From: Olleya sediminilitoris
GTDB taxonomy: Bacteria; Bacteroidota; Bacteroidia; Flavobacteriales; Flavobacteriaceae
Direction of reading: 5' to 3'
NCBI RefSeq assembly: GCF_016785945.1
Contig: NZ_JAEMEF010000008.1
Location: 1-64,000, forward strand
Length of the DNA: 64,000 bases
Part shown: piece after piece, positions 1 to 64,000 of the stretch
How positions within the stretch are numbered: position 1 is the first letter of the stretch
Layout: each line of letters opens with the position of its first letter
Made by a program: the position numbers and the translations under genes
Notes under the pieces: model-generated
Databases searched by the model: none
Told to the model about the DNA's origin: nothing
The model's input: the letters and a program-made list of their open reading frames with translations, nothing else

Positions 1-1005
1 CTGAATACGCTGGGTTACCTCCACTAATCTCGTTGTTTTTGATACTTAAATCTATACTGGTTAATCCATCTGGTGTACCATCATCACATACTGATAATGC
101 TGTTGGTGTGACTGCTGTGGGTAATGGATTTACAATTAAATCAAAAGTAGTGCTACCAAAACATGTTGGATTAGCATTTTCGTTTACACGAACATAAATA
201 GTTTGTTGAGATACGACTGTATTTTGATATGCTGTTGGATTTGTAATTGGATTCATTTCTGATGACAAATCAGCCATATTTTCATAAAAAGAAACAGTGT
301 AATCATTAGGATCTTGAACTCCTAAAATTGTCAACTCTTGTGAGGTTAGGTCAAAAACCTCAAATCCATCCTCTGATAGATCATCACATACTATCATATC
401 CATTGGTTGTGTTGCTTCAGCTACAGCATTAACAACTAAAGTAAATTCTCCATTTGGGTCTTGACTAACAGCATAACAAGTTGAGTCTAAAATATTTTCT
501 ACTCTAACAAAAATAAATTCACCGTTGCTTCCGTTATACGGACTTGTTAAAGCGTTAGTATTTGAATCTGCATCTGTAAAAGAAGTATGATAAGTTACAT
601 CAAAATCCGTAGCAGATTGTGTCCCTAGTATAGAAAGTGTTTGAGATTCTAGATCAAAAAGCTCAAATCCATCATTTGAAGCATCATCACATACTTCCAT
701 ATCCATAACAGGATTAATACCTGTTATGATAACGTCCAGATTAAATGAGTCTGTATCAAAACAAGTTTGAGACGCAGTATCATCAATTCTAACGTATATT
801 GTTTCAGGATAAGTACCACTACCTATGTAATTTGAAGGATCTACAATTTCATTCACACCATTTTCAGCGTCAGTTAAAAGAGTATAATAACTAACATTTA
901 CTTCAGTTGGATCTTGAGTACCTATCACTTCAACATCGTTTAGGGTGAGATCAAATACCTCGTCTCCGGTAGGATTATCACAAACATTTATATCTATAGT
1001 ATTTT
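1..1005 (-). repeat. Tandem protein repeats of about 100 codons in the surface protein
   Basis: On the minus strand three full units and part of a fourth follow each other, at roughly 713-1005, 410-712, 109-409 and 1-108. Each begins with a VCD/VCDD motif, continues with a FDLTSQ-like strand and an LG-x-QD turn, has a YY or SFY segment, then an IYVRV strand and a conserved TCF motif before a Leu-Val-rich linker. The units are diverged at the DNA level, so they are old protein repeats and not a recent DNA amplification. Confidence 0.75.
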
Positions 1006-2737
1006 GTATTATGGCGCCTGGAATAAATTCTACAACAACAGAATCAGAAGTTTGACAAGTTCCAGAAAAGACAACATCTACACTGTAAACTCCATCCTCA
1101 GTAGCATCTAATGTGGACCCTGTTTCTCCTGCTATAATATTACCATCCAAATACCAAACATGAGTAGCTGAAGGAACATTTGTATCAAGAGGAATTACAC
1201 CTCCACTACAAATTGCTGTACCTTGAGCTATCGTTACATCTTCACCTAAATCACCACCTAAATCGAAAGAGCCAGCGTCTAAAAACACAGCTGCGTTATA
1301 TGCTGAATCTCCATCATCAGCTATAACTAATTTTATCTTATAATTATTATTAGGTATGACATTTGCAAAAGCTGTCATTGGACGAGTATAACCTCTAAAA
1401 TCAATTGGAGAATTTATTGTAGGTTCTCCTCCTGCACCATAATATGAATCAAAGTATCCTGGATTAGCTGAGGCACAAGAGGCATTATAAGCATTATCTC
1501 TTACTGTAAAAACAGACACAACATCTGTTGTTCCTGGCACAATTGCTAAATTAGTTACATTTCCAGTGGTAAGATCTGTTAATAAAAAGGCAAATGCATC
1601 AGTATAACTACACTGAAAACCTCCATATTCTTCTGAAGCAAATAAGAAATCAAAACTTATGGAATTAGCAATTGGAGCAAAATTAAATTCAATGTAAGTT
1701 GCATCGTTAGTATCCCCTAAGTTTAAACCAGGAATTGCGGTTTCTAAATCAGCATCACCTGCCCATCCTCCACTACTTTGGATTCCAGTTTCAGGTCCTT
1801 CAGCTTCCATAGCATCACCAGAATTTAAAACAATTCCAGATTCAAAAGCAAAAGCACCAGGAATTGCTGTAAAATATCCTATACCGTTTTCTTGTCCAAA
1901 ATTAATACCAGTACTAGATCCAATAGAAGAAACAGTAGCACAAGGACTATTAATTAAAACATCCTCTACTAACTCATCTACAGTATATGTTGTTTGATCA
2001 ACATCAATATATGGGCTTAAAACTTCAACTTCAACAGTGACTGACTCTGAGCATCCTGTTGGATTAATGTCACTTGCAGTAAATGTCACAGTGTAAGTCC
2101 CAGTATTATTATAGTCGTGACTAACAGACTGTCCTGTTGCTGTGGTACCATCACCAAAATTCCAACTATAAATAGCACCTGTATCATCATCTCCAAAAAC
2201 AGCACTACCATCAAAACTAACAGTTCCACCCAAAGCAATCTGAATTACTCCTGTACCATCGGCTACTGGATTTGTAGAGTCAATTGTCGGCGTAATATCT
2301 TGACAAGACTGTAAACAAGACACGTTTGCAGCCCATCCTAAAGTATTGGTACTAGCATCTGATACAAACTCGATTGTTAGGCAACCTGAAGGACTGGTAG
2401 AAGACGCAGCAATTGTCCCTGGATTATTAGCTGCTCCTCCTCCTGAAAAAACACCAATAATATTTGCTGTAACATCATCACCATCATAAATAGTCATTAC
2501 ATCAGTACTTAATTGAGTACTAAATAAAGTAAACTGTAATTGGACAAACTGATCAGGTCCATCAGGGCAAATAGTCATTACATAGTTTTCATCATCATTA
2601 TAATTTGATGTTGTTCCTCCAGAATCATAAAACACCCCAGAACATTGGTTAACTGTTCCGTTTTGCATAATAATATCTTGTGATTTTGCAGTTAGAACAA
2701 TACTGAGGAAGGTTATAACTAGTAGAAGTTTTTTCAT
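1..2737 (-). CDS. Large secreted multidomain surface protein, 3' end outside window
   Basis: The frame is open from an ATG at 2737 to the window edge (912 codons), so the C-terminus is not visible. Residues 1-20 form a signal peptide (hydrophobic core, ending AKSQ). Residues about 25-140 look like a CUB-type domain, about 146-226 a PKD domain (core SWNFGDGT), about 250-495 a choice-of-anchor L domain (SFDFLFASEEYGGF), about 496-576 an Ig-like segment, and from about 578 onward tandem units of about 100 residues starting with a VCDD-type motif. Such proteins in Flavobacteria usually end in a type IX secretion sorting domain, which would lie outside the window. By inference it is a T9SS-exported adhesin or matrix protein. 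Its specific ligand cannot be told from the sequence. Confidence 0.85.
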   Translation of the reverse strand, partial: MKKLLLVITFLSIVLTAKSQDIIMQNGTVNQCSGVFYDSGGTTSNYNDDENYVMTICPDGPDQFVQLQFTLFSTQLSTDVMTIYDGDDVTANIIGVFSGGGAANNPGTIAASSTSPSGCLTIEFVSDASTNTLGWAANVSCLQSCQDITPTIDSTNPVADGTGVIQIALGGTVSFDGSAVFGDDDTGAIYSWNFGDGTTATGQSVSHDYNNTGTYTVTFTASDINPTGCSESVTVEVEVLSPYIDVDQTTYTVDELVEDVLINSPCATVSSIGSSTGINFGQENGIGYFTAIPGAFAFESGIVLNSGDAMEAEGPETGIQSSGGWAGDADLETAIPGLNLGDTNDATYIEFNFAPIANSISFDFLFASEEYGGFQCSYTDAFAFLLTDLTTGNVTNLAIVPGTTDVVSVFTVRDNAYNASCASANPGYFDSYYGAGGEPTINSPIDFRGYTRPMTAFANVIPNNNYKIKLVIADDGDSAYNAAVFLDAGSFDLGGDLGEDVTIAQGTAICSGGVIPLDTNVPSATHVWYLDGNIIAGETGSTLDATEDGVYSVDVVFSGTCQTSDSVVVEFIPGAIIQNTIDINVCDNPTGDEVFDLTLNDVEVIGTQDPTEVNVSYYTLLTDAENGVNEIVDPSNYIGSGTYPETIYVRIDDTASQTCFDTDSFNLDVIITGINPVMDMEVCDDASNDGFELFDLESQTLSILGTQSATDFDVTYHTSFTDADSNTNALTSPYNGSNGEFIFVRVENILDSTCYAVSQDPNGEFTLVVNAVAEATQPMDMIVCDDLSEDGFEVFDLTSQELTILGVQDPNDYTVSFYENMADLSSEMNPITNPTAYQNTVVSQQTIYVRVNENANPTCFGSTTFDLIVNPLPTAVTPTALSVCDDGTPDGLTSIDLSIKNNEISGGNPAYS

Positions 2738-2960
2738 TTTTTATTATAAAAGGGATTAATATAATTACGATTTACAATTATACTAAAATTATGATTAATA
2801 AATTTAGCAAAAGCACCATTATACGTGTTAAAATCAACAAAATAACTTTCGTTATATGTAAGAAAAATATAGATTATTTAAATTAACAACTCATTCTTTT
2901 TTAATAAAACAATTTTAATCTATTTATTCCTACCCTAAGAAAAAGATTAGCATTAATAAT

Positions 2961-2968
2961 TATATTTG
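2961..2968 (+). promoter_or_regulatory. Candidate -7 element for the MscS gene
   Basis: TATATTTG matches the Bacteroidota primary sigma -7 consensus TAnnTTTG and lies 22 bases before the ATG at 2991, giving a short AT-rich leader. I do not see a clear TTG at the -33 position. Confidence 0.5.
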
Positions 2969-2990
2969 TTCAAAACAAAAAATATTTATT

Positions 2991-3803
2991 ATGGATTTAC
3001 AAAAATGGATTGATAAAGGCACTGAGTTAATTATTGAATATACGCCTAAATTAGTAGCTGCTATTGCTATTTGGATTATCGGTAATTTTATAATTAAGCA
3101 ATTAGTTAAAGGCTTAAAAAAATTAATGGCAACTAGAAGTTATGATGAAAGTCTTCAGAAGTTTTTACTAAACCTTATCAATTGGGTTTTAAAAATTGTT
3201 TTAATAATTGTAGTACTAGGTACTTTAGGTGTTGAAACAACTTCTTTTGCTGCGATTATTGCTGCTGCTGGTTTAGCAATTGGTCTAGCATTACAAGGTT
3301 CTTTAGGTAATTTTGCTGGTGGAGTTTTAATAATGCTATTTAAACCTTTTAAAATAGGAGATTTAATTGAAGCTCAAGGAGAAGTTGGCGTTGTAAAAGA
3401 AATTCAAATATTTACTACAAAACTTACAGGTTTATCAAACAGAGAAATCATTATACCTAATGGTTCATTATCTAACGGAAATATTATTAATTTTTCTACG
3501 GAAGGTACACGACGTGTAGATTTAGTTTTTGGTGTAGGATATGATTCTGACATTAAAAAAACAAAAGACGTTTTAATGAAAGTATTAAAAGATCACCCAA
3601 AAGTTTTACAATCTCCAGAGCCAACTGTTAATGTTATGGAACTAGCTGATAGCTCTGTTAATTTTGCAGTTAGACCATGGTCTACAACTGAGGACTATTG
3701 GACTGTTTACTTTGATGTTACTGAACAAACAAAAGAAGCATTAGATGCTGCTGGAATAGAAATACCTTATCCTCATTCTGTTGAAATACAAAAAGAAGGA
3801 TAA
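2991..3803 (+). CDS. Small-conductance mechanosensitive ion channel (MscS family)
   Basis: This 270-residue protein has three N-terminal membrane segments (about 17-37, 60-80, 85-110). The third is the glycine/alanine-rich pore helix typical of MscS (AAAGLAIGLALQGSLGNFAGG), followed by the beta domain with FKIGDLIE and a C-terminal alpha/beta domain. It is close to the length of E. coli MscS (286), so it is a minimal channel that would open under membrane tension during osmotic downshock. It has its own promoter and is convergent with tsaB, the two stop codons being directly adjacent (3801-3803 and 3804-3806). Confidence 0.93.
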   Translation: MDLQKWIDKGTELIIEYTPKLVAAIAIWIIGNFIIKQLVKGLKKLMATRSYDESLQKFLLNLINWVLKIVLIIVVLGTLGVETTSFAAIIAAAGLAIGLALQGSLGNFAGGVLIMLFKPFKIGDLIEAQGEVGVVKEIQIFTTKLTGLSNREIIIPNGSLSNGNIINFSTEGTRRVDLVFGVGYDSDIKKTKDVLMKVLKDHPKVLQSPEPTVNVMELADSSVNFAVRPWSTTEDYWTVYFDVTEQTKEALDAAGIEIPYPHSVEIQKEG

Positions 3804-4481
3804 TTATTTTTTAGGTTTTGGCTTTAAAGCAACAAAATCTTTTAAGTAATAAGGCTCAAAATAGGCGACATCTTCGATGTCGCTTTTTTTATACTTATCA
3901 AAACTTAATGCACTCATTTGTTCTGCAGAGGGCAACTTATTTTCAATAAAAATTGCGTTAGCGTGAGATAATAATGTTTTAGTTTTAGCAACACCATCAC
4001 CAATAAAAAAGACTTTACCTATGTTTAATTGTTCTTCAAAAGAATTTTCGTCTAATATTTGAGCTTCAATCTTCCTAAGCAATCTATTGTTTATATCAAA
4101 AATAGCAGAATAAACTTCTAAGCGTCTTGCATCTAACATTGGCACAATAAGACCAGAATCTGCTTCAACTTGTTTTGCTAAAGCTTGTAAGGTAGATACA
4201 GAGATTAAAGGTATATTTAAAGCGTAAGCTAAACCTTTTGCTGCAGAAACACCAATACGTAGTCCTGTATAAGAACCAGGACCTTTACTTACAGCAATTG
4301 CTTGTAATTGTTCTGAATTTATTTTAGCTTCTTTTAAAGCCTCCTCAATATAGACATGAAGTTTTTCTGCATGAGAATATCCATTTCCATAATCTTCTTT
4401 TAACACCAAAGTCTCTCCTTGGTTAGAAAGAGAGACTGAACAGTTTGTTGTTGATGTTTCTATATTTAATATATATGCCAC
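3804..4481 (-). CDS. tsaB: tRNA threonylcarbamoyladenosine biosynthesis protein TsaB
   Basis: This 225-residue protein belongs to the ASKHA fold. It begins ILNIETSTTNCSVSLS, with the phosphate-loop motif of TsaB/TsaD, and contains SKGPGSYTGLRIGVSAAKGLA, the most diagnostic TsaB signature. TsaB is the scaffold partner of TsaD in making the t6A modification next to the anticodon of ANN-decoding tRNAs and has no catalytic metal site of its own. It starts two bases after the TolC stop codon, so it is probably co-transcribed as the last gene of the export operon. The usual partners tsaC, tsaD and tsaE are not in this window. Confidence 0.95.
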   Translation of the reverse strand: MAYILNIETSTTNCSVSLSNQGETLVLKEDYGNGYSHAEKLHVYIEEALKEAKINSEQLQAIAVSKGPGSYTGLRIGVSAAKGLAYALNIPLISVSTLQALAKQVEADSGLIVPMLDARRLEVYSAIFDINNRLLRKIEAQILDENSFEEQLNIGKVFFIGDGVAKTKTLLSHANAIFIENKLPSAEQMSALSFDKYKKSDIEDVAYFEPYYLKDFVALKPKPKK

Positions 4482-4483
4482 TT

Positions 4484-5818
4484 TTATTCTGTTATTGGTT
4501 TGTCAAGATAAAAATCTAAAACTTTAGTTTTAAATATAAAATCGTATTTAGCATTAATTAACGACGATTCTGCATTTACTAACCTTAGTCTTGTTTGTTC
4601 TAAATCAAAAGCATTCATTACTCCAATATTATAACGTTCTTGAGAATTTTGAAAAGCAATTTCTTGTGATTCTAAACTAGATTTAGCAGCTTCGTAAGAT
4701 AAATATGCTGCTTTAGCATCGGTAAAAGCACGTTGTACATTAGCTTCTACATTTAATTTTGTTTGTTGCAGATTAAGTGTTGCATTTTCTTCTTGAATTT
4801 TTGATCTAGCAACATTTGTTTTGTTTTGAAATTGAGAAAATATTGGAATATTAACGTTTAAACCAAAACGATGACCTTTTTGTTGATTTAATTGATCAAA
4901 AAATGACGCTTCAGTATCCAATAAATTGGAAAAAAACACATTTGATCCAAAACCATAACTTAATGACACTATTGGTAAAAACCCGCTTTTAGATATCTCA
5001 GTATTTAATTGAGCATTTTCTATATTTTTTTCTGCTACTTTAATTTCGTATCTATTATCGATTGCGTAAGCCACAATTGGTTGGGCATTATCGTACATTA
5101 ACTCTGCTGTTGGAGAATCGATTTCTATTACCTCAATTTGAAATCCTTTGTAAGGTAATTGTAGTAATTGAGATAAAGTTAAAAGCGCTAAATCATAATT
5201 GTTTTGTGCTACAGTTACGCTTTGTAAGTCTCTACTTAAAGTGGCTTTTGCATCAAAAATATTGGCTTGTGGTTGTACACCTGCTTCAACTAATTCCTCA
5301 ACTTGTTTTAATTGCTTTTTGGTAAACTCGTATTGTGCTTTTGCAATGTCTAAATTTTCAATATTAAATAATACGTTTAAATAGGCATTAACAACATTTA
5401 ATGAAATATCATCTTTAATTCTATTTAATTCTAATTGATTGGTTTCTAGATTTAATTGAGATTGTTTATACAGATTAGTTAGTCTAAATCCATTAAACAC
5501 GGTTTGACTAGCACTAACACCAATATTTGTACTATTATCGGTTCTCTCTACAAACTGACCAGGAAACAACTCTCTATTTCCTAACGAGAGACTATGACTT
5601 AAGTTAGCACTTAAACTAGGCAAAAACTGTCCTTTTGAGGCAATAATATCTTGCTCGTTCGATAATAAAGTATTCTGACCTTGCAATACATTAATATTGT
5701 TATTTAATGCATGAGTAACACATTCTTGCAACGTCCATTTTTTTTCTTGAGCTACTGCTGTTATAGCTATAAAAAATGCTAATGTAAATTGTAATATATT
5801 TTTAGTCCTCATCTTCAT
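4484..5818 (-). CDS. TolC-family outer membrane efflux protein
   Basis: About 444 residues. The frame is open upstream to 5893, but the signal peptide (MKMRTKNILQFTLAFFIAIT, cut near VAQ) places the start at 5818, or at the ATG at 5812. Both overlap the end of the adaptor gene by 11-17 bases, which suggests translational coupling. The mature part opens with WTLQECVTHALNNN, the standard start of outer membrane efflux proteins, and has two OEP repeats rich in heptad coiled-coil (about 40-230 and 245-435). It would form the trimeric outer membrane duct for the upstream adaptor and ABC permeases. The substrate is unknown. Confidence 0.9.
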   Translation of the reverse strand: MKMRTKNILQFTLAFFIAITAVAQEKKWTLQECVTHALNNNINVLQGQNTLLSNEQDIIASKGQFLPSLSANLSHSLSLGNRELFPGQFVERTDNSTNIGVSASQTVFNGFRLTNLYKQSQLNLETNQLELNRIKDDISLNVVNAYLNVLFNIENLDIAKAQYEFTKKQLKQVEELVEAGVQPQANIFDAKATLSRDLQSVTVAQNNYDLALLTLSQLLQLPYKGFQIEVIEIDSPTAELMYDNAQPIVAYAIDNRYEIKVAEKNIENAQLNTEISKSGFLPIVSLSYGFGSNVFFSNLLDTEASFFDQLNQQKGHRFGLNVNIPIFSQFQNKTNVARSKIQEENATLNLQQTKLNVEANVQRAFTDAKAAYLSYEAAKSSLESQEIAFQNSQERYNIGVMNAFDLEQTRLRLVNAESSLINAKYDFIFKTKVLDFYLDKPITE

Positions 5819-6920
5819 CGTTATCTTCTTTTGATGCTTTGTTCCACACTTTAATTTTATCTCCTTCTTTAACACCATCTGTAATTTCAACATTTATACC
5901 GTCAGATAGTCCTAATTCTACATTTTGTTTTTCAAACTTACCAGCTTCTTTTTCAATTTCAACAAAAGGCTTTTCTGTAATTCTGTTAAACTGAAGTAAA
6001 GATTCTTTGATTACTAAAGTACTATCTCTACTTTCCATTTCTATTTCTGCATTAGCACTATAACCAGCTCTAATTTTAGTTGAAGGCTCTACAGTTACAT
6101 CTGCTTTGATTGTAAACTGAACTGCTCCATTTTCTTCCATACCTTTAGGAGCTACAAAAGTTAATTTTGCTGGAAATTCTTTTTCGTTTATTGCTCCAAG
6201 AATGACTTTAATGTCTTTTCCTTCTTCTAATTTTCCTACTTCAGCTTCATCAACTTTTCCTTCAAAAATCATTTTACTCATATCTGCAATTGTTGCAATA
6301 GTTGTACCTGCGTTAAAGTTATTACTCTCAATAACTTGATCACCTTCACGTACAGGAATTTCTAGAATAGTACCAGGTATTAAAGCTACAATATTTGTAT
6401 TTGCAGATCCACCACCAGATAAAGAACCACGTTTTATAATCTGATAATTATTTTGTGCTTGATTTAATGTTTCTTGTGCTTGATTTAAAGATAATTGACT
6501 GTTTTCAAAATCTTGTTTAGAAATTACACCTTTGTCAAATAATGTTTTATTACGATCAAACAACGTTTTAGCATTATTAAAAGATAGTTTTGCTGTAGAT
6601 ATTTGACCACTTGCTCCAACTAAGCTTTGCTCGTTTGGCACAACTCTAATTTTAGCTATTACATCTCCTTTTTTAACTATATCACCTTCTTCCACAAGAA
6701 TTTTATCGATAATGCCTGAAATTTGAGGCTTAAGTTCTACCTCTTCCTCTGGGTTTAACTTACCTGTTGCAACAGTTTTGGTTTGCATAGATGTGTAAAA
6801 AGGAACTGCTGTTTTAAAATCTTCAACAGATTTTGAATTAGAATCTTTAAAGTATTTTAACACCATAACTAGTGCTGCTACCAAAGCTACTATTACAATT
6901 ATTTTGATTATTTTTTTCAT
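5802..6920 (-). CDS. HlyD/MacA-type periplasmic adaptor of an efflux system
   Basis: This 372-residue protein has one N-terminal membrane anchor (about 4-22). It then has a lipoyl/barrel-sandwich segment (LKPQISGIIDKILVEEGD, VKKGDVIAKI), a coiled-coil hairpin (about 110-165) with FDKGVISKQDFENSQ, the second half of the lipoyl domain (PGTILEIPVREGDQV), a beta-barrel domain and an acidic C-terminus (EDNDEDED). This order is that of MacA-like membrane fusion proteins. It is followed with overlap by TolC and preceded by two MacB-like permeases, so it links inner-membrane pump to outer-membrane duct. Gap to the upstream permease is 56 bases. Confidence 0.92.
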   Translation of the reverse strand: MKKIIKIIVIVALVAALVMVLKYFKDSNSKSVEDFKTAVPFYTSMQTKTVATGKLNPEEEVELKPQISGIIDKILVEEGDIVKKGDVIAKIRVVPNEQSLVGASGQISTAKLSFNNAKTLFDRNKTLFDKGVISKQDFENSQLSLNQAQETLNQAQNNYQIIKRGSLSGGGSANTNIVALIPGTILEIPVREGDQVIESNNFNAGTTIATIADMSKMIFEGKVDEAEVGKLEEGKDIKVILGAINEKEFPAKLTFVAPKGMEENGAVQFTIKADVTVEPSTKIRAGYSANAEIEMESRDSTLVIKESLLQFNRITEKPFVEIEKEAGKFEKQNVELGLSDGINVEITDGVKEGDKIKVWNKASKEDNDEDED

Positions 6921-6976
6921 TTTTATACAGTTTACTCAGTTGATTTTATTGGTTTTAATCTATATTTTGATTGATT

Positions 6977-8215
6977 CTATTCTTCTCTTAAAGCATCAAT
7001 AGGCTTTATACTTGTTGCTTTAAAAGCAGGTATTAACCCTATTAAAGTTCCTAAAAACACTAATATTAATAAGGCTATAAATACTACAGCAATAGATACT
7101 GATGCGTTGACAATAACAGCTTCTGTACCTTGTCCAAAAGCAGCATCAAGCGCTATTAATATCCAACCTCCACTAATTATTCCTAAAAGTCCAGCTAATA
7201 GCGTTATAAAAACAGCTTCTACTACTATTTGTCTTTTAATTTCATATGGTGTTGCACCTAAAGCACGTCTTACACCAATCTCTTTAGTACGTTCTTTAAC
7301 CGTAATTAGTAAGATATTACCAATAGCAAATACTCCTGCAATTAAAGTTGCTATACCTACAAACCATGTTAGAAACTGCATACCAGTTAAAAAACCTGTG
7401 ATTTTTGCAAATTCTTTTCCTAAATTAAAACTTCCAAAAGCACGCTTATCATCAGGATGTATGTTGTTTAAGTTTTTTAAAATTAGTTTAGCATCTGCTT
7501 CAATTTGAGAAATGTCATAATCTGCTTTTCCTGTAATCATCATCCATCTAATCTCGTCTCCCATATTATAAATTTGCTGAAAGGTTGTAAAAGGAATATG
7601 CATGTCACTTGATGGTCCCATATTAGCGTTACCTGTTTCAAACATACCAACAACTTTAAAATTCATTCCGTTTAACTGAATGTACTCGCCTATCATTTCA
7701 GCATCTTTTTCAAAAAGTTGTTTGTAAATTTCTTCTGAAATAACGACTACTTTTCGATTTTGATCGATATCTGTTTGGTTAATAAATCGACCTTGTATCA
7801 TTTTCTTTTTTTGGACTTGATCCAAAATTGGGTAATCACCATTGATACTAAAATTTCCTGATAAAAAATCGTGAACTACTAATGCCGAATTTACGTTTCT
7901 TGGAACCACAAACTCTATTCCCTCAACGTTTTCTTCAATTTTTTTAGCATCACTAACCGTTAAGTTTACTTGTCTACCTTCCTGAAAACCTTTAAAAGGT
8001 TTACTAGTACTTTGTGCCCAAACAAAAACACTATTTGTAGCAAAGTCACCAAATAATCGATTAAAAGAATTTTCTAATCCCTTTGCGGATCCTAATAATC
8101 CGATAAGCAGTAAAATTCCCCACCAAACACCAACCATAGTTAATGCAGAGCGTAGTTTATTTTTACTTAAACTATCGTAAACTTCTTGCCATGTATCTCT
8201 TTCGAATAAAAACAT
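6977..8215 (-). CDS. ABC transporter permease, MacB/FtsX type (second of pair)
   Basis: This 412-residue protein has one N-terminal membrane helix (about 20-42), a periplasmic MacB_PCD domain (about 45-250) and three C-terminal helices of the FtsX domain (about 285-400), with the coupling motif VKERTKEIGVRRALGATP between them. It lacks an ATPase domain, which is encoded separately upstream. It is a paralogue of the neighbour at 8222-9451, from which it is separated by 6 bases, so the pump is probably a heterodimer. Related systems drive mechanotransmission across the periplasm with MacA and TolC partners. The substrate (lipoprotein, peptide or drug) cannot be inferred. Confidence 0.9.
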   Translation of the reverse strand: MFLFERDTWQEVYDSLSKNKLRSALTMVGVWWGILLLIGLLGSAKGLENSFNRLFGDFATNSVFVWAQSTSKPFKGFQEGRQVNLTVSDAKKIEENVEGIEFVVPRNVNSALVVHDFLSGNFSINGDYPILDQVQKKKMIQGRFINQTDIDQNRKVVVISEEIYKQLFEKDAEMIGEYIQLNGMNFKVVGMFETGNANMGPSSDMHIPFTTFQQIYNMGDEIRWMMITGKADYDISQIEADAKLILKNLNNIHPDDKRAFGSFNLGKEFAKITGFLTGMQFLTWFVGIATLIAGVFAIGNILLITVKERTKEIGVRRALGATPYEIKRQIVVEAVFITLLAGLLGIISGGWILIALDAAFGQGTEAVIVNASVSIAVVFIALLILVFLGTLIGLIPAFKATSIKPIDALREE

Positions 8216-8221
8216 TATAAT

Positions 8222-9451
8222 TTAATCATTTCTAAGTGCAACAATTGGTTTAATTCTAGAGGCTTTTTTTGCAGGTAAATAGCCTGCAATCCCTCCAGCA
8301 ACTATAAGTGTTATTGATGCAGCAACTACTACACTTAAACTGACAGATGGGTCTTTAATAAAATATTTTTCAAGCATTGGACCTGCTAACTCTACAACTC
8401 CCATACCTATGAGCAAACCTACAAATCCAGCTATTAAAGTAACTAAAATAGATTCTAACAATATGATAAGCACAATGGATTTGGGAGAAGCACCTAAGGC
8501 TTTTCTAATACCAATTTCTTTAGTACGCTCTTTAACAATAAATATCATCATGTTACTAATACCAACTATTCCTGCTATTAATGTTCCAAAACCAATAACT
8601 AAAACCATAACACCTAAACCTCCTGTCATTTGGTTAATAGCCTTAGACTCGTTTGCCAAATTTCTTACTCTAATGGCACGTTGATCGTTTTGAGATACTA
8701 AAAATCTATCTTTTAGCTTTTTTGTAAGTTGGTTACTAAACCCTATGGCTTGATCAAAATTTAAATTAGGATTATAAGTCAAGTTAATTTGGTCTATATA
8801 ATCGTTATTACCATATACTTGCTGCGCTGTTGAAATTGGCATGTAGATTAAACGCTCTTCATTGTCTCCTCCATCATCACTAAAAATTCCAACTACTTTG
8901 TATTGTATTCCGTTAAGGTTAATGTATTTTCCTAAGGCAGTTGTTTTTAAAAACAAATCTTCTTCAACTAATCGACCAATGACCACTACTTTTGTTTTGT
9001 TATCCACATCTAACTGGTTGATGTAGCGACCATATTCCACTTTAGTGTTTTCTAAAAACTGATGATCAGGATGAACTGCTCTAATATTATAACTGCTTTG
9101 TTCGTTTCTAAAAGAAGCTATACCACCTCTGTAAACTCTTGCAGTTATAAATTGAACTTTATCCCCAAACTCATCTTTGATATATTGGTAGTCTTCATTT
9201 TTAAATTGAATTTGACGACCTGCTTGCAATCCTTTATTGGCTTTAGAGGTACGTCCAGATTGTATAAAAATAGAGTTAGCTGCATCATCAGCAAATGCAT
9301 TATCAAATGTATTAACAAGACCGTTAACTACTCCAAATAGTATTGCGAATAAAGAAATAGCAAATGCTACGGTAAAACCAGACAGTAAACTTCTGGTCCT
9401 ATTCATGTTTATACTTTGAAAAATTTCGCGCCAAAGATCTCTATCAAACAT
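8222..9451 (-). CDS. ABC transporter permease, MacB/FtsX type (first of pair)
   Basis: About 409 residues. I place the start at the ATG at 9451 (MFDRDLWREIFQSINMNRTR) because the longer frame to 9484 lies inside the ATPase gene and adds residues not seen in the paralogue, which starts MFLFERDTWQEV. The start overlaps the ATPase stop by 8 bases. Layout: N-terminal helix (about 25-45), periplasmic MacB_PCD domain, coupling helix VKERTKEIGIRKALGASP and three C-terminal helices. It belongs to one operon with the ATPase, second permease, adaptor and TolC. Confidence 0.9.
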   Translation of the reverse strand: MFDRDLWREIFQSINMNRTRSLLSGFTVAFAISLFAILFGVVNGLVNTFDNAFADDAANSIFIQSGRTSKANKGLQAGRQIQFKNEDYQYIKDEFGDKVQFITARVYRGGIASFRNEQSSYNIRAVHPDHQFLENTKVEYGRYINQLDVDNKTKVVVIGRLVEEDLFLKTTALGKYINLNGIQYKVVGIFSDDGGDNEERLIYMPISTAQQVYGNNDYIDQINLTYNPNLNFDQAIGFSNQLTKKLKDRFLVSQNDQRAIRVRNLANESKAINQMTGGLGVMVLVIGFGTLIAGIVGISNMMIFIVKERTKEIGIRKALGASPKSIVLIILLESILVTLIAGFVGLLIGMGVVELAGPMLEKYFIKDPSVSLSVVVAASITLIVAGGIAGYLPAKKASRIKPIVALRND

Positions 9452-10145
9452 GTGCAGAAGCTCTTTCTTGATTAACAAATACATCTTCCATAATCACACC
9501 ATCTTTGAGACGCACAATACGTTTACACATATTTGCAATATCCTCTTCATGAGTCACCATTAAGATGGTTTTACCTTCATCGTTTAACGATTGGATAAAA
9601 TCCATAATCTCATAAGATGTTTTAGTATCTAATGCTCCTGTTGGCTCATCTGCCAACAATAATTTTGGATTTGCTGCTAAAGCTCTTGCAATGGCTACAC
9701 GTTGTTTTTGACCACCTGATAATTCGTTAGGCAAATGGTTTGCCCAATTTGCCAATCCCACTTTTTCAAGATGAAATAACGATTTTTCTAAACGCTCTTT
9801 ACGTTTTAGTCCTTGATAATATAGTGGTAGCGCAACATTTTCGATTGCATTTTTATAGTTTATTAAGTTGAATGATTGAAAAATGAATCCTAAAAACTTA
9901 TTTCTATAAATTGCAGCTTTTTTTTCGGTAAGATTTACTATTGGTACACCATCTAAAATGTATTCGCCTTCATCAGCTTCATCTAACATCCCTATAATAT
10001 TAAGTAATGTTGATTTACCAGAACCTGAAGATCCCATAATAGCAACCATTTCTCCTTCTTCTACAGAAAGATCAATTCCTTTTAAAACATGTAGGCTAGA
10101 ATCGCCTATTGGGTAAGACTTATGAAGCTTGCTTATTTTGAGCAT
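9444..10145 (-). CDS. ABC transporter ATP-binding protein, MacB/LolD type
   Basis: This 233-residue protein has all motifs of an ABC ATPase: Walker A GSSGSGKSTLLN (about 37-48), the Q-loop FQSFNLI, signature LSGGQKQRVAIARAL, Walker B LLLADEPTGALD and the H-loop MVTHEE. The length and the DEPTGALD motif are typical of the LolD/MacB subfamily. It is the first gene of the export operon ATPase - permease - permease - adaptor - TolC - tsaB. A perfect 18-bp palindrome lies 64-81 bases upstream of its start and may be the operator of this operon. Confidence 0.95.
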   Translation of the reverse strand: MLKISKLHKSYPIGDSSLHVLKGIDLSVEEGEMVAIMGSSGSGKSTLLNIIGMLDEADEGEYILDGVPIVNLTEKKAAIYRNKFLGFIFQSFNLINYKNAIENVALPLYYQGLKRKERLEKSLFHLEKVGLANWANHLPNELSGGQKQRVAIARALAANPKLLLADEPTGALDTKTSYEIMDFIQSLNDEGKTILMVTHEEDIANMCKRIVRLKDGVIMEDVFVNQERASAHV

Positions 10146-10208
10146 AATGATGGTTTTTTTTGATTGATAAATGACTCAATACAAATAAGACTACTAAGCT
10201 TATAAAAT

Positions 10209-10226
10209 GTTACATAATTATGTAAC
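10209..10226. promoter_or_regulatory. Perfect 18-bp palindrome, candidate operator of the export operon
   Basis: GTTACATAATTATGTAAC is a perfect palindrome (9-bp half-sites) in the 105-base gap between the 76-residue gene (ends 10251) and the ABC ATPase start (10145). Size and position fit a dimeric repressor site such as those of TetR-type regulators, which often control efflux operons. No regulator gene is next to it, and I see no exact TAnnTTTG element in this gap. It lacks a T-run, so it is unlikely to be a terminator. Confidence 0.5.
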
Positions 10227-10250
10227 TATTTTTTAAAATAAATATATTTT

Positions 10251-10481
10251 TTAAATAGTCTTATTCTTTTTTACTTTAAAATATTTCCAATAAATAAAAA
10301 ATCCTAATCCAAAAACTAGGATATAAGGGATTGACATTAGGTACACGATACCATTGTTTATTCCTTTAGCAGCAGTTTGTCCTTCTTCGTTTTCTAAAAC
10401 TGCACGACACATTGCACATTGTGCATTGCTATGGATTGTAAACAACACTGAAATCACTAAAAATGAAATTTTATTTTTCAT
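10251..10481 (-). CDS. Small CxxC membrane protein in the oxidase-assembly operon
   Basis: This 76-residue protein starts at the ATG at 10481. The longer frame to 10547 lies inside the DUF420 gene and lacks a sensible N-terminus. It has a signal peptide or helix (about 4-20), then QCAMCRA with a CxxC pair at about 21-24 right after the predicted cleavage point, a short loop, and one C-terminal helix (about 43-63) ending in a lysine-rich tail. Only two bases separate it from the DUF420 stop. I do not recognise a named family. Location beside SCO and DUF420 suggests a role in oxidase assembly, perhaps metal or thiol chemistry on the periplasmic face; this is inference. Confidence 0.8.
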   Translation of the reverse strand: MKNKISFLVISVLFTIHSNAQCAMCRAVLENEEGQTAAKGINNGIVYLMSIPYILVFGLGFFIYWKYFKVKKNKTI

Positions 10482-10483
10482 AC

Positions 10484-11029
10484 TTAAACGTAATAAGGCG
10501 AAATCATTAAATACACAATAACACCTGTTACTGCAACATACAACCATATAGGGAAAGTTATTTTCGCTATTTTTTTATGACGTTGAAAATTATTTGTAAT
10601 ACCTCTTACATAAGTAATTAACACAAAAGGAATAACTACAATTGATAGTAAAATATGTGTTATTAAAATAAAATAATACACATATTTAATCATGCCTTCT
10701 CCTCCAAACTTAGTTGAATCACTAGTCATGTGATAAGCAACATACATTAATAAAAATAAAACCGATAGACTTATAGCAAACTTCATTAAGTTTTCATGTA
10801 GTTTTTGGTTATTATTTTTAATTGCCCAAACAGCAATTATTAATATCAATGCTGTTAAAGCATTAACACCTGCATAAATTGGAGGTAAAAAAGTTAATGG
10901 TTCTATATTAAAACCAAAATCTTTTAATTTTATAGTAAATAGTATTGCAACTGCAACAGGAATTACAACAGATAAAATGATAATCCACTTATTGTATTTT
11001 TCCTCTCCATTTAGTTTTCTAGTACTCAT
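10484..11029 (-). CDS. DUF420 family membrane protein
   Basis: This 181-residue protein has five predicted membrane helices (about 15-33, 42-65, 78-98, 112-138, 155-177). It matches the DUF420 family (CtaM-like in Bacillus), whose members lie beside cytochrome oxidase genes and are linked to aa3 oxidase assembly. Histidines in the helices (HENLMKFAISLS, AYHMTSDSTKFGG, THILLSI) are the likely conserved positions. It is followed by the small CxxC protein with a 2-base gap and preceded by SCO, forming an oxidase biogenesis operon. Confidence 0.85.
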   Translation of the reverse strand: MSTRKLNGEEKYNKWIIILSVVIPVAVAILFTIKLKDFGFNIEPLTFLPPIYAGVNALTALILIIAVWAIKNNNQKLHENLMKFAISLSVLFLLMYVAYHMTSDSTKFGGEGMIKYVYYFILITHILLSIVVIPFVLITYVRGITNNFQRHKKIAKITFPIWLYVAVTGVIVYLMISPYYV

Positions 11030-11073
11030 AATAGTTATTAATAAATCTGACGGTTATCAGAATAATGTTTTCT

Positions 11074-11820
11074 TTACTCTTGCAATAATTTGGCAATATC
11101 TTCTTTCAAGATAGTAATTTCTTGATCATTTCCATCTTCATCTACTTTTTCCTGCTCACTAATAACGCCTTTGTAAAATATTTTAGGGTTACCAAAGTCA
11201 TCTTGTCTAGATCTTAAATAACCTTCTTTATCCACTAAAGCAAAATCACCAGAATGCTCAAAATTGTCTGTATCAACAAAAATATTAAACCCTATGTTTG
11301 CTAGTTTGTAAATGTCTTCTTTTGCACCAGTCATTAAATGCCAATTGGGATTAGTAACACCATAATCTTCTGCATATGCTTTTAAGACCTCTGGAGTGTC
11401 ATTATCTGGCATAATACTAAAAGAGGCAATACCAAAGTCTTTATGGTCTTTAAAATTGTTTTGAATAACTGTTAGGTTAGAACTCATCCTTGGGCAAATT
11501 GTTGGACATGTCGTAAAAAAGAAATCTACGACATAAACCTGACCTAAGTAATCTTTGTTAGTTATCGTTTTACCGTTTTGATCTGTAAAACTAAACTCTG
11601 GTACTTTTTTACGTTTACCATCTATAACCAAATAGTCCAATCCACTAGTTTTAGTAGACTCTGTATTAGTATTAACAAGTATACCTTCACTTCTGCTTTC
11701 GGCAGCACGATTAATATCTTTGTTATTTATACGATCTATTATTTTTGGAATAAAAATAATACCAAATAATAAGATTATAAATGAAACACCTATGTAAGAA
11801 TAATTTGCCTTTTTGCTCAT
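11074..11820 (-). CDS. SCO1/SenC family copper chaperone for cytochrome oxidase
   Basis: This 248-residue protein has an N-terminal membrane anchor (about 7-26) and a thioredoxin-fold domain. The copper-binding CxxxC motif is visible in FFFTTCPTICPRMSSN (about 104-119), and the distal histidine in NFEHSGDFALVDKEG. SCO proteins deliver copper to, or reduce, the CuA site of oxidase subunit II, in line with the ctaC gene elsewhere in the window. It lies 8 bases after the stop of a Cys-less SCO-like gene and upstream of DUF420. Confidence 0.93.
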   Translation of the reverse strand: MSKKANYSYIGVSFIILLFGIIFIPKIIDRINNKDINRAAESRSEGILVNTNTESTKTSGLDYLVIDGKRKKVPEFSFTDQNGKTITNKDYLGQVYVVDFFFTTCPTICPRMSSNLTVIQNNFKDHKDFGIASFSIMPDNDTPEVLKAYAEDYGVTNPNWHLMTGAKEDIYKLANIGFNIFVDTDNFEHSGDFALVDKEGYLRSRQDDFGNPKIFYKGVISEQEKVDEDGNDQEITILKEDIAKLLQE

Positions 11821-11828
11821 GATACTTA

Positions 11829-12545
11829 TTAATTTAAATCCCCTTTTAAATCGTCAGCACGTCTTGAAGTAGAGTTAAATTCTCCTTTACGCTTTTGTCT
11901 ATACTCAGTAAATAAAACACGCAAATCATCTGCTCCCATCACATTTTTAAGTTGTGCAACTTCGGCAGCATTATAAGCTGTTAAAGGATAAGCTTCACGC
12001 TTGTTTTCTATTTCTTTTTTAGTACGATTATCTAAACGACCACGTTGATCTAATGCCTTATCTATAATAAACACTTTGTTTGTAGAAAGATTAAAATCCA
12101 ATACATCACTTGATCTTAAACTATTAAACATTTTTTTTATATCCGAATCATTTAAATACACAAACTTCCAGTATTTAAGTTCACCATATTTAGTAAGCTC
12201 CTGTTTTAATCTGCCTGCTGCTACTTTTGCTTCTTCAGAAACCAAAGTCACAACTTGAAATTTTTTAAAACCTTGAAACTTATCGTAGATTAATTCTTTA
12301 AGGTTAGACATCTCGACAACTCTAGCTTCTGGATCTTTACCTAAAAAGCCTAATACAGTAATGTAGTCTTTAAATTGAGCTTCAGTGTTTGCTGATGATA
12401 AATTTTGAAGATCTAAGACTTCTGTCTTAACAACTTCTAAAGGATTATAGTTGTTTGTTGAAGGATATAAAAACAATAAAAATATAACTGGAAGAAAAAA
12501 TAAAGCGCTTAGGGTAACTACTTTTTTGATATTTTTTTTATCCAT
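11829..12545 (-). CDS. Membrane-anchored thioredoxin-fold (SCO-like) protein without cysteines
   Basis: This 238-residue protein has one N-terminal helix (about 9-27), then a domain with YITVLGFLGKDPEARVVEMSNLKELIYDKF and FQVVTLVSEEA. The strand-turn-helix order resembles the start of SCO proteins, but there is no CxxxC; I see no cysteine at all. The C-terminus is charged. It is the first gene of the operon with SCO, DUF420 and the 76-residue protein, with its own promoter (12571-12578). Similar to proteins usually called hypothetical in Flavobacteria. A non-catalytic partner of SCO is my inference. Confidence 0.75.
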   Translation of the reverse strand: MDKKNIKKVVTLSALFFLPVIFLLFLYPSTNNYNPLEVVKTEVLDLQNLSSANTEAQFKDYITVLGFLGKDPEARVVEMSNLKELIYDKFQGFKKFQVVTLVSEEAKVAAGRLKQELTKYGELKYWKFVYLNDSDIKKMFNSLRSSDVLDFNLSTNKVFIIDKALDQRGRLDNRTKKEIENKREAYPLTAYNAAEVAQLKNVMGADDLRVLFTEYRQKRKGEFNSTSRRADDLKGDLN

Positions 12546-12570
12546 TTTTATTGTATTTGTAATGAGATTA

Positions 12571-12578
12571 CAAAAATA
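12571..12578 (-). promoter_or_regulatory. Candidate -7 element of the SCO/DUF420 operon
   Basis: TATTTTTG (minus strand) fits TAnnTTTG and lies 26 bases before the ATG at 12545. It overlaps the T-run of the terminator of the preceding oxidase gene, so termination and initiation are packed into about 40 bases. Confidence 0.5.
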
Positions 12579-12579
12579 A

Positions 12580-12607
12580 AAAAGGTGGCTTTAAAAAACC
12601 ACCTTTT
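12580..12607 (-). terminator. Rho-independent terminator after the subunit IV-like gene
   Basis: On the minus strand a 9-bp stem AAAAGGTGG/CCACCTTTT with a 10-base loop is followed by a T-rich tract. It lies 27 bases downstream of the stop of the oxidase subunit IV-like gene. Confidence 0.75.
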
Positions 12608-12633
12608 AACTATAATTTATATTGATAACTGTA

Positions 12634-13014
12634 TTAAAAATCTCTTTTAATAAAACCTTTGTCATAAACGTTAAACACATAACCTCCTTCTTGTAACAAA
12701 ATAAATATTATGTAGCAAATTAAAAAGATACCTGTCCAAACTACAGCACGTCTTAAACCAGGCACTTCATCTCGCATATGCATAAAGTCCCAAGTAATGT
12801 AATATGCTTTTACTATAGTTAAGATTATAAAAATCCAGTTTAAAAGTTTCATACCTAATACCATATTAGTTCCCCAAGATGGCTTGTATATACCTAATAA
12901 AACTTCAACTGCTGTAATAATAGAAAGTAAGATTAAAACTCCCCAAATTTTTTGAGTATTAGATTTAAACTTTACTAATCCTCTAAATATTTCTAATTTA
13001 TGTGCGTCTGCCAT
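12634..13014 (-). CDS. Cytochrome c oxidase subunit IV-like protein
   Basis: This 126-residue protein has three helices (about 21-43, 53-75, 88-110). The pattern fits the prokaryotic COX4 family (CtaF/CoxD type), with VKAYYITWDFMHMRDEV at the second helix, which is typical of this family in Bacteroidota. The gene follows subunit III by 23 bases and ends the oxidase small-subunit cluster at a terminator. Its role is structural support of the heme-copper oxidase; it has no cofactor ligands. Confidence 0.85.
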   Translation of the reverse strand: MADAHKLEIFRGLVKFKSNTQKIWGVLILLSIITAVEVLLGIYKPSWGTNMVLGMKLLNWIFIILTIVKAYYITWDFMHMRDEVPGLRRAVVWTGIFLICYIIFILLQEGGYVFNVYDKGFIKRDF

Positions 13015-13037
13015 GATATATTGTTTCTAAAAAATTA

Positions 13038-14015
13038 TTAAACTAGGTAGAAGAATGTAAATACAAATACCCAAACTAAATCTACAAAGTGCCAGTAAAG
13101 ACCTACTTTTTCAACCATTTCGTAACTTTTACGTCTTTCATACGTACCAAGAACAACATTGAAGAAAATAATAATATTAAGCACTATACCAGAGAATACG
13201 TGAAAACCGTGAAAACCAGTAATAAAGAAAAAGAAGTCTGCAAATAATGGAGATCCATATTCATTTACATGAAGATTAGCACCTTCTACAACAGTTTTAC
13301 CATTCTCTTTTAAAGCTTTTAATGACTCTGTTCTAGATAATACTGTTTTATGTCCTTCTTCATTTAATGTTTGCGTTCTTACTAAAATATTTGAATTGGC
13401 TTCAAAACCAGTTACTACATCATTAATTTGATAAGGCGGTAAAGCATCTTCATCAACAAACCAAAGTCCTTTGCTACGCTCGTGCACTTCTCTTTCAGTA
13501 GGTGTAATTGCAACAAAATCTCTAACTGCAACACGATTACCATCAGTATCTACAAACTGAAGTATATTACCTCCTTTTGTTTGTACTGCACCAAAATCTC
13601 CTTTTATAAATGTATTCCATTCCCAAGCTTGAGAACCAACAAAGATGATACCACCAATGATGGTTAAAAACATGTACCAAGTTACTTTTTTCTTATTTAA
13701 ATGATGTCCAGCATCTACTGCTAATACCATTGTAACTGAAGACATGATTAATACAAACGTCATAAACGCTACATAAATCATTGGATAGTTACCATGAAAA
13801 AATGGAATGTGTGTAAAAACTTCGTCAGCAATTGGCCAAGCATCTATAAATTTGAATCTTGAAAAACCGTAGGCTGCTAAAAACCCAGAGAATGTTAATG
13901 CATCTGATAGGATAAAAAACCACATCATCATCTTACCATAACTTGCCTTTAGTGGTTGGTTACCACCTTCCCAAGTCTTTCCTTCTGTATCAGTAGTTGC
14001 AACTGTAGTATTCAT
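13038..14015 (-). CDS. ctaE: Cytochrome c oxidase subunit III with a long extra loop
   Basis: This 325-residue protein has helices characteristic of subunit III, with the signatures AWEWNTFIKGD (about 130-140), FFFFITGFHGFHVFSG (about 261-276) and the C-terminal WHFVDLVWVFVF. Residues about 137-256 form a long hydrophilic segment between these helices, far larger than the loop in canonical CoxIII, with no motif I recognise. The gene has its own promoter (14045-14052) and is followed by the subunit IV-like gene. The neighbour at 14136 is a second, shorter subunit III homologue. Which one partners the ctaCD oxidase cannot be told from sequence. Confidence 0.92.
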   Translation of the reverse strand: MNTTVATTDTEGKTWEGGNQPLKASYGKMMMWFFILSDALTFSGFLAAYGFSRFKFIDAWPIADEVFTHIPFFHGNYPMIYVAFMTFVLIMSSVTMVLAVDAGHHLNKKKVTWYMFLTIIGGIIFVGSQAWEWNTFIKGDFGAVQTKGGNILQFVDTDGNRVAVRDFVAITPTEREVHERSKGLWFVDEDALPPYQINDVVTGFEANSNILVRTQTLNEEGHKTVLSRTESLKALKENGKTVVEGANLHVNEYGSPLFADFFFFITGFHGFHVFSGIVLNIIIFFNVVLGTYERRKSYEMVEKVGLYWHFVDLVWVFVFTFFYLV

Positions 14016-14044
14016 AGTGTTAAATTAGTTGTTAAAATGTGGCA

Positions 14045-14052
14045 CAAAAATA
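14045..14052 (-). promoter_or_regulatory. Candidate -7 element for the long subunit III gene
   Basis: TATTTTTG (minus strand) fits TAnnTTTG and lies 29 bases before the ATG at 14015, in the 120-base gap between the two subunit III genes. The rest of the gap shows no hairpin with a T-run, so read-through from ctaB is also likely. Confidence 0.5.
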
Positions 14053-14135
14053 ATCATTTTATTCAGTTAAAAAAATAGCAAAGTCTAATTTTATACTATC
14101 TAAATAAGCTTTTTGTGCTTAATGTTTGTTTTTCT

Positions 14136-14720
14136 TTAGTTAAGAAAAAAGTATAAGAAGAAAAATAAGTATAACCAAAGTAGGTCTACAAAATGCCAAA
14201 ACGTTTCGGCTAACTCAAATCCAACTATATTTTTTTCAGAATATTTTCCTCGTAAGTGATTGATTAACAAAACCAAAACAGGAACTAAACCTATAACAAC
14301 ATGTACTATATGCACCACTGCTATAAGATAAATATAGGTAACGGTTATATTACTTGTTGGTCCTGTAAAGTTATAACCTTCGCCAATTATTTGATTAAAT
14401 CCTACAAATTGATTGTAAATAAAAGTTAATCCTAAAACAAAAGTAACTACCAACATTGCTGTCGTTAATTTAGTATTACCTTGTTTTAATGCTTTTTTTG
14501 CCACCATAAAGGTAATACTACTAATTATCATAATGATAATACTGATCCAAAATGGTTGTGGCATTTGAAAATTTTGAAGCCAATCTGGCCTAGAACTACT
14601 CACTATAAAGGCACTGGTCCAACCAGCAAAAGACATGATTAGAGAAGCAATACCAAAGTACAGCATCATCTTTCTAGCACGTCCTGTTTTTTCTTCTAAG
14701 GTTCCTTGAGTTAAATCCAT
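14136..14720 (-). CDS. Cytochrome c oxidase subunit III family protein, short form
   Basis: This 194-residue protein has five helices (about 18-40, 56-76, 88-108, 127-152, 170-192). The C-terminal FELAETFWHFVDLLWLYLFF is the family signature of subunit III. It lacks the first two helices of longer forms, as is common for the five-helix type. It starts one base after the ctaB stop codon (15615-14722 gene), so both are co-transcribed. By context it belongs to the oxidase assembled with CtaB heme. Confidence 0.9.
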   Translation of the reverse strand: MDLTQGTLEEKTGRARKMMLYFGIASLIMSFAGWTSAFIVSSSRPDWLQNFQMPQPFWISIIIMIISSITFMVAKKALKQGNTKLTTAMLVVTFVLGLTFIYNQFVGFNQIIGEGYNFTGPTSNITVTYIYLIAVVHIVHVVIGLVPVLVLLINHLRGKYSEKNIVGFELAETFWHFVDLLWLYLFFFLYFFLN

Positions 14721-14721
14721 T

Positions 14722-15615
14722 TTATCTTATAAATTTATCGATAACGTATACTATTTGTATTAAGGTTATATACAATACACTTGATAGCATTAATTGTTTT
14801 GCAGCTTTTTCGGTTCTATTTTTATAGAGTTTAATAGCATAAGTCAACATCATAATACCTAAACCAAAAACTATAACTGCTGCGACAATAGATAGTTTTA
14901 ATCGTCCTGTCACACCAAATACTGGCACAATAGATACAAGAATAGTCCAAATGGTATATAATAACACTTGTATGGCTGTCCCTTTATCTTGTTTACCTGT
15001 AGGCAACATAAAAAAGCCACCACGTTTATAGTCGTCAAATAAAAACCAACCTATTGCCCAAAAATGAGGGAATTGCCAAAAAAATTGCAATGCAAATAAT
15101 GTTCCTGACTCAATACCAAAATTATCTGTAGCAGCAACCCAACCTAACATAAATGGAATAGCTCCTGGAATAGCTCCAACAAAAACAGATAATGGTGTTT
15201 TTGTCTTTAAAGGTGTATAAACGCTAGTATATAAAAATATAGAAATAGCTCCAAACATAGCTGTTTGAGCATTAATAGTATACAAAATTGTAATCCCTAG
15301 AACAGTAAATAAACATGCAATTAAAAATGCTGTATTTACTGTCATACGACCTGATGCAACAGGTCTGTGCTTTGTACGATGCATTAAAGCGTCTAAATCT
15401 TTTTCGATTATCTGATTAAAAGCATTACTAGCTCCTACCATAAAATAACCTCCTAATGCTAGTAATAAAACAATTTTTAGGCTAATAGTTTCTGCTCCTA
15501 AAAAATAACCAGCAACTGACGAAAACACAACACTTAATGACAAACGCATTTTAGTGATCTCTTTAAAATCTGATATTACTGTATGTTTTATTGTAGTTGT
15601 TGCTGTTGTACTCAA
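14722..15615 (-). CDS. ctaB: Protoheme IX farnesyltransferase (heme O synthase)
   Basis: UbiA-family enzyme that adds a farnesyl group to heme B to give heme O, the precursor of heme A for aa3 oxidase. The first aspartate-rich motif NQIIEKDLDALMHRTKHRP and the second DDYKRGGFFMLP region are visible, with eight or nine helices. Start: an ATG exists at 15669, but it directly follows the T-run of a terminator and precedes a good promoter (15640-15647). I therefore prefer the TTG at 15615, giving about 297 residues beginning STTATTTIKHTVISDFKEITK, in the style of homologues. This start is inference. Confidence 0.9.
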   Translation of the reverse strand: MSTTATTTIKHTVISDFKEITKMRLSLSVVFSSVAGYFLGAETISLKIVLLLALGGYFMVGASNAFNQIIEKDLDALMHRTKHRPVASGRMTVNTAFLIACLFTVLGITILYTINAQTAMFGAISIFLYTSVYTPLKTKTPLSVFVGAIPGAIPFMLGWVAATDNFGIESGTLFALQFFWQFPHFWAIGWFLFDDYKRGGFFMLPTGKQDKGTAIQVLLYTIWTILVSIVPVFGVTGRLKLSIVAAVIVFGLGIMMLTYAIKLYKNRTEKAAKQLMLSSVLYITLIQIVYVIDKFIR

Positions 15616-15639
15616 ACCAACGTTATTTTTTTGCTTGTG

Positions 15640-15647
15640 CAAAGATA
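15640..15647 (-). promoter_or_regulatory. Candidate -7 element of ctaB
   Basis: TATCTTTG (minus strand) matches TAnnTTTG exactly. It lies inside the longer ctaB frame and 24 bases upstream of the TTG start at 15615, which supports the shorter protein. Confidence 0.55.
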
Positions 15648-15671
15648 CTGCTAAAAAGGAATTTGGCATAA

Positions 15672-15689
15672 AAAAACCTTAAGGTTTTT
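15672..15689 (-). terminator. Terminator after the RemB-like gene
   Basis: AAAAACCTTAAGGTTTTT is a perfect palindrome. On the minus strand it gives a 7-bp stem with a TTAA loop followed by seven T, about 24 bases after the stop of the gene at 15713. The stem is A/T-heavy, so its strength is uncertain. Confidence 0.6.
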
Positions 15690-15712
15690 AGCTTGTGATA
15701 TTTGCTAGGTGC

Positions 15713-17848
15713 TTACATATCAAAATACCAATTAAACAAATCGGTTCTGACACCAAAATTTATCCAAACTGTACTATTATTTAAAACAGAAATGGTCTCG
15801 GCTTCAGGATCAAAATTACGGTAACTTAAATTAACAAAAGCTTTTAAGTTAGACGCTGGATTAACTAAATAACCTAATTGCGTACTGGCATTTATAGTTG
15901 TAGTTTTTATACCTTGACCTATGGTTACACCTGTATCAAATGGTCTATCGTTATAATTGCGATAAATATCACCACCATAACTAAAATCATCTATTCCATC
16001 ATTAATATCAAATCCTCTAATACCTGCAATCAATTTGGCTTCTGCAAACCAACGGTCTTTTTGGTAACGACCAATTAAAACTAACTCTTTAAAATTTGCT
16101 CCCCAAAGGTGTGCCATAGGCTGATTGTTGTGAGCATAATTTAACACAATTGTATTATGAGAATAAGTATATGGTCGCACTTGGTTATATTCCGCTTGAA
16201 GCATTAAATTTTTCACTTTAAAAGCATTGTAATACTTAGCTCCTAACTGAAAACCATATTTGTTTTTCCAATTTTTATTTCCTCCTGTGACATCGCTTAA
16301 TGAAAATTCGTCTAAAATAAACTGTCCATAAACGTTAGCATTATCGCTTAATTTATATTTACCTGAAGCACCTAAAATAGCATTTCCTGCACCTTGACCA
16401 GTTTCAAACTCAATAGCTCTAAAAAATATTAATGGATTTAAATAGTTTATATCAAAACCACGATCGTTACTATTTTCCCAAATAACAGATTCAAAAAAAC
16501 CTAAGTTTAAGCGTTTGTTGACGTTCCAACTTAAATAATGATTTGCTATATATTTTGTCTTAAAAGCTTTGTCTTCTTCTACTTCATCACGCACATCTTT
16601 TAACCAAGTCCATGTATTAGTATATTTAATTTTCCAAAACTTAGTATTAAGTTTTAGAAAAGGATATGAACTTGCAACATCACTCTGTAATAAACTACGG
16701 TAACCATCTCCTATAAATTGTTTTCCGTGACCAAATTGTATATTCATAAACTTAGCAGGAGAATAAGACATGTAGGCTTCTGCAACAGGATAATCATAAG
16801 CATCGTCCTTAAATCTTTTAGCAATACCACGACCAGGTATTATGGCTGGATCAGGACCAAATGCTTTTAAAGTTTCTGCATACTGGTTAAAATATTGTGC
16901 AAATCGACCTTGACTTTCATAAACAGAGGCCGAAAAACTAAATTTACCACCTAAACCACCTTGTATATATACACCACGAGTATTATTATACGTGTAATTA
17001 AAATCTGCATCTGTATCCTTACCCAATTGTAAATCAAAAATAGGATCCAAAGTAAACCAGTAATCTTTACTTTGAAGTTGTACTAAATGTTCATTCCATA
17101 ATTTACGACCAGACCAAGTTGAAGATTCTTTTTTTAAAGTCTTATTTTCATCTGAAAAACTATAATAATCATCAACATCTTCATACATAAAAGGTTTTGA
17201 AGCTGTATGGTTATTTGTACCTATTCTGTTTATATCTTGATCGAATCTAAAATAATTTTCATGAGAAAACGGAATATTAACTTGACTTGAATACGCTTTA
17301 TCAGTATAATCTGTAACAGATTTTTGAACACTGTCAAATTCCTGTTTAGCTTTAAGTTGTAAAGCGGTTAATTGTTCTATTATATTTACTGTACTGTTTT
17401 GATCATCATAAACTAAAGCAGTATTAAATGAATTTACAGGTGAATTATTTTCGTTTAACGGAAAATACAGCGTGATACTGTACTGTTTAAATGTAGGATT
17501 ACCATTATAGGTGGCTGGCTTTACCACAGGAAATTCTGCAAACACACGTTTAACTTCTTCTTTTAATTGATTAAACTGTGCATCAATATAAATAGTCTTA
17601 AACTCTCCTGATTTAGAAACTTCAAAAACCACAGCGACTTCTCCTTCATAATCAGGTTTAACTGTTTCAGGTTGCTGAAAATTAGTGTAAAAATTTTTAT
17701 ACACTTCTTGATTAAAACAAACATCAAGCTGTTTTAAATCAGTAGTGTCACAAACTTCAAATCTAGGAGACACCTGATAGACAGTAGTATCTTGTGAAAA
17801 AGCAATGGTATTACAAATTAATATTAGTCCTAAAATGAAAGTTTTCAT
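15713..17848 (-). CDS. RemB-like outer membrane protein with TonB-C-like N-terminal domain
   Basis: This 711-residue protein has a signal peptide (about 1-18, ending IAFSQ). Residues about 30-150 contain VCFNQEVYKNF and EVAVVFEVSKSGEFKTIYI ... YSITLYFPL, resembling the TonB C-terminal fold. The rest is beta-barrel-like, with repeating aromatic strands and a region like capsule-assembly Wzi proteins (GHGKQFIGDGYRSLLQSD). The arrangement resembles the gliding protein RemB of Flavobacteria, an assignment I make from memory without alignment. It follows two TonB genes on the same strand. A near-consensus -7 element (TATCTTTC) lies 26 bases upstream. Confidence 0.7.
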   Translation of the reverse strand: MKTFILGLILICNTIAFSQDTTVYQVSPRFEVCDTTDLKQLDVCFNQEVYKNFYTNFQQPETVKPDYEGEVAVVFEVSKSGEFKTIYIDAQFNQLKEEVKRVFAEFPVVKPATYNGNPTFKQYSITLYFPLNENNSPVNSFNTALVYDDQNSTVNIIEQLTALQLKAKQEFDSVQKSVTDYTDKAYSSQVNIPFSHENYFRFDQDINRIGTNNHTASKPFMYEDVDDYYSFSDENKTLKKESSTWSGRKLWNEHLVQLQSKDYWFTLDPIFDLQLGKDTDADFNYTYNNTRGVYIQGGLGGKFSFSASVYESQGRFAQYFNQYAETLKAFGPDPAIIPGRGIAKRFKDDAYDYPVAEAYMSYSPAKFMNIQFGHGKQFIGDGYRSLLQSDVASSYPFLKLNTKFWKIKYTNTWTWLKDVRDEVEEDKAFKTKYIANHYLSWNVNKRLNLGFFESVIWENSNDRGFDINYLNPLIFFRAIEFETGQGAGNAILGASGKYKLSDNANVYGQFILDEFSLSDVTGGNKNWKNKYGFQLGAKYYNAFKVKNLMLQAEYNQVRPYTYSHNTIVLNYAHNNQPMAHLWGANFKELVLIGRYQKDRWFAEAKLIAGIRGFDINDGIDDFSYGGDIYRNYNDRPFDTGVTIGQGIKTTTINASTQLGYLVNPASNLKAFVNLSYRNFDPEAETISVLNNSTVWINFGVRTDLFNWYFDM

Positions 17849-17913
17849 ATTTAGTTTTTAAGGGTTTAATTAAGGCGAAAGATACTGCTTTTTATTAACG
17901 CTATAAAATAGAA

Positions 17914-17942
17914 AAGTCGCCACCTGATTAAGATAGCGACTT
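17914..17942 (-). terminator. Terminator after the first TonB paralogue
   Basis: On the minus strand AAGTCGC and GCGACTT form a 7-bp stem with a 15-base loop, followed by TTCTATTTT. It lies 22 bases after the stop of the TonB gene at 17964. Confidence 0.65.
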
Positions 17943-17963
17943 AAAACTTAATAATTAATTGTA

Positions 17964-18770
17964 TTAATATTTTACTTGAAATATTATTGGTAAACTATAT
18001 AAAACCGAAACAGGTTGACCACCTTGTTTTCCTGGTGTCATTTGTGGTACTTTATCTACTACTCTGTTAGCTTCTTCTTCAAGATCTTTGTGTGTAGCTC
18101 TTGTATTTATAATTTCGATTAATCCATCTTTATTAATTCTGAAATTAACATAAATACGTTGTATCCCTTCCTTTAAACCTAAATCAGCACCTAAATCTCT
18201 ATCAAATTTTTTCTGAACTAAATTTGACAGTTTTTCTGACATACATTTTCTGCGCTGATCATTATTACTTGCACTTTCGCAACCTGGATAAACAGGCACT
18301 AAATCCACAAAATTAACATGTACTTCTTCTGGAATTTTATAAACCTCAAGATCTCCAGGATTAACTGTTGGTTTTGAATTTTCAGGTTTAGTTGGTGTAA
18401 ATATATCAGACTCTAACTTTTTACTAGTTTCTTTCTCAGGCGTATCATCAGGAATTATCTCTGGATCAATCACAGGTTGTGGCTGCTTCTTAACAGGTTC
18501 CGAGGTTTCTACAGCATCTGGCTGTATTGCAATTGTTGGCGCAAACATATAATCTTCATCTAAAGCTATTGTGGCTGTATCAGGAAGCTTAAAATCGTGC
18601 TCTTCAAATTTCATTTCTAAAGCACCATATGCTGCTAAAAGGCACATAATTAAGCCAATCTGAAAGTACAGTGCAGTATTTTTAGATAAATTAGCTTCTT
18701 TTTTTTGAGATTTTCTGAATGATTCTTCGTTTTTACGATTACATTCTTTGTGTTTGATAGAGTTTTTCAT
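17964..18770 (-). CDS. TonB family energy transducer (paralogue A)
   Basis: This 268-residue protein has a charged N-terminal tail (about 1-32), one membrane helix (about 33-52), a proline/lysine/glutamate-rich periplasmic spacer and a TonB C-terminal domain (about 165-268) with FVDLVPVYPGCE ... KCMSEK, RIYVNFRINKDG and the terminal PGKQGGQPVSVLYSLPI. It transmits proton-motive force to TonB-dependent receptors. The cysteine pair in YPGCE and KCMSE is conserved with the paralogue at 18881. Terminators lie between the two TonB genes, so each has its own transcript end. Confidence 0.92.
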   Translation of the reverse strand: MKNSIKHKECNRKNEESFRKSQKKEANLSKNTALYFQIGLIMCLLAAYGALEMKFEEHDFKLPDTATIALDEDYMFAPTIAIQPDAVETSEPVKKQPQPVIDPEIIPDDTPEKETSKKLESDIFTPTKPENSKPTVNPGDLEVYKIPEEVHVNFVDLVPVYPGCESASNNDQRRKCMSEKLSNLVQKKFDRDLGADLGLKEGIQRIYVNFRINKDGLIEIINTRATHKDLEEEANRVVDKVPQMTPGKQGGQPVSVLYSLPIIFQVKY

Positions 18771-18830
18771 AATAAATAGAGTTTAAAGATTAATATTATG
18801 AATATTTCACAATAAACGTACCAAAAACAA

Positions 18831-18859
18831 AAATCCCGCTACTAAAAGTAACGGGATTT
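18831..18859 (-). terminator. Terminator after the second TonB paralogue
   Basis: AAATCCCG and CGGGATTT form an 8-bp stem, extended by TACT/AGTA after one mismatch, with a 3-base loop. On the minus strand it is followed by TTTTTGTTTTT. It lies 22 bases after the stop at 18881. Confidence 0.8.
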
Positions 18860-18880
18860 AATATTTATATGGAATATGTT

Positions 18881-19609
18881 TTACTCTACTTTGAAAGTAA
18901 TAGGTAATCCGTAAGGTACATTTACAGGTTTACCTCTTTGTTTACCAGGTTTCATTTTTGGTAATTTAGCAATAATACGTTTTGCTTCAGCTTCTAACTT
19001 TGGGTGAGGTGCTCTAGCTTGTATATTTACAATTTTACCTGTCTTATCAATTTTAAAACCAACATTAATTCTTTTAATACCACTATCAAGACCTAAATCT
19101 TGTGCTAAGTCTGCATTAAAGTTTTTTCTAACGAATTTTCCAATTTTTTCAGACATACACTTCTTTTTAGCGTCGTTATTTCCAGCACTTTCACATCCTG
19201 GATAAATTGGCACGTTTTCAATAATTGAAAATGGTACATCTATATCTTCTTCAACTTCTGCAACTTCTTCAACTTCTGCAATTTCAATTTCAACTACTTC
19301 TTCTTGAGTTGTTTCAGTTGATTCTATAATAGTTTCTTCTATTTCTTCTTCATCTTCTACCACTTCAATTACTTCAGGAGCAGCTGGTGGTGGTGGTGGT
19401 GGTGGTGGAGTGTTCTGGATTTCAGTAATTGGCACATCTTCATCATCAGTATCATCAAAAACTAACATACCTATGTCTATATCAGATTTTTCTGTTGTTG
19501 TGTAATTGATTGTTACATAAGATAAAAATAGCATTAATGCTAGTCCTACCGCAACATAAAGAGAACTGTTACGTCCTACATTTGCTTTTGTATTTTTTTT
19601 AGATTCCAT
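18881..19609 (-). CDS. TonB family energy transducer (paralogue B)
   Basis: This 242-residue protein has a short cytoplasmic tail, a membrane helix (about 14-33), a run of eight prolines (about 68-75), an acidic Glu/Val-rich spacer (about 80-125) and a TonB C-terminal domain (about 135-242). The C-terminal half closely parallels paralogue A: YPGCESAGNND, KCMSEK, INVGFKIDKTGKI and PGKQRGKPVNVPYGLPI. The spacer differs strongly (acidic here, mixed in A). Likely a duplication followed by change in the periplasm-spanning part. Confidence 0.93.
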   Translation of the reverse strand: MESKKNTKANVGRNSSLYVAVGLALMLFLSYVTINYTTTEKSDIDIGMLVFDDTDDEDVPITEIQNTPPPPPPPPAAPEVIEVVEDEEEIEETIIESTETTQEEVVEIEIAEVEEVAEVEEDIDVPFSIIENVPIYPGCESAGNNDAKKKCMSEKIGKFVRKNFNADLAQDLGLDSGIKRINVGFKIDKTGKIVNIQARAPHPKLEAEAKRIIAKLPKMKPGKQRGKPVNVPYGLPITFKVE

Positions 19610-19655
19610 ATCTTTTGATGTTTACTGACTGCTAAAATAACTATTTATTTGTTAA

Positions 19656-19679
19656 AAAAACAAGCTATTAGTTGTTTTT
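19656..19679 (-). terminator. Terminator at the end of the VanZ-like gene
   Basis: AAAAACAA and TTGTTTTT form an 8-bp A/T-rich stem with loop CTAATAGC on the minus strand, followed by a T-run. The stem overlaps the stop codon region of the gene at 19668. Confidence 0.5.
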
Positions 19680-20042
19680 AACTTTCCAGTATGTTATTAA
19701 ATTTATAATTATAACTGCTATTAGAGCACCTATTACATTGGCTATAAGATCTTTATAATCGGCTTGCCTATGCTCTGTTAATACTTTTTGTAATACTTCA
19801 ATTATTATACCAAATACTATGGCAAAGATAAATGAACGTGTTAAAGCTTGTTTTTTTGTTTTTTTTTGAAAACCATAAAAAAACAAAAACCAAACACTAG
19901 TAAACAAAAAATAAGCTATTAAGTGTGTTAACTTATCATTATAACTTGGTATTTCTACAACCTCATTTACATTTACAAGGCATACATATAATAACAATAA
20001 GCTGTAACCAAAGCTAATTATTGGTAACGTTTTACGCACCAA
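19668..20042 (-). CDS. VanZ-like membrane protein
   Basis: This 124-residue protein has four helices (about 8-25, 36-55, 67-85, 98-118). The motif [15 protein letters not shown] with the later [31 protein letters not shown] (DxxDxxxNxxG pattern) is that of VanZ-like proteins. Function is not known for this family in Bacteroidota; despite the name it gives no evidence for glycopeptide resistance. Its start overlaps the end of gcvH by 11 bases, so it is coupled to gcvH. Confidence 0.85.
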
Positions 20043-20412
20043 TTAATGCTTTATAGTCGTCTGCTGATAATAAATTATCTAATTGAGAGGCATCAGACAC
20101 CTTGACTTTTACCATCCAACCATCACCATAAGGGTCTGTGTTTACTTTTTCTGGTTCGTCTTCTAAATCTTCGTTAAAAGCAACTATTTCTCCAGATACT
20201 GGTAAAAATAAATCTGAAACTGTTTTTACTGCTTCAACAGTACCAAATACTTCGTCTGCCTCTAAGGTTTCGTCTAAAGTTTCAACTTCTACATAAACGA
20301 TATCACCTAATTCACTTTGTGCAAAATCTGTAATTCCAACTGTAATTTGGTCACCTTCTACTTTAACCCACTCGTGATCTTTAGTATATTTTAATTCTGA
20401 TGGTATATTCAT
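20032..20412 (-). CDS. gcvH: Glycine cleavage system H protein
   Basis: This 126-residue lipoyl carrier shuttles the methylamine group of glycine between GcvP, GcvT and the lipoamide dehydrogenase. The lipoylated lysine is K63 in [12 protein letters not shown], and the N-terminal [12 protein letters not shown] and LGDIVYVEV are family signatures. Length is normal. It has a textbook promoter (20432-20462) and is followed by an overlapping VanZ-like gene. gcvP and gcvT are not in this window, which is usual for Flavobacteria where gcvH sits beside sprA. Confidence 0.97.
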
Positions 20413-20431
20413 TATTTTATTTTTTGAATTA

Positions 20432-20462
20432 CAAATGTAACTTAATGACGATTAATTTCAAA
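20432..20462 (-). promoter_or_regulatory. gcvH promoter with both -33 and -7 elements
   Basis: On the minus strand TTTG at 20459-20462, a 19-base spacer and TACATTTG at 20432-20439 match the Bacteroidota consensus. The ATG lies 20 bases downstream of the -7 element. Confidence 0.7.
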
Positions 20463-20472
20463 CAATGACCTA

Positions 20473-23400
20473 CTAATTTCCGAAATTATATCTTAAGGTT
20501 AACCCAGAACGTATTGTTGTTTGTGGAAATGCTGTTGATATTGCGTATTCTGAGAATGTATAATCAAAGTAAAACACTCCTGTTAGGTTTTTACTAAAAG
20601 CGTATTCTGCGTTGTATTTTAAGCCCCAAATTGTTTGTCCATTTGTGATTTGATTATTATCTAAATCTAGATATCTAATAATTGTTTTATTATCTCTTAC
20701 AGATACATCTGCAGACATAACTAAATCAGATACTATTGACTTTTTAGGTCCTGCTAAATTGGATTTGATACGTACATCTTTTATACGGTATCCTAAACCT
20801 ACTACATATTCGTTTCCTGAAATTTCAGTCATTAAATTATTATCAAAACTTAAAGATAACATACGGTCTTTACGCATTTCTAACAATACTCTAACCGAGT
20901 TTTTCATTTCCATATCAAACCTAAACAGAGGACTAAACATTTCTGTTAAAGTCACACTACTATACAATTCTTCACTTTTAAAGTTCCCTGCTTGATCAAG
21001 GTCTTCTGTTGGTTGGTTATCGTAATCTAGAGTATAATCAATTCCATCATAGTCCAAGTTAGTTCTAAACTGACCAATGTTATAGCTAGAACGGTATCCA
21101 TGGGTTAATGAGAAACGTTTAAAATTCTTTTTAAACCATTTCATTTTCATAAATCCAGAATACTTAATATCCCAGTTTGGTATTGGTACATTACGTAAAG
21201 CTCCTAATTTAGTTTTACTAGCATCTTGACCTGTATACGCACTAACAAAAGCTGGTAATAAAACTTGTTGACTTGTCTTACCAAACCCTTTAGGGTAACC
21301 GTCTTCATCTACATCGTTAGGATCTGATCCATTTTGTATTGCTAAACGTCTTGCTATTGCTAATCTATTTTCTCTAAAATCATCAAATGCTTGTGATCCA
21401 TTTTCATCACTTTTACCAAATGCGGTTGGTAATGTAAATGCTGAAATACTAAAATTACCATATGTATTTGGTGTTAATGATAAATAGTCACCATTTTCAA
21501 TCCTGTAGTTCTCAGTATAGTTTTCAGCATAAGTTCTAAACCCAACTAAATCTATTTTAAAATCATTAAAAGGTTCTAGATTTGCAGATACATCTAATTG
21601 TTTCGTTTGATTGGTAGTATATTGTTGGTTAAAGTCCTGAAAGGTTGTTAGCCAACCATTTCTTGCAGCCAACTCTCTAACATCACTTTGGCTACCAAAA
21701 GTGTAACCAATAGTCGGTTTTACGGTTCCTAAAAAACCTGGTGTTTGTAAATATCCTGGTAAATAAGTACCATTAGTTTCGCTATAAACTGCTTGTATAC
21801 GTTTTACAGAAGTTAATAAACCAAGACCTATGTTACCTAATTTAGCACCAAAACCATCTCCTTTCTTTTTGGTTTCAGTTTTCTTTTTACCTTTTTCTGC
21901 AATTGGTGGTCCACTTGTTCTTGACCCTCGAGCAACTTTATTACCTCTACTTGATTTTCTCTTTTTAGCTATACCTAAAAATTTATACAACTTATTCATG
22001 TCTAAAGTTGAATTAATATTATGGGTATTTCCGTTAGAAATAGAGTTACCTAAATCATAGGTGTTTCCATCATCAGCTAATAAGCTTCCGTATAGATCAG
22101 AACCTTTTTCCCATTGAAATAAACCAGAATAAGAATAGGTTGCTTGTAAAAAGCTTAAAGCTGGAATTTTATTTAATGGTAATTCATAATTAACACCTAT
22201 TTGTTGTTGTTGTCTGTTTGGATCTCCAAAATCAAAAAAACCATCCCAAACATCTAATAACGGATCAGGCTCGCCATTTATGATGTTATCCTTAAAGTAA
22301 TTACGAACAATATTATTATTTGATGATGAATAATTGACTTGTACAGACTTAGTTAAATTCCAATTAATATTATACTGATAGTCAAAAGTATAATTACGTC
22401 TATATAATTCTTCTAATCCAATATTATCACCAGTTAGATCAATATCTCTAAACTTTTGACGGTTGAATTGTCTATTTAAATCTGTATTAACTGTGAAACT
22501 TGCAGGAAGTACATTAACGTTTAAGTCTTTAATAATTTTCCAGTATTTACCAGTAAACAACGAATCGTTTTTCTTGAATGGTTCAATAATTTTAGGTTCA
22601 AAGTTATAAGCGTAGTTAACACCAGCTCTTACTTGTTTATCTACAGATCTTTCTATTTCAAAATCACGATGTTCTAGTTTGTTGTACGAATAGTTTAATG
22701 TTACATTTTCGACATCATAAAAACGAGGTTTACTGTCTCCAACCCTGTTTTTCTTAACACCAATAAAGTTGATACTTTTACGTTTGGTATATTCTTCGGA
22801 CTGTTCTAATATTCTATCTCTTTCATCAGAATCTGCAGCTTCATCTAACCTTGTATCTAATTCTAAATCTTCATATTGTTGATCGTATTTAGGAGTAATA
22901 AGCTCAACCCCTTGACCATAACTAAACGGAATTTGAATACCCCATTTTTTAGGTAATAGTTGTCCAACATTTACATTTGTAACAACATCATATTGTTTAC
23001 TATCCTCTAAACTACGTTCGCTAGGACCTTGATTAACATTTCCAAAGCCAGCAGTACTCATTCTTCCTGATGCACTAACGCTTGCAAAATCTGCTAACTG
23101 TGTATCAACAGTTACAATTGCAGCCCAACCACCTTCATTATCCATTTCGGACAACCTAAGTTCATTAAACCAAACTTCACCACATTGCACATTATTGGTT
23201 CCGTTTTTAACACCAACCATTAAAGTTCTGATATCTCCAAAATTTGGATTTCCTTTAATAGCGACACGTTGTTGACCTGTAACATAACCTGCAAACTGAT
23301 CTATAACAGGTACTAAGTCTGAACCTACAACATCATAAAAATTAGCTGAACCATCGGTTAACGTTTGATTACTTATACCTAACGATTTAATTCGTTGTAA

Positions 23401-26400
23401 AACTTCTAACTCTATATTAATTTCATTTACATCTGGCCAAAAGGCTTCCGCTGAAGATCCACCACTATAAACACTTAAAGGAACTTCTATTTGGTAATAA
23501 TTTTGAGTTAAGTCATTACCCATTCTTATAAAACCTACAAGCTCATTATCTGATAATCCAGGAGTTTCGCCATCTCTAGCATGCATAAACATCCTTAGCT
23601 TTTTATACTGACGCATGTCTAAACTTATATTTTTAAACACAGCTCTTGCGTCTTTTGCTTTTAAATCACAAACATCAACTACTAAAGCCTGTTCGTTTTG
23701 CCTAACTATAGTATTGTTATTGTTTAACTGTTCTGGCACTACACTAGGTGGTGATACATAACTACCATCATTTTCTTGGGTACTAACTGCTCCAACGGTA
23801 AAATCTGTATCGTCAAAATCTAAAGGCGTAGCTCCTCCATCTAAAGCCAACTGAAAACGTCTCCAATCACTACGTACCAACTCTAAAGTACCAAAACGTA
23901 AGGTTGTGTTTTGCTGAAACTCGTTTAGATATAATCTTGTAAATCTTATAGAACGTAAATCCGTAATACCATTAACTACAAATTCATCATCTGTACGAAT
24001 AGGAATTCTAAACTGATACCATTTTGGATAAGCAGTATCTCCATTTGGCAAGACTCTAGGATTGTTATTATCCGTTACGTTTTTAGTGTCAACTATATAT
24101 TCGTTATCAATATTAAGAGATGCAGGAGTGATTTCTACTTCATACTCAAAATAACTATCAATAGTATTCATTGTATTGTCTCTGTTTACATCCTCAACAT
24201 CTGGTTGTGTTGTTGACCCTCTGTCTGTATCACTAAACGTATCAGGAGAGTTACCATCAACTCCATTATATAACTTATATCTATCAAAAATATCACCTTC
24301 CGCATTAAGATAGTAGTTATAATTATCTTTAGCTGGATCTGTCAATCCTGCGAAACCCGAAGGAAAACTTGTTGCTTCTTCTACATCATCATAACCATCA
24401 AAACCAACATCTTGATTTGTACGCTCTTCTCCTGTTGTATCAAATGCATAAATTAATGCTTGATTTTGAGGAACTACAGATTGAAAAGCTGTTTGTGGTA
24501 ACAAACTAACATTACCATCTTGAGGCAATCCGTTTTCATATTGTTTACGTCCATCTTTTAGTACATCTTCAGATATGTTACCTAAATTGATATAAAGTTT
24601 ACCTCCTGGATTACTGGTATCTTCTTGAAAAGGATCTTGTAACCAAAACTCAATATACTCGACATTGGCTTGTTCAAAATCTGTAGAAGTTATTTGTCTA
24701 GTAATACCAGCCCAACTTGCTGCTGGATTTGCTATGGTTTCATTTTCAGTACCAGGCTCAAAATTATAAGGACCACGCTCTTGTGGATAATATGATAAAT
24801 CTAATGTGTTTAACACTGTTGTTTGTCCTTGTGCTATATCTTGTTCTGGAAATAATTCGTTTACAAAAACTCGACTAGTATATAAGCTAGACATATCATC
24901 GTCAGAAATACCACTTGGACGTTGACTACCGTAAAATATAGGATCAATTGTGTACCAGTTAAGCATTGCTCTACCATAACCGTTTTCTATACCATTATCG
25001 TCAAAAGTCGTAACATTATTAACATTTAATGGTCTACTTGACAAACTCCATGACTGAGCAGATTTTAAATCTATCCCATTTTGTGTGCCTTCAAAATCAT
25101 CTATGTAAGCAGTAGCTTCACCATTAAAATCTGTACCTTTTGGAGCACCTGGTAATAGATAAGCAAAATCACCTCTAACAGAAATATTGGAAGGTGCATC
25201 TGTATCTATATTTGGTAATTTATTTACTAATCTTGATAAGAATGGTACTTCAGATGAAAAATTTGCATTGAAACCAAGTATGGTATTATTTATTGGCTCA
25301 TTAGCATAATTTGCTTTTTGAGTTATAGGTCTTTCGTTTAAATTAATATATGTTGCACCAATAACAAAGTCTTCGTTAAATTGATGCTCAATATTTAATC
25401 CTGTATACCTCTTAGTTTGTTGTCCAAAAATAGAATTGTTTTCTGTTGAAACTTCTATAGGAATATTAGATGCTTTTAAACCTTCGTCAATAATATAAAC
25501 ACGTCCTAATTGATAGTTAACTGTATAATCTTGACCTTCTACTAAAACACGACCTCCAGCTGTTACTTGAACAGATCCTCTTGGGACATTAAACCCACCA
25601 ATTGGAATACCATCTCCTCCTGAAGATTTGTAACGTCCTTTAATTTGGAATTTATTTTTTTCACTTTCATCTAAAGCAGCAGTCTTTGTCGCTTTATAAA
25701 GTAAATCGTACACGTATTTTTCTTGGTTGGCATTGGTATAAGTATCTGCTTCATAGTCTGAAGCATTGTTACCAGTGTTACCATCGTTATCTAAAACGTC
25801 AAATAAATAACGTCCAAAAGGCTCTACTTTTGTAAAAACAATTTTACCATTTGCTGGTATAACAGTTATGCCTGAGACAAAATCAAAAAATCCATCTCCA
25901 TTAGTTTGCGGATCATTATTATAATTTAATTTATCAAAATTAAATAGTTTTAATAATGTAGTTTGCTCTATTGGTTCTCCATTAAAATCAACTCCAAAAG
26001 GTGTACCTTCAACTGGAGTTATATAGTTTAGCGCAGCAGCTTCGTTATAAAATATATTAAGTGTAAAATCTTCTTGTGTTAATTGGTAGGCACCTGTATC
26101 ATAGACGTTTTTCATCATTAAGTCCCAAATAGGCTGAGAAACGCTAGTAATACTACTTTTTAATAATTTTAAAATTAATGCGTTATTAGTGACATTGGTG
26201 ACTTGTCCATCTGTATTGACATCAACATCTGTTGCTCCAATACCATCATTGGCAAATTCACCAACTTGAAACACTTGACCTCCTACTGTGTATTGGTAGG
26301 CAACAGCTAAGACTTCGTCATTATTTAAACGTTGATTTAAGGATATATAACCTAATTGTGTGTTTAATGTATATTCTTGACCTTCGGTAAGTTTTCTTGT

Positions 26401-27681
26401 ATTTTCTTGTTTAGCAAAATCAAATCCTTCATTAAAACTAGGTATTGAAATACCATTCTGAACCGTTGCAATATCTCTTACTGCATCATTTAATTGCGAT
26501 CCAGCATTACCAATATTAGTTGGATCAAGTCCATTGTTTCCGTTATCAGGGAAGGCATTGGGACCACCAGAGACTGCAACACCAGAGTTACCGATAACAT
26601 CTGTTTCTCCTAAATCTTGAAATGCTACAAAGTTTCTAACATTTTCAGTTGAATTACTTCGGTTGGTTACCCAAACTTCAATTCTAGTAATTTGAATATT
26701 ATTGTTTATAAATGGATAATTTAATAGTGCATCATCATAATTATTTCTGAAGTATTGGGCTAAGAAAAAGTGACGATTTTCGTCATAATCCCGAATAAAA
26801 AAATCAAACTCGTCCAAAGTACCTCCACCTTGAGCTGTTACAGATTTTGCATCTGATCTTTGGTCAGAAAACACAGCAGTAACTGTTGTTTTACCAAATT
26901 TTAATTGTGTTTTTACACCAAATAAACTTTGCGCACCTGTAATTAAAGAGCTGTTAAGTGGCATGCTGACATTACCAACTTCGATTTTTTGGATAATATC
27001 GTCCTCTGTTGGTGTGTATTCTAATTTTATTAGATTTTGAAAGTCAAAGGTGGATTGTGTGTCATAATTAGCATTAACTTGTAATCTTGACCCTACTTTA
27101 CCTAACATACTTAAGCTAATACGCTGGTCAAAATCAAAAGAAAAATTTTGTCTATTTCTTGGTGAAAATGATGGGTTGTCTTGTTTAGTAAATAATACTC
27201 CTAAATCCATTTCAACCGTACCTTGAGGCACAATTGATATTGGTCCTTCACCAAATATACTTTCAAAAAAACTAGAGTTAACATAAAACTCAGGAATTAG
27301 ATTTTTTTGAGCTTCTTCTGAGTTACCTTTTTTACCCTCATAAGCATCAATTTTATCTTTATAATAAGATTTCAAATTTTGCTGAGATACTAAATCCTGA
27401 TATTCTTGTGGTGTTAATATTACAGGGTAATTTATATTAAATGCACCAACTGACTCAGTATAAATATAACGATCTGTTACAGGATCATAGGTATATTTAG
27501 ACTCTATGCTGTTGGGATTTGGCATATTAATAGTCCCTAAATTAAAACCAGTTTTGGTACTATCTTGCTCCACTGCACCATCATCTTCTTGAGCAAAAGA
27601 TAAAGTTGTAGTCAATAATGCAAATACTGTTAATAAAAAATATTTAAGGGATTTATAAAAAGTATGTTGACGTGTATTCAA
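20473..27681 (-). CDS. sprA: SprA, outer membrane translocon of type IX secretion
   Basis: This 2402-residue protein has a signal peptide (about 8-30, ending LSFAQ) and is a huge beta-barrel protein rich in aromatic, Asn and Asp residues. It matches the size and composition of SprA (about 2400 in F. johnsoniae, Sov in Porphyromonas), the channel through which T9SS cargo crosses the outer membrane. Typical segments include FEVGNVSMPLNSSLITGAQSLFG-like strands near 230-255 and a lysine-rich stretch (about 1900-1935). It follows ruvA by 6 bases and lies beside gcvH, a context known in Flavobacteria. It ends YNFGN, with no terminator seen before the gcvH promoter. Confidence 0.96.
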   Translation of the reverse strand: MNTRQHTFYKSLKYFLLTVFALLTTTLSFAQEDDGAVEQDSTKTGFNLGTINMPNPNSIESKYTYDPVTDRYIYTESVGAFNINYPVILTPQEYQDLVSQQNLKSYYKDKIDAYEGKKGNSEEAQKNLIPEFYVNSSFFESIFGEGPISIVPQGTVEMDLGVLFTKQDNPSFSPRNRQNFSFDFDQRISLSMLGKVGSRLQVNANYDTQSTFDFQNLIKLEYTPTEDDIIQKIEVGNVSMPLNSSLITGAQSLFGVKTQLKFGKTTVTAVFSDQRSDAKSVTAQGGGTLDEFDFFIRDYDENRHFFLAQYFRNNYDDALLNYPFINNNIQITRIEVWVTNRSNSTENVRNFVAFQDLGETDVIGNSGVAVSGGPNAFPDNGNNGLDPTNIGNAGSQLNDAVRDIATVQNGISIPSFNEGFDFAKQENTRKLTEGQEYTLNTQLGYISLNQRLNNDEVLAVAYQYTVGGQVFQVGEFANDGIGATDVDVNTDGQVTNVTNNALILKLLKSSITSVSQPIWDLMMKNVYDTGAYQLTQEDFTLNIFYNEAAALNYITPVEGTPFGVDFNGEPIEQTTLLKLFNFDKLNYNNDPQTNGDGFFDFVSGITVIPANGKIVFTKVEPFGRYLFDVLDNDGNTGNNASDYEADTYTNANQEKYVYDLLYKATKTAALDESEKNKFQIKGRYKSSGGDGIPIGGFNVPRGSVQVTAGGRVLVEGQDYTVNYQLGRVYIIDEGLKASNIPIEVSTENNSIFGQQTKRYTGLNIEHQFNEDFVIGATYINLNERPITQKANYANEPINNTILGFNANFSSEVPFLSRLVNKLPNIDTDAPSNISVRGDFAYLLPGAPKGTDFNGEATAYIDDFEGTQNGIDLKSAQSWSLSSRPLNVNNVTTFDDNGIENGYGRAMLNWYTIDPIFYGSQRPSGISDDDMSSLYTSRVFVNELFPEQDIAQGQTTVLNTLDLSYYPQERGPYNFEPGTENETIANPAASWAGITRQITSTDFEQANVEYIEFWLQDPFQEDTSNPGGKLYINLGNISEDVLKDGRKQYENGLPQDGNVSLLPQTAFQSVVPQNQALIYAFDTTGEERTNQDVGFDGYDDVEEATSFPSGFAGLTDPAKDNYNYYLNAEGDIFDRYKLYNGVDGNSPDTFSDTDRGSTTQPDVEDVNRDNTMNTIDSYFEYEVEITPASLNIDNEYIVDTKNVTDNNNPRVLPNGDTAYPKWYQFRIPIRTDDEFVVNGITDLRSIRFTRLYLNEFQQNTTLRFGTLELVRSDWRRFQLALDGGATPLDFDDTDFTVGAVSTQENDGSYVSPPSVVPEQLNNNNTIVRQNEQALVVDVCDLKAKDARAVFKNISLDMRQYKKLRMFMHARDGETPGLSDNELVGFIRMGNDLTQNYYQIEVPLSVYSGGSSAEAFWPDVNEINIELEVLQRIKSLGISNQTLTDGSANFYDVVGSDLVPVIDQFAGYVTGQQRVAIKGNPNFGDIRTLMVGVKNGTNNVQCGEVWFNELRLSEMDNEGGWAAIVTVDTQLADFASVSASGRMSTAGFGNVNQGPSERSLEDSKQYDVVTNVNVGQLLPKKWGIQIPFSYGQGVELITPKYDQQYEDLELDTRLDEAADSDERDRILEQSEEYTKRKSINFIGVKKNRVGDSKPRFYDVENVTLNYSYNKLEHRDFEIERSVDKQVRAGVNYAYNFEPKIIEPFKKNDSLFTGKYWKIIKDLNVNVLPASFTVNTDLNRQFNRQKFRDIDLTGDNIGLEELYRRNYTFDYQYNINWNLTKSVQVNYSSSNNNIVRNYFKDNIINGEPDPLLDVWDGFFDFGDPNRQQQQIGVNYELPLNKIPALSFLQATYSYSGLFQWEKGSDLYGSLLADDGNTYDLGNSISNGNTHNINSTLDMNKLYKFLGIAKKRKSSRGNKVARGSRTSGPPIAEKGKKKTETKKKGDGFGAKLGNIGLGLLTSVKRIQAVYSETNGTYLPGYLQTPGFLGTVKPTIGYTFGSQSDVRELAARNGWLTTFQDFNQQYTTNQTKQLDVSANLEPFNDFKIDLVGFRTYAENYTENYRIENGDYLSLTPNTYGNFSISAFTLPTAFGKSDENGSQAFDDFRENRLAIARRLAIQNGSDPNDVDEDGYPKGFGKTSQQVLLPAFVSAYTGQDASKTKLGALRNVPIPNWDIKYSGFMKMKWFKKNFKRFSLTHGYRSSYNIGQFRTNLDYDGIDYTLDYDNQPTEDLDQAGNFKSEELYSSVTLTEMFSPLFRFDMEMKNSVRVLLEMRKDRMLSLSFDNNLMTEISGNEYVVGLGYRIKDVRIKSNLAGPKKSIVSDLVMSADVSVRDNKTIIRYLDLDNNQITNGQTIWGLKYNAEYAFSKNLTGVFYFDYTFSEYAISTAFPQTTIRSGLTLRYNFGN

Positions 27682-27687
27682 AATAAA

Positions 27688-28269
27688 TTATAAATTTTTT
27701 AAGGCTAGTTTGATAATTGTTTCTACGTTAGCTTCAGGTTCTACTTTAACAATTTTGTCAATCACTTTTTCTGCTTGCTTTTTAGCAAAACCAAGAACTT
27801 CTAAAGCAGATAACGCTTCATCTTTATTAGTATTGCTTTGTGTTACAGAAACTTCATCAATATCATAAATTTTAAGAATTTTATCCTTTAAATCAATAAT
27901 AACACGTTGTGCTGTTTTAATACCTATACCTTTTATAGACTTTATTAAAGCTACATCTTCAGTAGCAATTCCTTCTCTAATTTGTTTAGGAGTTAGAGAA
28001 GACAACATGGTTCTAGCGGTATTGGCTCCAATACCACTTACCGAAATTAATAATCTAAATAATTCTCTTTCGGTAGTTGATGCAAAACCATATAATGTAT
28101 GCGCATCTTCTCTGACTTGAAGATGCGTATACAATTTTAAAAATTCTTGATCGGGAATTTGAGAAAAGGTGTGTAAAGATATATTAAGCATGTATCCAAC
28201 CCCATTGCAATCGATGACTACATCTGTTGGATTTTTCTCTACTAATTTTCCTTGAATATGTGTAATCAT
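27688..28269 (-). CDS. ruvA: Holliday junction DNA helicase subunit RuvA
   Basis: This 193-residue protein has the N-terminal OB-fold (MITHIQGKLVEKNPTDVVIDCNGV), two helix-hairpin-helix motifs (LISVSGIGANTARTML and IKSIKGIGIKTAQRVI) and the C-terminal domain that contacts RuvB (EALSALEVLGFAKKQAEKVI). It holds the four-way junction in a tetramer for RuvB-driven branch migration. Its partner ruvB is about 10 kb away at 37595. Own promoter at 28288-28295; sprA follows by 6 bases and is probably co-transcribed. Confidence 0.97.
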   Translation of the reverse strand: MITHIQGKLVEKNPTDVVIDCNGVGYMLNISLHTFSQIPDQEFLKLYTHLQVREDAHTLYGFASTTERELFRLLISVSGIGANTARTMLSSLTPKQIREGIATEDVALIKSIKGIGIKTAQRVIIDLKDKILKIYDIDEVSVTQSNTNKDEALSALEVLGFAKKQAEKVIDKIVKVEPEANVETIIKLALKNL

Positions 28270-28287
28270 AAATTTATGTTAATCCAC

Positions 28288-28295
28288 CAAATGTA
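28288..28295 (-). promoter_or_regulatory. Candidate -7 element of ruvA-sprA
   Basis: TACATTTG (minus strand) matches TAnnTTTG and lies 18 bases before the ruvA ATG at 28269. No clear TTG at -33. Confidence 0.5.
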
Positions 28296-28317
28296 AGAAA
28301 TTTATTGGTAGAATAAA

Positions 28318-30615
28318 TTAGTTACTATTTTTTATACTTTGCTCTTGCTTTTCTTTTTGCTGAGCATCAATAACTGCAATAGCTGCCATGTTTACAATTT
28401 CGTCTACACTTGCGTGTAATTGTAAAATGTGTGCAGGCTTACGCATACCCATCATTATTGGTCCAATAGATTCTGCTTTATTAAGTTCTTTAAGTAACTT
28501 ATAAGTGATATTTGCAGATTCTAAATTTGGAAAAATTAAAGTGTTTACTTTTTTACCTGCTAGTTTAGAAAACGGAAAACTATCCGATAATAACTGACTA
28601 TTTAAAGCAAAATCTGTTTGTAACTCACCATCTACTAATAAATCTGGATGTCTTTTATGTAAATATGAAACTGCTTCTCTAACCTTTGTTGCGGTTTGGT
28701 CTTTTGATGATCCAAAGTTTGAAAAAGAAGTCATTGCCATAACGGGTTCCATACCAAACATTTTAACCACTTTTGCTGTCATTTGTGCAATTTTAGTTAA
28801 ATCTTGAGCAGATGGGTTAATGTTTATAGCTGTATCACTTAAAAACATTGGTCCACGTTGTGTCATCATCACGTTAGTAGTTGCCACTCTTGTAGATCCT
28901 GGAGCTAAACCAATAAGCTCTAACATTGGTTTTACAACCGAAGGATAACTACGTGTATAACCAGATATTAATGCATCTGCATCACCTTCATTAACCATCA
29001 TAGCTGCATAGTAATTACGCTCTCTCATTAGTTTTTCGGCTAATAACTGAGTGACACCTTTACGCTTACCTTGATCCCAAAACACTTTTGCGTATTTGTT
29101 TTTTTGTTCTAATTGCTCGTCCGATTTTGGATCTATAATTAATACATCTGCATCAAACTCTAGTTCTTCTTTTAAACGTTCGATTTCATCTTTTCTTCCT
29201 AATAAAATAGGGATTGCAACACCTTCTTCATAAACAATTTGAGCTGCTTTTAAAACATCCAATGAGTCTGCCTCTGTAAACACCACACGTTTTGGATTTA
29301 ATTTAGCTCTGTTTAATAGTAGTCTTACAATTTTATTATCACTACCTAGACGGTCTAATAACTCATCTTCATATTTTTGCCAATCTGTTATTGGTTCTTT
29401 AGCAACACCACTATCCATAGCAGCTTTAGCTACTGCAAGAGGCACAGTACTTATTAATCTTGGGTCAAATGGTTTAGGTATGATGTAATCTTTACCAAAT
29501 GCTAACCTTGTCTCTCCATAAGCAATGTTGACTTGTTCTGGCACAGACTCTTTAGCTAATTTAGCCAATGCTTTAACTGCAGCCATTTTCATTTCTTCAT
29601 TTATCTTAGTCGCACGTACATCTAATGCACCACGAAATATAAAAGGAAACCCTAAAACGTTATTAACTTGGTTAGGATGGTCACTACGTCCAGTAGCCAT
29701 AATAATATCTTCTCTGGCATCTATTGCTAGCTCGTAGCTAATTTCTGGGTCTGGATTAGCCATAGCAAAAACAATAGGATTTTTAGCCATAGTTTTTAAC
29801 ATGTCTTGAGATACTAAATCACCAACAGACAGTCCTAAAAAGACATCGCTATCGACCATAGCTTCTGCTAAGCTATTAAACTTTTTATCTGAAGCAAATT
29901 TAAGTTGACTATCTAGTAAATCAGTCCTATCCTTATGTAAAACACCATCTTTATCAAACATGGTAATATTCTCTGGTTTAACACCTAAAGCAGCATATAA
30001 ATTTACACAAGCCATAGCTGCAGATCCTGCTCCAGAGATTACCACTTTTACAGTTTTAATGTCTTTTTCTGCAATTTCTAATGCATTTATTAATGCTGCA
30101 GATGAGATGATTGCTGTACCGTGTTGGTCATCGTGCATAACAGGAATGTCCAACTCTTCTTTTAAACGTCTTTCTATTTCAAAAGCTTCTGGAGCTTTGA
30201 TATCTTCTAGGTTTATACCTCCAAAAGTTGGAGCTATATTTTTTACAGTTTCAATAAACTCTTCAATATTTTCCGTATTAACTTCAATATCAAAAACGTC
30301 AATATCAGCAAATATTTTAAATAGTAAGCCTTTACCTTCCATTACTGGTTTTGATGCCTCAGGTCCAATATTACCTAACCCTAAAACAGCAGTACCATTA
30401 GAGATTACTGCAACTAAGTTTCCTTTGGCTGTATATTTATAAACGTTATTAACGTCTTTTTTAATTTCTAAACAAGGTTCTGCAACACCTGGAGAATAAG
30501 CTAAAGCCAAATCTCTTTGTGATGCATATTTTTTTGTTGGAACAACTTTTATTTTTCCAGGAGTTGGCTTTGCATGATATACTAAAGCCTCACGTCTTCT
30601 ACTTTGTTTGCTCAT
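28318..30615 (-). CDS. maeB: NADP-dependent malic enzyme with phosphotransacetylase-like domain
   Basis: This 765-residue protein has a malic enzyme part (about 1-425) and a phosphate acetyltransferase-like part (about 430-750). The first shows LAYSPGVAEPC, VISNGTAVLGLGNIGPEASKPVMEGK and the NAD(P) fold VVISGAGSAAMACVNLY. The second shows VFTEADSLDVLKAAQ, RNYYAAMMVNEGDADALISG and a SDTAININP-type segment. It decarboxylates malate to pyruvate with NADPH formation; the second domain is thought to be regulatory and is a constant feature of MaeB. Monocistronic, with promoter at 30648-30655. Confidence 0.96.
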   Translation of the reverse strand: MSKQSRRREALVYHAKPTPGKIKVVPTKKYASQRDLALAYSPGVAEPCLEIKKDVNNVYKYTAKGNLVAVISNGTAVLGLGNIGPEASKPVMEGKGLLFKIFADIDVFDIEVNTENIEEFIETVKNIAPTFGGINLEDIKAPEAFEIERRLKEELDIPVMHDDQHGTAIISSAALINALEIAEKDIKTVKVVISGAGSAAMACVNLYAALGVKPENITMFDKDGVLHKDRTDLLDSQLKFASDKKFNSLAEAMVDSDVFLGLSVGDLVSQDMLKTMAKNPIVFAMANPDPEISYELAIDAREDIIMATGRSDHPNQVNNVLGFPFIFRGALDVRATKINEEMKMAAVKALAKLAKESVPEQVNIAYGETRLAFGKDYIIPKPFDPRLISTVPLAVAKAAMDSGVAKEPITDWQKYEDELLDRLGSDNKIVRLLLNRAKLNPKRVVFTEADSLDVLKAAQIVYEEGVAIPILLGRKDEIERLKEELEFDADVLIIDPKSDEQLEQKNKYAKVFWDQGKRKGVTQLLAEKLMRERNYYAAMMVNEGDADALISGYTRSYPSVVKPMLELIGLAPGSTRVATTNVMMTQRGPMFLSDTAININPSAQDLTKIAQMTAKVVKMFGMEPVMAMTSFSNFGSSKDQTATKVREAVSYLHKRHPDLLVDGELQTDFALNSQLLSDSFPFSKLAGKKVNTLIFPNLESANITYKLLKELNKAESIGPIMMGMRKPAHILQLHASVDEIVNMAAIAVIDAQQKEKQEQSIKNSN

Positions 30616-30647
30616 ATCTTATCTTCACTTTAATTTTTAGTGAATTA

Positions 30648-30655
30648 CAAATGTA
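30648..30655 (-). promoter_or_regulatory. Candidate -7 element of maeB
   Basis: TACATTTG (minus strand) matches TAnnTTTG and lies 32 bases before the ATG at 30615. Confidence 0.5.
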
Positions 30656-30903
30656 GTGTTTTTAGAAGAAAACAGGTTTAAAATAAGAGTTGATAAACTG
30701 TAGATTTAAAGATGAAAATATTAATCTTTAAGAAAATTTATATTTTCTTTCTAATACAAAAACTAAGTACACTTTACCGCAAATTGATTAGACACCTTTC
30801 TTAAAGTAACCACATGTTTTTTTATTGTATATTAAATAATTAAAGTTTGGATTATTATATGTCGTTTACCAAAACAATTCCATGAGCTCATATCATGGTA
30901 AAT

Positions 30904-30947
30904 CTCACAACCAAACCTAAAATCAATAATATATATTTGGTTGCGAG
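30904..30947 (-). repeat. 12-bp inverted repeat downstream of the esterase-like gene
   Basis: CTCACAACCAAA and TTTGGTTGCGAG pair at 11 of 12 positions with a 20-base A/T-rich loop. It starts 11 bases after the stop codon of the gene at 30958. It may protect or process the 3' end of the transcript; there is no T-run. Confidence 0.5.
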
Positions 30948-30957
30948 TGTTATAAAT

Positions 30958-33375
30958 CTAATTTTTACCGTTTATTTTTTTGTATAATGTATTAGAGAAT
31001 GAATCCCAGAAATCTTTATTAAATTTTACTCTGCGCAATATTGTTTCATTTTGATGGTGATGATCATAATCAATGACTTCTACATCCTGACTTTCAACAT
31101 CAAAAAGTGAAGAATCTTCGCTAAACATGTAATAATATAATTTGCCTTTATTATTTTTATATTCTAAATATGATTTGTTAAAAAATTCGTATCCATAATA
31201 TTTACCATCATTGTGCTTATTGTAAACACAAGTATTTTCTTCTTTAATTTTTACTTCTTCCAGTTTTCCTGAATATTGCATTCTTGTGTCATAAAATCCA
31301 TATTTTTCTATATCTGTTTTTGTCAAAGTTGTTTCCCAATTTTCAATGATTTTAACAATTGAAAAATCTTCTTTATTAATATAGATTTTACCACTATAGT
31401 TAGTAGGGTAACCACGATTTGTATAATTCCATTTATTTCTATTTGTTTTAAATTGTATAACATAAAGACCTTCGTAATCAGGGTTTTTAGATTTTATAAA
31501 TTCCAAATCAAATTTCTTATATTTTCTACGATGGACTATATTTGAATATCTTAAAGCATTCTGTCTGTATCTCCCTAAAAGTTGATGCGTATTTTTAATT
31601 TTATTTCCAAAATCATTTTTATTCCACTTTATTTGATCGACTCTTCCTGTTGATCTGTTAAGCTGCCTATAACCTTGGTCATATTCTTTTCTTAATAGAT
31701 CAATATCTAATATATCTTTATCATTAATATTAATTTTAACCTTGGTATATTTTTGATAGTTAAAAGGTGTCGTTGGATTATTATTTTTTATATTTCTTAC
31801 AGCTATTTTCATTACTGAAAGCGGTGTTTTATAAGCTTTTATAACTACTTCTTCTAGACTTTCCACACTCGGATTTAAATATATAATATCACTTAGCATA
31901 TTTAGAGGAATTGTTTTGGGTGTAAACCCCATAGAAGAAATATCCACAATGGCATCTTTTTTCATTTGTTTAGAAATAGGTATGGCAAAATTGCCATTTA
32001 TATCACACACTCTGTAGATTTCTTGTTTTTTTAATATGACAGTTGCATAAGGAATGGCTGCTTTAGTTTCTAAATCTATTACTTTACCTTTAAATATTGT
32101 ATTTTCTGTCTTTTTTCTAATTATTTTATTTTCTTTTTGTAACGAATCTAATACTACTGCCTCATATTGATTGTTAATGGTTGATTTTGCTATATAAGGC
32201 TCTGAATCTTTAGCGTGTTTCATAAAAATATAACCATCATGTAATTGGTCTAATCTACTTTCATAAAAGTTTAAATAACTAACTAAGCGATTTTTTCTCT
32301 GAATTTTCATTGATTCTTGGTTAGAGCTCACAAAAAGGTTAGGGATACCTAAATCGACCAATTCATTTTCAAAAGACTTCATCAAAATAGGCGTTTTACT
32401 CCACTTTTTTCTGTATGAAATAGAATCATTTGCATGTAATGTTGCTAAACTATATACGTCATTTCCTAAGCTATTTTTTATATGATTTCCCATTGATACA
32501 AATTTTTGAGATTTAGAATCTTTAATACTAGCAGTACTATTTATTATATGAATATTGTCTGCCCACAGTATTATTTTCTCACTAGGATGACGTTCTATAT
32601 AGCTCAAGATATTATCGCTCATTTGTGCATCTCTAATATTATGTTCTGGAGACAAAAAATCATAAGATGGTGCTTCTTTTGTATTTACATAGGCATCTCT
32701 AGAGGCTGCCAAAACGCCTTTTAAAAATTGTACCCAATAATAATTAAGTTCTGTATTCTTAAAACTTTTTATCTTTTTTATAATACGTTTTAATTCTTTT
32801 TCATAAGCTGAAAATTTCATATCATATTCTTCAAAAGAGTTGTCATTTAAAACGCCTTCCAAAACAATAGCCATATCTTCTTCGTCAAGTTTAATTTTTA
32901 TATTATTACTCTCACAAAAATCAAAGAAATCATCTATAAATTCGTTGGTGTAAGAAATCTGAGAATCAAATCCTATGACTTTTAATTGGTGCTTATCTAT
33001 ATAATTAACAAGACGTTGAAATTCTTTAGTTTTAGACCATACTCCATAAACAGCATTATTAAAATCTACAGGGTTGAAATTTTGATGTAGATTTTTTTTC
33101 CATAAATCATACATCGATGATTCCATAGCAAATGTTGTAAATCCTAATTCTTTATGAAGATATTCTACAACCCGTGTTTTCATTTCAAAAATAGTTCCGT
33201 ATTGATGAGTAAGTTCTCCCAACATGACCATTTTTCTGTCTTTAATTTCCTCTTTCAAAAAACTTAAATCGTCATTATTTTTTGAATTTGATACATTCAA
33301 CTTTTCTATTTTTAGCGTTTGAGCATTATGAAATTGCAGACTAAAAAAAAACATTATTACTAAAATTGTTCTCAT
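30958..33375 (-). CDS. Secreted erythromycin-esterase-like protein fused to CarboxypepD_reg-like domain
   Basis: About 805 residues from the ATG at 33375 (MRTILVIMFFFSLQF, signal peptide ending HNAQ). An upstream ATG at 33399 lies inside the promoter. Residues about 40-390 resemble the erythromycin esterase (EreA/EreB) family: MLGELTHQYG with E54 and H57, FAMESSMYD with E85, and LWADNIHII. A carboxypeptidase regulatory-like beta domain follows (about 430-510: GKVIDLETKAAIPYATVIL, DINGNFAIP). The last 300 residues (IAVRNIKNNNP onward) resemble the extension seen behind CarboxypepD_reg in other Bacteroidota surface proteins. Being exported, it is unlikely to be a classical macrolide resistance enzyme. 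Divergent from an AraC regulator. Base composition is more AT-rich than nearby core genes. Confidence 0.8.
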   Translation of the reverse strand: MRTILVIMFFFSLQFHNAQTLKIEKLNVSNSKNNDDLSFLKEEIKDRKMVMLGELTHQYGTIFEMKTRVVEYLHKELGFTTFAMESSMYDLWKKNLHQNFNPVDFNNAVYGVWSKTKEFQRLVNYIDKHQLKVIGFDSQISYTNEFIDDFFDFCESNNIKIKLDEEDMAIVLEGVLNDNSFEEYDMKFSAYEKELKRIIKKIKSFKNTELNYYWVQFLKGVLAASRDAYVNTKEAPSYDFLSPEHNIRDAQMSDNILSYIERHPSEKIILWADNIHIINSTASIKDSKSQKFVSMGNHIKNSLGNDVYSLATLHANDSISYRKKWSKTPILMKSFENELVDLGIPNLFVSSNQESMKIQRKNRLVSYLNFYESRLDQLHDGYIFMKHAKDSEPYIAKSTINNQYEAVVLDSLQKENKIIRKKTENTIFKGKVIDLETKAAIPYATVILKKQEIYRVCDINGNFAIPISKQMKKDAIVDISSMGFTPKTIPLNMLSDIIYLNPSVESLEEVVIKAYKTPLSVMKIAVRNIKNNNPTTPFNYQKYTKVKININDKDILDIDLLRKEYDQGYRQLNRSTGRVDQIKWNKNDFGNKIKNTHQLLGRYRQNALRYSNIVHRRKYKKFDLEFIKSKNPDYEGLYVIQFKTNRNKWNYTNRGYPTNYSGKIYINKEDFSIVKIIENWETTLTKTDIEKYGFYDTRMQYSGKLEEVKIKEENTCVYNKHNDGKYYGYEFFNKSYLEYKNNKGKLYYYMFSEDSSLFDVESQDVEVIDYDHHHQNETILRRVKFNKDFWDSFSNTLYKKINGKN

Positions 33376-33396
33376 ATATATTGTTTTTATTTTGAA

Positions 33397-33429
33397 CAAA
33401 TCTAAAACGAATAATCAGTAGTATACAAA
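33397..33429 (-). promoter_or_regulatory. Promoter of the esterase-like gene
   Basis: TAGATTTG at 33397-33404 (minus strand) matches TAnnTTTG; TTTG at 33426-33429 is a possible -33 element with a 21-base spacer. The -7 element overlaps the upstream ATG at 33399, so the ATG at 33375 is the start. Confidence 0.55.
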
Positions 33430-33439
33430 AGAACTAAAT

Positions 33440-33458
33440 GTGTTTTCTATGAAAACGC
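33440..33458. promoter_or_regulatory. Inverted repeat between divergent promoters, candidate regulator site
   Basis: GTTTTC-TAT-GAAAAC (33442-33456), with partial extension on both sides, lies just upstream of the -33 position of the esterase-like promoter and about 85 bases before the regulator promoter. This is where an AraC-type activator would be expected to bind. AraC proteins often prefer direct repeats, so the assignment is tentative. Confidence 0.35.
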
Positions 33459-33542
33459 AGAACAAAAACGTCACGCATATAACTGAAAATTAAACGATTA
33501 CAACCGCACTGTTTTTTCACACTGTTATTAACTATATTTAGA

Positions 33543-33550
33543 TATTTTTG
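33543..33550 (+). promoter_or_regulatory. Candidate -7 element of the TPR-AraC gene
   Basis: TATTTTTG matches TAnnTTTG. It overlaps a TTG at 33548 which would otherwise be the furthest upstream start, so translation must begin downstream, at the ATG at 33569. Confidence 0.55.
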
Positions 33551-33568
33551 TACCTTATTAAAGTTTTA

Positions 33569-35296
33569 ATGGCTCTTTTTAAAACCTCAAAGCATATCAA
33601 AATAATTATATCAATGGGTCTGTTCTTTATGATTATTCAATCATATGCACAATCTTTGCCCACAATAGACTCTTTAGTAAACAAAAGTTATATTTATTTA
33701 GAAAAAATCTATTATACAAAAGAATATACTGACTCAGGAAAAAAATATTTGAATGCTTATATTAGAAAAGCAAAATTAGAAGATAATATAATAGAAATTA
33801 TTACAGGTTATCATCTATATGCAGACTATTATGATAACACCTATAGTATCGCTACTAAATATATTGATAGTGCCATTACACTTGCTAAAACCAATAAAAT
33901 TAAAACTAAATCTTATCCTGCAAGATTATATGGTAAAAAAGGTTATATAGAGCGTGTAGAAGGTAATTTTAAACGAGCTATAGATTATTATTTAAAAGAA
34001 ATAGAGCTACTATATCCAGAAAACAAAACTCTTATAAACTATAGCAATTATAACATAGGTCTTATTAAAAGGGATTATGGAGATATTGAAGGTGCTAAAT
34101 CCATTCTTAAAAAAAATTTAGAATATGATATTGAGAAATTAGAAAAGTATCCAAAAGATTATTTAGAGACTTATTTATATACCGTACATGAGTTAGTTAG
34201 AACCTATCGTCTAAATAAAGAAATTGATTCAGCTAAGTCATTAAACCTTCAAGAACTAAAAAAAGCAATAAATACTAAAAATTTGGGGTATCTTTTCACT
34301 CTTAATGATGGTATAATTGATTGTATTAACAAGGACTATAACAGTAGTATCTCTAAATTAACTCCCATACTATCTAAACTGCACAATTCAAACGATCGTT
34401 ATAATTTTGAAATATATAATTTAATTGATGCTTATTTCTATTTAGGAAAATCTCATGACGCTTTATCAAATGATAAAATGAAACTCTATTATTACAAAAA
34501 GATAGACTCATTAGCAGAAGCGACCAATTATCTGACTCCAGAAACCAAAAAGGTCTATTTTAGTTTAGCACTTCATTATAAAAAAAGTGGTAACAATAAA
34601 GAACAGCTTAAATATCTTACAAAAGGAATCAAAATTGACAGTATTTTAGACACAAATTATAAATACGTTAATAGTCAACTTGAATCAAATTATGATATTC
34701 CTGAACTCATAAAAGAGCAAAAAAAACTTATATCTGTTTTGAAGCAGGAAAATGTTAAATCTTCAAAAAAACAGATTCTATTTTTTAGCCTTTTAATATT
34801 AAGTGTTACAGGGTTAGGATATTTTTATTTAAGACAAAAACTTTATAAAAAAAGGTTTAAGGCATTACTTAAAAAAAACGAATCAAATTCAAAAAAGGAA
34901 AAAAAACCATCATTAAAAATAAATAAACAACTTCTTAATATACCAGAAGAGACTGCATCACATATTATTTCTAAGCTTAATGAGTTTGAAGAAAATAAAT
35001 ATTTCCTAAAAACAAATTTAACGCTAAATAAATTATCTAAACGTTTTAAAACTAATTCTAAATACCTTGCTATTGTTCTCAAAAACACAAAAGGAAAAGG
35101 AGTAAGTCAATATATCAATGATTTACGCATTAATTATGTTATCGTTAAACTTGAAAGTGATATAAAATTTAGAAGATATACTATAAAAGCTATTGCTAAA
35201 GAGGTTGGCTTTAATACAGACCAAGCTTTTTCTAAAGCTTTTTATAAAAAAACGGGTATTTACCCATCTTACTTTATTAAAGAGTTAAATAAATAG
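33569..35296 (+). CDS. Membrane-anchored TPR sensor with AraC-type DNA-binding domain
   Basis: About 575 residues from the ATG at 33569 (MALFKTSKHIKIIISMGLFFM). A signal peptide or first helix (about 10-28) is followed by a helical TPR-like region (about 30-385) with repeats such as ARLYGKKGYIERVEGNFKRAIDYYLKEI, a second helix (about 395-415, ILFFSLLILSVTGLGYFYL), a lysine-rich linker and a C-terminal double helix-turn-helix of the AraC family (about 475-575: IKAIAKEVGFNTDQAFSKAFYKKTGIYPSYF). This architecture puts the TPRs in the periplasm and the DNA-binding part in the cytoplasm, as in many Flavobacteria. Divergent from the esterase-like gene and convergent with queG. Confidence 0.85.
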   Translation: MALFKTSKHIKIIISMGLFFMIIQSYAQSLPTIDSLVNKSYIYLEKIYYTKEYTDSGKKYLNAYIRKAKLEDNIIEIITGYHLYADYYDNTYSIATKYIDSAITLAKTNKIKTKSYPARLYGKKGYIERVEGNFKRAIDYYLKEIELLYPENKTLINYSNYNIGLIKRDYGDIEGAKSILKKNLEYDIEKLEKYPKDYLETYLYTVHELVRTYRLNKEIDSAKSLNLQELKKAINTKNLGYLFTLNDGIIDCINKDYNSSISKLTPILSKLHNSNDRYNFEIYNLIDAYFYLGKSHDALSNDKMKLYYYKKIDSLAEATNYLTPETKKVYFSLALHYKKSGNNKEQLKYLTKGIKIDSILDTNYKYVNSQLESNYDIPELIKEQKKLISVLKQENVKSSKKQILFFSLLILSVTGLGYFYLRQKLYKKRFKALLKKNESNSKKEKKPSLKINKQLLNIPEETASHIISKLNEFEENKYFLKTNLTLNKLSKRFKTNSKYLAIVLKNTKGKGVSQYINDLRINYVIVKLESDIKFRRYTIKAIAKEVGFNTDQAFSKAFYKKTGIYPSYFIKELNK

Positions 35297-35297
35297 C

Positions 35298-36224
35298 CTA
35301 GCTATTCAAAAATTTAATATTTCGGGTTAAACCCGAATATTTAGTACGTTTTACAGCCGATTTTTGAAACACCTTTTTAAAAACATCTTCAGTTATTTCT
35401 TGCCAATCTTTTTTTGTCATTGTTAATAAATCTGGATCAGGATTAAATAACGGTTGATTATGTGGTTTAGAAAACTTATTCCAAGGACAAACATCCTGAC
35501 AAACATCACACCCAAAAATCCAATCGTCAAATTTAGATTTCATTGTGTTAGGTAATTGATCTTTAAGTTCAATAGTAAAATAACTAATACATTTACTACC
35601 ATCTACAACATAAGGATCTACAATTGCTTGTGTTGGACAGGCATCAATGCATGCTGTACAAGTACCACAATGGTCTGTTACTGGTGTATCATAATCCAAC
35701 TCTAAGTCAATAATAAGTTCTGCAATAAAATAAAACGAACCCACTTTTTGAGTTAATAAATTACTGTGTTTACCTATCCAACCTAAACCTGATTTTGCAG
35801 CCCAAGCTTTATCTAAAACTGGAGCCGAATCCACAAAAGCACGTCCAGAAACCTCTCCAATATGTTCTTGGATAAATTGTGATAATTGTTTTAATTTAGA
35901 TTTTATGACATGATGATAATCATACCCATACGCATACTTAGACACTTTATAGGTATCATTTATTTGTTGTTGTTCAGGATAATAATTTAATAACAATGAT
36001 ATCACAGACTTTGAATCCTCTACTAATTTTGTTGGATCCAAACGCTTGTCAAAATGATTTTGCATGTAATCCATTTGACCATTCATATTATTGTTTAACC
36101 AACGTTCTAATCTTGGCGCTTCTTCTTCTAAAAATTTAGCTTTACTGATACCACAAGACAAAAAACCTAAACGTTTAGCCTCATCCTTAATTAGATTAGT
36201 ATACTTAGTTTTATTATTAAGCAT
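35298..36224 (-). CDS. queG: Epoxyqueuosine reductase
   Basis: This 308-residue protein reduces epoxyqueuosine to queuosine in tRNA with cobalamin and two [4Fe-4S] clusters. The catalytic aspartate sits in [28 protein letters not shown] (about 135-160), and the clusters bind [16 protein letters not shown] and [11 protein letters not shown]. Length is slightly shorter than E. coli QueG (379) because it lacks the C-terminal HEAT-like part. Its ATG shares one base with the stop of the P450 gene (TAATG), so the two are coupled. Confidence 0.95.
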
Positions 36225-37549
36225 TAGTCTCTTTTCTGAAAACGTAACAATGCGTTTTTAGGTTTTAATGTAATCAAAGGGGTAATTTCGATAGTTTCAG
36301 ATTTAGGTTCTATTTTATACTTTTTAAGTAGTTCTGTAACAGCTATAATCATTTCAAACATCGCAAAATTATTACCTATACATTTTCTAGGTCCAGCTCC
36401 AAAAGGAAAATATTGAGCTGAATACTGACGTCCACCATCTTTAAAACGCTCTGGCAAAAAAGTATCTGGTTGGTCCCAAAGCTTTGGATGTCTATGCATT
36501 TCATAAACTGAAAACAATAAATTACTACCAGATTCAAAATGATACTCATTAAAATCATCTGGTTTAATGTTTACTCGGTCTATAAAATAAGCAGGAGGAT
36601 ACAATCGCATAGCTTCTTCTAAAACTTGTTGACAGATTTTTGAGTTAGAAACACGTGTCATTAAATCTGCATCATCGCCTCCTAAAGTTAACCTCTCGTT
36701 ATAGATTTTATCTTGCCATTCAGGATGCTTTGCTAGTAACTGAAAAGTAAAAGTTAAAGCATTAGAAGTTGTTTCATGTCCAGCTGTAAAAATAATTAAT
36801 ATTTCATCTATTAATTGTTGCTCTGACATACCTTGACCATCATCATATTTGGTCTCTAAAAGCATATCCAACAAATCATCATAACGTTTATTAGAGGCTT
36901 TACGATCTGCAACAATACCCTTTAAAATAATTCTAGCCTCTTCAGATAATTTTAAATGCTTTTTTAATTCGCCTCCTGTTTTAAACCACCAACCTAAATA
37001 AGGTTGTCTAAGTTCTTTTACTAACATACGTTGATTGGCTTCAGTTATAAACTGAAGACGTTCCATATCTTTGGCTCTAGCTGGTTTGGTAAATAAAGAC
37101 TTAACTACTGTTTGAAACGCAAGGTCATTTAGTATTGGAAAAACATCAATAGTTTTGTTGGTATAAATTTTATTAAATTCTTCTACAATGGTGTCTTGCA
37201 TACCGCTTAATAAATTCTGCAATTGCTTTTTATGAAAAGCAGGTTGCATCATTTTACGTTGCTTTTTCCATTTATCACCTTCAGAGGTTAATAAACCTTC
37301 ACCTACATATTTTACTAAATCCTTTGTTTGTATGTTAGACTTAGTGTAGTTTTTTTGGTTTTTCTGAAGAACATATTGTGCAAAAGCAGCATCACGACAA
37401 AAGTATATTTTAGAATTAAAGCTGACATTCAATTTAAAAATATCACCTTTTTCTGTAAAATTCTTATTATGAAAAGGTAATGGGTTTTTTAAAATTTCTA
37501 AAGAATGCTTAATGAATTTTAATAACGAAACTTCTGGTATTTTTTTCAT
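36224..37549 (-). CDS. Cytochrome P450
   Basis: This 441-residue protein has the full set of P450 motifs: I-helix [12 protein letters not shown] (about 252-263), ExxR in EEAMRLYPP, the PERF motif LPERF and the heme loop [16 protein letters not shown] with its thiolate cysteine near residue 390. No membrane anchor is evident. The sequence class resembles bacterial fatty-acid or alkane hydroxylating P450s, but substrate cannot be assigned. No ferredoxin or reductase is nearby. It lies between ruvB (45-base gap) and queG (1-base overlap), so it is expressed with housekeeping genes. Confidence 0.95.
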
Positions 37550-37594
37550 TTAAAATATTTAATTCAATTATAAAACTCTAACTATTGCAATGTA

Positions 37595-38617
37595 CTAGAA
37601 TAAACCTCCTTGAGTTGGTCCTTTAATTTTCCCTAAATGTTTATAGGCAAGTTCAGTAACCTCACGTCCTCGTGGAGTACGCATTATAAAACCTTGTTGT
37701 ATTAAAAAGGGTTCATACACTTCTTCAACCGTTTCTGTACTTTCACTTACAGCGGTTGCAATAGTACTAATACCTACTGGACCACCTTTAAATTTATCGA
37801 TTATGGTTGATAGAATTTTATTATCCATTTCATCTAAACCATAAGCGTCAACATTAAGGGCTTCTAAGCTATATCTAGCAATTTTAATATCTATACTACC
37901 ATTCCCTTTAATCTGAGCAAAATCACGTACACGACGTAGTAAAGCGTTGGCTATTCTTGGAGTCCCACGACTACGTCCTGCAATTTCGATTGCTGCTTCC
38001 ATAGAAATTGGTACATTTAAGATATCTGCACTACGCTGAATGATAGTAGTCAGTAAATCTGTTTTATAATATTGAAGTCTACTTTGGATACCAAAACGTG
38101 CTCTCATTGGAGCTGTTAATAAACCAGATCGCGTTGTAGCACCAACTAAAGTAAATGGGTTAAGATTGATTTGAACGGTTCTAGCATTAGGACCTGTTTC
38201 AATCATAATATCAATTTTATAGTCTTCCATTGCTGAGTATAAATACTCTTCTACAATTGGACTTAAACGATGGATTTCGTCTATAAAAAGAACATCTCTA
38301 TCATCAAGGTTAGTTAATAGACCAGCTAAATCACCAGGTTTATCTAATACAGGACCTGATGTAATTTTGATTCCAACTCCTAACTCGTTTGCCAATATAT
38401 TAGCAAGGGTCGTTTTACCTAAACCTGGAGGACCATGAAATAAAGTGTGGTCAAGTGCTTCGTCACGCTTATTAGCTGCCTGAACAAAGATTTGTAGATT
38501 TTCCAACACTTGGTCTTGACCTGTAAAATCGTCAAAGGAAAGGGGTCTTAATTGTCTTTCAACATCAAACTCTTCAGGAGAAAAATTATCGTTAGTTGGG
38601 TCTAGGTTTTCATTCAT
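37595..38617 (-). CDS. ruvB: Holliday junction DNA helicase subunit RuvB
   Basis: This 340-residue AAA+ motor drives branch migration with RuvA. Visible are [18 protein letters not shown], Walker [12 protein letters not shown], Walker [29 protein letters not shown] with the arginine-finger region, and the C-terminal winged helix ([20 protein letters not shown]). Length is typical. First gene of ruvB-P450-queG, with a leader of about 85 bases that includes a 9-bp inverted repeat (38659-38688). Confidence 0.97.
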
Positions 38618-38658
38618 AATATTTTCGCGAAAGCGTAATAGAATTAATAATATTGTGC

Positions 38659-38688
38659 AAACAGTTTTAGATAAATAATAAACTGTTT
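38659..38688 (-). repeat. 9-bp inverted repeat in the ruvB leader
   Basis: AAACAGTTT and AAACTGTTT pair perfectly across 12 bases, between the -7 element (38704-38711) and the ruvB ATG (38617). There is no T-run, so it is either an operator-like site or an RNA structure. Confidence 0.45.
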
Positions 38689-38703
38689 AATAAAGTGTAT
38701 AAA

Positions 38704-38711
38704 CAAATATA
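38704..38711 (-). promoter_or_regulatory. Candidate -7 element of ruvB-P450-queG
   Basis: TATATTTG (minus strand) matches TAnnTTTG and lies 86 bases before the ruvB ATG, directly after the T-run of the ctaD terminator. Confidence 0.5.
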
Positions 38712-38715
38712 AAGA

Positions 38716-38747
38716 AAAAGCCTTTCTGATTAAACAGAAAGGCTTTT
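38716..38747 (-). terminator. Terminator of the act-cta operon
   Basis: AAAAGCCTTTCTG and CAGAAAGGCTTTT form a 13-bp perfect stem with a 6-base loop, followed on the minus strand by TTTTTCTTT. It lies 24 bases after the ctaD stop codon. Confidence 0.9.
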
Positions 38748-38770
38748 CAATATTATATATAGATGTAAAT

Positions 38771-40561
38771 CTAGTGTTGTAATTCTTCTTCTCCTTCTTT
38801 TAGGGGTATATTTTGAGGTACAAAATCTTCAACATGACCTGGTTTACTGTAGTCATAAGCCCATCTATGTACTTGAGGAATAGCTCCTGGCCAGTTACCA
38901 TGTACATGCTCTACTGGAGTTGTCCACTCTAAAGTATTTGATCTCCATGGGTTTTGTTCTGCTTTCTTACCGTAGAAAATACTAGCAAAGAAATTATATA
39001 GGAATACTACTTGGAAAATACTTCCAATAATAGCAAACATTGTAATAACAACATTTACACTAGCTAAATCATCAAATAATGGAAAGTTAGTATTAGTATA
39101 ATAACGTCTTGGTAATCCAGCCATACCAATGAAGTGCATTGGGAAAAATACACCATAAGCACAAACAGCTGTAATCCAGAAGTGAACATAACCTAAGTTT
39201 TTGTTCATCATACGTCCAAACATTTTAGGGAACCAGTGGTATACACCAGCAAAGAAACCATATAATGCAGAGATACCCATTACTAAGTGGAAGTGAGCCA
39301 CAACAAAGTAAGTATCATGAACGTTAATATCTAAAGCACTATCACCTAAGATAATTCCAGTTAATCCTCCTGTTATAAAAGTTGAAACCAATCCAATTGA
39401 AAACAACATGGCTGGATTCATTTGGAGGTTACCTTTCCATAGTGTGGTAATATAGTTAAACGCTTTAACTGCTGAAGGAATAGCAATTAATAATGTTGTA
39501 AAAGTAAATACAGATCCTAAGAATGGATTCATTCCTGAGATAAACATGTGGTGTCCCCAAACAATTGTAGATAAAAATGCAATTGCTAAAATTGAAGCTA
39601 CCATTGCACGATATCCAAAGATTGGTTTACGTGAGTTAGTTGCAATAATCTCTGAGGTAATACCTAATGCTGGTAATAATACAATATATACTTCTGGGTG
39701 ACCTAAGAACCAAAATAAGTGCTCAAATAAAACTGGAGAACCACCTTGGTAATGTAAAACTTCACCTTGGATAAATATATCAGATAGGAAGAATGATGTA
39801 CCAAAACTTCTATCCATTATTAATAATAATGCAGCAGATAATAATACAGGGAAAGAAACTACACCAATGATTGCTGTAACAAAAAACGCCCAAATCGTTA
39901 ATGGTAATCTAGTCATAGACATACCTTTTGTACGAAGATTAATTACAGTTACAACATAATTTAAAGATCCTAATAAAGAGGAAGCGATAAATATTGCCAT
40001 AGATACTAACCATAATGTCATACCTAAACCTGATCCACCTTGAGCCATAGGTAAAGCACTAAGAGGAGGATAAATTGTCCAACCTGCTGCAGCTGGTCCA
40101 GCTTCAACAAAGAAAGAACTAATCATGATTACACTTGATAAAAAGAATAACCAATAAGATACCATGTTTAAAAAACCTGATGCCATATCTCTGGCACCTA
40201 TTTGTAACGGAATTAAAAGGTTACTAAATGTACCACTTAAACCTGCAGTAAGTACAAAGAATACCATTATTGTACCATGAATGGTAACTAATGCTAAGTA
40301 GATATCTGCACTCATAACTCCATCAGGAGCCCATTTGCCTAATAATGCTTCAAACATTGGATTAGCCTCTTCTGGCCAAGCAATTTGAATACGCATCATT
40401 ATAGACATCGCTACACCAATAATACCCATTATTAGACCAGTAATTAAATACTGCTTAGCGATCATTTTATGATCTTGACTAAAAATATATTTAGTTATAA
40501 ATGTTTCTTTATGATGATGACCATGATCGTCATGTCCATGTTCTTCTACGTGTGCTGACAT
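38771..40561 (-). CDS. ctaD: Cytochrome c oxidase subunit I
   Basis: This 596-residue protein carries the heme-copper centre. Visible are the low-spin heme ligand region TIHGTIMVFF, the CuB ligand and crosslinked tyrosine in LGHPEVYIVLLPALG, the CuB histidines in WGHHMFISGM and the heme ligands in HDTYFVVAHFHLVMG. It has about twelve helices. The glutamate in GHPEVY supports an A1-like D-channel. The N-terminus is a histidine-rich segment (HVEEHGHDDHGHHH). It is the last gene of the act-cta operon, after ctaC by 34 bases. Confidence 0.97.
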   Translation of the reverse strand: MSAHVEEHGHDDHGHHHKETFITKYIFSQDHKMIAKQYLITGLIMGIIGVAMSIMMRIQIAWPEEANPMFEALLGKWAPDGVMSADIYLALVTIHGTIMVFFVLTAGLSGTFSNLLIPLQIGARDMASGFLNMVSYWLFFLSSVIMISSFFVEAGPAAAGWTIYPPLSALPMAQGGSGLGMTLWLVSMAIFIASSLLGSLNYVVTVINLRTKGMSMTRLPLTIWAFFVTAIIGVVSFPVLLSAALLLIMDRSFGTSFFLSDIFIQGEVLHYQGGSPVLFEHLFWFLGHPEVYIVLLPALGITSEIIATNSRKPIFGYRAMVASILAIAFLSTIVWGHHMFISGMNPFLGSVFTFTTLLIAIPSAVKAFNYITTLWKGNLQMNPAMLFSIGLVSTFITGGLTGIILGDSALDINVHDTYFVVAHFHLVMGISALYGFFAGVYHWFPKMFGRMMNKNLGYVHFWITAVCAYGVFFPMHFIGMAGLPRRYYTNTNFPLFDDLASVNVVITMFAIIGSIFQVVFLYNFFASIFYGKKAEQNPWRSNTLEWTTPVEHVHGNWPGAIPQVHRWAYDYSKPGHVEDFVPQNIPLKEGEEELQH

Positions 40562-40595
40562 AATCTAAAATCTTTAATTTGAGTTTTCTTTTACC

Positions 40596-41672
40596 TTAAT
40601 TTTTTACTAATGAATCTACAAAAAGCTTTTGCTCTTTAATCCATGCATCATATTCTTCTTGTGTTTCTACTACTATTTTCATTTGCATGTTATAGTGTGA
40701 AGTACCACAAATTTTATTACATAATAATAAATAATCAAACTCATATGGTTCTAAAGCTTCTTCACCTTTAGCCATTAATTCTTGACTTTTTTCCTTTCTT
40801 ATATTATTAATGTTAGCTACCTTATCTTGGATTTCGGCAGTTTCACGCATTTCTGCAGTTGTTTTAGTTGGAGTAAAACTAAACTGAGTAATCATACCCG
40901 GAACACAGTTCATTTGTGCTCTAAAGTGAGGCATGTAAGCAGAGTGTAATACATCTTGAGATCTCATTTTAAATAATACAGGTTTACCTACAGGTAAATG
41001 TAATTCTTTAACAATAATATCATCTTGTGCGTTTGGATCAGCTTCATCAACACCTAATTCATTAGCTCTATTAATATCAATTAATCTAACGTTTGCTTTA
41101 CCTAAAGCGTTATCAATACCAGAGTATCTTGCCTTCCAGTTAAATTGTTGTGCATATAGTTCTACAACCATTGGATCAGCATCTTCATCAATATTCATGA
41201 TACTAGTCCAAGTAAATAGACCTTGTATAATTAAACCTGCTAATACAATTACAGGTATAATAGTCCAGATAGCTTCTAATTTATTGTTATCAGCAAAGAA
41301 TAAAGCTTTTCTACCTTTTTCTCCTCTATATTTAAATGCGAAATAGTGCAATAAAAACTGTGTGATTGTTTGTACAAAAAAGATAACAATCATTGATATG
41401 ATCATTAAGTTATCTATTCCAGGTCCATGCTCTGAAGCCGAATTAGACATTAATGGTAAATCTCCCCATTTCACAAAACAGATAATTGTAATGGCATAGA
41501 TAAAGATTAAAAATCCTATCATTAAGTAACCGTTAATACGGTTATCGTTATCGTTTGCTACTTGATTATTTTCAGTTGTTTTGCCAGTTTGGGTTAAATC
41601 AAAGATTTTAACCATTTGCCAAATAGCGATGAAAATAAATACTAAAACTAAAATTGATAATAAAGTCGTCAT
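40596..41672 (-). CDS. ctaC: Cytochrome c oxidase subunit II with CuA site
   Basis: This 358-residue protein has three hydrophobic segments at the N-terminus (about 4-20, 50-70, 90-115) and one more near 140-160 before the periplasmic cupredoxin domain. The CuA ligands are in LLCNKICGTSHYNMQ (CxxxCGxxHxxM) and the upstream histidine in DVLHSAYMPHF. No fused cytochrome c is present, so electrons arrive from ACIII directly or through a separate carrier. It lies between actF and ctaD. Confidence 0.96.
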   Translation of the reverse strand: MTTLLSILVLVFIFIAIWQMVKIFDLTQTGKTTENNQVANDNDNRINGYLMIGFLIFIYAITIICFVKWGDLPLMSNSASEHGPGIDNLMIISMIVIFFVQTITQFLLHYFAFKYRGEKGRKALFFADNNKLEAIWTIIPVIVLAGLIIQGLFTWTSIMNIDEDADPMVVELYAQQFNWKARYSGIDNALGKANVRLIDINRANELGVDEADPNAQDDIIVKELHLPVGKPVLFKMRSQDVLHSAYMPHFRAQMNCVPGMITQFSFTPTKTTAEMRETAEIQDKVANINNIRKEKSQELMAKGEEALEPYEFDYLLLCNKICGTSHYNMQMKIVVETQEEYDAWIKEQKLFVDSLVKN

Positions 41673-41702
41673 TGTTATCGTTCTTCTTTATTTTATTTTT
41701 TA

Positions 41703-43088
41703 TTAATAATGGAAATGTTCGCTTTCTTTGATGAAAGGATTTCCTTTAGCTATAAGAGGTTGTTTAGATATAGCATAGAATACTATGAATAAGAATAAAC
41801 CAGCAAATAATAAGATTGCTCCTATTTCAGGCATACCAATAAACCATCTATCTCCTACAGTTGCAGGCATAATCATATTGAAAACATCAATATAATGTCC
41901 AGCTAATATTACAACTCCAGTCATTATTACAAACCAAGGAATACGCTTATAATCACTATTCATTAATAATAATAATGGAAATAAGAAGTTCATTGCAATC
42001 ATACCAAAGAATGGTAAGTTATAATCGTTAATTCGTGTTACGTAATATGTTACTTCTTCTGGAATATTAGAATACCAAATTAACATAAATTGAGAGAACC
42101 ATAAGTAAGTCCAGAAAATACTAAATCCAAACATAAATTTAGCTAAATCATGAATATGGCTGTCATTTACTTGAGATAATAAGCCTTTAGACTTAAGATA
42201 TATTGTAATCATTGCCATTACAGTGACAGCACAAACCATCATACCTGCAAAAACATACCATCCAAATAAAGTAGAGAACCAGTGAGGATCAACACTCATA
42301 ATCCAATCCCATGACATCATTGATTCAGTATATATAAAAAATACTAAAAATGCAGCTGCTATACGGAAAGATTTTTTAAAGTTTCTTTTGTCTCCTTCTG
42401 GTGCTTGATCTTGTGCTAGTGAGAATTTACGAGCAAAGAATCTATATAAAGACCATCCACCAATAAAAATTAGACCTCTAATAAAAAATCCAGTAGTATT
42501 TAACCATCCTGATTTACCAGCAACCAACTTATCATATTTATCACTTTCAGGATTAACCATTTCATCATTCATCCAAACAAAAATATGGTCACCAGCAAAC
42601 ATTGCAATTGCTAGAACTATTAAGGCTCCAGGTAAAAGATAGTAAGTAATACCTTCCATTACTCTAAATAACAATGGAGACCATCCTGCTTGTGCTGCAA
42701 ATTGAATTGCATAAAAAGCTAGAGCTCCTAAAGCAATCATCATAAAGAAAAATGCTGCCACGTAAAGAGCAGAATAAGGTCTGTTGTGAATTTGGTGCAT
42801 TACATGCTCAGCATGTTCATCACCATGATCTGCTGATGCAGAATGAGAATCTGTTTGACCATGAGAGTCTTCACTAGCATGAGTGTCATGTGCTGCTTCT
42901 GGAGCATGACTATCTGCTACAGCATGAGCATCACCATGAGAACCATGACTTGCTTCATCAGCTAACATTGCTTTAACATCATCTTTAGTTACATGATGAG
43001 ATGAGAAATAACTTGTTCCCCATAATACTGCTCCTAAAATGATTAGGATTAGTGAAACTATTTTTAGTCTATTTGAAAGTGTGTACAT
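41703..43088 (-). CDS. actF: Alternative complex III subunit ActF (NrfD-like membrane subunit)
   Basis: This 461-residue protein is the second large membrane subunit of the quinol:cytochrome c oxidoreductase. It has one N-terminal helix (about 9-29), a histidine-rich periplasmic or cytoplasmic insert (15 His between residues 31 and 101) and about nine further helices. Motifs such as SMMSWDWIMSVDPHWFSTLFGWYVFAG and the DYKRIPW segment are typical of ActF. It follows actE by 27 bases and precedes ctaC. Confidence 0.93.
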   Translation of the reverse strand: MYTLSNRLKIVSLILIILGAVLWGTSYFSSHHVTKDDVKAMLADEASHGSHGDAHAVADSHAPEAAHDTHASEDSHGQTDSHSASADHGDEHAEHVMHQIHNRPYSALYVAAFFFMMIALGALAFYAIQFAAQAGWSPLLFRVMEGITYYLLPGALIVLAIAMFAGDHIFVWMNDEMVNPESDKYDKLVAGKSGWLNTTGFFIRGLIFIGGWSLYRFFARKFSLAQDQAPEGDKRNFKKSFRIAAAFLVFFIYTESMMSWDWIMSVDPHWFSTLFGWYVFAGMMVCAVTVMAMITIYLKSKGLLSQVNDSHIHDLAKFMFGFSIFWTYLWFSQFMLIWYSNIPEEVTYYVTRINDYNLPFFGMIAMNFLFPLLLLMNSDYKRIPWFVIMTGVVILAGHYIDVFNMIMPATVGDRWFIGMPEIGAILLFAGLFLFIVFYAISKQPLIAKGNPFIKESEHFHY

Positions 43089-43115
43089 ATCTATATATAA
43101 ACTTTATCTAAAATC

Positions 43116-43673
43116 TTATTTTTGTAGGTCTGCCTTTAATTTCATAACATAAGCAACTACTTGCCAACGCTCTTCTTCATTTAAGAAATTAGCATAAGAA
43201 CCCATTGAGTTTTTACCATAATACATAACGTGATAAATACTACCCGAATTAATAGCTCTACCAGCATCATCGTAGCTAGGCACTCCTAAAATCTTTTCTC
43301 TTTTTACTAAGTTACCTTTACCATCTCCTTTATTACCGTGACAAATACCACAGTAAATATTATAAAGTTCTTTAGCTCTTGGCTCGTCAAATTGAGTTGA
43401 ATCTAGAGGACTTGTAAGTTCTGCTTTAGCTAAGTCATAACCAGCAACATCGTTTGAATATTCAAAAGGTGTGTATCCTCTAGGGATAGTTCCATCAACA
43501 GGCAACTGAGCTTCTACTCCGTTTGCAAATGCATCTGACTCCTGATAAGCTTCATAACCTACGGATTCATACATGTTAGGCATGTATTGATAGTTAGGTC
43601 GCGAACTTTTGTTACAAGATGTAAAAGTTATTGCTATTAATGCTACTATTGTTATTTTAATTAAATGTTTCAT
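43116..43673 (-). CDS. actE: Alternative complex III subunit ActE (mono-heme cytochrome c lipoprotein)
   Basis: This 185-residue protein has a lipoprotein signal with the lipobox FTSC (cysteine at about residue 20) and one heme-binding motif, CGICHG (about 112-117), in a cytochrome c domain with YVMKL near the end as the likely axial methionine region. Within ACIII this heme is the exit toward the oxidase. Gaps to actD and actF are 9 and 27 bases. Confidence 0.95.
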   Translation of the reverse strand: MKHLIKITIVALIAITFTSCNKSSRPNYQYMPNMYESVGYEAYQESDAFANGVEAQLPVDGTIPRGYTPFEYSNDVAGYDLAKAELTSPLDSTQFDEPRAKELYNIYCGICHGNKGDGKGNLVKREKILGVPSYDDAGRAINSGSIYHVMYYGKNSMGSYANFLNEEERWQVVAYVMKLKADLQK

Positions 43674-43682
43674 TGTATCTAA

Positions 43683-44213
43683 TTAATGTGCTTTATCTAC
43701 TACGTTAATCTCTACTGCTCCAGTTTTTGCTAACAGATTGTGTAAATCTTGTTCATTTCCTTGAACAGGAATCTCCATTAAGAAATGGTCATCTGTAGTT
43801 CTAGGGTCTGGATTTTCAGCTTGTTTAAAAGGCCACATTTTACTTCTTAAATAAAATGTAATTACCATTAGGTGAGCTGCAAAAAATACTGTTAACTCAA
43901 ACATAATTGGTACAAATGCAGGTAAATTTTCTAAATAGCTAAAGCTTGGTTTACCACCAATATCTTGTGGCCAATCTTCAATCATAATGAAATTCATCAT
44001 TAATGTTGCTACAGTTATACCTACACATCCATATAAGAATGCACAAATTGCTAAACGTGTTGGAGCTAATCCCATTGCCTTATCTAGTCCGTGAACTGGA
44101 AAAGGAGTATATACTTCTTCGATGTGATGCTTTGCTGCTCTTACTTCTTTAACAGCATGCATTAAAACATCGTCATCGTTATAAATAGCGTGAATTACTT
44201 TTGAAGCTTCCAT
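43683..44213 (-). CDS. actD: Alternative complex III subunit ActD (DUF3341)
   Basis: This 176-residue protein has two helices (about 57-80 and 95-122) and an N-terminal cytoplasmic domain with VHAIYNDDDVLMHAVKEV and the VYTPFPVHGLDKAMG motif that marks the DUF3341/ActD family. It has no cofactor. It lies 3 bases after actC and 9 before actE. Confidence 0.95.
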   Translation of the reverse strand: MEASKVIHAIYNDDDVLMHAVKEVRAAKHHIEEVYTPFPVHGLDKAMGLAPTRLAICAFLYGCVGITVATLMMNFIMIEDWPQDIGGKPSFSYLENLPAFVPIMFELTVFFAAHLMVITFYLRSKMWPFKQAENPDPRTTDDHFLMEIPVQGNEQDLHNLLAKTGAVEINVVDKAH

Positions 44214-44216
44214 ATG

Positions 44217-45674
44217 CTACTTTAAATTATTTGTTTCTTTATTAATCACATCTGATGTTCTAGCATCAGCACCTGTACCCATTAAACTTTCACCATTTTC
44301 TCTAATGTTCTTGTAACGTTGTCCAGATGATTTTAAAATTGTCTTAACTTCTGCTTGAGCAATTACTGGGAAGGTTCTAGAGTATAATAAAAATAATACA
44401 AAGAAGAATCCTATAGTACCAATAAATATTCCTATATCAACAAAAGTTGGTGAAAACATAGTCCATGAAGATGGTAAGTAATCTCTGTGTAATGAAGTTA
44501 CAATAATTACGAAACGTTCAAACCACATTCCTATGTTTACTACTATAGATATGAAGAATGAAAACATAATACTTGTACGTAATTTTTTAAACCACATGAA
44601 TTGAGGTGAAAATACGTTACATGACATCATCATCCAATAAGCCCATGCGTATGGTCCAGTTGCTCTGTTTAAGAAAGCATATTGCTCAAATTCAACACCA
44701 GAATACCAAGCAACAAAAAGCTCAGTGATATAAGCCACACCAACAATAGATCCTGTAAGCATGATTACAATGTTCATTAATTCTATATGTTGCACAGTAA
44801 TGTAGTCTTCTAGGTGACATACCTTTCTCATAATAATAAGAAGTGTATTTACCATTGCAAATCCTGAGAAAATCGCTCCTGCAACAAAGTAAGGAGGAAA
44901 GATAGTAGTGTGCCAACCAGGAATTACAGAGGTAGCAAAGTCAAATGATACAATTGTGTGTACAGAAAGTACTAAAGGAGTCGCTAAACCAGCTAATACT
45001 AAAGATACTTCTTCAAAACGTTGCCAATCTTTTGCACGTCCTGTCCATCCAAAACTTAATAAAGCATATATCTTTTTCTGAAAAGGTTTAACAGCTCTAT
45101 CACGTAGCATGGCAAAGTCAGGTAATAAACCAGTCCACCAGAATACTAATGATACGGATAAATAAGTTGAAATTGCAAATACATCCCAAAGTAGTGGTGA
45201 GTTAAAGTTTACCCATAATGAACCAAATTGGTTTGGAATAGGTAATACCCAATATGCTAACCATGGACGACCCATGTGAATAATTGGAAATAAACCTGCT
45301 TGAACTACCGAGAAAATTGTCATAGCTTCTGCAGAACGGTTAATTGCCATTCTCCATTTTTGACGGAATAATAATAGTACTGCCGAAATTAATGTTCCTG
45401 CGTGACCAATACCAACCCACCAAACGAAGTTAGTAATATCCCAAGCCCAGTTAACTGTTCTGTTTAAACCCCAAGTTCCTATTCCTGTTGAAACAGTATA
45501 AATAATACAACCTATTCCCCAAAGAAAAGCTACAAGAGCGATTGAAAAGACAATCCACCATTGTTTGTTAGCTTTACCCTCTACAGGAGCTGCGATATCT
45601 ACAGTTACATCGTGATACGATTTCTCGCCAGTAACTAAAGGTCTTCTAATAGGTGCTTCGTAATGAGACGCCAT
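44217..45674 (-). CDS. actC: Alternative complex III subunit ActC (NrfD/polysulfide reductase type)
   Basis: This 485-residue protein has ten helices of the NrfD family. Motifs visible are VGIGHAGTLISAVLLLFRQKWR, GLFPIIHMGRPW and AGLATPLVLSVHTIVSFDFA. It carries the quinol-binding site together with ActB in known ACIII structures. It follows actB by 34 bases and is followed after 3 bases by actD. Confidence 0.96.
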   Translation of the reverse strand: MASHYEAPIRRPLVTGEKSYHDVTVDIAAPVEGKANKQWWIVFSIALVAFLWGIGCIIYTVSTGIGTWGLNRTVNWAWDITNFVWWVGIGHAGTLISAVLLLFRQKWRMAINRSAEAMTIFSVVQAGLFPIIHMGRPWLAYWVLPIPNQFGSLWVNFNSPLLWDVFAISTYLSVSLVFWWTGLLPDFAMLRDRAVKPFQKKIYALLSFGWTGRAKDWQRFEEVSLVLAGLATPLVLSVHTIVSFDFATSVIPGWHTTIFPPYFVAGAIFSGFAMVNTLLIIMRKVCHLEDYITVQHIELMNIVIMLTGSIVGVAYITELFVAWYSGVEFEQYAFLNRATGPYAWAYWMMMSCNVFSPQFMWFKKLRTSIMFSFFISIVVNIGMWFERFVIIVTSLHRDYLPSSWTMFSPTFVDIGIFIGTIGFFFVLFLLYSRTFPVIAQAEVKTILKSSGQRYKNIRENGESLMGTGADARTSDVINKETNNLK

Positions 45675-45708
45675 AATCCTTTTATAATTGTTTATTAATT
45701 AATCTATT

Positions 45709-48700
45709 TTATGCTTCTGTTGTATTTCTTACTTTAGTATGATACTGAACATTAGGTTTAGTACCAACACTTTCTAATAAGTGATACATACGATCGTCTT
45801 TTAAAAGTTTTGCAACTTTACTTTCTTCATCGTTTATATCTCCAAATACCATTGCTCCACTTCCACATGCTGCAGAACAAGCTGTTTGGAACTCACCATC
45901 CTTTATCTCACGTCCATCACGTTTAGCATCAAGAATTGTTTTTTGTGTTTTTTGAATACACATAGAACATTTTTCCATTACACCACGAGAACGAACTGTT
46001 ACGTCTGGATTAATTACCATACGACCTAAATCGTTATTCATGTGGTAATCAAACTCATCGTTACCATTGTATAAGAACCAGTTAAAACGTCTTACTTTAT
46101 ATGGACAGTTGTTTGCACAATATCTTGTACCAACACATCTGTTATACGCCATATGGTTTTGACCTTGTCTTCCATGTGCAGTTGCAGCAACAGGACAAAC
46201 TGTTTCACAAGGTGCATGGTTACAATGCTGACACATTACAGGTTGGAATGCTACTTGAGGATTATCTGCAGGATCTTCTAATTCTCCAAAACCTCCTAAA
46301 GAACCATTATCTCCAAATAAACCAGAGAACCCTTCTTTTTTAGCATCATCCTCTGCAAATGTATCTTCAGATGAATAATATCTATCAATACGTAACCAGT
46401 GCATATCACGACTACGTCTTATTTCTTCTTTACCTACAACTGGTACATTATTTTCTGCGTGACATGCTATAACACATGCTCCACATCCTGTACAAGCATT
46501 TAAATCTATAGATAAGTTAAAATGATGTCCAATAGAACGATCAAACTCATCCCAAAGATCGACTTGTGGAGATGTTACAGGAGTTTCTTCGTGGTTTAAA
46601 GATACCATTGGCACTTCATTCCAGTAATGTTTATCCTTTGTGTTAAAAATCTCTAAAGTAGTTTCTTTAATAATATCTCCACGACCCATTAACGTGTTTT
46701 GTAACTGAACACAAGCAAATTCATGCATTCCGTTAGCTGGCTCAATAGAAACACTTTGTACTGTGTCAAAATTAGTATATAATGCATAAGCATTAACACC
46801 AGTTTTCATTTCGTCCTTAAGACCAGTCGTTCTACCATAACCAAATGATAAACCAACAGAACCTTTAGCTTGACCTGGTTGAATAATTACTGGTACAGTT
46901 AATGGCTGAGCACCTTTAACTTTTAAAGTAACATAACTACCATTTAATGCTCCAGTAGAATCATTTTCATTAATGATATTCCAAGCTTCTGCATCTGCTT
47001 TAGATACCGTTAAATAGTTATCCCAAGATGTTCTTGAAATTGGATCTGGAAACTCTTGTAACCATGGGTTATTGGCCTGCTGACCATCTCCCATACCTAC
47101 CTTTGTATATAACGTTAATTCTGTTCCTGTAGTTTTTGCAGAAGCAGCTAACTCTCTAGCTACATTAGTTCCAGGAACTTCATCAATAGCAATTTCCTCA
47201 ACTATTGTTTCTTCTTCAAGAATATTTTCAACTGAAACATTGCTTACATATACACCATCATGTAATGCTTGATTGTAAGAACTACCGTTAAGAATTGAAT
47301 CTTTCCATGTTGATTTGATATAATCATTTATTGATACTCCATTGTCAGTCCACTTTAATAAAGCTTCTTGAAATTGACGGGTATCAAATAAAGGTCTAAT
47401 TGTTGGTTGCATTAAAGCAAAATGACCTTTTTTAATTTCAACATCTCCCCAAGACTCTAAATAATGAGGTGCTGCTGCTGTATATTGACTCACTAAAGCT
47501 GTTTCGTCTTCCTTAGAAGTAAAAACTATAGATAAAGAAGTTTTCTTTAATCCTTCAGAAAAGTCTTTTGCATTAGGCAAAGTATACATTGGGTTAACAC
47601 CACTCATGATAACAGCACCAACTTTACCTGCTTTCATATCGGCAATTAAAGTTTGTACTGCTTTGTTATTACCTTGACGCGTTTTAATTGGCGTTTTAGG
47701 ATCAAAAGCTTTACTTCCTAATTTTTTATTTATTTCTAAAGCAACTGTTTGCGCATTAACATCTTGAATACCAGTTACTACAACCCCATTACTTCCTGCT
47801 TTAAGTAATTCTGAAGCTGTTTTTTGAACAGCATCTTTAATTTTTGCAGGTAAAGCATTAGTATTTACAGAGCTACCAACTATTAAACTATGTAGTTGTG
47901 CTAAAGCTAACTTTTGTTGAGTAGGAGTTAATGGTACACGCTTATCTGCATTAGCACCAGTTAATGACATATTAGATTCAAACTGAATATGTCTTGACAT
48001 TTTACCATGGTCAGGCACTCTTTTTGAAGCGTAACCTGCATCAAATCCACCACCTTGCCAATCTCCTAAAAAGTCTGCACCAACAGAAACAACTGTCATT
48101 GCTTTGGCAAAATCATAATTTGCTAAACCACGTTCTCCATACATTGCTTGATAAGCATCTAAAGCAGCCGACTCTGAAACAGCATCATAAACCACGTGGT
48201 TTACATTACCAAACTTTTCAGAAAACTCTGCAATTAATTTAGATGTCGATGGACTAGCATAAGTTTGAGTTAATAAAGTAATTTGTTTACCAGAATCCTT
48301 TAAGCTATTTAAAGCATTAATAGTTTCGGTATCAAATTCAGACCAAGCAATTGCTTTATCTCCTTTTTTAGGACCTTGAACTCTTAAGCTATCATATAAA
48401 TCTAAAACAGAAGCATTAACTCTGGCATTTGCGTGACCATTAGTTGAAGCTAACGTATTGTTTTCAATTTTAATTGGACGACCTTCTCGAGTCTTAACTA
48501 AAACACTTGCAAAATCAAAACCATTAGCTATAGTCGTTGCATAATAATTTGCAACACCAGGAACAATACGATCTGGTTGAACTATGTAAGGAATAGATTT
48601 AACTACTGGTCCTTCACAAGCAGCTAAAGATGCTGCTGCGGTACTAAAACCAACATATTTTAAGAAATCACGACGTGTTGTTGAAGAACTCTCTAATGTA

Positions 48701-48825
48701 TCTTTATCACCTAAAAACTCATCAGTAGGAATTTCTTGAACAAATTCGTTTTGTTTTAGCGTCTCAACAATAGAACTATCGTTTAGCTCCTCAACACTTT
48801 TCCAGTATTTCTTGTTTGATGACAT
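45709..48825 (-). CDS. actB: Alternative complex III subunit ActB (molybdopterin-like and Fe-S domains)
   Basis: This 1038-residue protein begins with a variant Tat signal, TTRRDFLKYVGFSTAAASLAAC, where R51-R52 and a lipobox cysteine near residue 70 are visible. Residues about 80-700 are the molybdopterin-oxidoreductase fold, which in ACIII has lost the cofactor. The C-terminal part binds Fe-S clusters through CTGCGACVIACHAENNVP, CQHCNHAPCETVCP, CVGTRYCANNCPY and CSMCIQKTQ ... CSAACGSGAM. It follows actA after 75 bases that contain a CTTCCT/AGGAAG hairpin. Confidence 0.97.
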   Translation of the reverse strand: MSSNKKYWKSVEELNDSSIVETLKQNEFVQEIPTDEFLGDKDTLESSSTTRRDFLKYVGFSTAAASLAACEGPVVKSIPYIVQPDRIVPGVANYYATTIANGFDFASVLVKTREGRPIKIENNTLASTNGHANARVNASVLDLYDSLRVQGPKKGDKAIAWSEFDTETINALNSLKDSGKQITLLTQTYASPSTSKLIAEFSEKFGNVNHVVYDAVSESAALDAYQAMYGERGLANYDFAKAMTVVSVGADFLGDWQGGGFDAGYASKRVPDHGKMSRHIQFESNMSLTGANADKRVPLTPTQQKLALAQLHSLIVGSSVNTNALPAKIKDAVQKTASELLKAGSNGVVVTGIQDVNAQTVALEINKKLGSKAFDPKTPIKTRQGNNKAVQTLIADMKAGKVGAVIMSGVNPMYTLPNAKDFSEGLKKTSLSIVFTSKEDETALVSQYTAAAPHYLESWGDVEIKKGHFALMQPTIRPLFDTRQFQEALLKWTDNGVSINDYIKSTWKDSILNGSSYNQALHDGVYVSNVSVENILEEETIVEEIAIDEVPGTNVARELAASAKTTGTELTLYTKVGMGDGQQANNPWLQEFPDPISRTSWDNYLTVSKADAEAWNIINENDSTGALNGSYVTLKVKGAQPLTVPVIIQPGQAKGSVGLSFGYGRTTGLKDEMKTGVNAYALYTNFDTVQSVSIEPANGMHEFACVQLQNTLMGRGDIIKETTLEIFNTKDKHYWNEVPMVSLNHEETPVTSPQVDLWDEFDRSIGHHFNLSIDLNACTGCGACVIACHAENNVPVVGKEEIRRSRDMHWLRIDRYYSSEDTFAEDDAKKEGFSGLFGDNGSLGGFGELEDPADNPQVAFQPVMCQHCNHAPCETVCPVAATAHGRQGQNHMAYNRCVGTRYCANNCPYKVRRFNWFLYNGNDEFDYHMNNDLGRMVINPDVTVRSRGVMEKCSMCIQKTQKTILDAKRDGREIKDGEFQTACSAACGSGAMVFGDINDEESKVAKLLKDDRMYHLLESVGTKPNVQYHTKVRNTTEA

Positions 48826-48900
48826 ATTATATAATTGAATTTATTTCTTTATTAATTATTTTAATCTCTTCCTTATAAATTAGGAAGTAATCCTATATTG

Positions 48901-50208
48901 TTAGTAATGACATTTACCACATTCTAAACCTCCCATTTGAGCTGCAGTAAAGTTTTCTTTACCATACTTTTTGTATAACTGCTCGTGGATTTTTGTGTAG
49001 TAAGCATTATCCTTTACTTTAACATCTGTCTCTCTGTGACAGTTAATACACCATCCCATAGTTAAAGGTGCATGCTGTGACATAATTTCCATTTCTTCAA
49101 CAGGACCATGACAAGTTTGACACTCAACACCTCCAACAACTACGTGCTGAGAGTGATTGAAATAAGCAAAATCTGGCAATTTGTGAATTTGGATCCATTT
49201 TACTGGAGAACTTTCTCCTGTATATTTTTGTTCAGCATCATCCCAACCAACTGCTTTATATAATTTCTTAATTTCAGCATTATAATTTACACCATATTCT
49301 GCTAATCCTTCAGCTTGAGTTTCTGGAGCAACTTCATAAATTGATTTATGACAATTCATACATACGTTTAAAGACGGTATACCTGAATGCTTACTTACTC
49401 TTGCAGAAGAATGACAGTATTTACAATCTATACCATTATCTCCAGCGTGAATTCTGTGAGAATAATGTATTGGCTGTATTGGTTCGTAACCTTGGTTAAC
49501 TCCAACTTGCATTAAGAAACCGTAAACAAAATATGCACTCGCCAACATCAAAACAACAACTGAAACTAAAACCAAAAACTGATTTTGAGCAAAAGCTTTC
49601 CATAGCGGAGTACGTTTTGAAGATTGAGGCAACTCAACACCTTTTGCTTCAGCAAAACGACGTAAAGTTTTATTCACTAAAAATAATGCTGCAGCCAACA
49701 AAGCAAACAACACACCTAAAGCACCAAGGATTAATTTATTTGAAATTCCACCTTCACTTGAAGCAGAACTACTACTACCTCCATCTATCGGACCTGGTGG
49801 TGGCGGAGCAACAGTTGGCTCAGTTGCAGTATAAGCTAATATATTATCAATATCAGCATTTGTTAACGTTGGAAACGCACTCATTGCAGCTCCATTAAAC
49901 TCGTTATAAATCTTGTTTGCGTAAGCATCTCCAGATTTGATAAGTCCCGCACTGTTTTTTATCCATTTGTACAACCACTCTCTATCCAATCCCTCAGTAT
50001 CTGCTAAACGAGCCTCTACATTACGTAAAGCTGGACCTGTCATTTTCTTGTCTAGCTTATGACAAGCTATACAGTTTGCATTAAACAATGCTTTACCAGT
50101 AACAGCGTCGCCATCTTGTGCGAAAAGAGAGGTTGAGAGCGTTAGTAAAAAAATTAAGCTTAAACTAAGAGTGTTGCGACTTAACTTACGGTGAATCACC
50201 TGTTTCAT
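48901..50208 (-). CDS. actA: Alternative complex III subunit ActA (multiheme cytochrome c)
   Basis: About 435 residues from the ATG at 50208 (MKQVIHRKLS, signal peptide ending LFAQ); an ATG at 50253 adds 15 residues without signal character. Six CxxCH motifs are visible: CIACH in an N-terminal mono-heme domain (about 46), then after a helix pair CKYCH, CMNCH, CQTCH, CINCH and CGKCH in the multiheme part. Helices are at about 150-170 and 205-225. It moves electrons from the Fe-S subunit toward ActE. First gene of the operon, with promoter at 50289-50296. Confidence 0.95.
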   Translation of the reverse strand: MKQVIHRKLSRNTLSLSLIFLLTLSTSLFAQDGDAVTGKALFNANCIACHKLDKKMTGPALRNVEARLADTEGLDREWLYKWIKNSAGLIKSGDAYANKIYNEFNGAAMSAFPTLTNADIDNILAYTATEPTVAPPPPGPIDGGSSSSASSEGGISNKLILGALGVLFALLAAALFLVNKTLRRFAEAKGVELPQSSKRTPLWKAFAQNQFLVLVSVVVLMLASAYFVYGFLMQVGVNQGYEPIQPIHYSHRIHAGDNGIDCKYCHSSARVSKHSGIPSLNVCMNCHKSIYEVAPETQAEGLAEYGVNYNAEIKKLYKAVGWDDAEQKYTGESSPVKWIQIHKLPDFAYFNHSQHVVVGGVECQTCHGPVEEMEIMSQHAPLTMGWCINCHRETDVKVKDNAYYTKIHEQLYKKYGKENFTAAQMGGLECGKCHY

Positions 50209-50288
50209 ATTGTATATTGAATTTACTTCTAAACTTTGGTATGGTTTTTTCATCTATTTTAATAAAATACAGTTCAAAAAACGTTTAG

Positions 50289-50296
50289 CAAAAGTA
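50289..50296 (-). promoter_or_regulatory. Candidate -7 element of the act-cta operon
   Basis: TACTTTTG (minus strand) fits TAnnTTTG, 80 bases before the ATG at 50208. A 7-bp inverted repeat ATTTAGA/TCTAAAT (50343-50361) lies further upstream, between this and the divergent SPOR promoter. Confidence 0.5.
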
Positions 50297-50342
50297 ATAC
50301 TTAAAGTCGATTTTAGAAATCTTAAAGAAGTCTTAATTGCTA

Positions 50343-50361
50343 ATTTAGAGATATTCTAAAT
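50343..50361. promoter_or_regulatory. Inverted repeat between act and SPOR promoters
   Basis: ATTTAGA-gatat-TCTAAAT is a perfect 7-bp inverted repeat in the divergent intergenic region. It could be a site for a regulator of the respiratory operon; A/T-rich context makes chance occurrence possible. Confidence 0.3.
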
Positions 50362-50394
50362 AACAAATTATATCACTTTTACGTTTAATACTTA

Positions 50395-50402
50395 TACATT
50401 TG
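50395..50402 (+). promoter_or_regulatory. Candidate -7 element of the SPOR gene
   Basis: TACATTTG matches TAnnTTTG and lies 18 bases before the ATG at 50421. Confidence 0.5.
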
Positions 50403-50420
50403 CAATAAATATACTAAAAT

Positions 50421-50813
50421 ATGATGATTACACAAATAAAAACCTATTATCTAAGTGCCTTAATCACAATATGTTTTTCAACATTTACAATTGCTCAACA
50501 AGGGACAGTAGTAGTCAATGAAGATCCTTCAATACCCAAATTACTTGAGATTAAAAAAGACATTAATAAAGATGATAATAATAGCGATAGATATAAAATT
50601 CAGATTTATTCTGGAAGCGTAAGTAAAGCTGAAAGCACTAAGTCTAAATTTGATAATTCAATTGGTATATGGAAATCTCAGCTAACTTTTGAATCTCCAG
50701 ATTATAAAGTGTGGGTAGGAAATTTTAGAACAAGATTAGAGGCTGAACGTGCTTTGTTAGATGTTCAGAAAAAGTTTAAAGATGCTTTTATTTTTAAACC
50801 AAAAAAGGATTAA
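50421..50813 (+). CDS. SPOR domain-containing exported protein
   Basis: This 130-residue protein has a signal peptide (about 8-25, ending TIAQ) and a C-terminal SPOR domain (about 55-128: YKIQIYSGSVSKAESTKSKF, YKVWVGNFRTRLEAERALLDVQKKF). SPOR domains bind denuded peptidoglycan at division sites. The small size and lack of other domains make it a minimal secreted SPOR protein. Divergent from actA and convergent with infB, with a bidirectional terminator between. Confidence 0.9.
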   Translation: MMITQIKTYYLSALITICFSTFTIAQQGTVVVNEDPSIPKLLEIKKDINKDDNNSDRYKIQIYSGSVSKAESTKSKFDNSIGIWKSQLTFESPDYKVWVGNFRTRLEAERALLDVQKKFKDAFIFKPKKD

Positions 50814-50840
50814 AGTCTTAAATATTTATAATTAAAATAA

Positions 50841-50871
50841 AAAAAAGCGATTCATTATGAATCGCTTTTTT
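50841..50871. terminator. Bidirectional terminator between the SPOR gene and infB
   Basis: AAAAAAGCGATTCA and TGAATCGCTTTTTT form a 14-bp perfect stem with a TTA loop. T-runs occur on both strands, so it serves the convergent genes ending at 50813 and 50893. Confidence 0.92.
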
Positions 50872-50892
50872 TTTATGATTAAACTTAAATGA

Positions 50893-53685
50893 TTATTTAA
50901 GTTTTTTCTTTACTTCTACTTCATGGAATGCTTCAATTACGTCTCCGACATTAATGTCGTTGTAATTCTTAATCTGCATACCACAATCATATCCTTTAGA
51001 AACTTCTTTAGCATCGTCTTTAAAACGTTTTAACGAAGCTAATTCACCTGTATAAGCTACTACTCCATCTCTAATTAAACGTATTTGAGAGTTTCTAAAT
51101 ATTTTTCCATTCATTACCATACAACCTGCAATAGTACCAACTTTAGAAACTTTAAAGATTTCTCTAATTTCAGCAGTACCAGTAACCTCTTCTTTAACTT
51201 CTGGAGATAACATCCCTTCCATAGCGTCTTTAAGATCATTAATGGCGTCATAAATAATAGAATATGTTCTGATATCTACTTCTTCTCTATCTGCAATTGT
51301 TCTTGCATTTCCAACAGGACGAACATTAAATCCAATAATAATGGCATCTGATGCTGTTGCTAATAATACATCACTTTCAGTAATTGCACCAACACCTTTA
51401 TGAAGGATATTTACTTGAATTTCTTCAGTGGATAGTTTTTGGAACGAATCTGTTAATGCTTCAACAGAACCATCCACATCTCCTTTAAGGATAATATTAA
51501 GCTCTTTAAACGTTCCTAAAGCAATACGACGACCAATTTCGGCTAACGTTAATGTTTTAGTTGTTCTAACGTCTTGTTCACGTTGTAACTGTGTACGCTT
51601 AGTTGCTATTTGCTTAGCTTCACGCTCATCTGCAAATACATTAAACTTATCACCTGCTTGAGGTGCTCCGTCTAAACCTAATACAGATACAGGAGTTGAT
51701 GGTCCAGCTTCTTCAATGTCATGACCTCTTTCGTCATGCATGGCTTTAACTTTCCCGCTATTTTTACCTGCTAGTAGATAATCTCCTACACGTAATGTTC
51801 CTGCTTGAACTAATACTGTAGATACATAACCTCTACCTTTATCTAAATACGCTTCAACAACAGTACCTACTGCTGGTTTATTTGGATTTGCTTTAAGCTC
51901 TAATAATTCTGCTTCAAGCAATACTTTTTCTAATAATTCTTTTACACCCGTACCTACTTTGGCAGATATATCATGAGATTGAATTTTTCCTCCCCAATCT
52001 TCAACTAGTAAGTTCATTTGTGCTAAACCTTCTTTAATCTTTTCTGGATTAGCGTGTGGTTTATCAATCTTGTTAATTGCAAATACAATTGGTACACCAG
52101 CTGCTTGAGCGTGAGATATTGCTTCTTTTGTTTGAGGCATTATATCATCATCGGCTGCTGCTACAATAATGGCAATATCTGTTACTTGAGCACCACGAGC
52201 ACGCATGGCTGTAAAGGCCTCGTGACCTGGTGTATCAAGGAATGCTATTTTTTGTCCATTATCTAATTGTACACCATAAGCACCAATGTGCTGTGTGATA
52301 CCTCCAGACTCTCCTGCAATTACATTTTCTTTACGTATGTAATCTAATAAAGAGGTTTTACCATGATCTACGTGTCCCATTACAGTTACGATAGGTGCAC
52401 GAGATTTTAAATCTTCTGGCTTATCTTGAACTTCTTCAATAGACTCTTCAATATCAGCTGTTACAAATTCGGTTTTATAACCAAATTCTTCAGCTACGAT
52501 AGCTAATGTTTCAGCATCTAAACGCTGATTCATAGTAACCATCATACCAAGAGACATACATGCAGATATAATTTTTGTTACTGGAACATCCATCATAGTC
52601 GCTACTTCGTTTGCAGTAACAAACTCTGTAACTTTAAGTATTTTACTTTCTGCTGCTTCGATTTGTTGATCGATTTCAGTCTGCTCTCTATGCTGATCTC
52701 TTTTATCTCTTCTATACTTAGCACCTTTACCTTTAGAAGACTTACCTTGAAGTTTCTCTAAAGTTTCACGTACTTGTCTTTTAACATCCTCTTCGCTAGG
52801 CTCTGCTTTAACAATAGTTTTACGACCACCTGGTTTTCTACCTTTAAATCTATCATTTCCTCTTGATGGTCCTGATCCTTTACGGTTGTTATCACCTGGT
52901 TTTGAGATACGACGACGCTTTCTTTTATTTGCGTTATCATCTTTTTTAGGATCCTCTTTTTTCTTTTTAGGCTTATTAAACTGAGATAAATCAATTTTAT
53001 CACCTGCAATTTTAGGACCCGAAAGTTTGGTGTATTTTGTTTTAAGCTTTTCTTCTACTGGAGCTTTGCTTTCTTCTTCTTTAGCCACATCCTTTTTAAC
53101 TGGTGTTTTAGCTACAGGTTTAACCTCAGTTTTAACTTTAGGTTTAGCATCTGATTTAGCTTCAACTTTAGGAGTCACTTTGTTTGGTGAAGTTTTTTGC
53201 TCTTGAGCTTTTGGTGCTTCTTTTTTAGACGATGTATTTTGGTCTGCTTTTTTAGCGACTTTTTTACCAGTGTCTAAATCTATTTTACCAACAGGCTTAA
53301 GCTTAGATATAGATTTAGAAGCCTTAATCACTTCTTCCTCTTTTCTTTTCTTTTCCTTAGCTTCTTGCTCTGCTATAGCAGCTTTGGCTGCTCTTGCAGC
53401 TTTAGCAGCATCTTCAGCTTTTTGCTTTTCTGCTAGCTCTTTTTCGCGTTTAATACGCAGCTCTTCCTTCTCTTTATTCTTAGCTTCGTTAACTTCTTGT
53501 GATGCCATTTTCTTGTTAGCATCAGTTTGAAATTCGTCAGAAAGAATACTGTAAGTTTTCTCTGAAATTTTGGTAGTCGGTCGCTTCTCGATCTCCACAC
53601 CTTTAGAATCCAAAAACTCTACAGCGCGATCAAGAGAGATGTTAAGCTCACGTAATACCTTATTTAATCTAATTGTTTCAGCCAT
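50893..53685 (-). CDS. infB: Translation initiation factor IF-2
   Basis: This 930-residue GTPase brings initiator tRNA to the ribosome. Its long Lys/Glu/Ala-rich N-terminal part (about 70-340) is low-complexity and highly charged. The G domain (about 430-600) shows [34 protein letters not shown] and NKIDKP. The later domains end with [14 protein letters not shown]. It is the last gene of rimP-nusA-infB and lies 40 bases after nusA. Confidence 0.97.
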
Positions 53686-53725
53686 AAATTGCCTTTAACC
53701 TTTTCTTTTTTTTCTCAAATATATG

Positions 53726-54958
53726 TTAATCTTCGAATTCTTCCTTAAGAATTCTAATAACATCTAAAATTGTTTCTTCTTCTAAGTCTGTTCTTTTTAC
53801 TAAATCTGCCACATCTTGTTCTAAAATGCTTTTGGCTGTATCAAGACCAGCTTTACTAAATTCTGAAATAATCCAGCTATCGATTTCATCAGAAAATTCG
53901 CTTAATTCAACATCTTCTTCAGCACCTTCTCTTAACACGTCTATTTCATAACCTGTTAATTGTCCTGCTAACCTAATGTTGTGACCACCACGTCCAATAG
54001 CTTTACTTACTTCTTCTGGCTTTAAGATAGCTTCTGCACGTTTATTTTCTTCATCAATTTTAATTGATGTTACTCTTGCAGGACTTAATGCTCTAGTAAT
54101 GTAAAGTTGTAAATTGGTTGTGTAATTAATAACGTCAATGTTTTCGTTACCAAGCTCACGAACAATTCCGTGTATTCTTGATCCCTTCATACCTACACAA
54201 GCTCCAACTGGATCAATTCTATCGTCATAAGAATCTACAGCTACTTTAGCTTTGTCACCTGGAATACGAACAACGTTTTTGATTGTAATTAAACCATCAA
54301 AAACTTCTGGAATTTCAGATTCGAATAATTTTTCTAAGAACTTAGGTGATGTTCTTGACATGATAATTGCTGGCTTATTTCCTTTAAGTTCAACACTATC
54401 AATAACACCTCTTACGTTATCTCCTTTTCTAAAAAAGTCAGATGGTATTTGTTTATCTTTTGGTAAGATGATTTCGTTACCTTCATCATCTAATAAAATT
54501 ACTGCTCTGTGACGAATATGATGTACTTCTGCTGTATATAAGTCTCCAACTAACTCTTGGAATTGCTTAAACACATTAGTATTATCATGCTCGTGTATTT
54601 TAGAAATTAAGTTTTGGCGTAATGCTAAAATAGCACGACGTCCTAAATCTATTAATTTCACTTCTTGAGACACATCTTCTCCTACTTCAAAATCTGGCTC
54701 GATTTTTCTAGCTGCACTTAATGATATTTCTTGATTTGGTTCTTCTACTTCACCATCTGCAACAACGATTCTGTTTCTCCAAATTTCTAAATCTCCTTTA
54801 TCTGGGTTTATAATAATATCAAAATTATCGTCATCTCCAAATTTTTTCTTTAATGCATTTCTAAATACATCCTCCAAAATAGCCATTAAGGTGACACGAT
54901 CTATTAATTTATCGTCTTTGAATTCTGAAAAAGATTCAATTAACGCTATATTTTCCAT
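53726..54958 (-). CDS. nusA: Transcription elongation/termination factor NusA
   Basis: This 410-residue protein contains the N-terminal RNA polymerase-binding domain, an S1 domain (about 130-200) and two KH domains (about 230-345, with GACVGMKGSRIHGIVRELGNE and IGRGGHNIRLAGQLTG). The C-terminal acidic repeats of E. coli NusA are absent, as is usual outside Proteobacteria. In E. coli NusA represses its own operon through leader terminators; a terminator-like hairpin also lies in this leader (55449-55469). Confidence 0.97.
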   Translation of the reverse strand: MENIALIESFSEFKDDKLIDRVTLMAILEDVFRNALKKKFGDDDNFDIIINPDKGDLEIWRNRIVVADGEVEEPNQEISLSAARKIEPDFEVGEDVSQEVKLIDLGRRAILALRQNLISKIHEHDNTNVFKQFQELVGDLYTAEVHHIRHRAVILLDDEGNEIILPKDKQIPSDFFRKGDNVRGVIDSVELKGNKPAIIMSRTSPKFLEKLFESEIPEVFDGLITIKNVVRIPGDKAKVAVDSYDDRIDPVGACVGMKGSRIHGIVRELGNENIDVINYTTNLQLYITRALSPARVTSIKIDEENKRAEAILKPEEVSKAIGRGGHNIRLAGQLTGYEIDVLREGAEEDVELSEFSDEIDSWIISEFSKAGLDTAKSILEQDVADLVKRTDLEEETILDVIRILKEEFED

Positions 54959-54971
54959 AACTCTATTTGAA

Positions 54972-55433
54972 TTAAAATTTTATTATAACTTTTGCCTCTA
55001 CAACATTGTTGTAAGCAATTTTTTCTGTTTTACTTACGGTAACTTTACCTTTACCTATCGGTTTTGGCTCTCTGGCTTTCCACTGTAACGTAAATGTTTC
55101 GTCATTTACTTCAGTTAAAGTCCCTTCAAATTTACCATCATTAGTTGTAACACCCAAGTTACGTCCAATATGTTTTGGATATTGTCTTGATAAGGTTAAT
55201 GGTGCAGCTGCTCCTGCAGACATAACTTCTAGCGCAAAATCATGCTCTTCTCTATCTATGTTATGCTCTATTGCACGACTTACAAACATACAATCCTCTA
55301 CTCTAACACCTTCATCTCCATCAATAATGATTTTAATCTCATTATTTCCTACTACGCTAAAATCTATTAAAAATAAATCGTTGCGTTCTGTTAAGGCGTC
55401 TTGTAATAATTTTTTTACTATTTCTATAAACAT
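54972..55433 (-). CDS. rimP: Ribosome maturation factor RimP
   Basis: About 153 residues from the ATG at 55433 (MFIEIVKKLLQDALTERND). A longer frame to 55490 would begin at the predicted transcription start and run through the leader hairpin, so it is rejected. The two-domain RimP fold is seen in DGDEGVRVEDCMFVSRAIEHNID and LEVMSAGAAAPLTLSRQYPKHIGRNLGV. It assists 30S maturation. First gene of rimP-nusA-infB, with 13 bases to nusA. Confidence 0.93.
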   Translation of the reverse strand: MFIEIVKKLLQDALTERNDLFLIDFSVVGNNEIKIIIDGDEGVRVEDCMFVSRAIEHNIDREEHDFALEVMSAGAAAPLTLSRQYPKHIGRNLGVTTNDGKFEGTLTEVNDETFTLQWKAREPKPIGKGKVTVSKTEKIAYNNVVEAKVIIKF

Positions 55434-55448
55434 TTCTAAGTATAAAAA

Positions 55449-55469
55449 GAGGGGACTTTTAGTCCCCTC
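55449..55469 (-). terminator. Terminator-like hairpin in the rimP-nusA-infB leader
   Basis: GAGGGGAC and GTCCCCTC form an 8-bp GC-rich stem with a 5-base loop. On the minus strand it is followed by TTTTT and then, 10 bases later, the rimP ATG. It lies within a leader of about 60 bases downstream of the -7 element at 55496-55503, so it can act as an attenuator or cover the translation start. Confidence 0.75.
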
Positions 55470-55495
55470 AATTTTCGTTTTATCTATCAACGCTG

Positions 55496-55503
55496 CAAAT
55501 ATA
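55496..55503 (-). promoter_or_regulatory. Candidate -7 element of rimP-nusA-infB
   Basis: TATATTTG (minus strand) matches TAnnTTTG, about 63 bases before the rimP ATG at 55433 and directly before the leader hairpin. Confidence 0.55.
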
Positions 55504-55594
55504 CATTTTTTTATTGATTTTCATAGCTTTTTAAAAGTCATTTTTTATTACTAACTTTATAATAAGTTCTTTACAAACCAACTACATCTTTATT

Positions 55595-56422
55595 ATGAAA
55601 AAACTACTAGTACCAACTGACTTTTCTGGAGAAGCTGAAAACGCATTAAAAGTGGCAGCACAATTGGCAAAAAAATATGATTGCGAAATTATTTTACTTC
55701 ACATGATTGAGCTACCATTAAACCAAATAAGCACAGAAATGACGTCACCTGAAAATCTTCCTGAAGCACTATTTTTTATGAAATTGGCGCATCAAAAATT
55801 TGAAACGGAAATCAATAATGAGTATTTAAAAGATATTACAATTAGTGAAACTGTAGAATTTAACGAAGTCTCTAAAGGTATACTAGATGCTTGCGAAAAA
55901 TACGATGTTGATTTAATTGTAATGGGATCTCATGGTATTGAACAGCAAAAAGATTTATTTGTAGGTTCAAACACAGAAAAAGTTGTACGTACTTCCAGTA
56001 TACCTGTTTTGGTTATCAAAAATACACACGAGCATTTTGATATCAAAGAATTTGTTTTTGCTTCTGATTTTAACAATGACAATAAAGAAACCTACATGCA
56101 AGCCATAAAGTTAGCAACTCTATTTGACGCTAAAATACACTTATTAAACGTCAACACACCTAGCAACTTTACAACTACTGCAGCATCAAAGGTTAGAATG
56201 CTAGAATTTACTGAACAAACCACATTTGACAATTACACGATAAATATTTATAATGACAACACTGTTGAAAAAGGAATTTTAAACTTTTCTAGAATTGTTA
56301 ATGCCGATTTAATTGGAATAAGCACACATGGAAGACAAGGTATTTCTCACTTTTTAAACGGTAGTATTAGCGAAGATTTAGTGCATCACGCTAATAGACC
56401 AGTCGTTACATTTAAAATATAG
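55595..56422 (+). CDS. Universal stress protein with two UspA domains
   Basis: This 275-residue protein has two Usp domains, about 1-145 and 150-275. The first ends VDLIVMGSHGIEQQKDLFVGSNTEKVVRTSSIPVLVI, with the ATP-binding GS-type motif; the second has a similar segment ADLIGISTHGRQGISHFLNGSISEDLVHHANRPVVTF. Usp proteins are induced by starvation and stress; no partner is near. A near-consensus -7 element (TAACTTTA, 55552-55559) lies upstream. A terminator follows (56442-56472). Confidence 0.95.
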   Translation: MKKLLVPTDFSGEAENALKVAAQLAKKYDCEIILLHMIELPLNQISTEMTSPENLPEALFFMKLAHQKFETEINNEYLKDITISETVEFNEVSKGILDACEKYDVDLIVMGSHGIEQQKDLFVGSNTEKVVRTSSIPVLVIKNTHEHFDIKEFVFASDFNNDNKETYMQAIKLATLFDAKIHLLNVNTPSNFTTTAASKVRMLEFTEQTTFDNYTINIYNDNTVEKGILNFSRIVNADLIGISTHGRQGISHFLNGSISEDLVHHANRPVVTFKI

Positions 56423-56441
56423 CTTAAAACTGATATAAAAT

Positions 56442-56472
56442 AAAAAAGCTTCCTTAAAAAGGAAGCTTTTTT
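56442..56472. terminator. Bidirectional terminator between the stress protein gene and tRNA-Gln
   Basis: AAAAAAGCTTCC and GGAAGCTTTTTT form a 12-bp stem with a 7-base loop and T-runs on both strands. On the plus strand it ends the stress protein transcript; on the minus strand it begins 4 bases after the tRNA 3' end. Confidence 0.9.
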
Positions 56473-56475
56473 TTG

Positions 56476-56549
56476 TTGGCCCACTAGGTTTCGAACCTAG
56501 ACTCTTCGGTACCAAAAACCGATGTGTTAGCCAGTTACACCATGGGCCA
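56476..56549 (-). tRNA. tRNA-Gln (anticodon TTG)
   Basis: The 74-base minus-strand sequence folds into a full cloverleaf. The acceptor arms TGGCCCA/TGGGCCA pair at all 7 positions. The D arm is GTGT/ACAC, the anticodon arm TCGGT/ACCGA with loop TTTTGGT (anticodon TTG), the variable loop AGAGT and the T arm CTAGG/CCTAG with loop TTCGAAA. The discriminator is A, and CCA is not encoded. Only the first pair starts with T, as usual for tRNA-Gln. Confidence 0.97.
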
Positions 56550-56566
56550 ATCTCGTATTGAGGATG

Positions 56567-56597
56567 CAAATTTAAGACAAATATTAATACTTGCAAA
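56567..56597 (-). promoter_or_regulatory. tRNA-Gln promoter with both elements
   Basis: On the minus strand TTTG at 56594-56597, a 19-base spacer and TAAATTTG at 56567-56574 match the consensus. The tRNA 5' end lies 18 bases downstream. Confidence 0.65.
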
Positions 56598-56700
56598 TTT
56601 TTTTTAAAAAAAATAATAATAAAAAGCTAACGTTAACATAAAAGCGACTTCTGTAACATAATAATTACTAAATTCGCCTCACATAATAAACCAATAATTT

Positions 56701-59700
56701 ATGACGTCTTTAAACTTTAAAAAATGGAACTTAATTTTAAGTTGGTTCGCTTTTTTAATTGCTCTTATTACTTATACTTTAACAGCCGAACCTACAGTAA
56801 GCTATTGGGATGCTGGAGAATACATTCTTACATCCTCAAAACTTCAAGTTGGTCATCCTCCAGGAGCACCTTTGTTTCAAATGTTTGGAGCAGTGTTTTC
56901 AGTGTTTGCTTTTGATGCTTCACAAATTGGTTTTTTAATGAATATGATGAGTGCTGTGTCTAGTGCATTTGCTATTTTATTTATGTTTTGGACCATAATT
57001 TTATTATTAGAAAAAATAATTGGTAACCCAGAATTATTAAAAAAAGGACAAAAAATAGCAGTTTTAGGTAGTGCTTTTGTTGGAAGCTTAGCTTTTGCGT
57101 TTACCGATTCGTTTTGGTTTAATGCTGTTGAAACCGAAGTTTATGCTATGGCAACCTTAATTATGGCAGTTATGTTTTACTTAGGTTTACGCTGGGAAAA
57201 AGATATGCACCAACCTAGAGGTAACCGATGGTTAATATTAATTGCTTTTGTTGTTGGATTATCTTTTGGTATTCATTTTATGGGATTATTAACTATTCCT
57301 GCAATTGGATTGATCTACTTTTTTAAAAATTACAAAACGGTTACGGTTAAAAACTTCATTATTGCTAATGTGGTTTCTGTTGCTGTTTTATTATTCGTTT
57401 TTAAACTAATGTTTCCTAATGTATTAAGATATTTTAGTGCTTTAGAATTGTTTTTTGTAAACCAAATTGGACTTCCTTTTAATTCAGGATCTATAATTGC
57501 TGGTATTTTATTAATTGCAGCCTTTTATTACGGACTTAAATACACTATAGAAAAACAACTGTACCCATATAACACTGCTATATTGTGCTTGTTATTTGTT
57601 TTAATTGGATCTTCTACTTGGTTAATGCTACCAATTAGAGCCAATGCTAATGTTGTTATTAACGAAAACAATCCATCTAGTGCTAGAGAACTTTTAGCGT
57701 ATTATAACTTAGAGCAATATCCTGAAACGCACTTGTTTTACGGTCCATTATTTACTGAACAATACACTGGTTTAGACGAAAACGAACCATATGTAGATGA
57801 CAAACCTAAATATGAAAAAGATGAAGCTACCGGAACTTACGTAATAGTTAACCAGTATAAAAAAGCAAGACAGAATTATAACTCTGAACAAGCTTCCATT
57901 CTTCCAAGAATGTGGAGTGGTGAGAATGCAGAAAACTATATGTTGTTTACAGGCTTTTTAGATTTTAGTTTGAAACCTGAATACCAAGGAGAGCAACGTT
58001 TAGTACAATCTATGCTTGATTTTAAAAGTGATGTAAACAAAGGGATGATAGATTATGAAGACTACCATAACTTTTTAAAACAATTTGGTCAATTTATAAA
58101 TATCGAAAAACCATCATTAGCAACTAACCTCTCTTATTTATTTGAATACCAATTAGGGTATATGTATTGGAGGTATTTTATGTGGAATTTTTCTGGTCGT
58201 CAAGATGACCTTCAGGGTCGCTATGACCAACATGGTAATTGGATAAGCGGTATTAAAACTATTGACGAATGGAATTTAGGTCAGTCCCAAGACAATTTAC
58301 CTACTGATGTAGCAGAAAATAAAGGTAGAAATACGTATTATCTTTTCCCTTTAATTTTAGGGCTAATAGGATTAATGTATTTATTTAATAAAGACAAAAA
58401 ACTGTTTTGGGTAACCTTAGTATTTTTCTTATTTACAGGTTTAGCCATACAAGTATACACCAACGTAAGACCATTTGAGCCTAGAGAACGTGATTACTCT
58501 GTAGTAGGATCCTTTTACGTTTTTGCTTTATGGATTGGTTTAGGTGTCTATGCTATTTTTGACTTATTAAAAAGTTATGTATCTGCTAAAGTATTAGCTC
58601 CTGCAGTTTCACTTATATGCTTATTATTAGTACCTGCTATTTTAGCCTCTCAAAACTGGGATGACCATGATAGATCAGGAAAATATACAGCATTAGCTAT
58701 GGCTAAAAAATATTTAGATTCTTGTGGTGAAAACGGAATACTCTTTTCAATTGGAGATAATGACACCTTTGCATTATGGTATGCTCAAGAAATTGAAAAC
58801 TATCGCACAGATGTACGTGTCGTTAATACTAGTTTATTTCAAACAGATTGGTACATAGATCAAATGAAGCGTAAAGCTTATGAAAGTGATCCAATCCCAT
58901 CCAAATTAACACATGACAAGTACAAACATGGTACTAGAGATTACTTAATAAAGCGATTAAGATCTAAAGACACTTTAGACATTAACACTTTTATGAATTT
59001 TATATCTAGTGATGAGCCTAAAACAAAGCTTAGCTATGCATTAATTCAAGAAGGAGAAGACCCTAGCAACTATCCTGATCAGTATTTAAACACTAATTAT
59101 TTTCCTGTAGAAAATATTAGAGTCCCTGTTGACAAAGAATCTGTACTAGAAAACAAGATAGTAAAAGCTAAAGACGCAGATCTAATTGAAGATTATTTAG
59201 ATGTAAAAATAACAGATAATGCAATAACTAAAAACAGACTACTAATGTTAGATATTGTGGCCAACAATAATTGGGAACGTCCTATATATTTTACTGGAGG
59301 CGCATTTAGCGAATCTGATTATATATGGATGAAAGACTACCTACAATTAGATGGTATGGTTTACAAATTAGTACCTATAAAAACTCCTGTTGCTCAAGCT
59401 AACCCTTTTGACATGGGACGCTTGGATACAGATTTTATGTATAATAAAGTTATTAATTGGGATTGGGGAAATAGCGGAAGCGACAAGATTTATCATGATC
59501 CAGAAACAAGACGAAACTCGATTACTTACAGAGGTAATTTAGCTAGACTTATTGAAGCTTTAATTAACGAAGATCAATTAGACAAAGCTGAAGAAATAGC
59601 TGACATTGCAATGAAGAACATGCCAGTTGATAAGTTTGGATTCTATACTTTATTAGAACCATTTATTAGTGCCTATTACGAAGTTGGAAATCAAGACAAA

Positions 59701-60009
59701 GCAAGACAGTTGTTTAAAGATGTAGCTGTAAAATATCAAGAGAACTTAAAATACTACAGCACATTAACTAGAGACAATCAAGACAAGAATTTTACCGAAA
59801 TACTTACAGATATTGAACGTTATAAAGCGTTGGTAGACGTTTTGGTGGAATATGATAAAACATTTGCTAAAGAAGAGTCTATGAACTTTACAAACTATCT
59901 TGAATTGTTCAAACAATATTATGATAGTCAACCAGAAGCTGAAACTGCTCCTATTAGAACAGATCAAGATTTATTACAACAGTTAGATACTGTTATTAAA
60001 AGCGAATAA
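56701..60009 (+). CDS. DUF2723 family multi-pass membrane protein (predicted GT-C glycosyltransferase)
   Basis: This 1102-residue protein has about a dozen membrane helices in the first 320 residues and again at about 540-660, then a long soluble C-terminal part (about 670-1100). The N-terminal TAEPTVSYWDAGEYILTSSKLQVGHPPGAP is the hallmark of DUF2723, with an acidic D/E in the first loop as in GT-C glycosyltransferases. By family knowledge a lipid-linked-sugar-dependent transfer to protein is likely; this exact substrate is not shown. The C-terminus has helical repeat features. A near-consensus -7 element (TAAATTCG, 56669-56676) lies upstream. It abuts the next gene with no gap. Confidence 0.88.
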   Translation: MTSLNFKKWNLILSWFAFLIALITYTLTAEPTVSYWDAGEYILTSSKLQVGHPPGAPLFQMFGAVFSVFAFDASQIGFLMNMMSAVSSAFAILFMFWTIILLLEKIIGNPELLKKGQKIAVLGSAFVGSLAFAFTDSFWFNAVETEVYAMATLIMAVMFYLGLRWEKDMHQPRGNRWLILIAFVVGLSFGIHFMGLLTIPAIGLIYFFKNYKTVTVKNFIIANVVSVAVLLFVFKLMFPNVLRYFSALELFFVNQIGLPFNSGSIIAGILLIAAFYYGLKYTIEKQLYPYNTAILCLLFVLIGSSTWLMLPIRANANVVINENNPSSARELLAYYNLEQYPETHLFYGPLFTEQYTGLDENEPYVDDKPKYEKDEATGTYVIVNQYKKARQNYNSEQASILPRMWSGENAENYMLFTGFLDFSLKPEYQGEQRLVQSMLDFKSDVNKGMIDYEDYHNFLKQFGQFINIEKPSLATNLSYLFEYQLGYMYWRYFMWNFSGRQDDLQGRYDQHGNWISGIKTIDEWNLGQSQDNLPTDVAENKGRNTYYLFPLILGLIGLMYLFNKDKKLFWVTLVFFLFTGLAIQVYTNVRPFEPRERDYSVVGSFYVFALWIGLGVYAIFDLLKSYVSAKVLAPAVSLICLLLVPAILASQNWDDHDRSGKYTALAMAKKYLDSCGENGILFSIGDNDTFALWYAQEIENYRTDVRVVNTSLFQTDWYIDQMKRKAYESDPIPSKLTHDKYKHGTRDYLIKRLRSKDTLDINTFMNFISSDEPKTKLSYALIQEGEDPSNYPDQYLNTNYFPVENIRVPVDKESVLENKIVKAKDADLIEDYLDVKITDNAITKNRLLMLDIVANNNWERPIYFTGGAFSESDYIWMKDYLQLDGMVYKLVPIKTPVAQANPFDMGRLDTDFMYNKVINWDWGNSGSDKIYHDPETRRNSITYRGNLARLIEALINEDQLDKAEEIADIAMKNMPVDKFGFYTLLEPFISAYYEVGNQDKARQLFKDVAVKYQENLKYYSTLTRDNQDKNFTEILTDIERYKALVDVLVEYDKTFAKEESMNFTNYLELFKQYYDSQPEAETAPIRTDQDLLQQLDTVIKSE

Positions 60010-60636
60010 ATGCCTTTTTTTCCAGTAAAAACACCAAAATTTATTCAACGCCTTTTTCCAAATTACCTTTGGAAAAAGGCGTCTTTATCTAAAACCATTT
60101 ATTTAACTTTTGATGATGGTCCAACGCCTGAAATTACACAATGGACTTTAGACACGCTAAAACATTACAATGCAAAAGCTACGTTTTTTTGCATTGGAGA
60201 TAACGTCAAAAAACATCCTAGTATTTTTGACAATCTTATTAAGGAAGGACACACTATAGGTAATCATACTTTTAATCATCTTAAAGGCTGGAACACAAAC
60301 ACTGAAGATTATATTAATAATACCGAAAAAGCACAAGAAGCTATTAACCCAAAACACAAGCATCTATTTAGACCTCCATTTGGCAAAATTAAGCGCAGAC
60401 AAGCCAATTTACTTATTAATAAAGGTTATAAAATTGTTATGTGGAGCGTATTGTCTTACGATTGGGAAGTTAGTGTAAGTCAAGAAAAGTGCTTAAAAAA
60501 TGTACTTAAAAACACCTCATCAGGAAGTATTGTGGTGTTTCATGATAGCGTTAAAGCTTCAAAAAACATGCAATATGTATTACCTAAAATGCTAGATTAT
60601 TTTAGTAAAAAAGGCTATCAGTTTAAATCGCTTTAA
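60010..60636 (+). CDS. Polysaccharide deacetylase (NodB family)
   Basis: This 208-residue protein has the NodB fold. TFDDGPTPEIT carries the metal and catalytic aspartates (about 35-40), GNHTFNHLKGW the two metal histidines, FRPPFGK the arginine/proline motif and VFHDSVK the terminal histidine. It has no signal peptide or clear anchor at the N-terminus (MPFFPVKTPKFIQRLFPNYL). The ATG directly follows the DUF2723 stop, so both are one operon. Substrate could be peptidoglycan or a glycan; undecided. Its stop overlaps the convergent thioredoxin-like stop. Confidence 0.93.
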   Translation: MPFFPVKTPKFIQRLFPNYLWKKASLSKTIYLTFDDGPTPEITQWTLDTLKHYNAKATFFCIGDNVKKHPSIFDNLIKEGHTIGNHTFNHLKGWNTNTEDYINNTEKAQEAINPKHKHLFRPPFGKIKRRQANLLINKGYKIVMWSVLSYDWEVSVSQEKCLKNVLKNTSSGSIVVFHDSVKASKNMQYVLPKMLDYFSKKGYQFKSL

Positions 60637-60929
60637 ATATATTGTTTTAAGATAGTAATCAAATCATTTGCTTCTTGGTCACCACTGTGACGCCATTTCA
60701 TTTCGCCATTTTTATAAATAATTAAAGTAGGTAATCCCTTAACTCTTAAAGCTTCAGATAGCACTTTGTTTTTATCGATATCTATTTTAATAATTTTAGC
60801 TTGATTACCAAATGCTAAAGCTACATCTTTCAATATAGGATGCATTGCTTTAGAGGCATCACTCCACTCTGCAAAAAAGTCTAGCAATACAGGAACATCG
60901 GCATCTATTAATTCTCCAAATTTTGACAT
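60633..60929 (-). CDS. Thioredoxin-fold protein lacking the active-site cysteines
   Basis: This 98-residue protein has the thioredoxin order: VLLDFFAEW, then SDASK in place of CGPCK (S23 and S26), the buried aspartate D17, the cis-proline loop KGLPTLIIYKNGE (P67) and a terminal helix. There is no cysteine in the whole protein. Each replacement is a single-base change from a Cys codon (AGT and TCT against TGT), and the frame is otherwise intact. It cannot do dithiol exchange. It may bind partners or be a structural homologue. The last 4 bases overlap the convergent deacetylase gene. Confidence 0.88.
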   Translation of the reverse strand: MSKFGELIDADVPVLLDFFAEWSDASKAMHPILKDVALAFGNQAKIIKIDIDKNKVLSEALRVKGLPTLIIYKNGEMKWRHSGDQEANDLITILKQYI

Positions 60930-60981
60930 ACACTTATAATTTAGTTACAGCGTATTACTAAAATATAAAATTTAAAATAAA

Positions 60982-62211
60982 CTAAGCTATTTGCTTACCT
61001 TTTTTAAGCTCTATAACAGTAATTTCTGGCCATATACCTAAACGTCCAGGATATGCAAGATATCCAAAACCTCTGTTTACATTTATATACTGTCCTTTAT
61101 CTTGATAGATTCCAGCCCAATGTTTATAACGCCATTTTACAGGACTCCATTTTATCCAACCAGGAATTTCTATTCCAAATTGCATACCATGCGTATGACC
61201 ACTTAGAGTTAAATGATAATGATCTTTGTGTGAAATAACCTTTTCATCCCAATGAGAAGGGTCATGAGACATTAATATTTTAAAATCGTCAGATTGTATT
61301 GATGCAGAAGCTTTGTCTAAATCACCTGCTTTTTTAAAACCTCCTTTTCCCCAATTTTCAACACCAACTAAGGCTAAACGTTGTCCATTTTTTTGGATGT
61401 AACGGTTTTCATTTAATAACAAATCAAAACCCATCTCCTTTTGGATAGTTATTAATTCGTCTAAATTAGCTTTCTTTTCTTGTTCTGTCTCCCAATCTAC
61501 ATAATCACCATAATCATGATTACCAAGAACAGAAAACACACCATCTTTTGCACTTAACTTAGCAAAGGTATCTTTCCAGTCGTACATTTCTGACGCCTTA
61601 TTATTAACCAAATCTCCTGTAAATAAAATAGCATCTCCTTGTTGTTGGTTAACTAAATCTACAGCATAATTTATTTTTTCTTTATTATCAAAACTCCCAG
61701 AATGAATATCACTTATGTGAGTTAATTTATAACCATCAAAAGCCTCAGGTAAATCTTCAAAATGTAAAGTGTATTTTAGTACTTTATAATTATAGCGACC
61801 TTTATACATTCCGTATAACAAACCAGAAAATGGGATAGCAGCTAAACCTAATGCGACTTGACTAATAAATTTACGTCGCGATGGTAAGTATAATGACTCC
61901 TTAGTAATAAAAAACCTATCATATAAAGCAATAAATGAACGGATAATATCCTCACCAATTAGTAATGGAGTTATTACCAAATTAAAAGCCATAAAAGACA
62001 ACATAAAACCAATTGCATAAGCTCTTCCTCCTGAAATTACACGACCTTCACCAGGTGTAGAAAATTGATAAATAATATTAGCTGCTACTAAAAAAGCTAC
62101 AGCAAAAAACAAATAGTGTGTCCAGCTAGCTTTAAATACTGTTTTAATGGCTTGATAGCCATAAACAGTAAAAACAACATATATAATTGCAAGTATAATA
62201 AAACGCGTCAT
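60982..62211 (-). CDS. Membrane metallophosphoesterase
   Basis: This 409-residue protein has four N-terminal helices (about 3-20, 30-48, 65-85 and a fourth near 118-135) and then a calcineurin-like phosphoesterase domain. Metal-binding motifs are THISDIHSGS (about 168), FTGDLVNN (about 198), VLGNHDYGDY (about 229) and SGHTHGMQFG (about 340). The family includes UDP-2,3-diacylglucosamine hydrolase relatives and other phosphoesterases; this membrane-anchored type is common in Bacteroidota with unknown substrate. Promoter TAATTTTG at 62227-62234. Confidence 0.9.
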   Translation of the reverse strand: MTRFIILAIIYVVFTVYGYQAIKTVFKASWTHYLFFAVAFLVAANIIYQFSTPGEGRVISGGRAYAIGFMLSFMAFNLVITPLLIGEDIIRSFIALYDRFFITKESLYLPSRRKFISQVALGLAAIPFSGLLYGMYKGRYNYKVLKYTLHFEDLPEAFDGYKLTHISDIHSGSFDNKEKINYAVDLVNQQQGDAILFTGDLVNNKASEMYDWKDTFAKLSAKDGVFSVLGNHDYGDYVDWETEQEKKANLDELITIQKEMGFDLLLNENRYIQKNGQRLALVGVENWGKGGFKKAGDLDKASASIQSDDFKILMSHDPSHWDEKVISHKDHYHLTLSGHTHGMQFGIEIPGWIKWSPVKWRYKHWAGIYQDKGQYINVNRGFGYLAYPGRLGIWPEITVIELKKGKQIA

Positions 62212-62226
62212 AGTCTAATTTATATA

Positions 62227-62234
62227 CAAAATTA
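62227..62234 (-). promoter_or_regulatory. Candidate -7 element of the metallophosphoesterase gene
   Basis: TAATTTTG (minus strand) fits TAnnTTTG and lies 15 bases before the ATG at 62211. Confidence 0.45.
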
Positions 62235-62353
62235 ACTATTACAAAATTTAAAAATCTTATTATATTGTTAAACGTTAAATTATTAAAATCAGATTTATTG
62301 AGTCACTTTACTATGTAAATGAGTAACAAGTATTATTAACCAAAACAGATTTA

Positions 62354-62369
62354 TGTCTATATTTAGACA
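62354..62369 (+). promoter_or_regulatory. Palindrome overlapping the likely promoter of the sugar transporter
   Basis: TGTCTATATTTAGACA is a 6-bp inverted repeat around TATT. It contains TATATTTA (62358-62365), one base off the -7 consensus, 20 bases before the ATG at 62386. This placement would suit a repressor that blocks initiation. Confidence 0.4.
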
Positions 62370-62385
62370 AATAAAAATTAACTAA

Positions 62386-64000
62386 ATGAACAACCAAAAC
62401 AACAAATCGGCTTTAGCCACTTTAGTCACTGTCTTCTTTTTTTGGGGATTTATAGCTGCTTCAAACGGAGTTTTTATTCCGTTTTCAAAAACTTATTTTA
62501 ATATAGATCAATTCCAATCTCAATTAGTAGACTTTGCTTTTTATGGTGCTTACTACATAGGAGCTTTATTGTTGTTTGTGATTTCAAGCTCAATTAAAAA
62601 AGACATTTTAAATGCTTGGGGTTATAAAAAAGGAATTATTTACGGACTATTACTATCTGCAGTTGGTGCATTTGTTATGTATCCAGCAACTGCAGGAGCA
62701 GAACAAGGACAAACTAGTGTGTTTTATTTTGTACTAATTGCTTTATTTATTGTTGGATTAGGATTTTCGTTACAACAAACCTCAGCAAATCCTTTTGTAA
62801 TTGCCTTAGGTGATCCAAAAACGGGTTCTCACAGATTAAATTTAGCTGGTGGTATTAATTCTTTTGGAACCATGATTGGACCTATTGTTGTAGCTTTTAT
62901 CATTTTTGGATCTGCACCAATATCTGGAGAAGAATTAACAGACATGATTAAAAACAATCAAATTAAATTAACCACTGTACAAGCATTGTACCTTGGTGTT
63001 GGAGTATTGTTTTTAGTTGCTGCTGCATTATTTCATTTTTCAAAAAAATTACCAGCACTACAATCCGAAACCGCTTTTGAACCAGCTAACAAAGCAAAAA
63101 ACTTACTGATATTTTTAACATTAATAATTATTGGCTGTTTTGGTTATATTTTTAGTACTTACACAGGAAATCAAACCGCATCAACAACCACAGAAAACAT
63201 CAGATTAACTTTATTAATTGTCGCATTAATTGCAGTTATTGGTTGCTTATTATTTGCTTACTCAAGATCAGCAAAACAACCTGAAGGTTGGGGAGCAATG
63301 AAATACCCTCAGTTAGTATTAGGGATGCTAGCTATTTTTACTTATGTTGGCGTAGAAGTAACTGTTGGTAGTAATTTAGGCGAATTATTAAAACAGTCTA
63401 TTAACGGAAGTAATCTTAACACCTTGGGCTTACCAACTTTAAACGATGCTCAAATAGCACCTTTTGTATCGCTTTATTGGGGAGGATTAATGGTTGGTCG
63501 TTGGGTTGGATCTATAACTGTTTTTAATCCCAGTAAAGGATTAAAAAAATGGCTTCTAATTATTGTACCTTATATTGCGTTTGGTGTAATATTGTTAGTC
63601 AATTTTGGTAAATACTCAATCTATCAAATCTTATTTTTTGCCATTTGTATTGCTATACAGATTGGAGGTTTCTTTTTAGCAAAAGACAACCCTGTAAAAA
63701 CTCTAAAAATATTTAGCCTTTTTGGTGTTTTAGCCATTATAATTGGTTTAGTAAGCACAGGTAATGTTGCGCTATTTGCATTTTTATCTGGTGGTTTATT
63801 TTGTTCAATAATGTGGCCTTGTATATTTACACTAAGTATTGCTGGATTAAAAAAGTACACCTCACAAGGATCCGCCTTTTTAATCATGATGATTTTAGGA
63901 GGCGCAATCATACCACCTTTACAAGGTAAATTAGCAGATGTATTTGGTATACAACAGTCGTATATTGTTGCAGTTTTATGTTTTGTTTATCTTTTGTTTT
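62386..64000 (+). CDS. FucP-type sugar:proton symporter (MFS), 3' end outside window
   Basis: The frame is open from the ATG at 62386 to the window edge (538 codons, no stop seen). The start [33 protein letters not shown] is the sugar-MFS signature for L-fucose/glucose-galactose type symporters (FucP/GluP). Further signs are [37 protein letters not shown], and the late [19 protein letters not shown] and [15 protein letters not shown]. About twelve helices are expected; around eleven are in the window. It has a longer middle (loop with [15 protein letters not shown]) than E. coli FucP. Substrate cannot be assigned. No sugar enzymes are within view. Confidence 0.92.

Follow-up and report, generated by a model that had tools for sequence, protein, structure and literature searches.

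A divergent gene pair for a predicted exported erythromycin-esterase-family fusion protein and a TPR–AraC regulator in Olleya sediminilitoris, with relatives of both in class I lanthipeptide clusters

Resistance enzymes of the erythromycin esterase (Ere) family work in the cytoplasm, and the known Ere reaction is ester hydrolysis; lanthipeptides are modified antimicrobial peptides of the thioether type. Orphan resistance to a lantibiotic through an exported hydrolase and a cognate sensor is represented by the nisin resistance protein (NSR), an S41 peptidase with a two-component system found in Gram-positives. RRNPP proteins are peptide-pheromone regulators. To our knowledge, little has been learned about self-protection and cluster regulation in Gram-negative lanthipeptide producers. 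A search of the open-licence PMC literature returned no title or abstract start placing an Ere in a Bacteroidota lanthipeptide cluster. In the available part of its text, PMC8939145 reports an Ere homologue in a graspetide (ATP-grasp RiPP) locus and proposes a role in peptide modification or resistance, and the available part of PMC10352776 connects TPR-like genes of Bacteroidales RiPP clusters with regulation that follows pheromone binding. The words ‘lanthipeptide’ and ‘erythromycin esterase’ both occur, in unrelated uses, in the retrieved portion of PMC9716278, and neither ‘esterase’ nor ‘AraC’ appears in that of PMC10112250, which concerns a pinensin-like cluster.

Here we analyze a 64-kb stretch of the O. 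sediminilitoris genome (the window; contig NZ_JAEMEF010000008.1, positions 1 to 64,000). It contains two divergent open reading frames, at 30958–33399 on the minus strand and 33548–35296 on the plus strand, which are real and placed as an earlier note on this DNA had claimed. The likelier ATG starts, at 33375 and 33569, yield an enzyme of 805 residues and a regulator of 575 residues (Table 1). The enzyme shares with EreA, EreB, EreC and EreD (PF05139) the EreC fold and all five key residues; it differs in carrying a signal sequence and two further domains, in not being an EreB equivalog, and in having relatives with lanthipeptide gene neighbors. The graspetide locus, to judge from the available part of PMC8939145, also places an Ere-like gene in a RiPP locus, but it is gammaproteobacterial and has a double-glycine peptidase, whereas the present case involves Bacteroidota class I lanthipeptides, a fused and apparently exported architecture, and a TPR–AraC partner. 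A likeness to NSR would lie in the working only, as an exported hydrolase with a sensor in a non-producer, since fold and regulator are unrelated to those of the window pair. RRNPP regulators likewise join a TPR domain to a DNA-binding domain near peptide genes; in the window protein, however, the TPR part is predicted to be periplasmic and joined across the membrane to the AraC domain.

Table 1. Features of the gene pair and its borders (positions within the window)
Feature	Position	Strand	Basis
Predicted exported Ere–CarboxypepD_reg–LolA-like fusion protein	30961..33375, stop codon to 30958	-	ORF, Pfam, alignment, model
Signal sequence, residues 1 to ~20; Q19 shared by all 57 A4 sequences	33316..33375	-	by eye and alignment
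Erythromycin-esterase domain per Pfam, residues 75–406; fold begins closer to the N terminus	32158..33153	-	
CarbopepD_reg_2 domain, residues 429–512; missing in some family members	31840..32091	-	
C-terminal LolA/LolB-like domain, residues 511–805 (295 residues), no Pfam family	30961..31845	-	model, structure comparison
Predicted Bacteroidota-type promoter TTTG-N21-TAnnTTTG for the enzyme gene	33397..33429	-	motif match, spacing identical in G068
TPR–transmembrane–AraC one-component regulator, 575 aa	33569..35296	+	ORF, Pfam, homologue searches
Predicted transmembrane segment, residues ~402–421	34772..34831	+	by eye
HTH_18 (AraC) DNA-binding domain, residues 489–570	35033..35278	+	Pfam
Probable decayed duplicate of the 3' end of queG, bordering the inserted pair on the maeB side	30733..30826	-	pairwise alignment
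Intact 3' end of queG, counterpart of the decayed duplicate, bordering the inserted pair on the regulator side	35309..35397	-	pairwise alignment

Pfam assigns the enzyme to the erythromycin esterase family (Erythro_esteras, PF05139; 73 bits against a cut-off of 26.4) and recognizes a CarbopepD_reg_2 domain (PF13715; 41.8 bits against 32.2), as the earlier note had anticipated for both; the latter part weakly matches the transthyretin-like domain 5aq0 in Foldseek (E 1.3e-3). The structure model (pLDDT 87.2) adopts the Ere fold, with Foldseek matches to 3b55 (1.2e-19) and EreC (2.7e-16). A profile of the family matches EreC (6XCQ) at 1.2e-11, and the profile alignment equates E54, H57, E85, R248, and H276 with EreC E47, H50, E78, R261, and H289, whose roles are taken from the available part of PMC7979712. 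The Ere-type residues previously pointed out in the motifs GELTHQ, FAMES, and WADNIH (E54, H57, E85, and H276), together with R248, are invariant in alignment A4, whose 57 sequences are the window protein and 56 out of 65 fused ORFs from named loci. All five are kept in 73 of the 74 rows of a fuller set to which the nine omitted ORFs were added; the remaining row is a fragment that does not reach these positions. The profile of the macrolide esterase EreB (NCBIfam NF000209) reached 37.1 bits against a cut-off of 750, in keeping with the suggestion that this protein does a different job from macrolide hydrolases. ChaN/Tiki (PF04187) scored 23.4 bits (E 6.6e-5) against 27.7, which suggests a related superfamily only. 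No lipobox cysteine was seen by eye in the signal sequence. These sequence features support an Ere-family fusion, predicted to be exported, that is distinct from standard macrolide esterases.

The extension of about 300 residues behind these domains, also part of the original description, is real and folds in the model as a separate domain (pLDDT 91). Pfam and PDB sequence searches gave nothing convincing for it, and Foldseek gave no match at E <= 0.001. In the VIA ranking, LolA/LolB-type folds come first, with porins mixed in lower down; the domain aligns to Porphyromonas gingivalis LolB (9tpm; Z 9.6, 182 residues, rmsd 4.0) and LolA3 (9tp6; Z 9.5, 190 residues, rmsd 4.9). The modeled domain thus most resembles the LolA/LolB superfamily, from which it differs in its low identity (8% and 6%, respectively), in the lack of a sequence-level match, and in being fused behind a hydrolase. 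Because of this resemblance, a lipid or other hydrophobic ligand is possible; the substrates guessed earlier (a cyclic ester or a peptidoglycan- or lipid-linked compound) missed the lanthipeptide context described below. The same module stands alone elsewhere in the window genome and, in other genomes, occurs in fusions with thioredoxin-like domains or in overlap with DUF5686 proteins, which suggests a general envelope module.

The regulator carries an AraC/XylS-type domain (HTH_18; 40.9 bits against 33.6) and, by eye, a transmembrane stretch, both consistent with the periplasmic TPR–AraC sensor proposed before; the TPR component of that proposal received no Pfam call on the window protein. 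TPR_12 (cut-off 30.1) scored 32.6 bits on the regulator homologue at locus L095 and stayed below the cut-off on two others (L057 and L195), with 27.2 bits on a 58% homologue and 22.6 on a 55% homologue. One TPR–AraC relative faces a gene for the lipid A deacylase PagL. An Ere fusion that is probably exported, facing a membrane TPR–AraC regulator, makes a small sensing-and-response module plausible, as had been suggested. Upstream of the enzyme gene lies a match to what we take to be the Bacteroidota promoter consensus, one of eight matches to TTTG-N21-TAnnTTTG on both strands of the whole window. The ‘two good promoters’ and the inverted repeat described earlier did not hold up: sigma-70-type sites between the genes are at chance level (3 against 2.4 ± 1.5 in shuffles), leaving the one predicted Bacteroidota-type promoter instead, and the inverted repeats are weak (9–13 nt, 82–89%), none recurring by eye in a relative.

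The pair fills the gap between the core genes maeB and queG, which measures 4.7 kb in the window genome against 91–193 bp in six of nine other genus members. A stretch that is probably a decayed duplicate of the 3' end of queG aligns to the intact end with a score of 53, compared with at most 42 in 200 shuffles; it was absent from the repeat-finder output at the settings used, and the pairwise alignment alone revealed it. The fused protein is patchy in the genus (2 of 10 members). The pair is best read as a laterally acquired cassette, within a wider reading that we hold tentatively and set out below.

Relatives were drawn from an alignment scan of genome contigs, the best 80 of 234 matches representing 79 loci; a single-protein scan of the contigs produced 17 pattern matches, with no relative among them. 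The fusion is widespread in Bacteroidota. The 71-locus set used here omits eight contigs already present under genome handles (L075, L078, L084, L094, L105, L106, L107, and L126) and the stand-alone or fragmentary L056 and L070–L073, and retains near-copies as judged by tree distance (L054/L077, L133/L143, and L135/L138). Among these 71 loci, the window excluded, genome G068 is the only one in which a TPR–AraC gene is the divergent immediate neighbor of the fused enzyme. Conserved adjacency across Bacteroidota, which the earlier note had named as its own test, is therefore rejected, strict pairing being saved by G068 alone. At the G088 locus (L066/L107), a different AraC gene, of 341 aa, faces the enzyme. 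The enzyme gene also looks mobile, G006 and Lacinutrix algicola sharing a 2.5-kb stretch at 99.3% identity; ranked next between the two stretches are four matches, namely repeated elements of ~1.3 kb and one of 116 bp.

The fused enzyme lies within LanB/LanC operons at six of the 71 non-redundant loci (L086, L095, L098, L109, L111 from Flavobacterium sp. LPB0248, and L122), always on the strand of LanB and LanC and 0–81 bp from the closest lan or precursor gene. The lan-gene profiles derive from the linked loci and also label some ordinary ABC proteins ‘PCAT’; Pfam confirmed every lan-type protein tested at the six loci (8/8 and 10/10). Precursor genes adjoin the enzyme at all six and at a seventh locus, L112, and all nine precursors tested score above the cut-off of the class I lanthipeptide leader profile (NF038153; 28.5–53.2 bits against 22). 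With LanB, LanC, and a leader-bearing precursor, the six loci are class I lanthipeptide clusters. This co-operonic linkage recurs in three families of bacteria, and the linked enzymes fall at scattered places in the tree (6 label changes, of which 4 or more are forced). From 17 LanB genes in 199 Flavobacteriaceae genomes (0.085 per genome, 20 kb of ~3.8 Mb; hand calculation), about 0.03 linked loci would be expected among the 71, against six observed, the base rate being that of Flavobacteriaceae and two of the six loci belonging to other families; assuming even one LanB per genome, p is 2e-6. At 64 of the 71 loci, no LanB, LanC, or precursor-pattern ORF was found in the available flanking DNA, so the family may have a different main role that lanthipeptide clusters have borrowed. 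The fused enzyme was absent from all 17 Flavobacteriaceae LanB loci surveyed, where some of the stretches examined end at contig ends.

Such proximity could reflect maturation and not immunity, with the exported enzyme trimming or de-esterifying the peptide as a finishing step and the orphans acting in trans or on other peptides. The enzyme gene sits amid lan genes in their operons and directly beside the precursor genes, which fits this idea, as does L112, where precursor genes lie directly upstream of the enzyme and two precursor–Ere tandem pairs occur with no LanB in 22.9 kb. We nevertheless consider it unlikely. Five of the six clusters already have a full-length exporter of the C39 type, a class that normally removes the leader (its C39 domain Pfam-confirmed in both tested, L095 and L111), 64 of the 71 fused enzymes have no lan genes in the available DNA, and searches for LanB (positive in 17 of 199 genomes) and LanC (positive in G296 and G086) gave nothing in either the window genome or that of G068. 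The window genome also has no credible lanthipeptide precursor, its single leader match being below the cut-off and interrupted by stops; no precursor-pattern ORF occurs at the window or G068 locus, and a Lant_dehydr_C search found none in the window genome, but this search gave no match in any control either. The window locus itself is not a class I lanthipeptide gene cluster.

The regulator family is linked to such clusters on its own account. TPR–AraC homologues, ~29–35% identical, lie within 9 of the 17 Flavobacteriaceae LanB loci, and occur in 15 of 17 LanB-bearing genomes against 25 of 182 LanB-free ones (tallied by hand, the 199 genomes taken as G000, G008, and G010–G206). One Flavobacterium locus, L095, holds both families. 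For 22 of 39 TPR–AraC genes, which represent best-scoring places only (20 stretches together with G068, G296, the window, and L095, which was reached through the enzyme), no LanB or precursor-like ORF lies within 3 kb. Small ORFs facing TPR–AraC genes fell under the leader cut-off of 22, six of the eight tested scoring 14.8–21.0 bits and two giving no score.

Because relatives sit inside lanthipeptide gene clusters, the pair may sense and disarm a lanthipeptide, and the separate ties of both families to class I clusters favor a ribosomal modified peptide as the context. We tentatively regard the pair as an orphan sensor/hydrolase cassette, related to lanthipeptide clusters and laterally acquired, that would be aimed at a lanthipeptide-like peptide, most likely for immunity or resistance. 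The periplasmic TPR domain would detect an exported peptide, either the lanthipeptide of a neighbor or the damage such a peptide causes, and the signal would pass the membrane so that the AraC domain acts at the Bacteroidota-type promoter to activate the divergent enzyme gene. Once exported, the enzyme could hold the hydrophobic peptide, or a lipid-bound form of it, in the LolA/LolB-like domain, while the Ere domain hydrolyzes a bond in the peptide with the putative water-activating set E54/H57/E85/H276 and R248. Its role would be self-immunity in producers and resistance in non-producers such as the window genome. It is conceivable, if rather doubtful, that the two families form an undescribed Bacteroidota kit, in which a peptide sensor with periplasmic TPR, membrane, and cytoplasmic AraC parts is coupled to an exported Ere–LolA-like hydrolase that captures and inactivates class I lanthipeptides, the window carrying a portable orphan form through which a non-producer would gain inducible resistance.

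The enzyme might instead detoxify foreign lactone or ester compounds of a macrolide-like kind, its vicinity to lanthipeptide genes being an incidental clustering of mobile antimicrobial-related genes. The complete EreC catalytic set, the EreC-like fold, and the apparent mobility between G006 and L. algicola speak for this. The very low EreB score and the signal sequence, given that resistance Eres work in the cytoplasm, speak against it, and linkage to LanB/LanC operons in three families is hard to call incidental; we judge this explanation improbable. Least probable is an envelope housekeeping hydrolase, whose LolA-like domain would bind a lipid or lipoprotein for the Ere domain to cut at an acyl ester under a TPR–AraC envelope-stress sensor: the LolA/LolB-like fold, the recurrence of its module in other contexts, and the PagL-facing relative agree with it, but it fits poorly with the patchy distribution in the genus and with lanthipeptide operons.

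Two families are now tied to lanthipeptide clusters, namely hydrolases whose name in profile libraries comes from antibiotic esterases, and one-component regulators. If the reading of the pair as a lanthipeptide-directed cassette is true, many Bacteroidota ‘erythromycin esterase’ annotations would stand for enzymes of peptide immunity instead of macrolide resistance genes, and the regulator would offer a handle for switching on silent clusters.

The exported fused enzyme and the TPR-AraC membrane regulator lie between a gene that we take to be maeB and queG, in a 3.4 Mb genome whose relatives include Flavobacteriaceae; the window forms part of contig C36.

Window genes, and the fused enzyme at loci of relatives that carry lanthipeptide genes
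Feature or locus	Position	Strand	Context
maeB (presumed)	28318-30615	minus	flank of pair
Exported fused enzyme, 805 aa	30961-33375	minus	between maeB and queG
TPR-AraC regulator, 575 aa	33569-35296	plus	divergent from fused enzyme
queG (named from Pfam)	35298-36224	minus	flank of pair
L086, Croceivirga MAG			enzyme ends 81 bp before LanB
L095, Flavobacterium P3160			enzyme starts 0-4 bp after LanB C-terminal gene
L098, F. collinsii			enzyme starts 0-4 bp after LanB C-terminal gene
L109, Pedobacter R20-19			enzyme ends 1 bp before LanC
L111, Flavobacterium LPB0248			enzyme starts 0-4 bp after LanB C-terminal gene
L122, Flammeovirga OC4			enzyme ~63-78 bp upstream of precursor

The enzyme scored above cut-off for two Pfam families, Erythro_esteras with 73 bits and CarbopepD_reg_2 with 41.8 bits, and missed the EreB cut-off (37 vs 750 bits). 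A family profile of 17 sequences matched EreC at 1.2e-11, aligning E54, H57, E85, R248 and H276 with EreC E47, H50, E78, R261 and H289, for which PMC7979712 gives the roles. These five residues are invariant in all 57 sequences of an alignment that includes the window enzyme, and a larger set of 74 fused rows keeps them in 73; the remaining row is a fragment without the region. The full-length model (pLDDT 87.2, pTM 0.78) matched 3b55 at 1.2e-19 and EreC at 2.7e-16 in Foldseek. Sequence and model show signs of a competent water-activating hydrolase, to which we assign no substrate. The own genome holds no second full-length homologue at E <= 0.001, its two further matches covering the CarboxypepD_reg part only.

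Residues 511-805 of the window protein matched no Pfam family, and across 59 aligned members the C-terminal domain gave only scattered weak Pfam matches (best E 0.0043, at most three members per family). Modelled alone from 59 sequences, it reached pLDDT 91.1 and pTM 0.90. Foldseek returned no match to this model at E <= 0.001; a second look (VIA) ranked P. gingivalis LolB (Z 9.6, 182 residues, rmsd 4.0), LolA3 (Z 9.5), a LolA-type Vibrio protein and a DUF1329 protein at the top, with further LolA and LprG entries lower down, interleaved with porins. From the model, we call the domain LolA/LolB-like in fold and a possible member of that superfamily. The module, matched in 27 of 198 genomes of the phylum, also occurs without Ere, either stand-alone, fused to thioredoxin-like domains or overlapping DUF5686 proteins. 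The own genome encodes a stand-alone exported CarboxypepD_reg and LolA-like protein of 417 aa (G000:C8:53936-54787; L197:8889-10142). A further stand-alone CarboxypepD_reg and LolA-like gene (L098:17471-18730), 23 bp after HlyD, ends the F. collinsii lanthipeptide operon that includes the fused enzyme; export of lanthipeptides may be a task of the LolA-like module itself.

Neighbour clustering at 71 non-redundant fused-enzyme loci of relatives returned LanB, LanC, a C39-type ABC exporter and HlyD. LanB and LanC, Pfam-confirmed in each case, stand at six of these loci, where the enzyme is co-stranded and tightly packed with the lan genes; home-made profiles also placed a full-length exporter and HlyD in five of the six (not L086). 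Chance would give about 0.03 such loci among 71 at about 0.085 LanB per genome, a rate measured in Flavobacteriaceae, the family of four of the six; at one LanB per genome, the expectation is 0.36 among 71, versus six observed (p 2e-6). A seventh linked locus, from Reichenbachiella, carries two precursor-Ere tandem pairs (L112:9722-13666), in which one stand-alone and one fused Ere-family gene each directly follow a precursor gene with a lanthipeptide leader; the 22.9 kb examined there contains no LanB. All nine precursor ORFs tested at the seven loci exceeded the class I lanthipeptide leader cut-off. In an enzyme tree made by a quick method, with some long branches, the seven linked enzymes need six label changes, at least four of them forced by starred branches, and the L086 and window enzymes share a starred clade of 15 rows. 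No lanthipeptide gene was found in the DNA examined at the remaining 64 of 71 fused loci, nor any fused enzyme in the 17 Flavobacteriaceae LanB loci; the linkage is therefore real but far from universal, which is the chief weak point of our reading of the pair as peptide sensor and hydrolase.

Strict pairing of the enzyme with a TPR-AraC gene recurs only in genome G068 (identity 62% over the Ere domain, 58% for the regulator). Other TPR-AraC homologues either adjoin small divergent genes whose leaders resemble those of lanthipeptides or have a LanB C-terminal gene directly upstream; the two such upstream proteins that we tested are clearly Lant_dehydr_C. Against NF038153, six of eight small ORFs scored 14.8-21.0 bits, below the cut-off of 22, and two were unmatched, making them leader-like in sequence and not proven precursors. 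A precursor-like ORF or LanB lies within 3 kb of 17 of 39 regulators, and neither near 22. The G296 regulator (55%), third member of the window regulator's own subclade, has a precursor-like ORF downstream that NCBIfam leaves unmatched, and faces an aspartyl-protease-like gene. Among 199 Flavobacteriaceae genomes, nine of the 17 LanB loci carry a full-length TPR-AraC homologue (~29-35% identical), and such regulators are present in 15 of 17 LanB-bearing versus 25 of 182 LanB-free genomes (p 3e-10 by Fisher's test, with no correction for genome size or relatedness). Both families meet at L095, where one locus combines the fused enzyme with a TPR-AraC gene (35% identity across 581 aa) and a divergent pair of LanB sets.

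TPR-AraC genes also form arrays within single genomes (seven matches in L202, one cut by the stretch end; six in L204). Hydrolase-type genes facing other TPR-AraC homologues encode a beta-lactamase family member (L213:3829-5037), a PagL lipid A deacylase (L214:6577-7674) and an aspartyl protease (L195:6983-8230). Small proteins of 109-125 aa that look HTH-like (L112:9299-9676, L204:4264-4593) are encoded ahead of a precursor gene or divergently to a TPR-AraC gene.

In the own genome we found no LanB, no LanC and no credible precursor, the leader search giving one sub-cut-off match with stops inside; G068 gave no LanC or leader match and is absent from the LanB-positive genomes. In six of nine other genus members (G003, G004, G005, G006, G008, G009), only 91-193 bp separate the matches to queG and maeB; the window gap is 4.7 kb and contains only the pair. 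G007 is split over contigs here, and G001 and G002 hold other cargo. At the maeB-side border the queG 3' end probably survives as a second, decayed copy, judging by an alignment score of 53 where 200 shuffles reached 42 at most, and this suggests insertion at the queG 3' end; the copy is absent from the repeat-finder listing, and we noticed no ORF resembling an integrase between the two borders. The cargo in this spacer (window 30616-35300; L242, L243, L244) spans ~8 kb in G002 and ~27 kb in G001 and resembles sugar-use loci (LacI-like, SusC-like and PfkB-like, named by eye). With this cargo and the pair in the window, the spacer has the look of a hotspot for insertions. The G006 queG (G006:C1:2129154-2130077) gives three overlapping partial matches, one of them with internal stops, and may be frame-broken.

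Families with fused enzymes include Flavobacteriaceae, Hymenobacteraceae, Sphingobacteriaceae, Flammeovirgaceae and Marinifilaceae, and the distribution is patchy (2 of 10 genus members). CarboxypepD_reg is matched in 44 of 65 fused ORFs counted in named loci and is missing from one Flavobacterium branch. G006 and Lacinutrix algicola share a fused-gene stretch of 2.5 kb at 99.3% identity, an identity by which the gene seems mobile elsewhere too; among the five best matches listed, the next-best for these stretches are repeated elements of ~1.3 kb. Two fused genes are each split over two ORFs (L081:9983-12369, L063:7036-9005), which suggests that an accessory gene is decaying.

Ere domains, LolA-like folds, TPR-AraC regulators and lanthipeptide clusters are all of known kinds. 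None of the papers listed in our literature searches places an exported Ere-LolA-like fusion in lan operons or pairs an orphan one with a TPR-AraC regulator. Orphan immunity genes exist, and by analogy with them the linkage may reflect immunity. The step from linkage to immunity also draws on PMC8939145, whose authors propose that the Ere homologue of a graspetide locus modifies the peptide or confers resistance to it. The rivals are maturation, to be weighed between the lan operons and the own genome, in which no LanB or LanC was found; ester-drug detoxification, between the Ere fold and the EreB score; and envelope-lipid housekeeping, between the LolA/LolB-like fold and the patchy distribution. 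Our preferred reading, to which we give somewhat less than an even chance, is that the pair would combine an inducible peptide sensor with an exported peptide-inactivating hydrolase.
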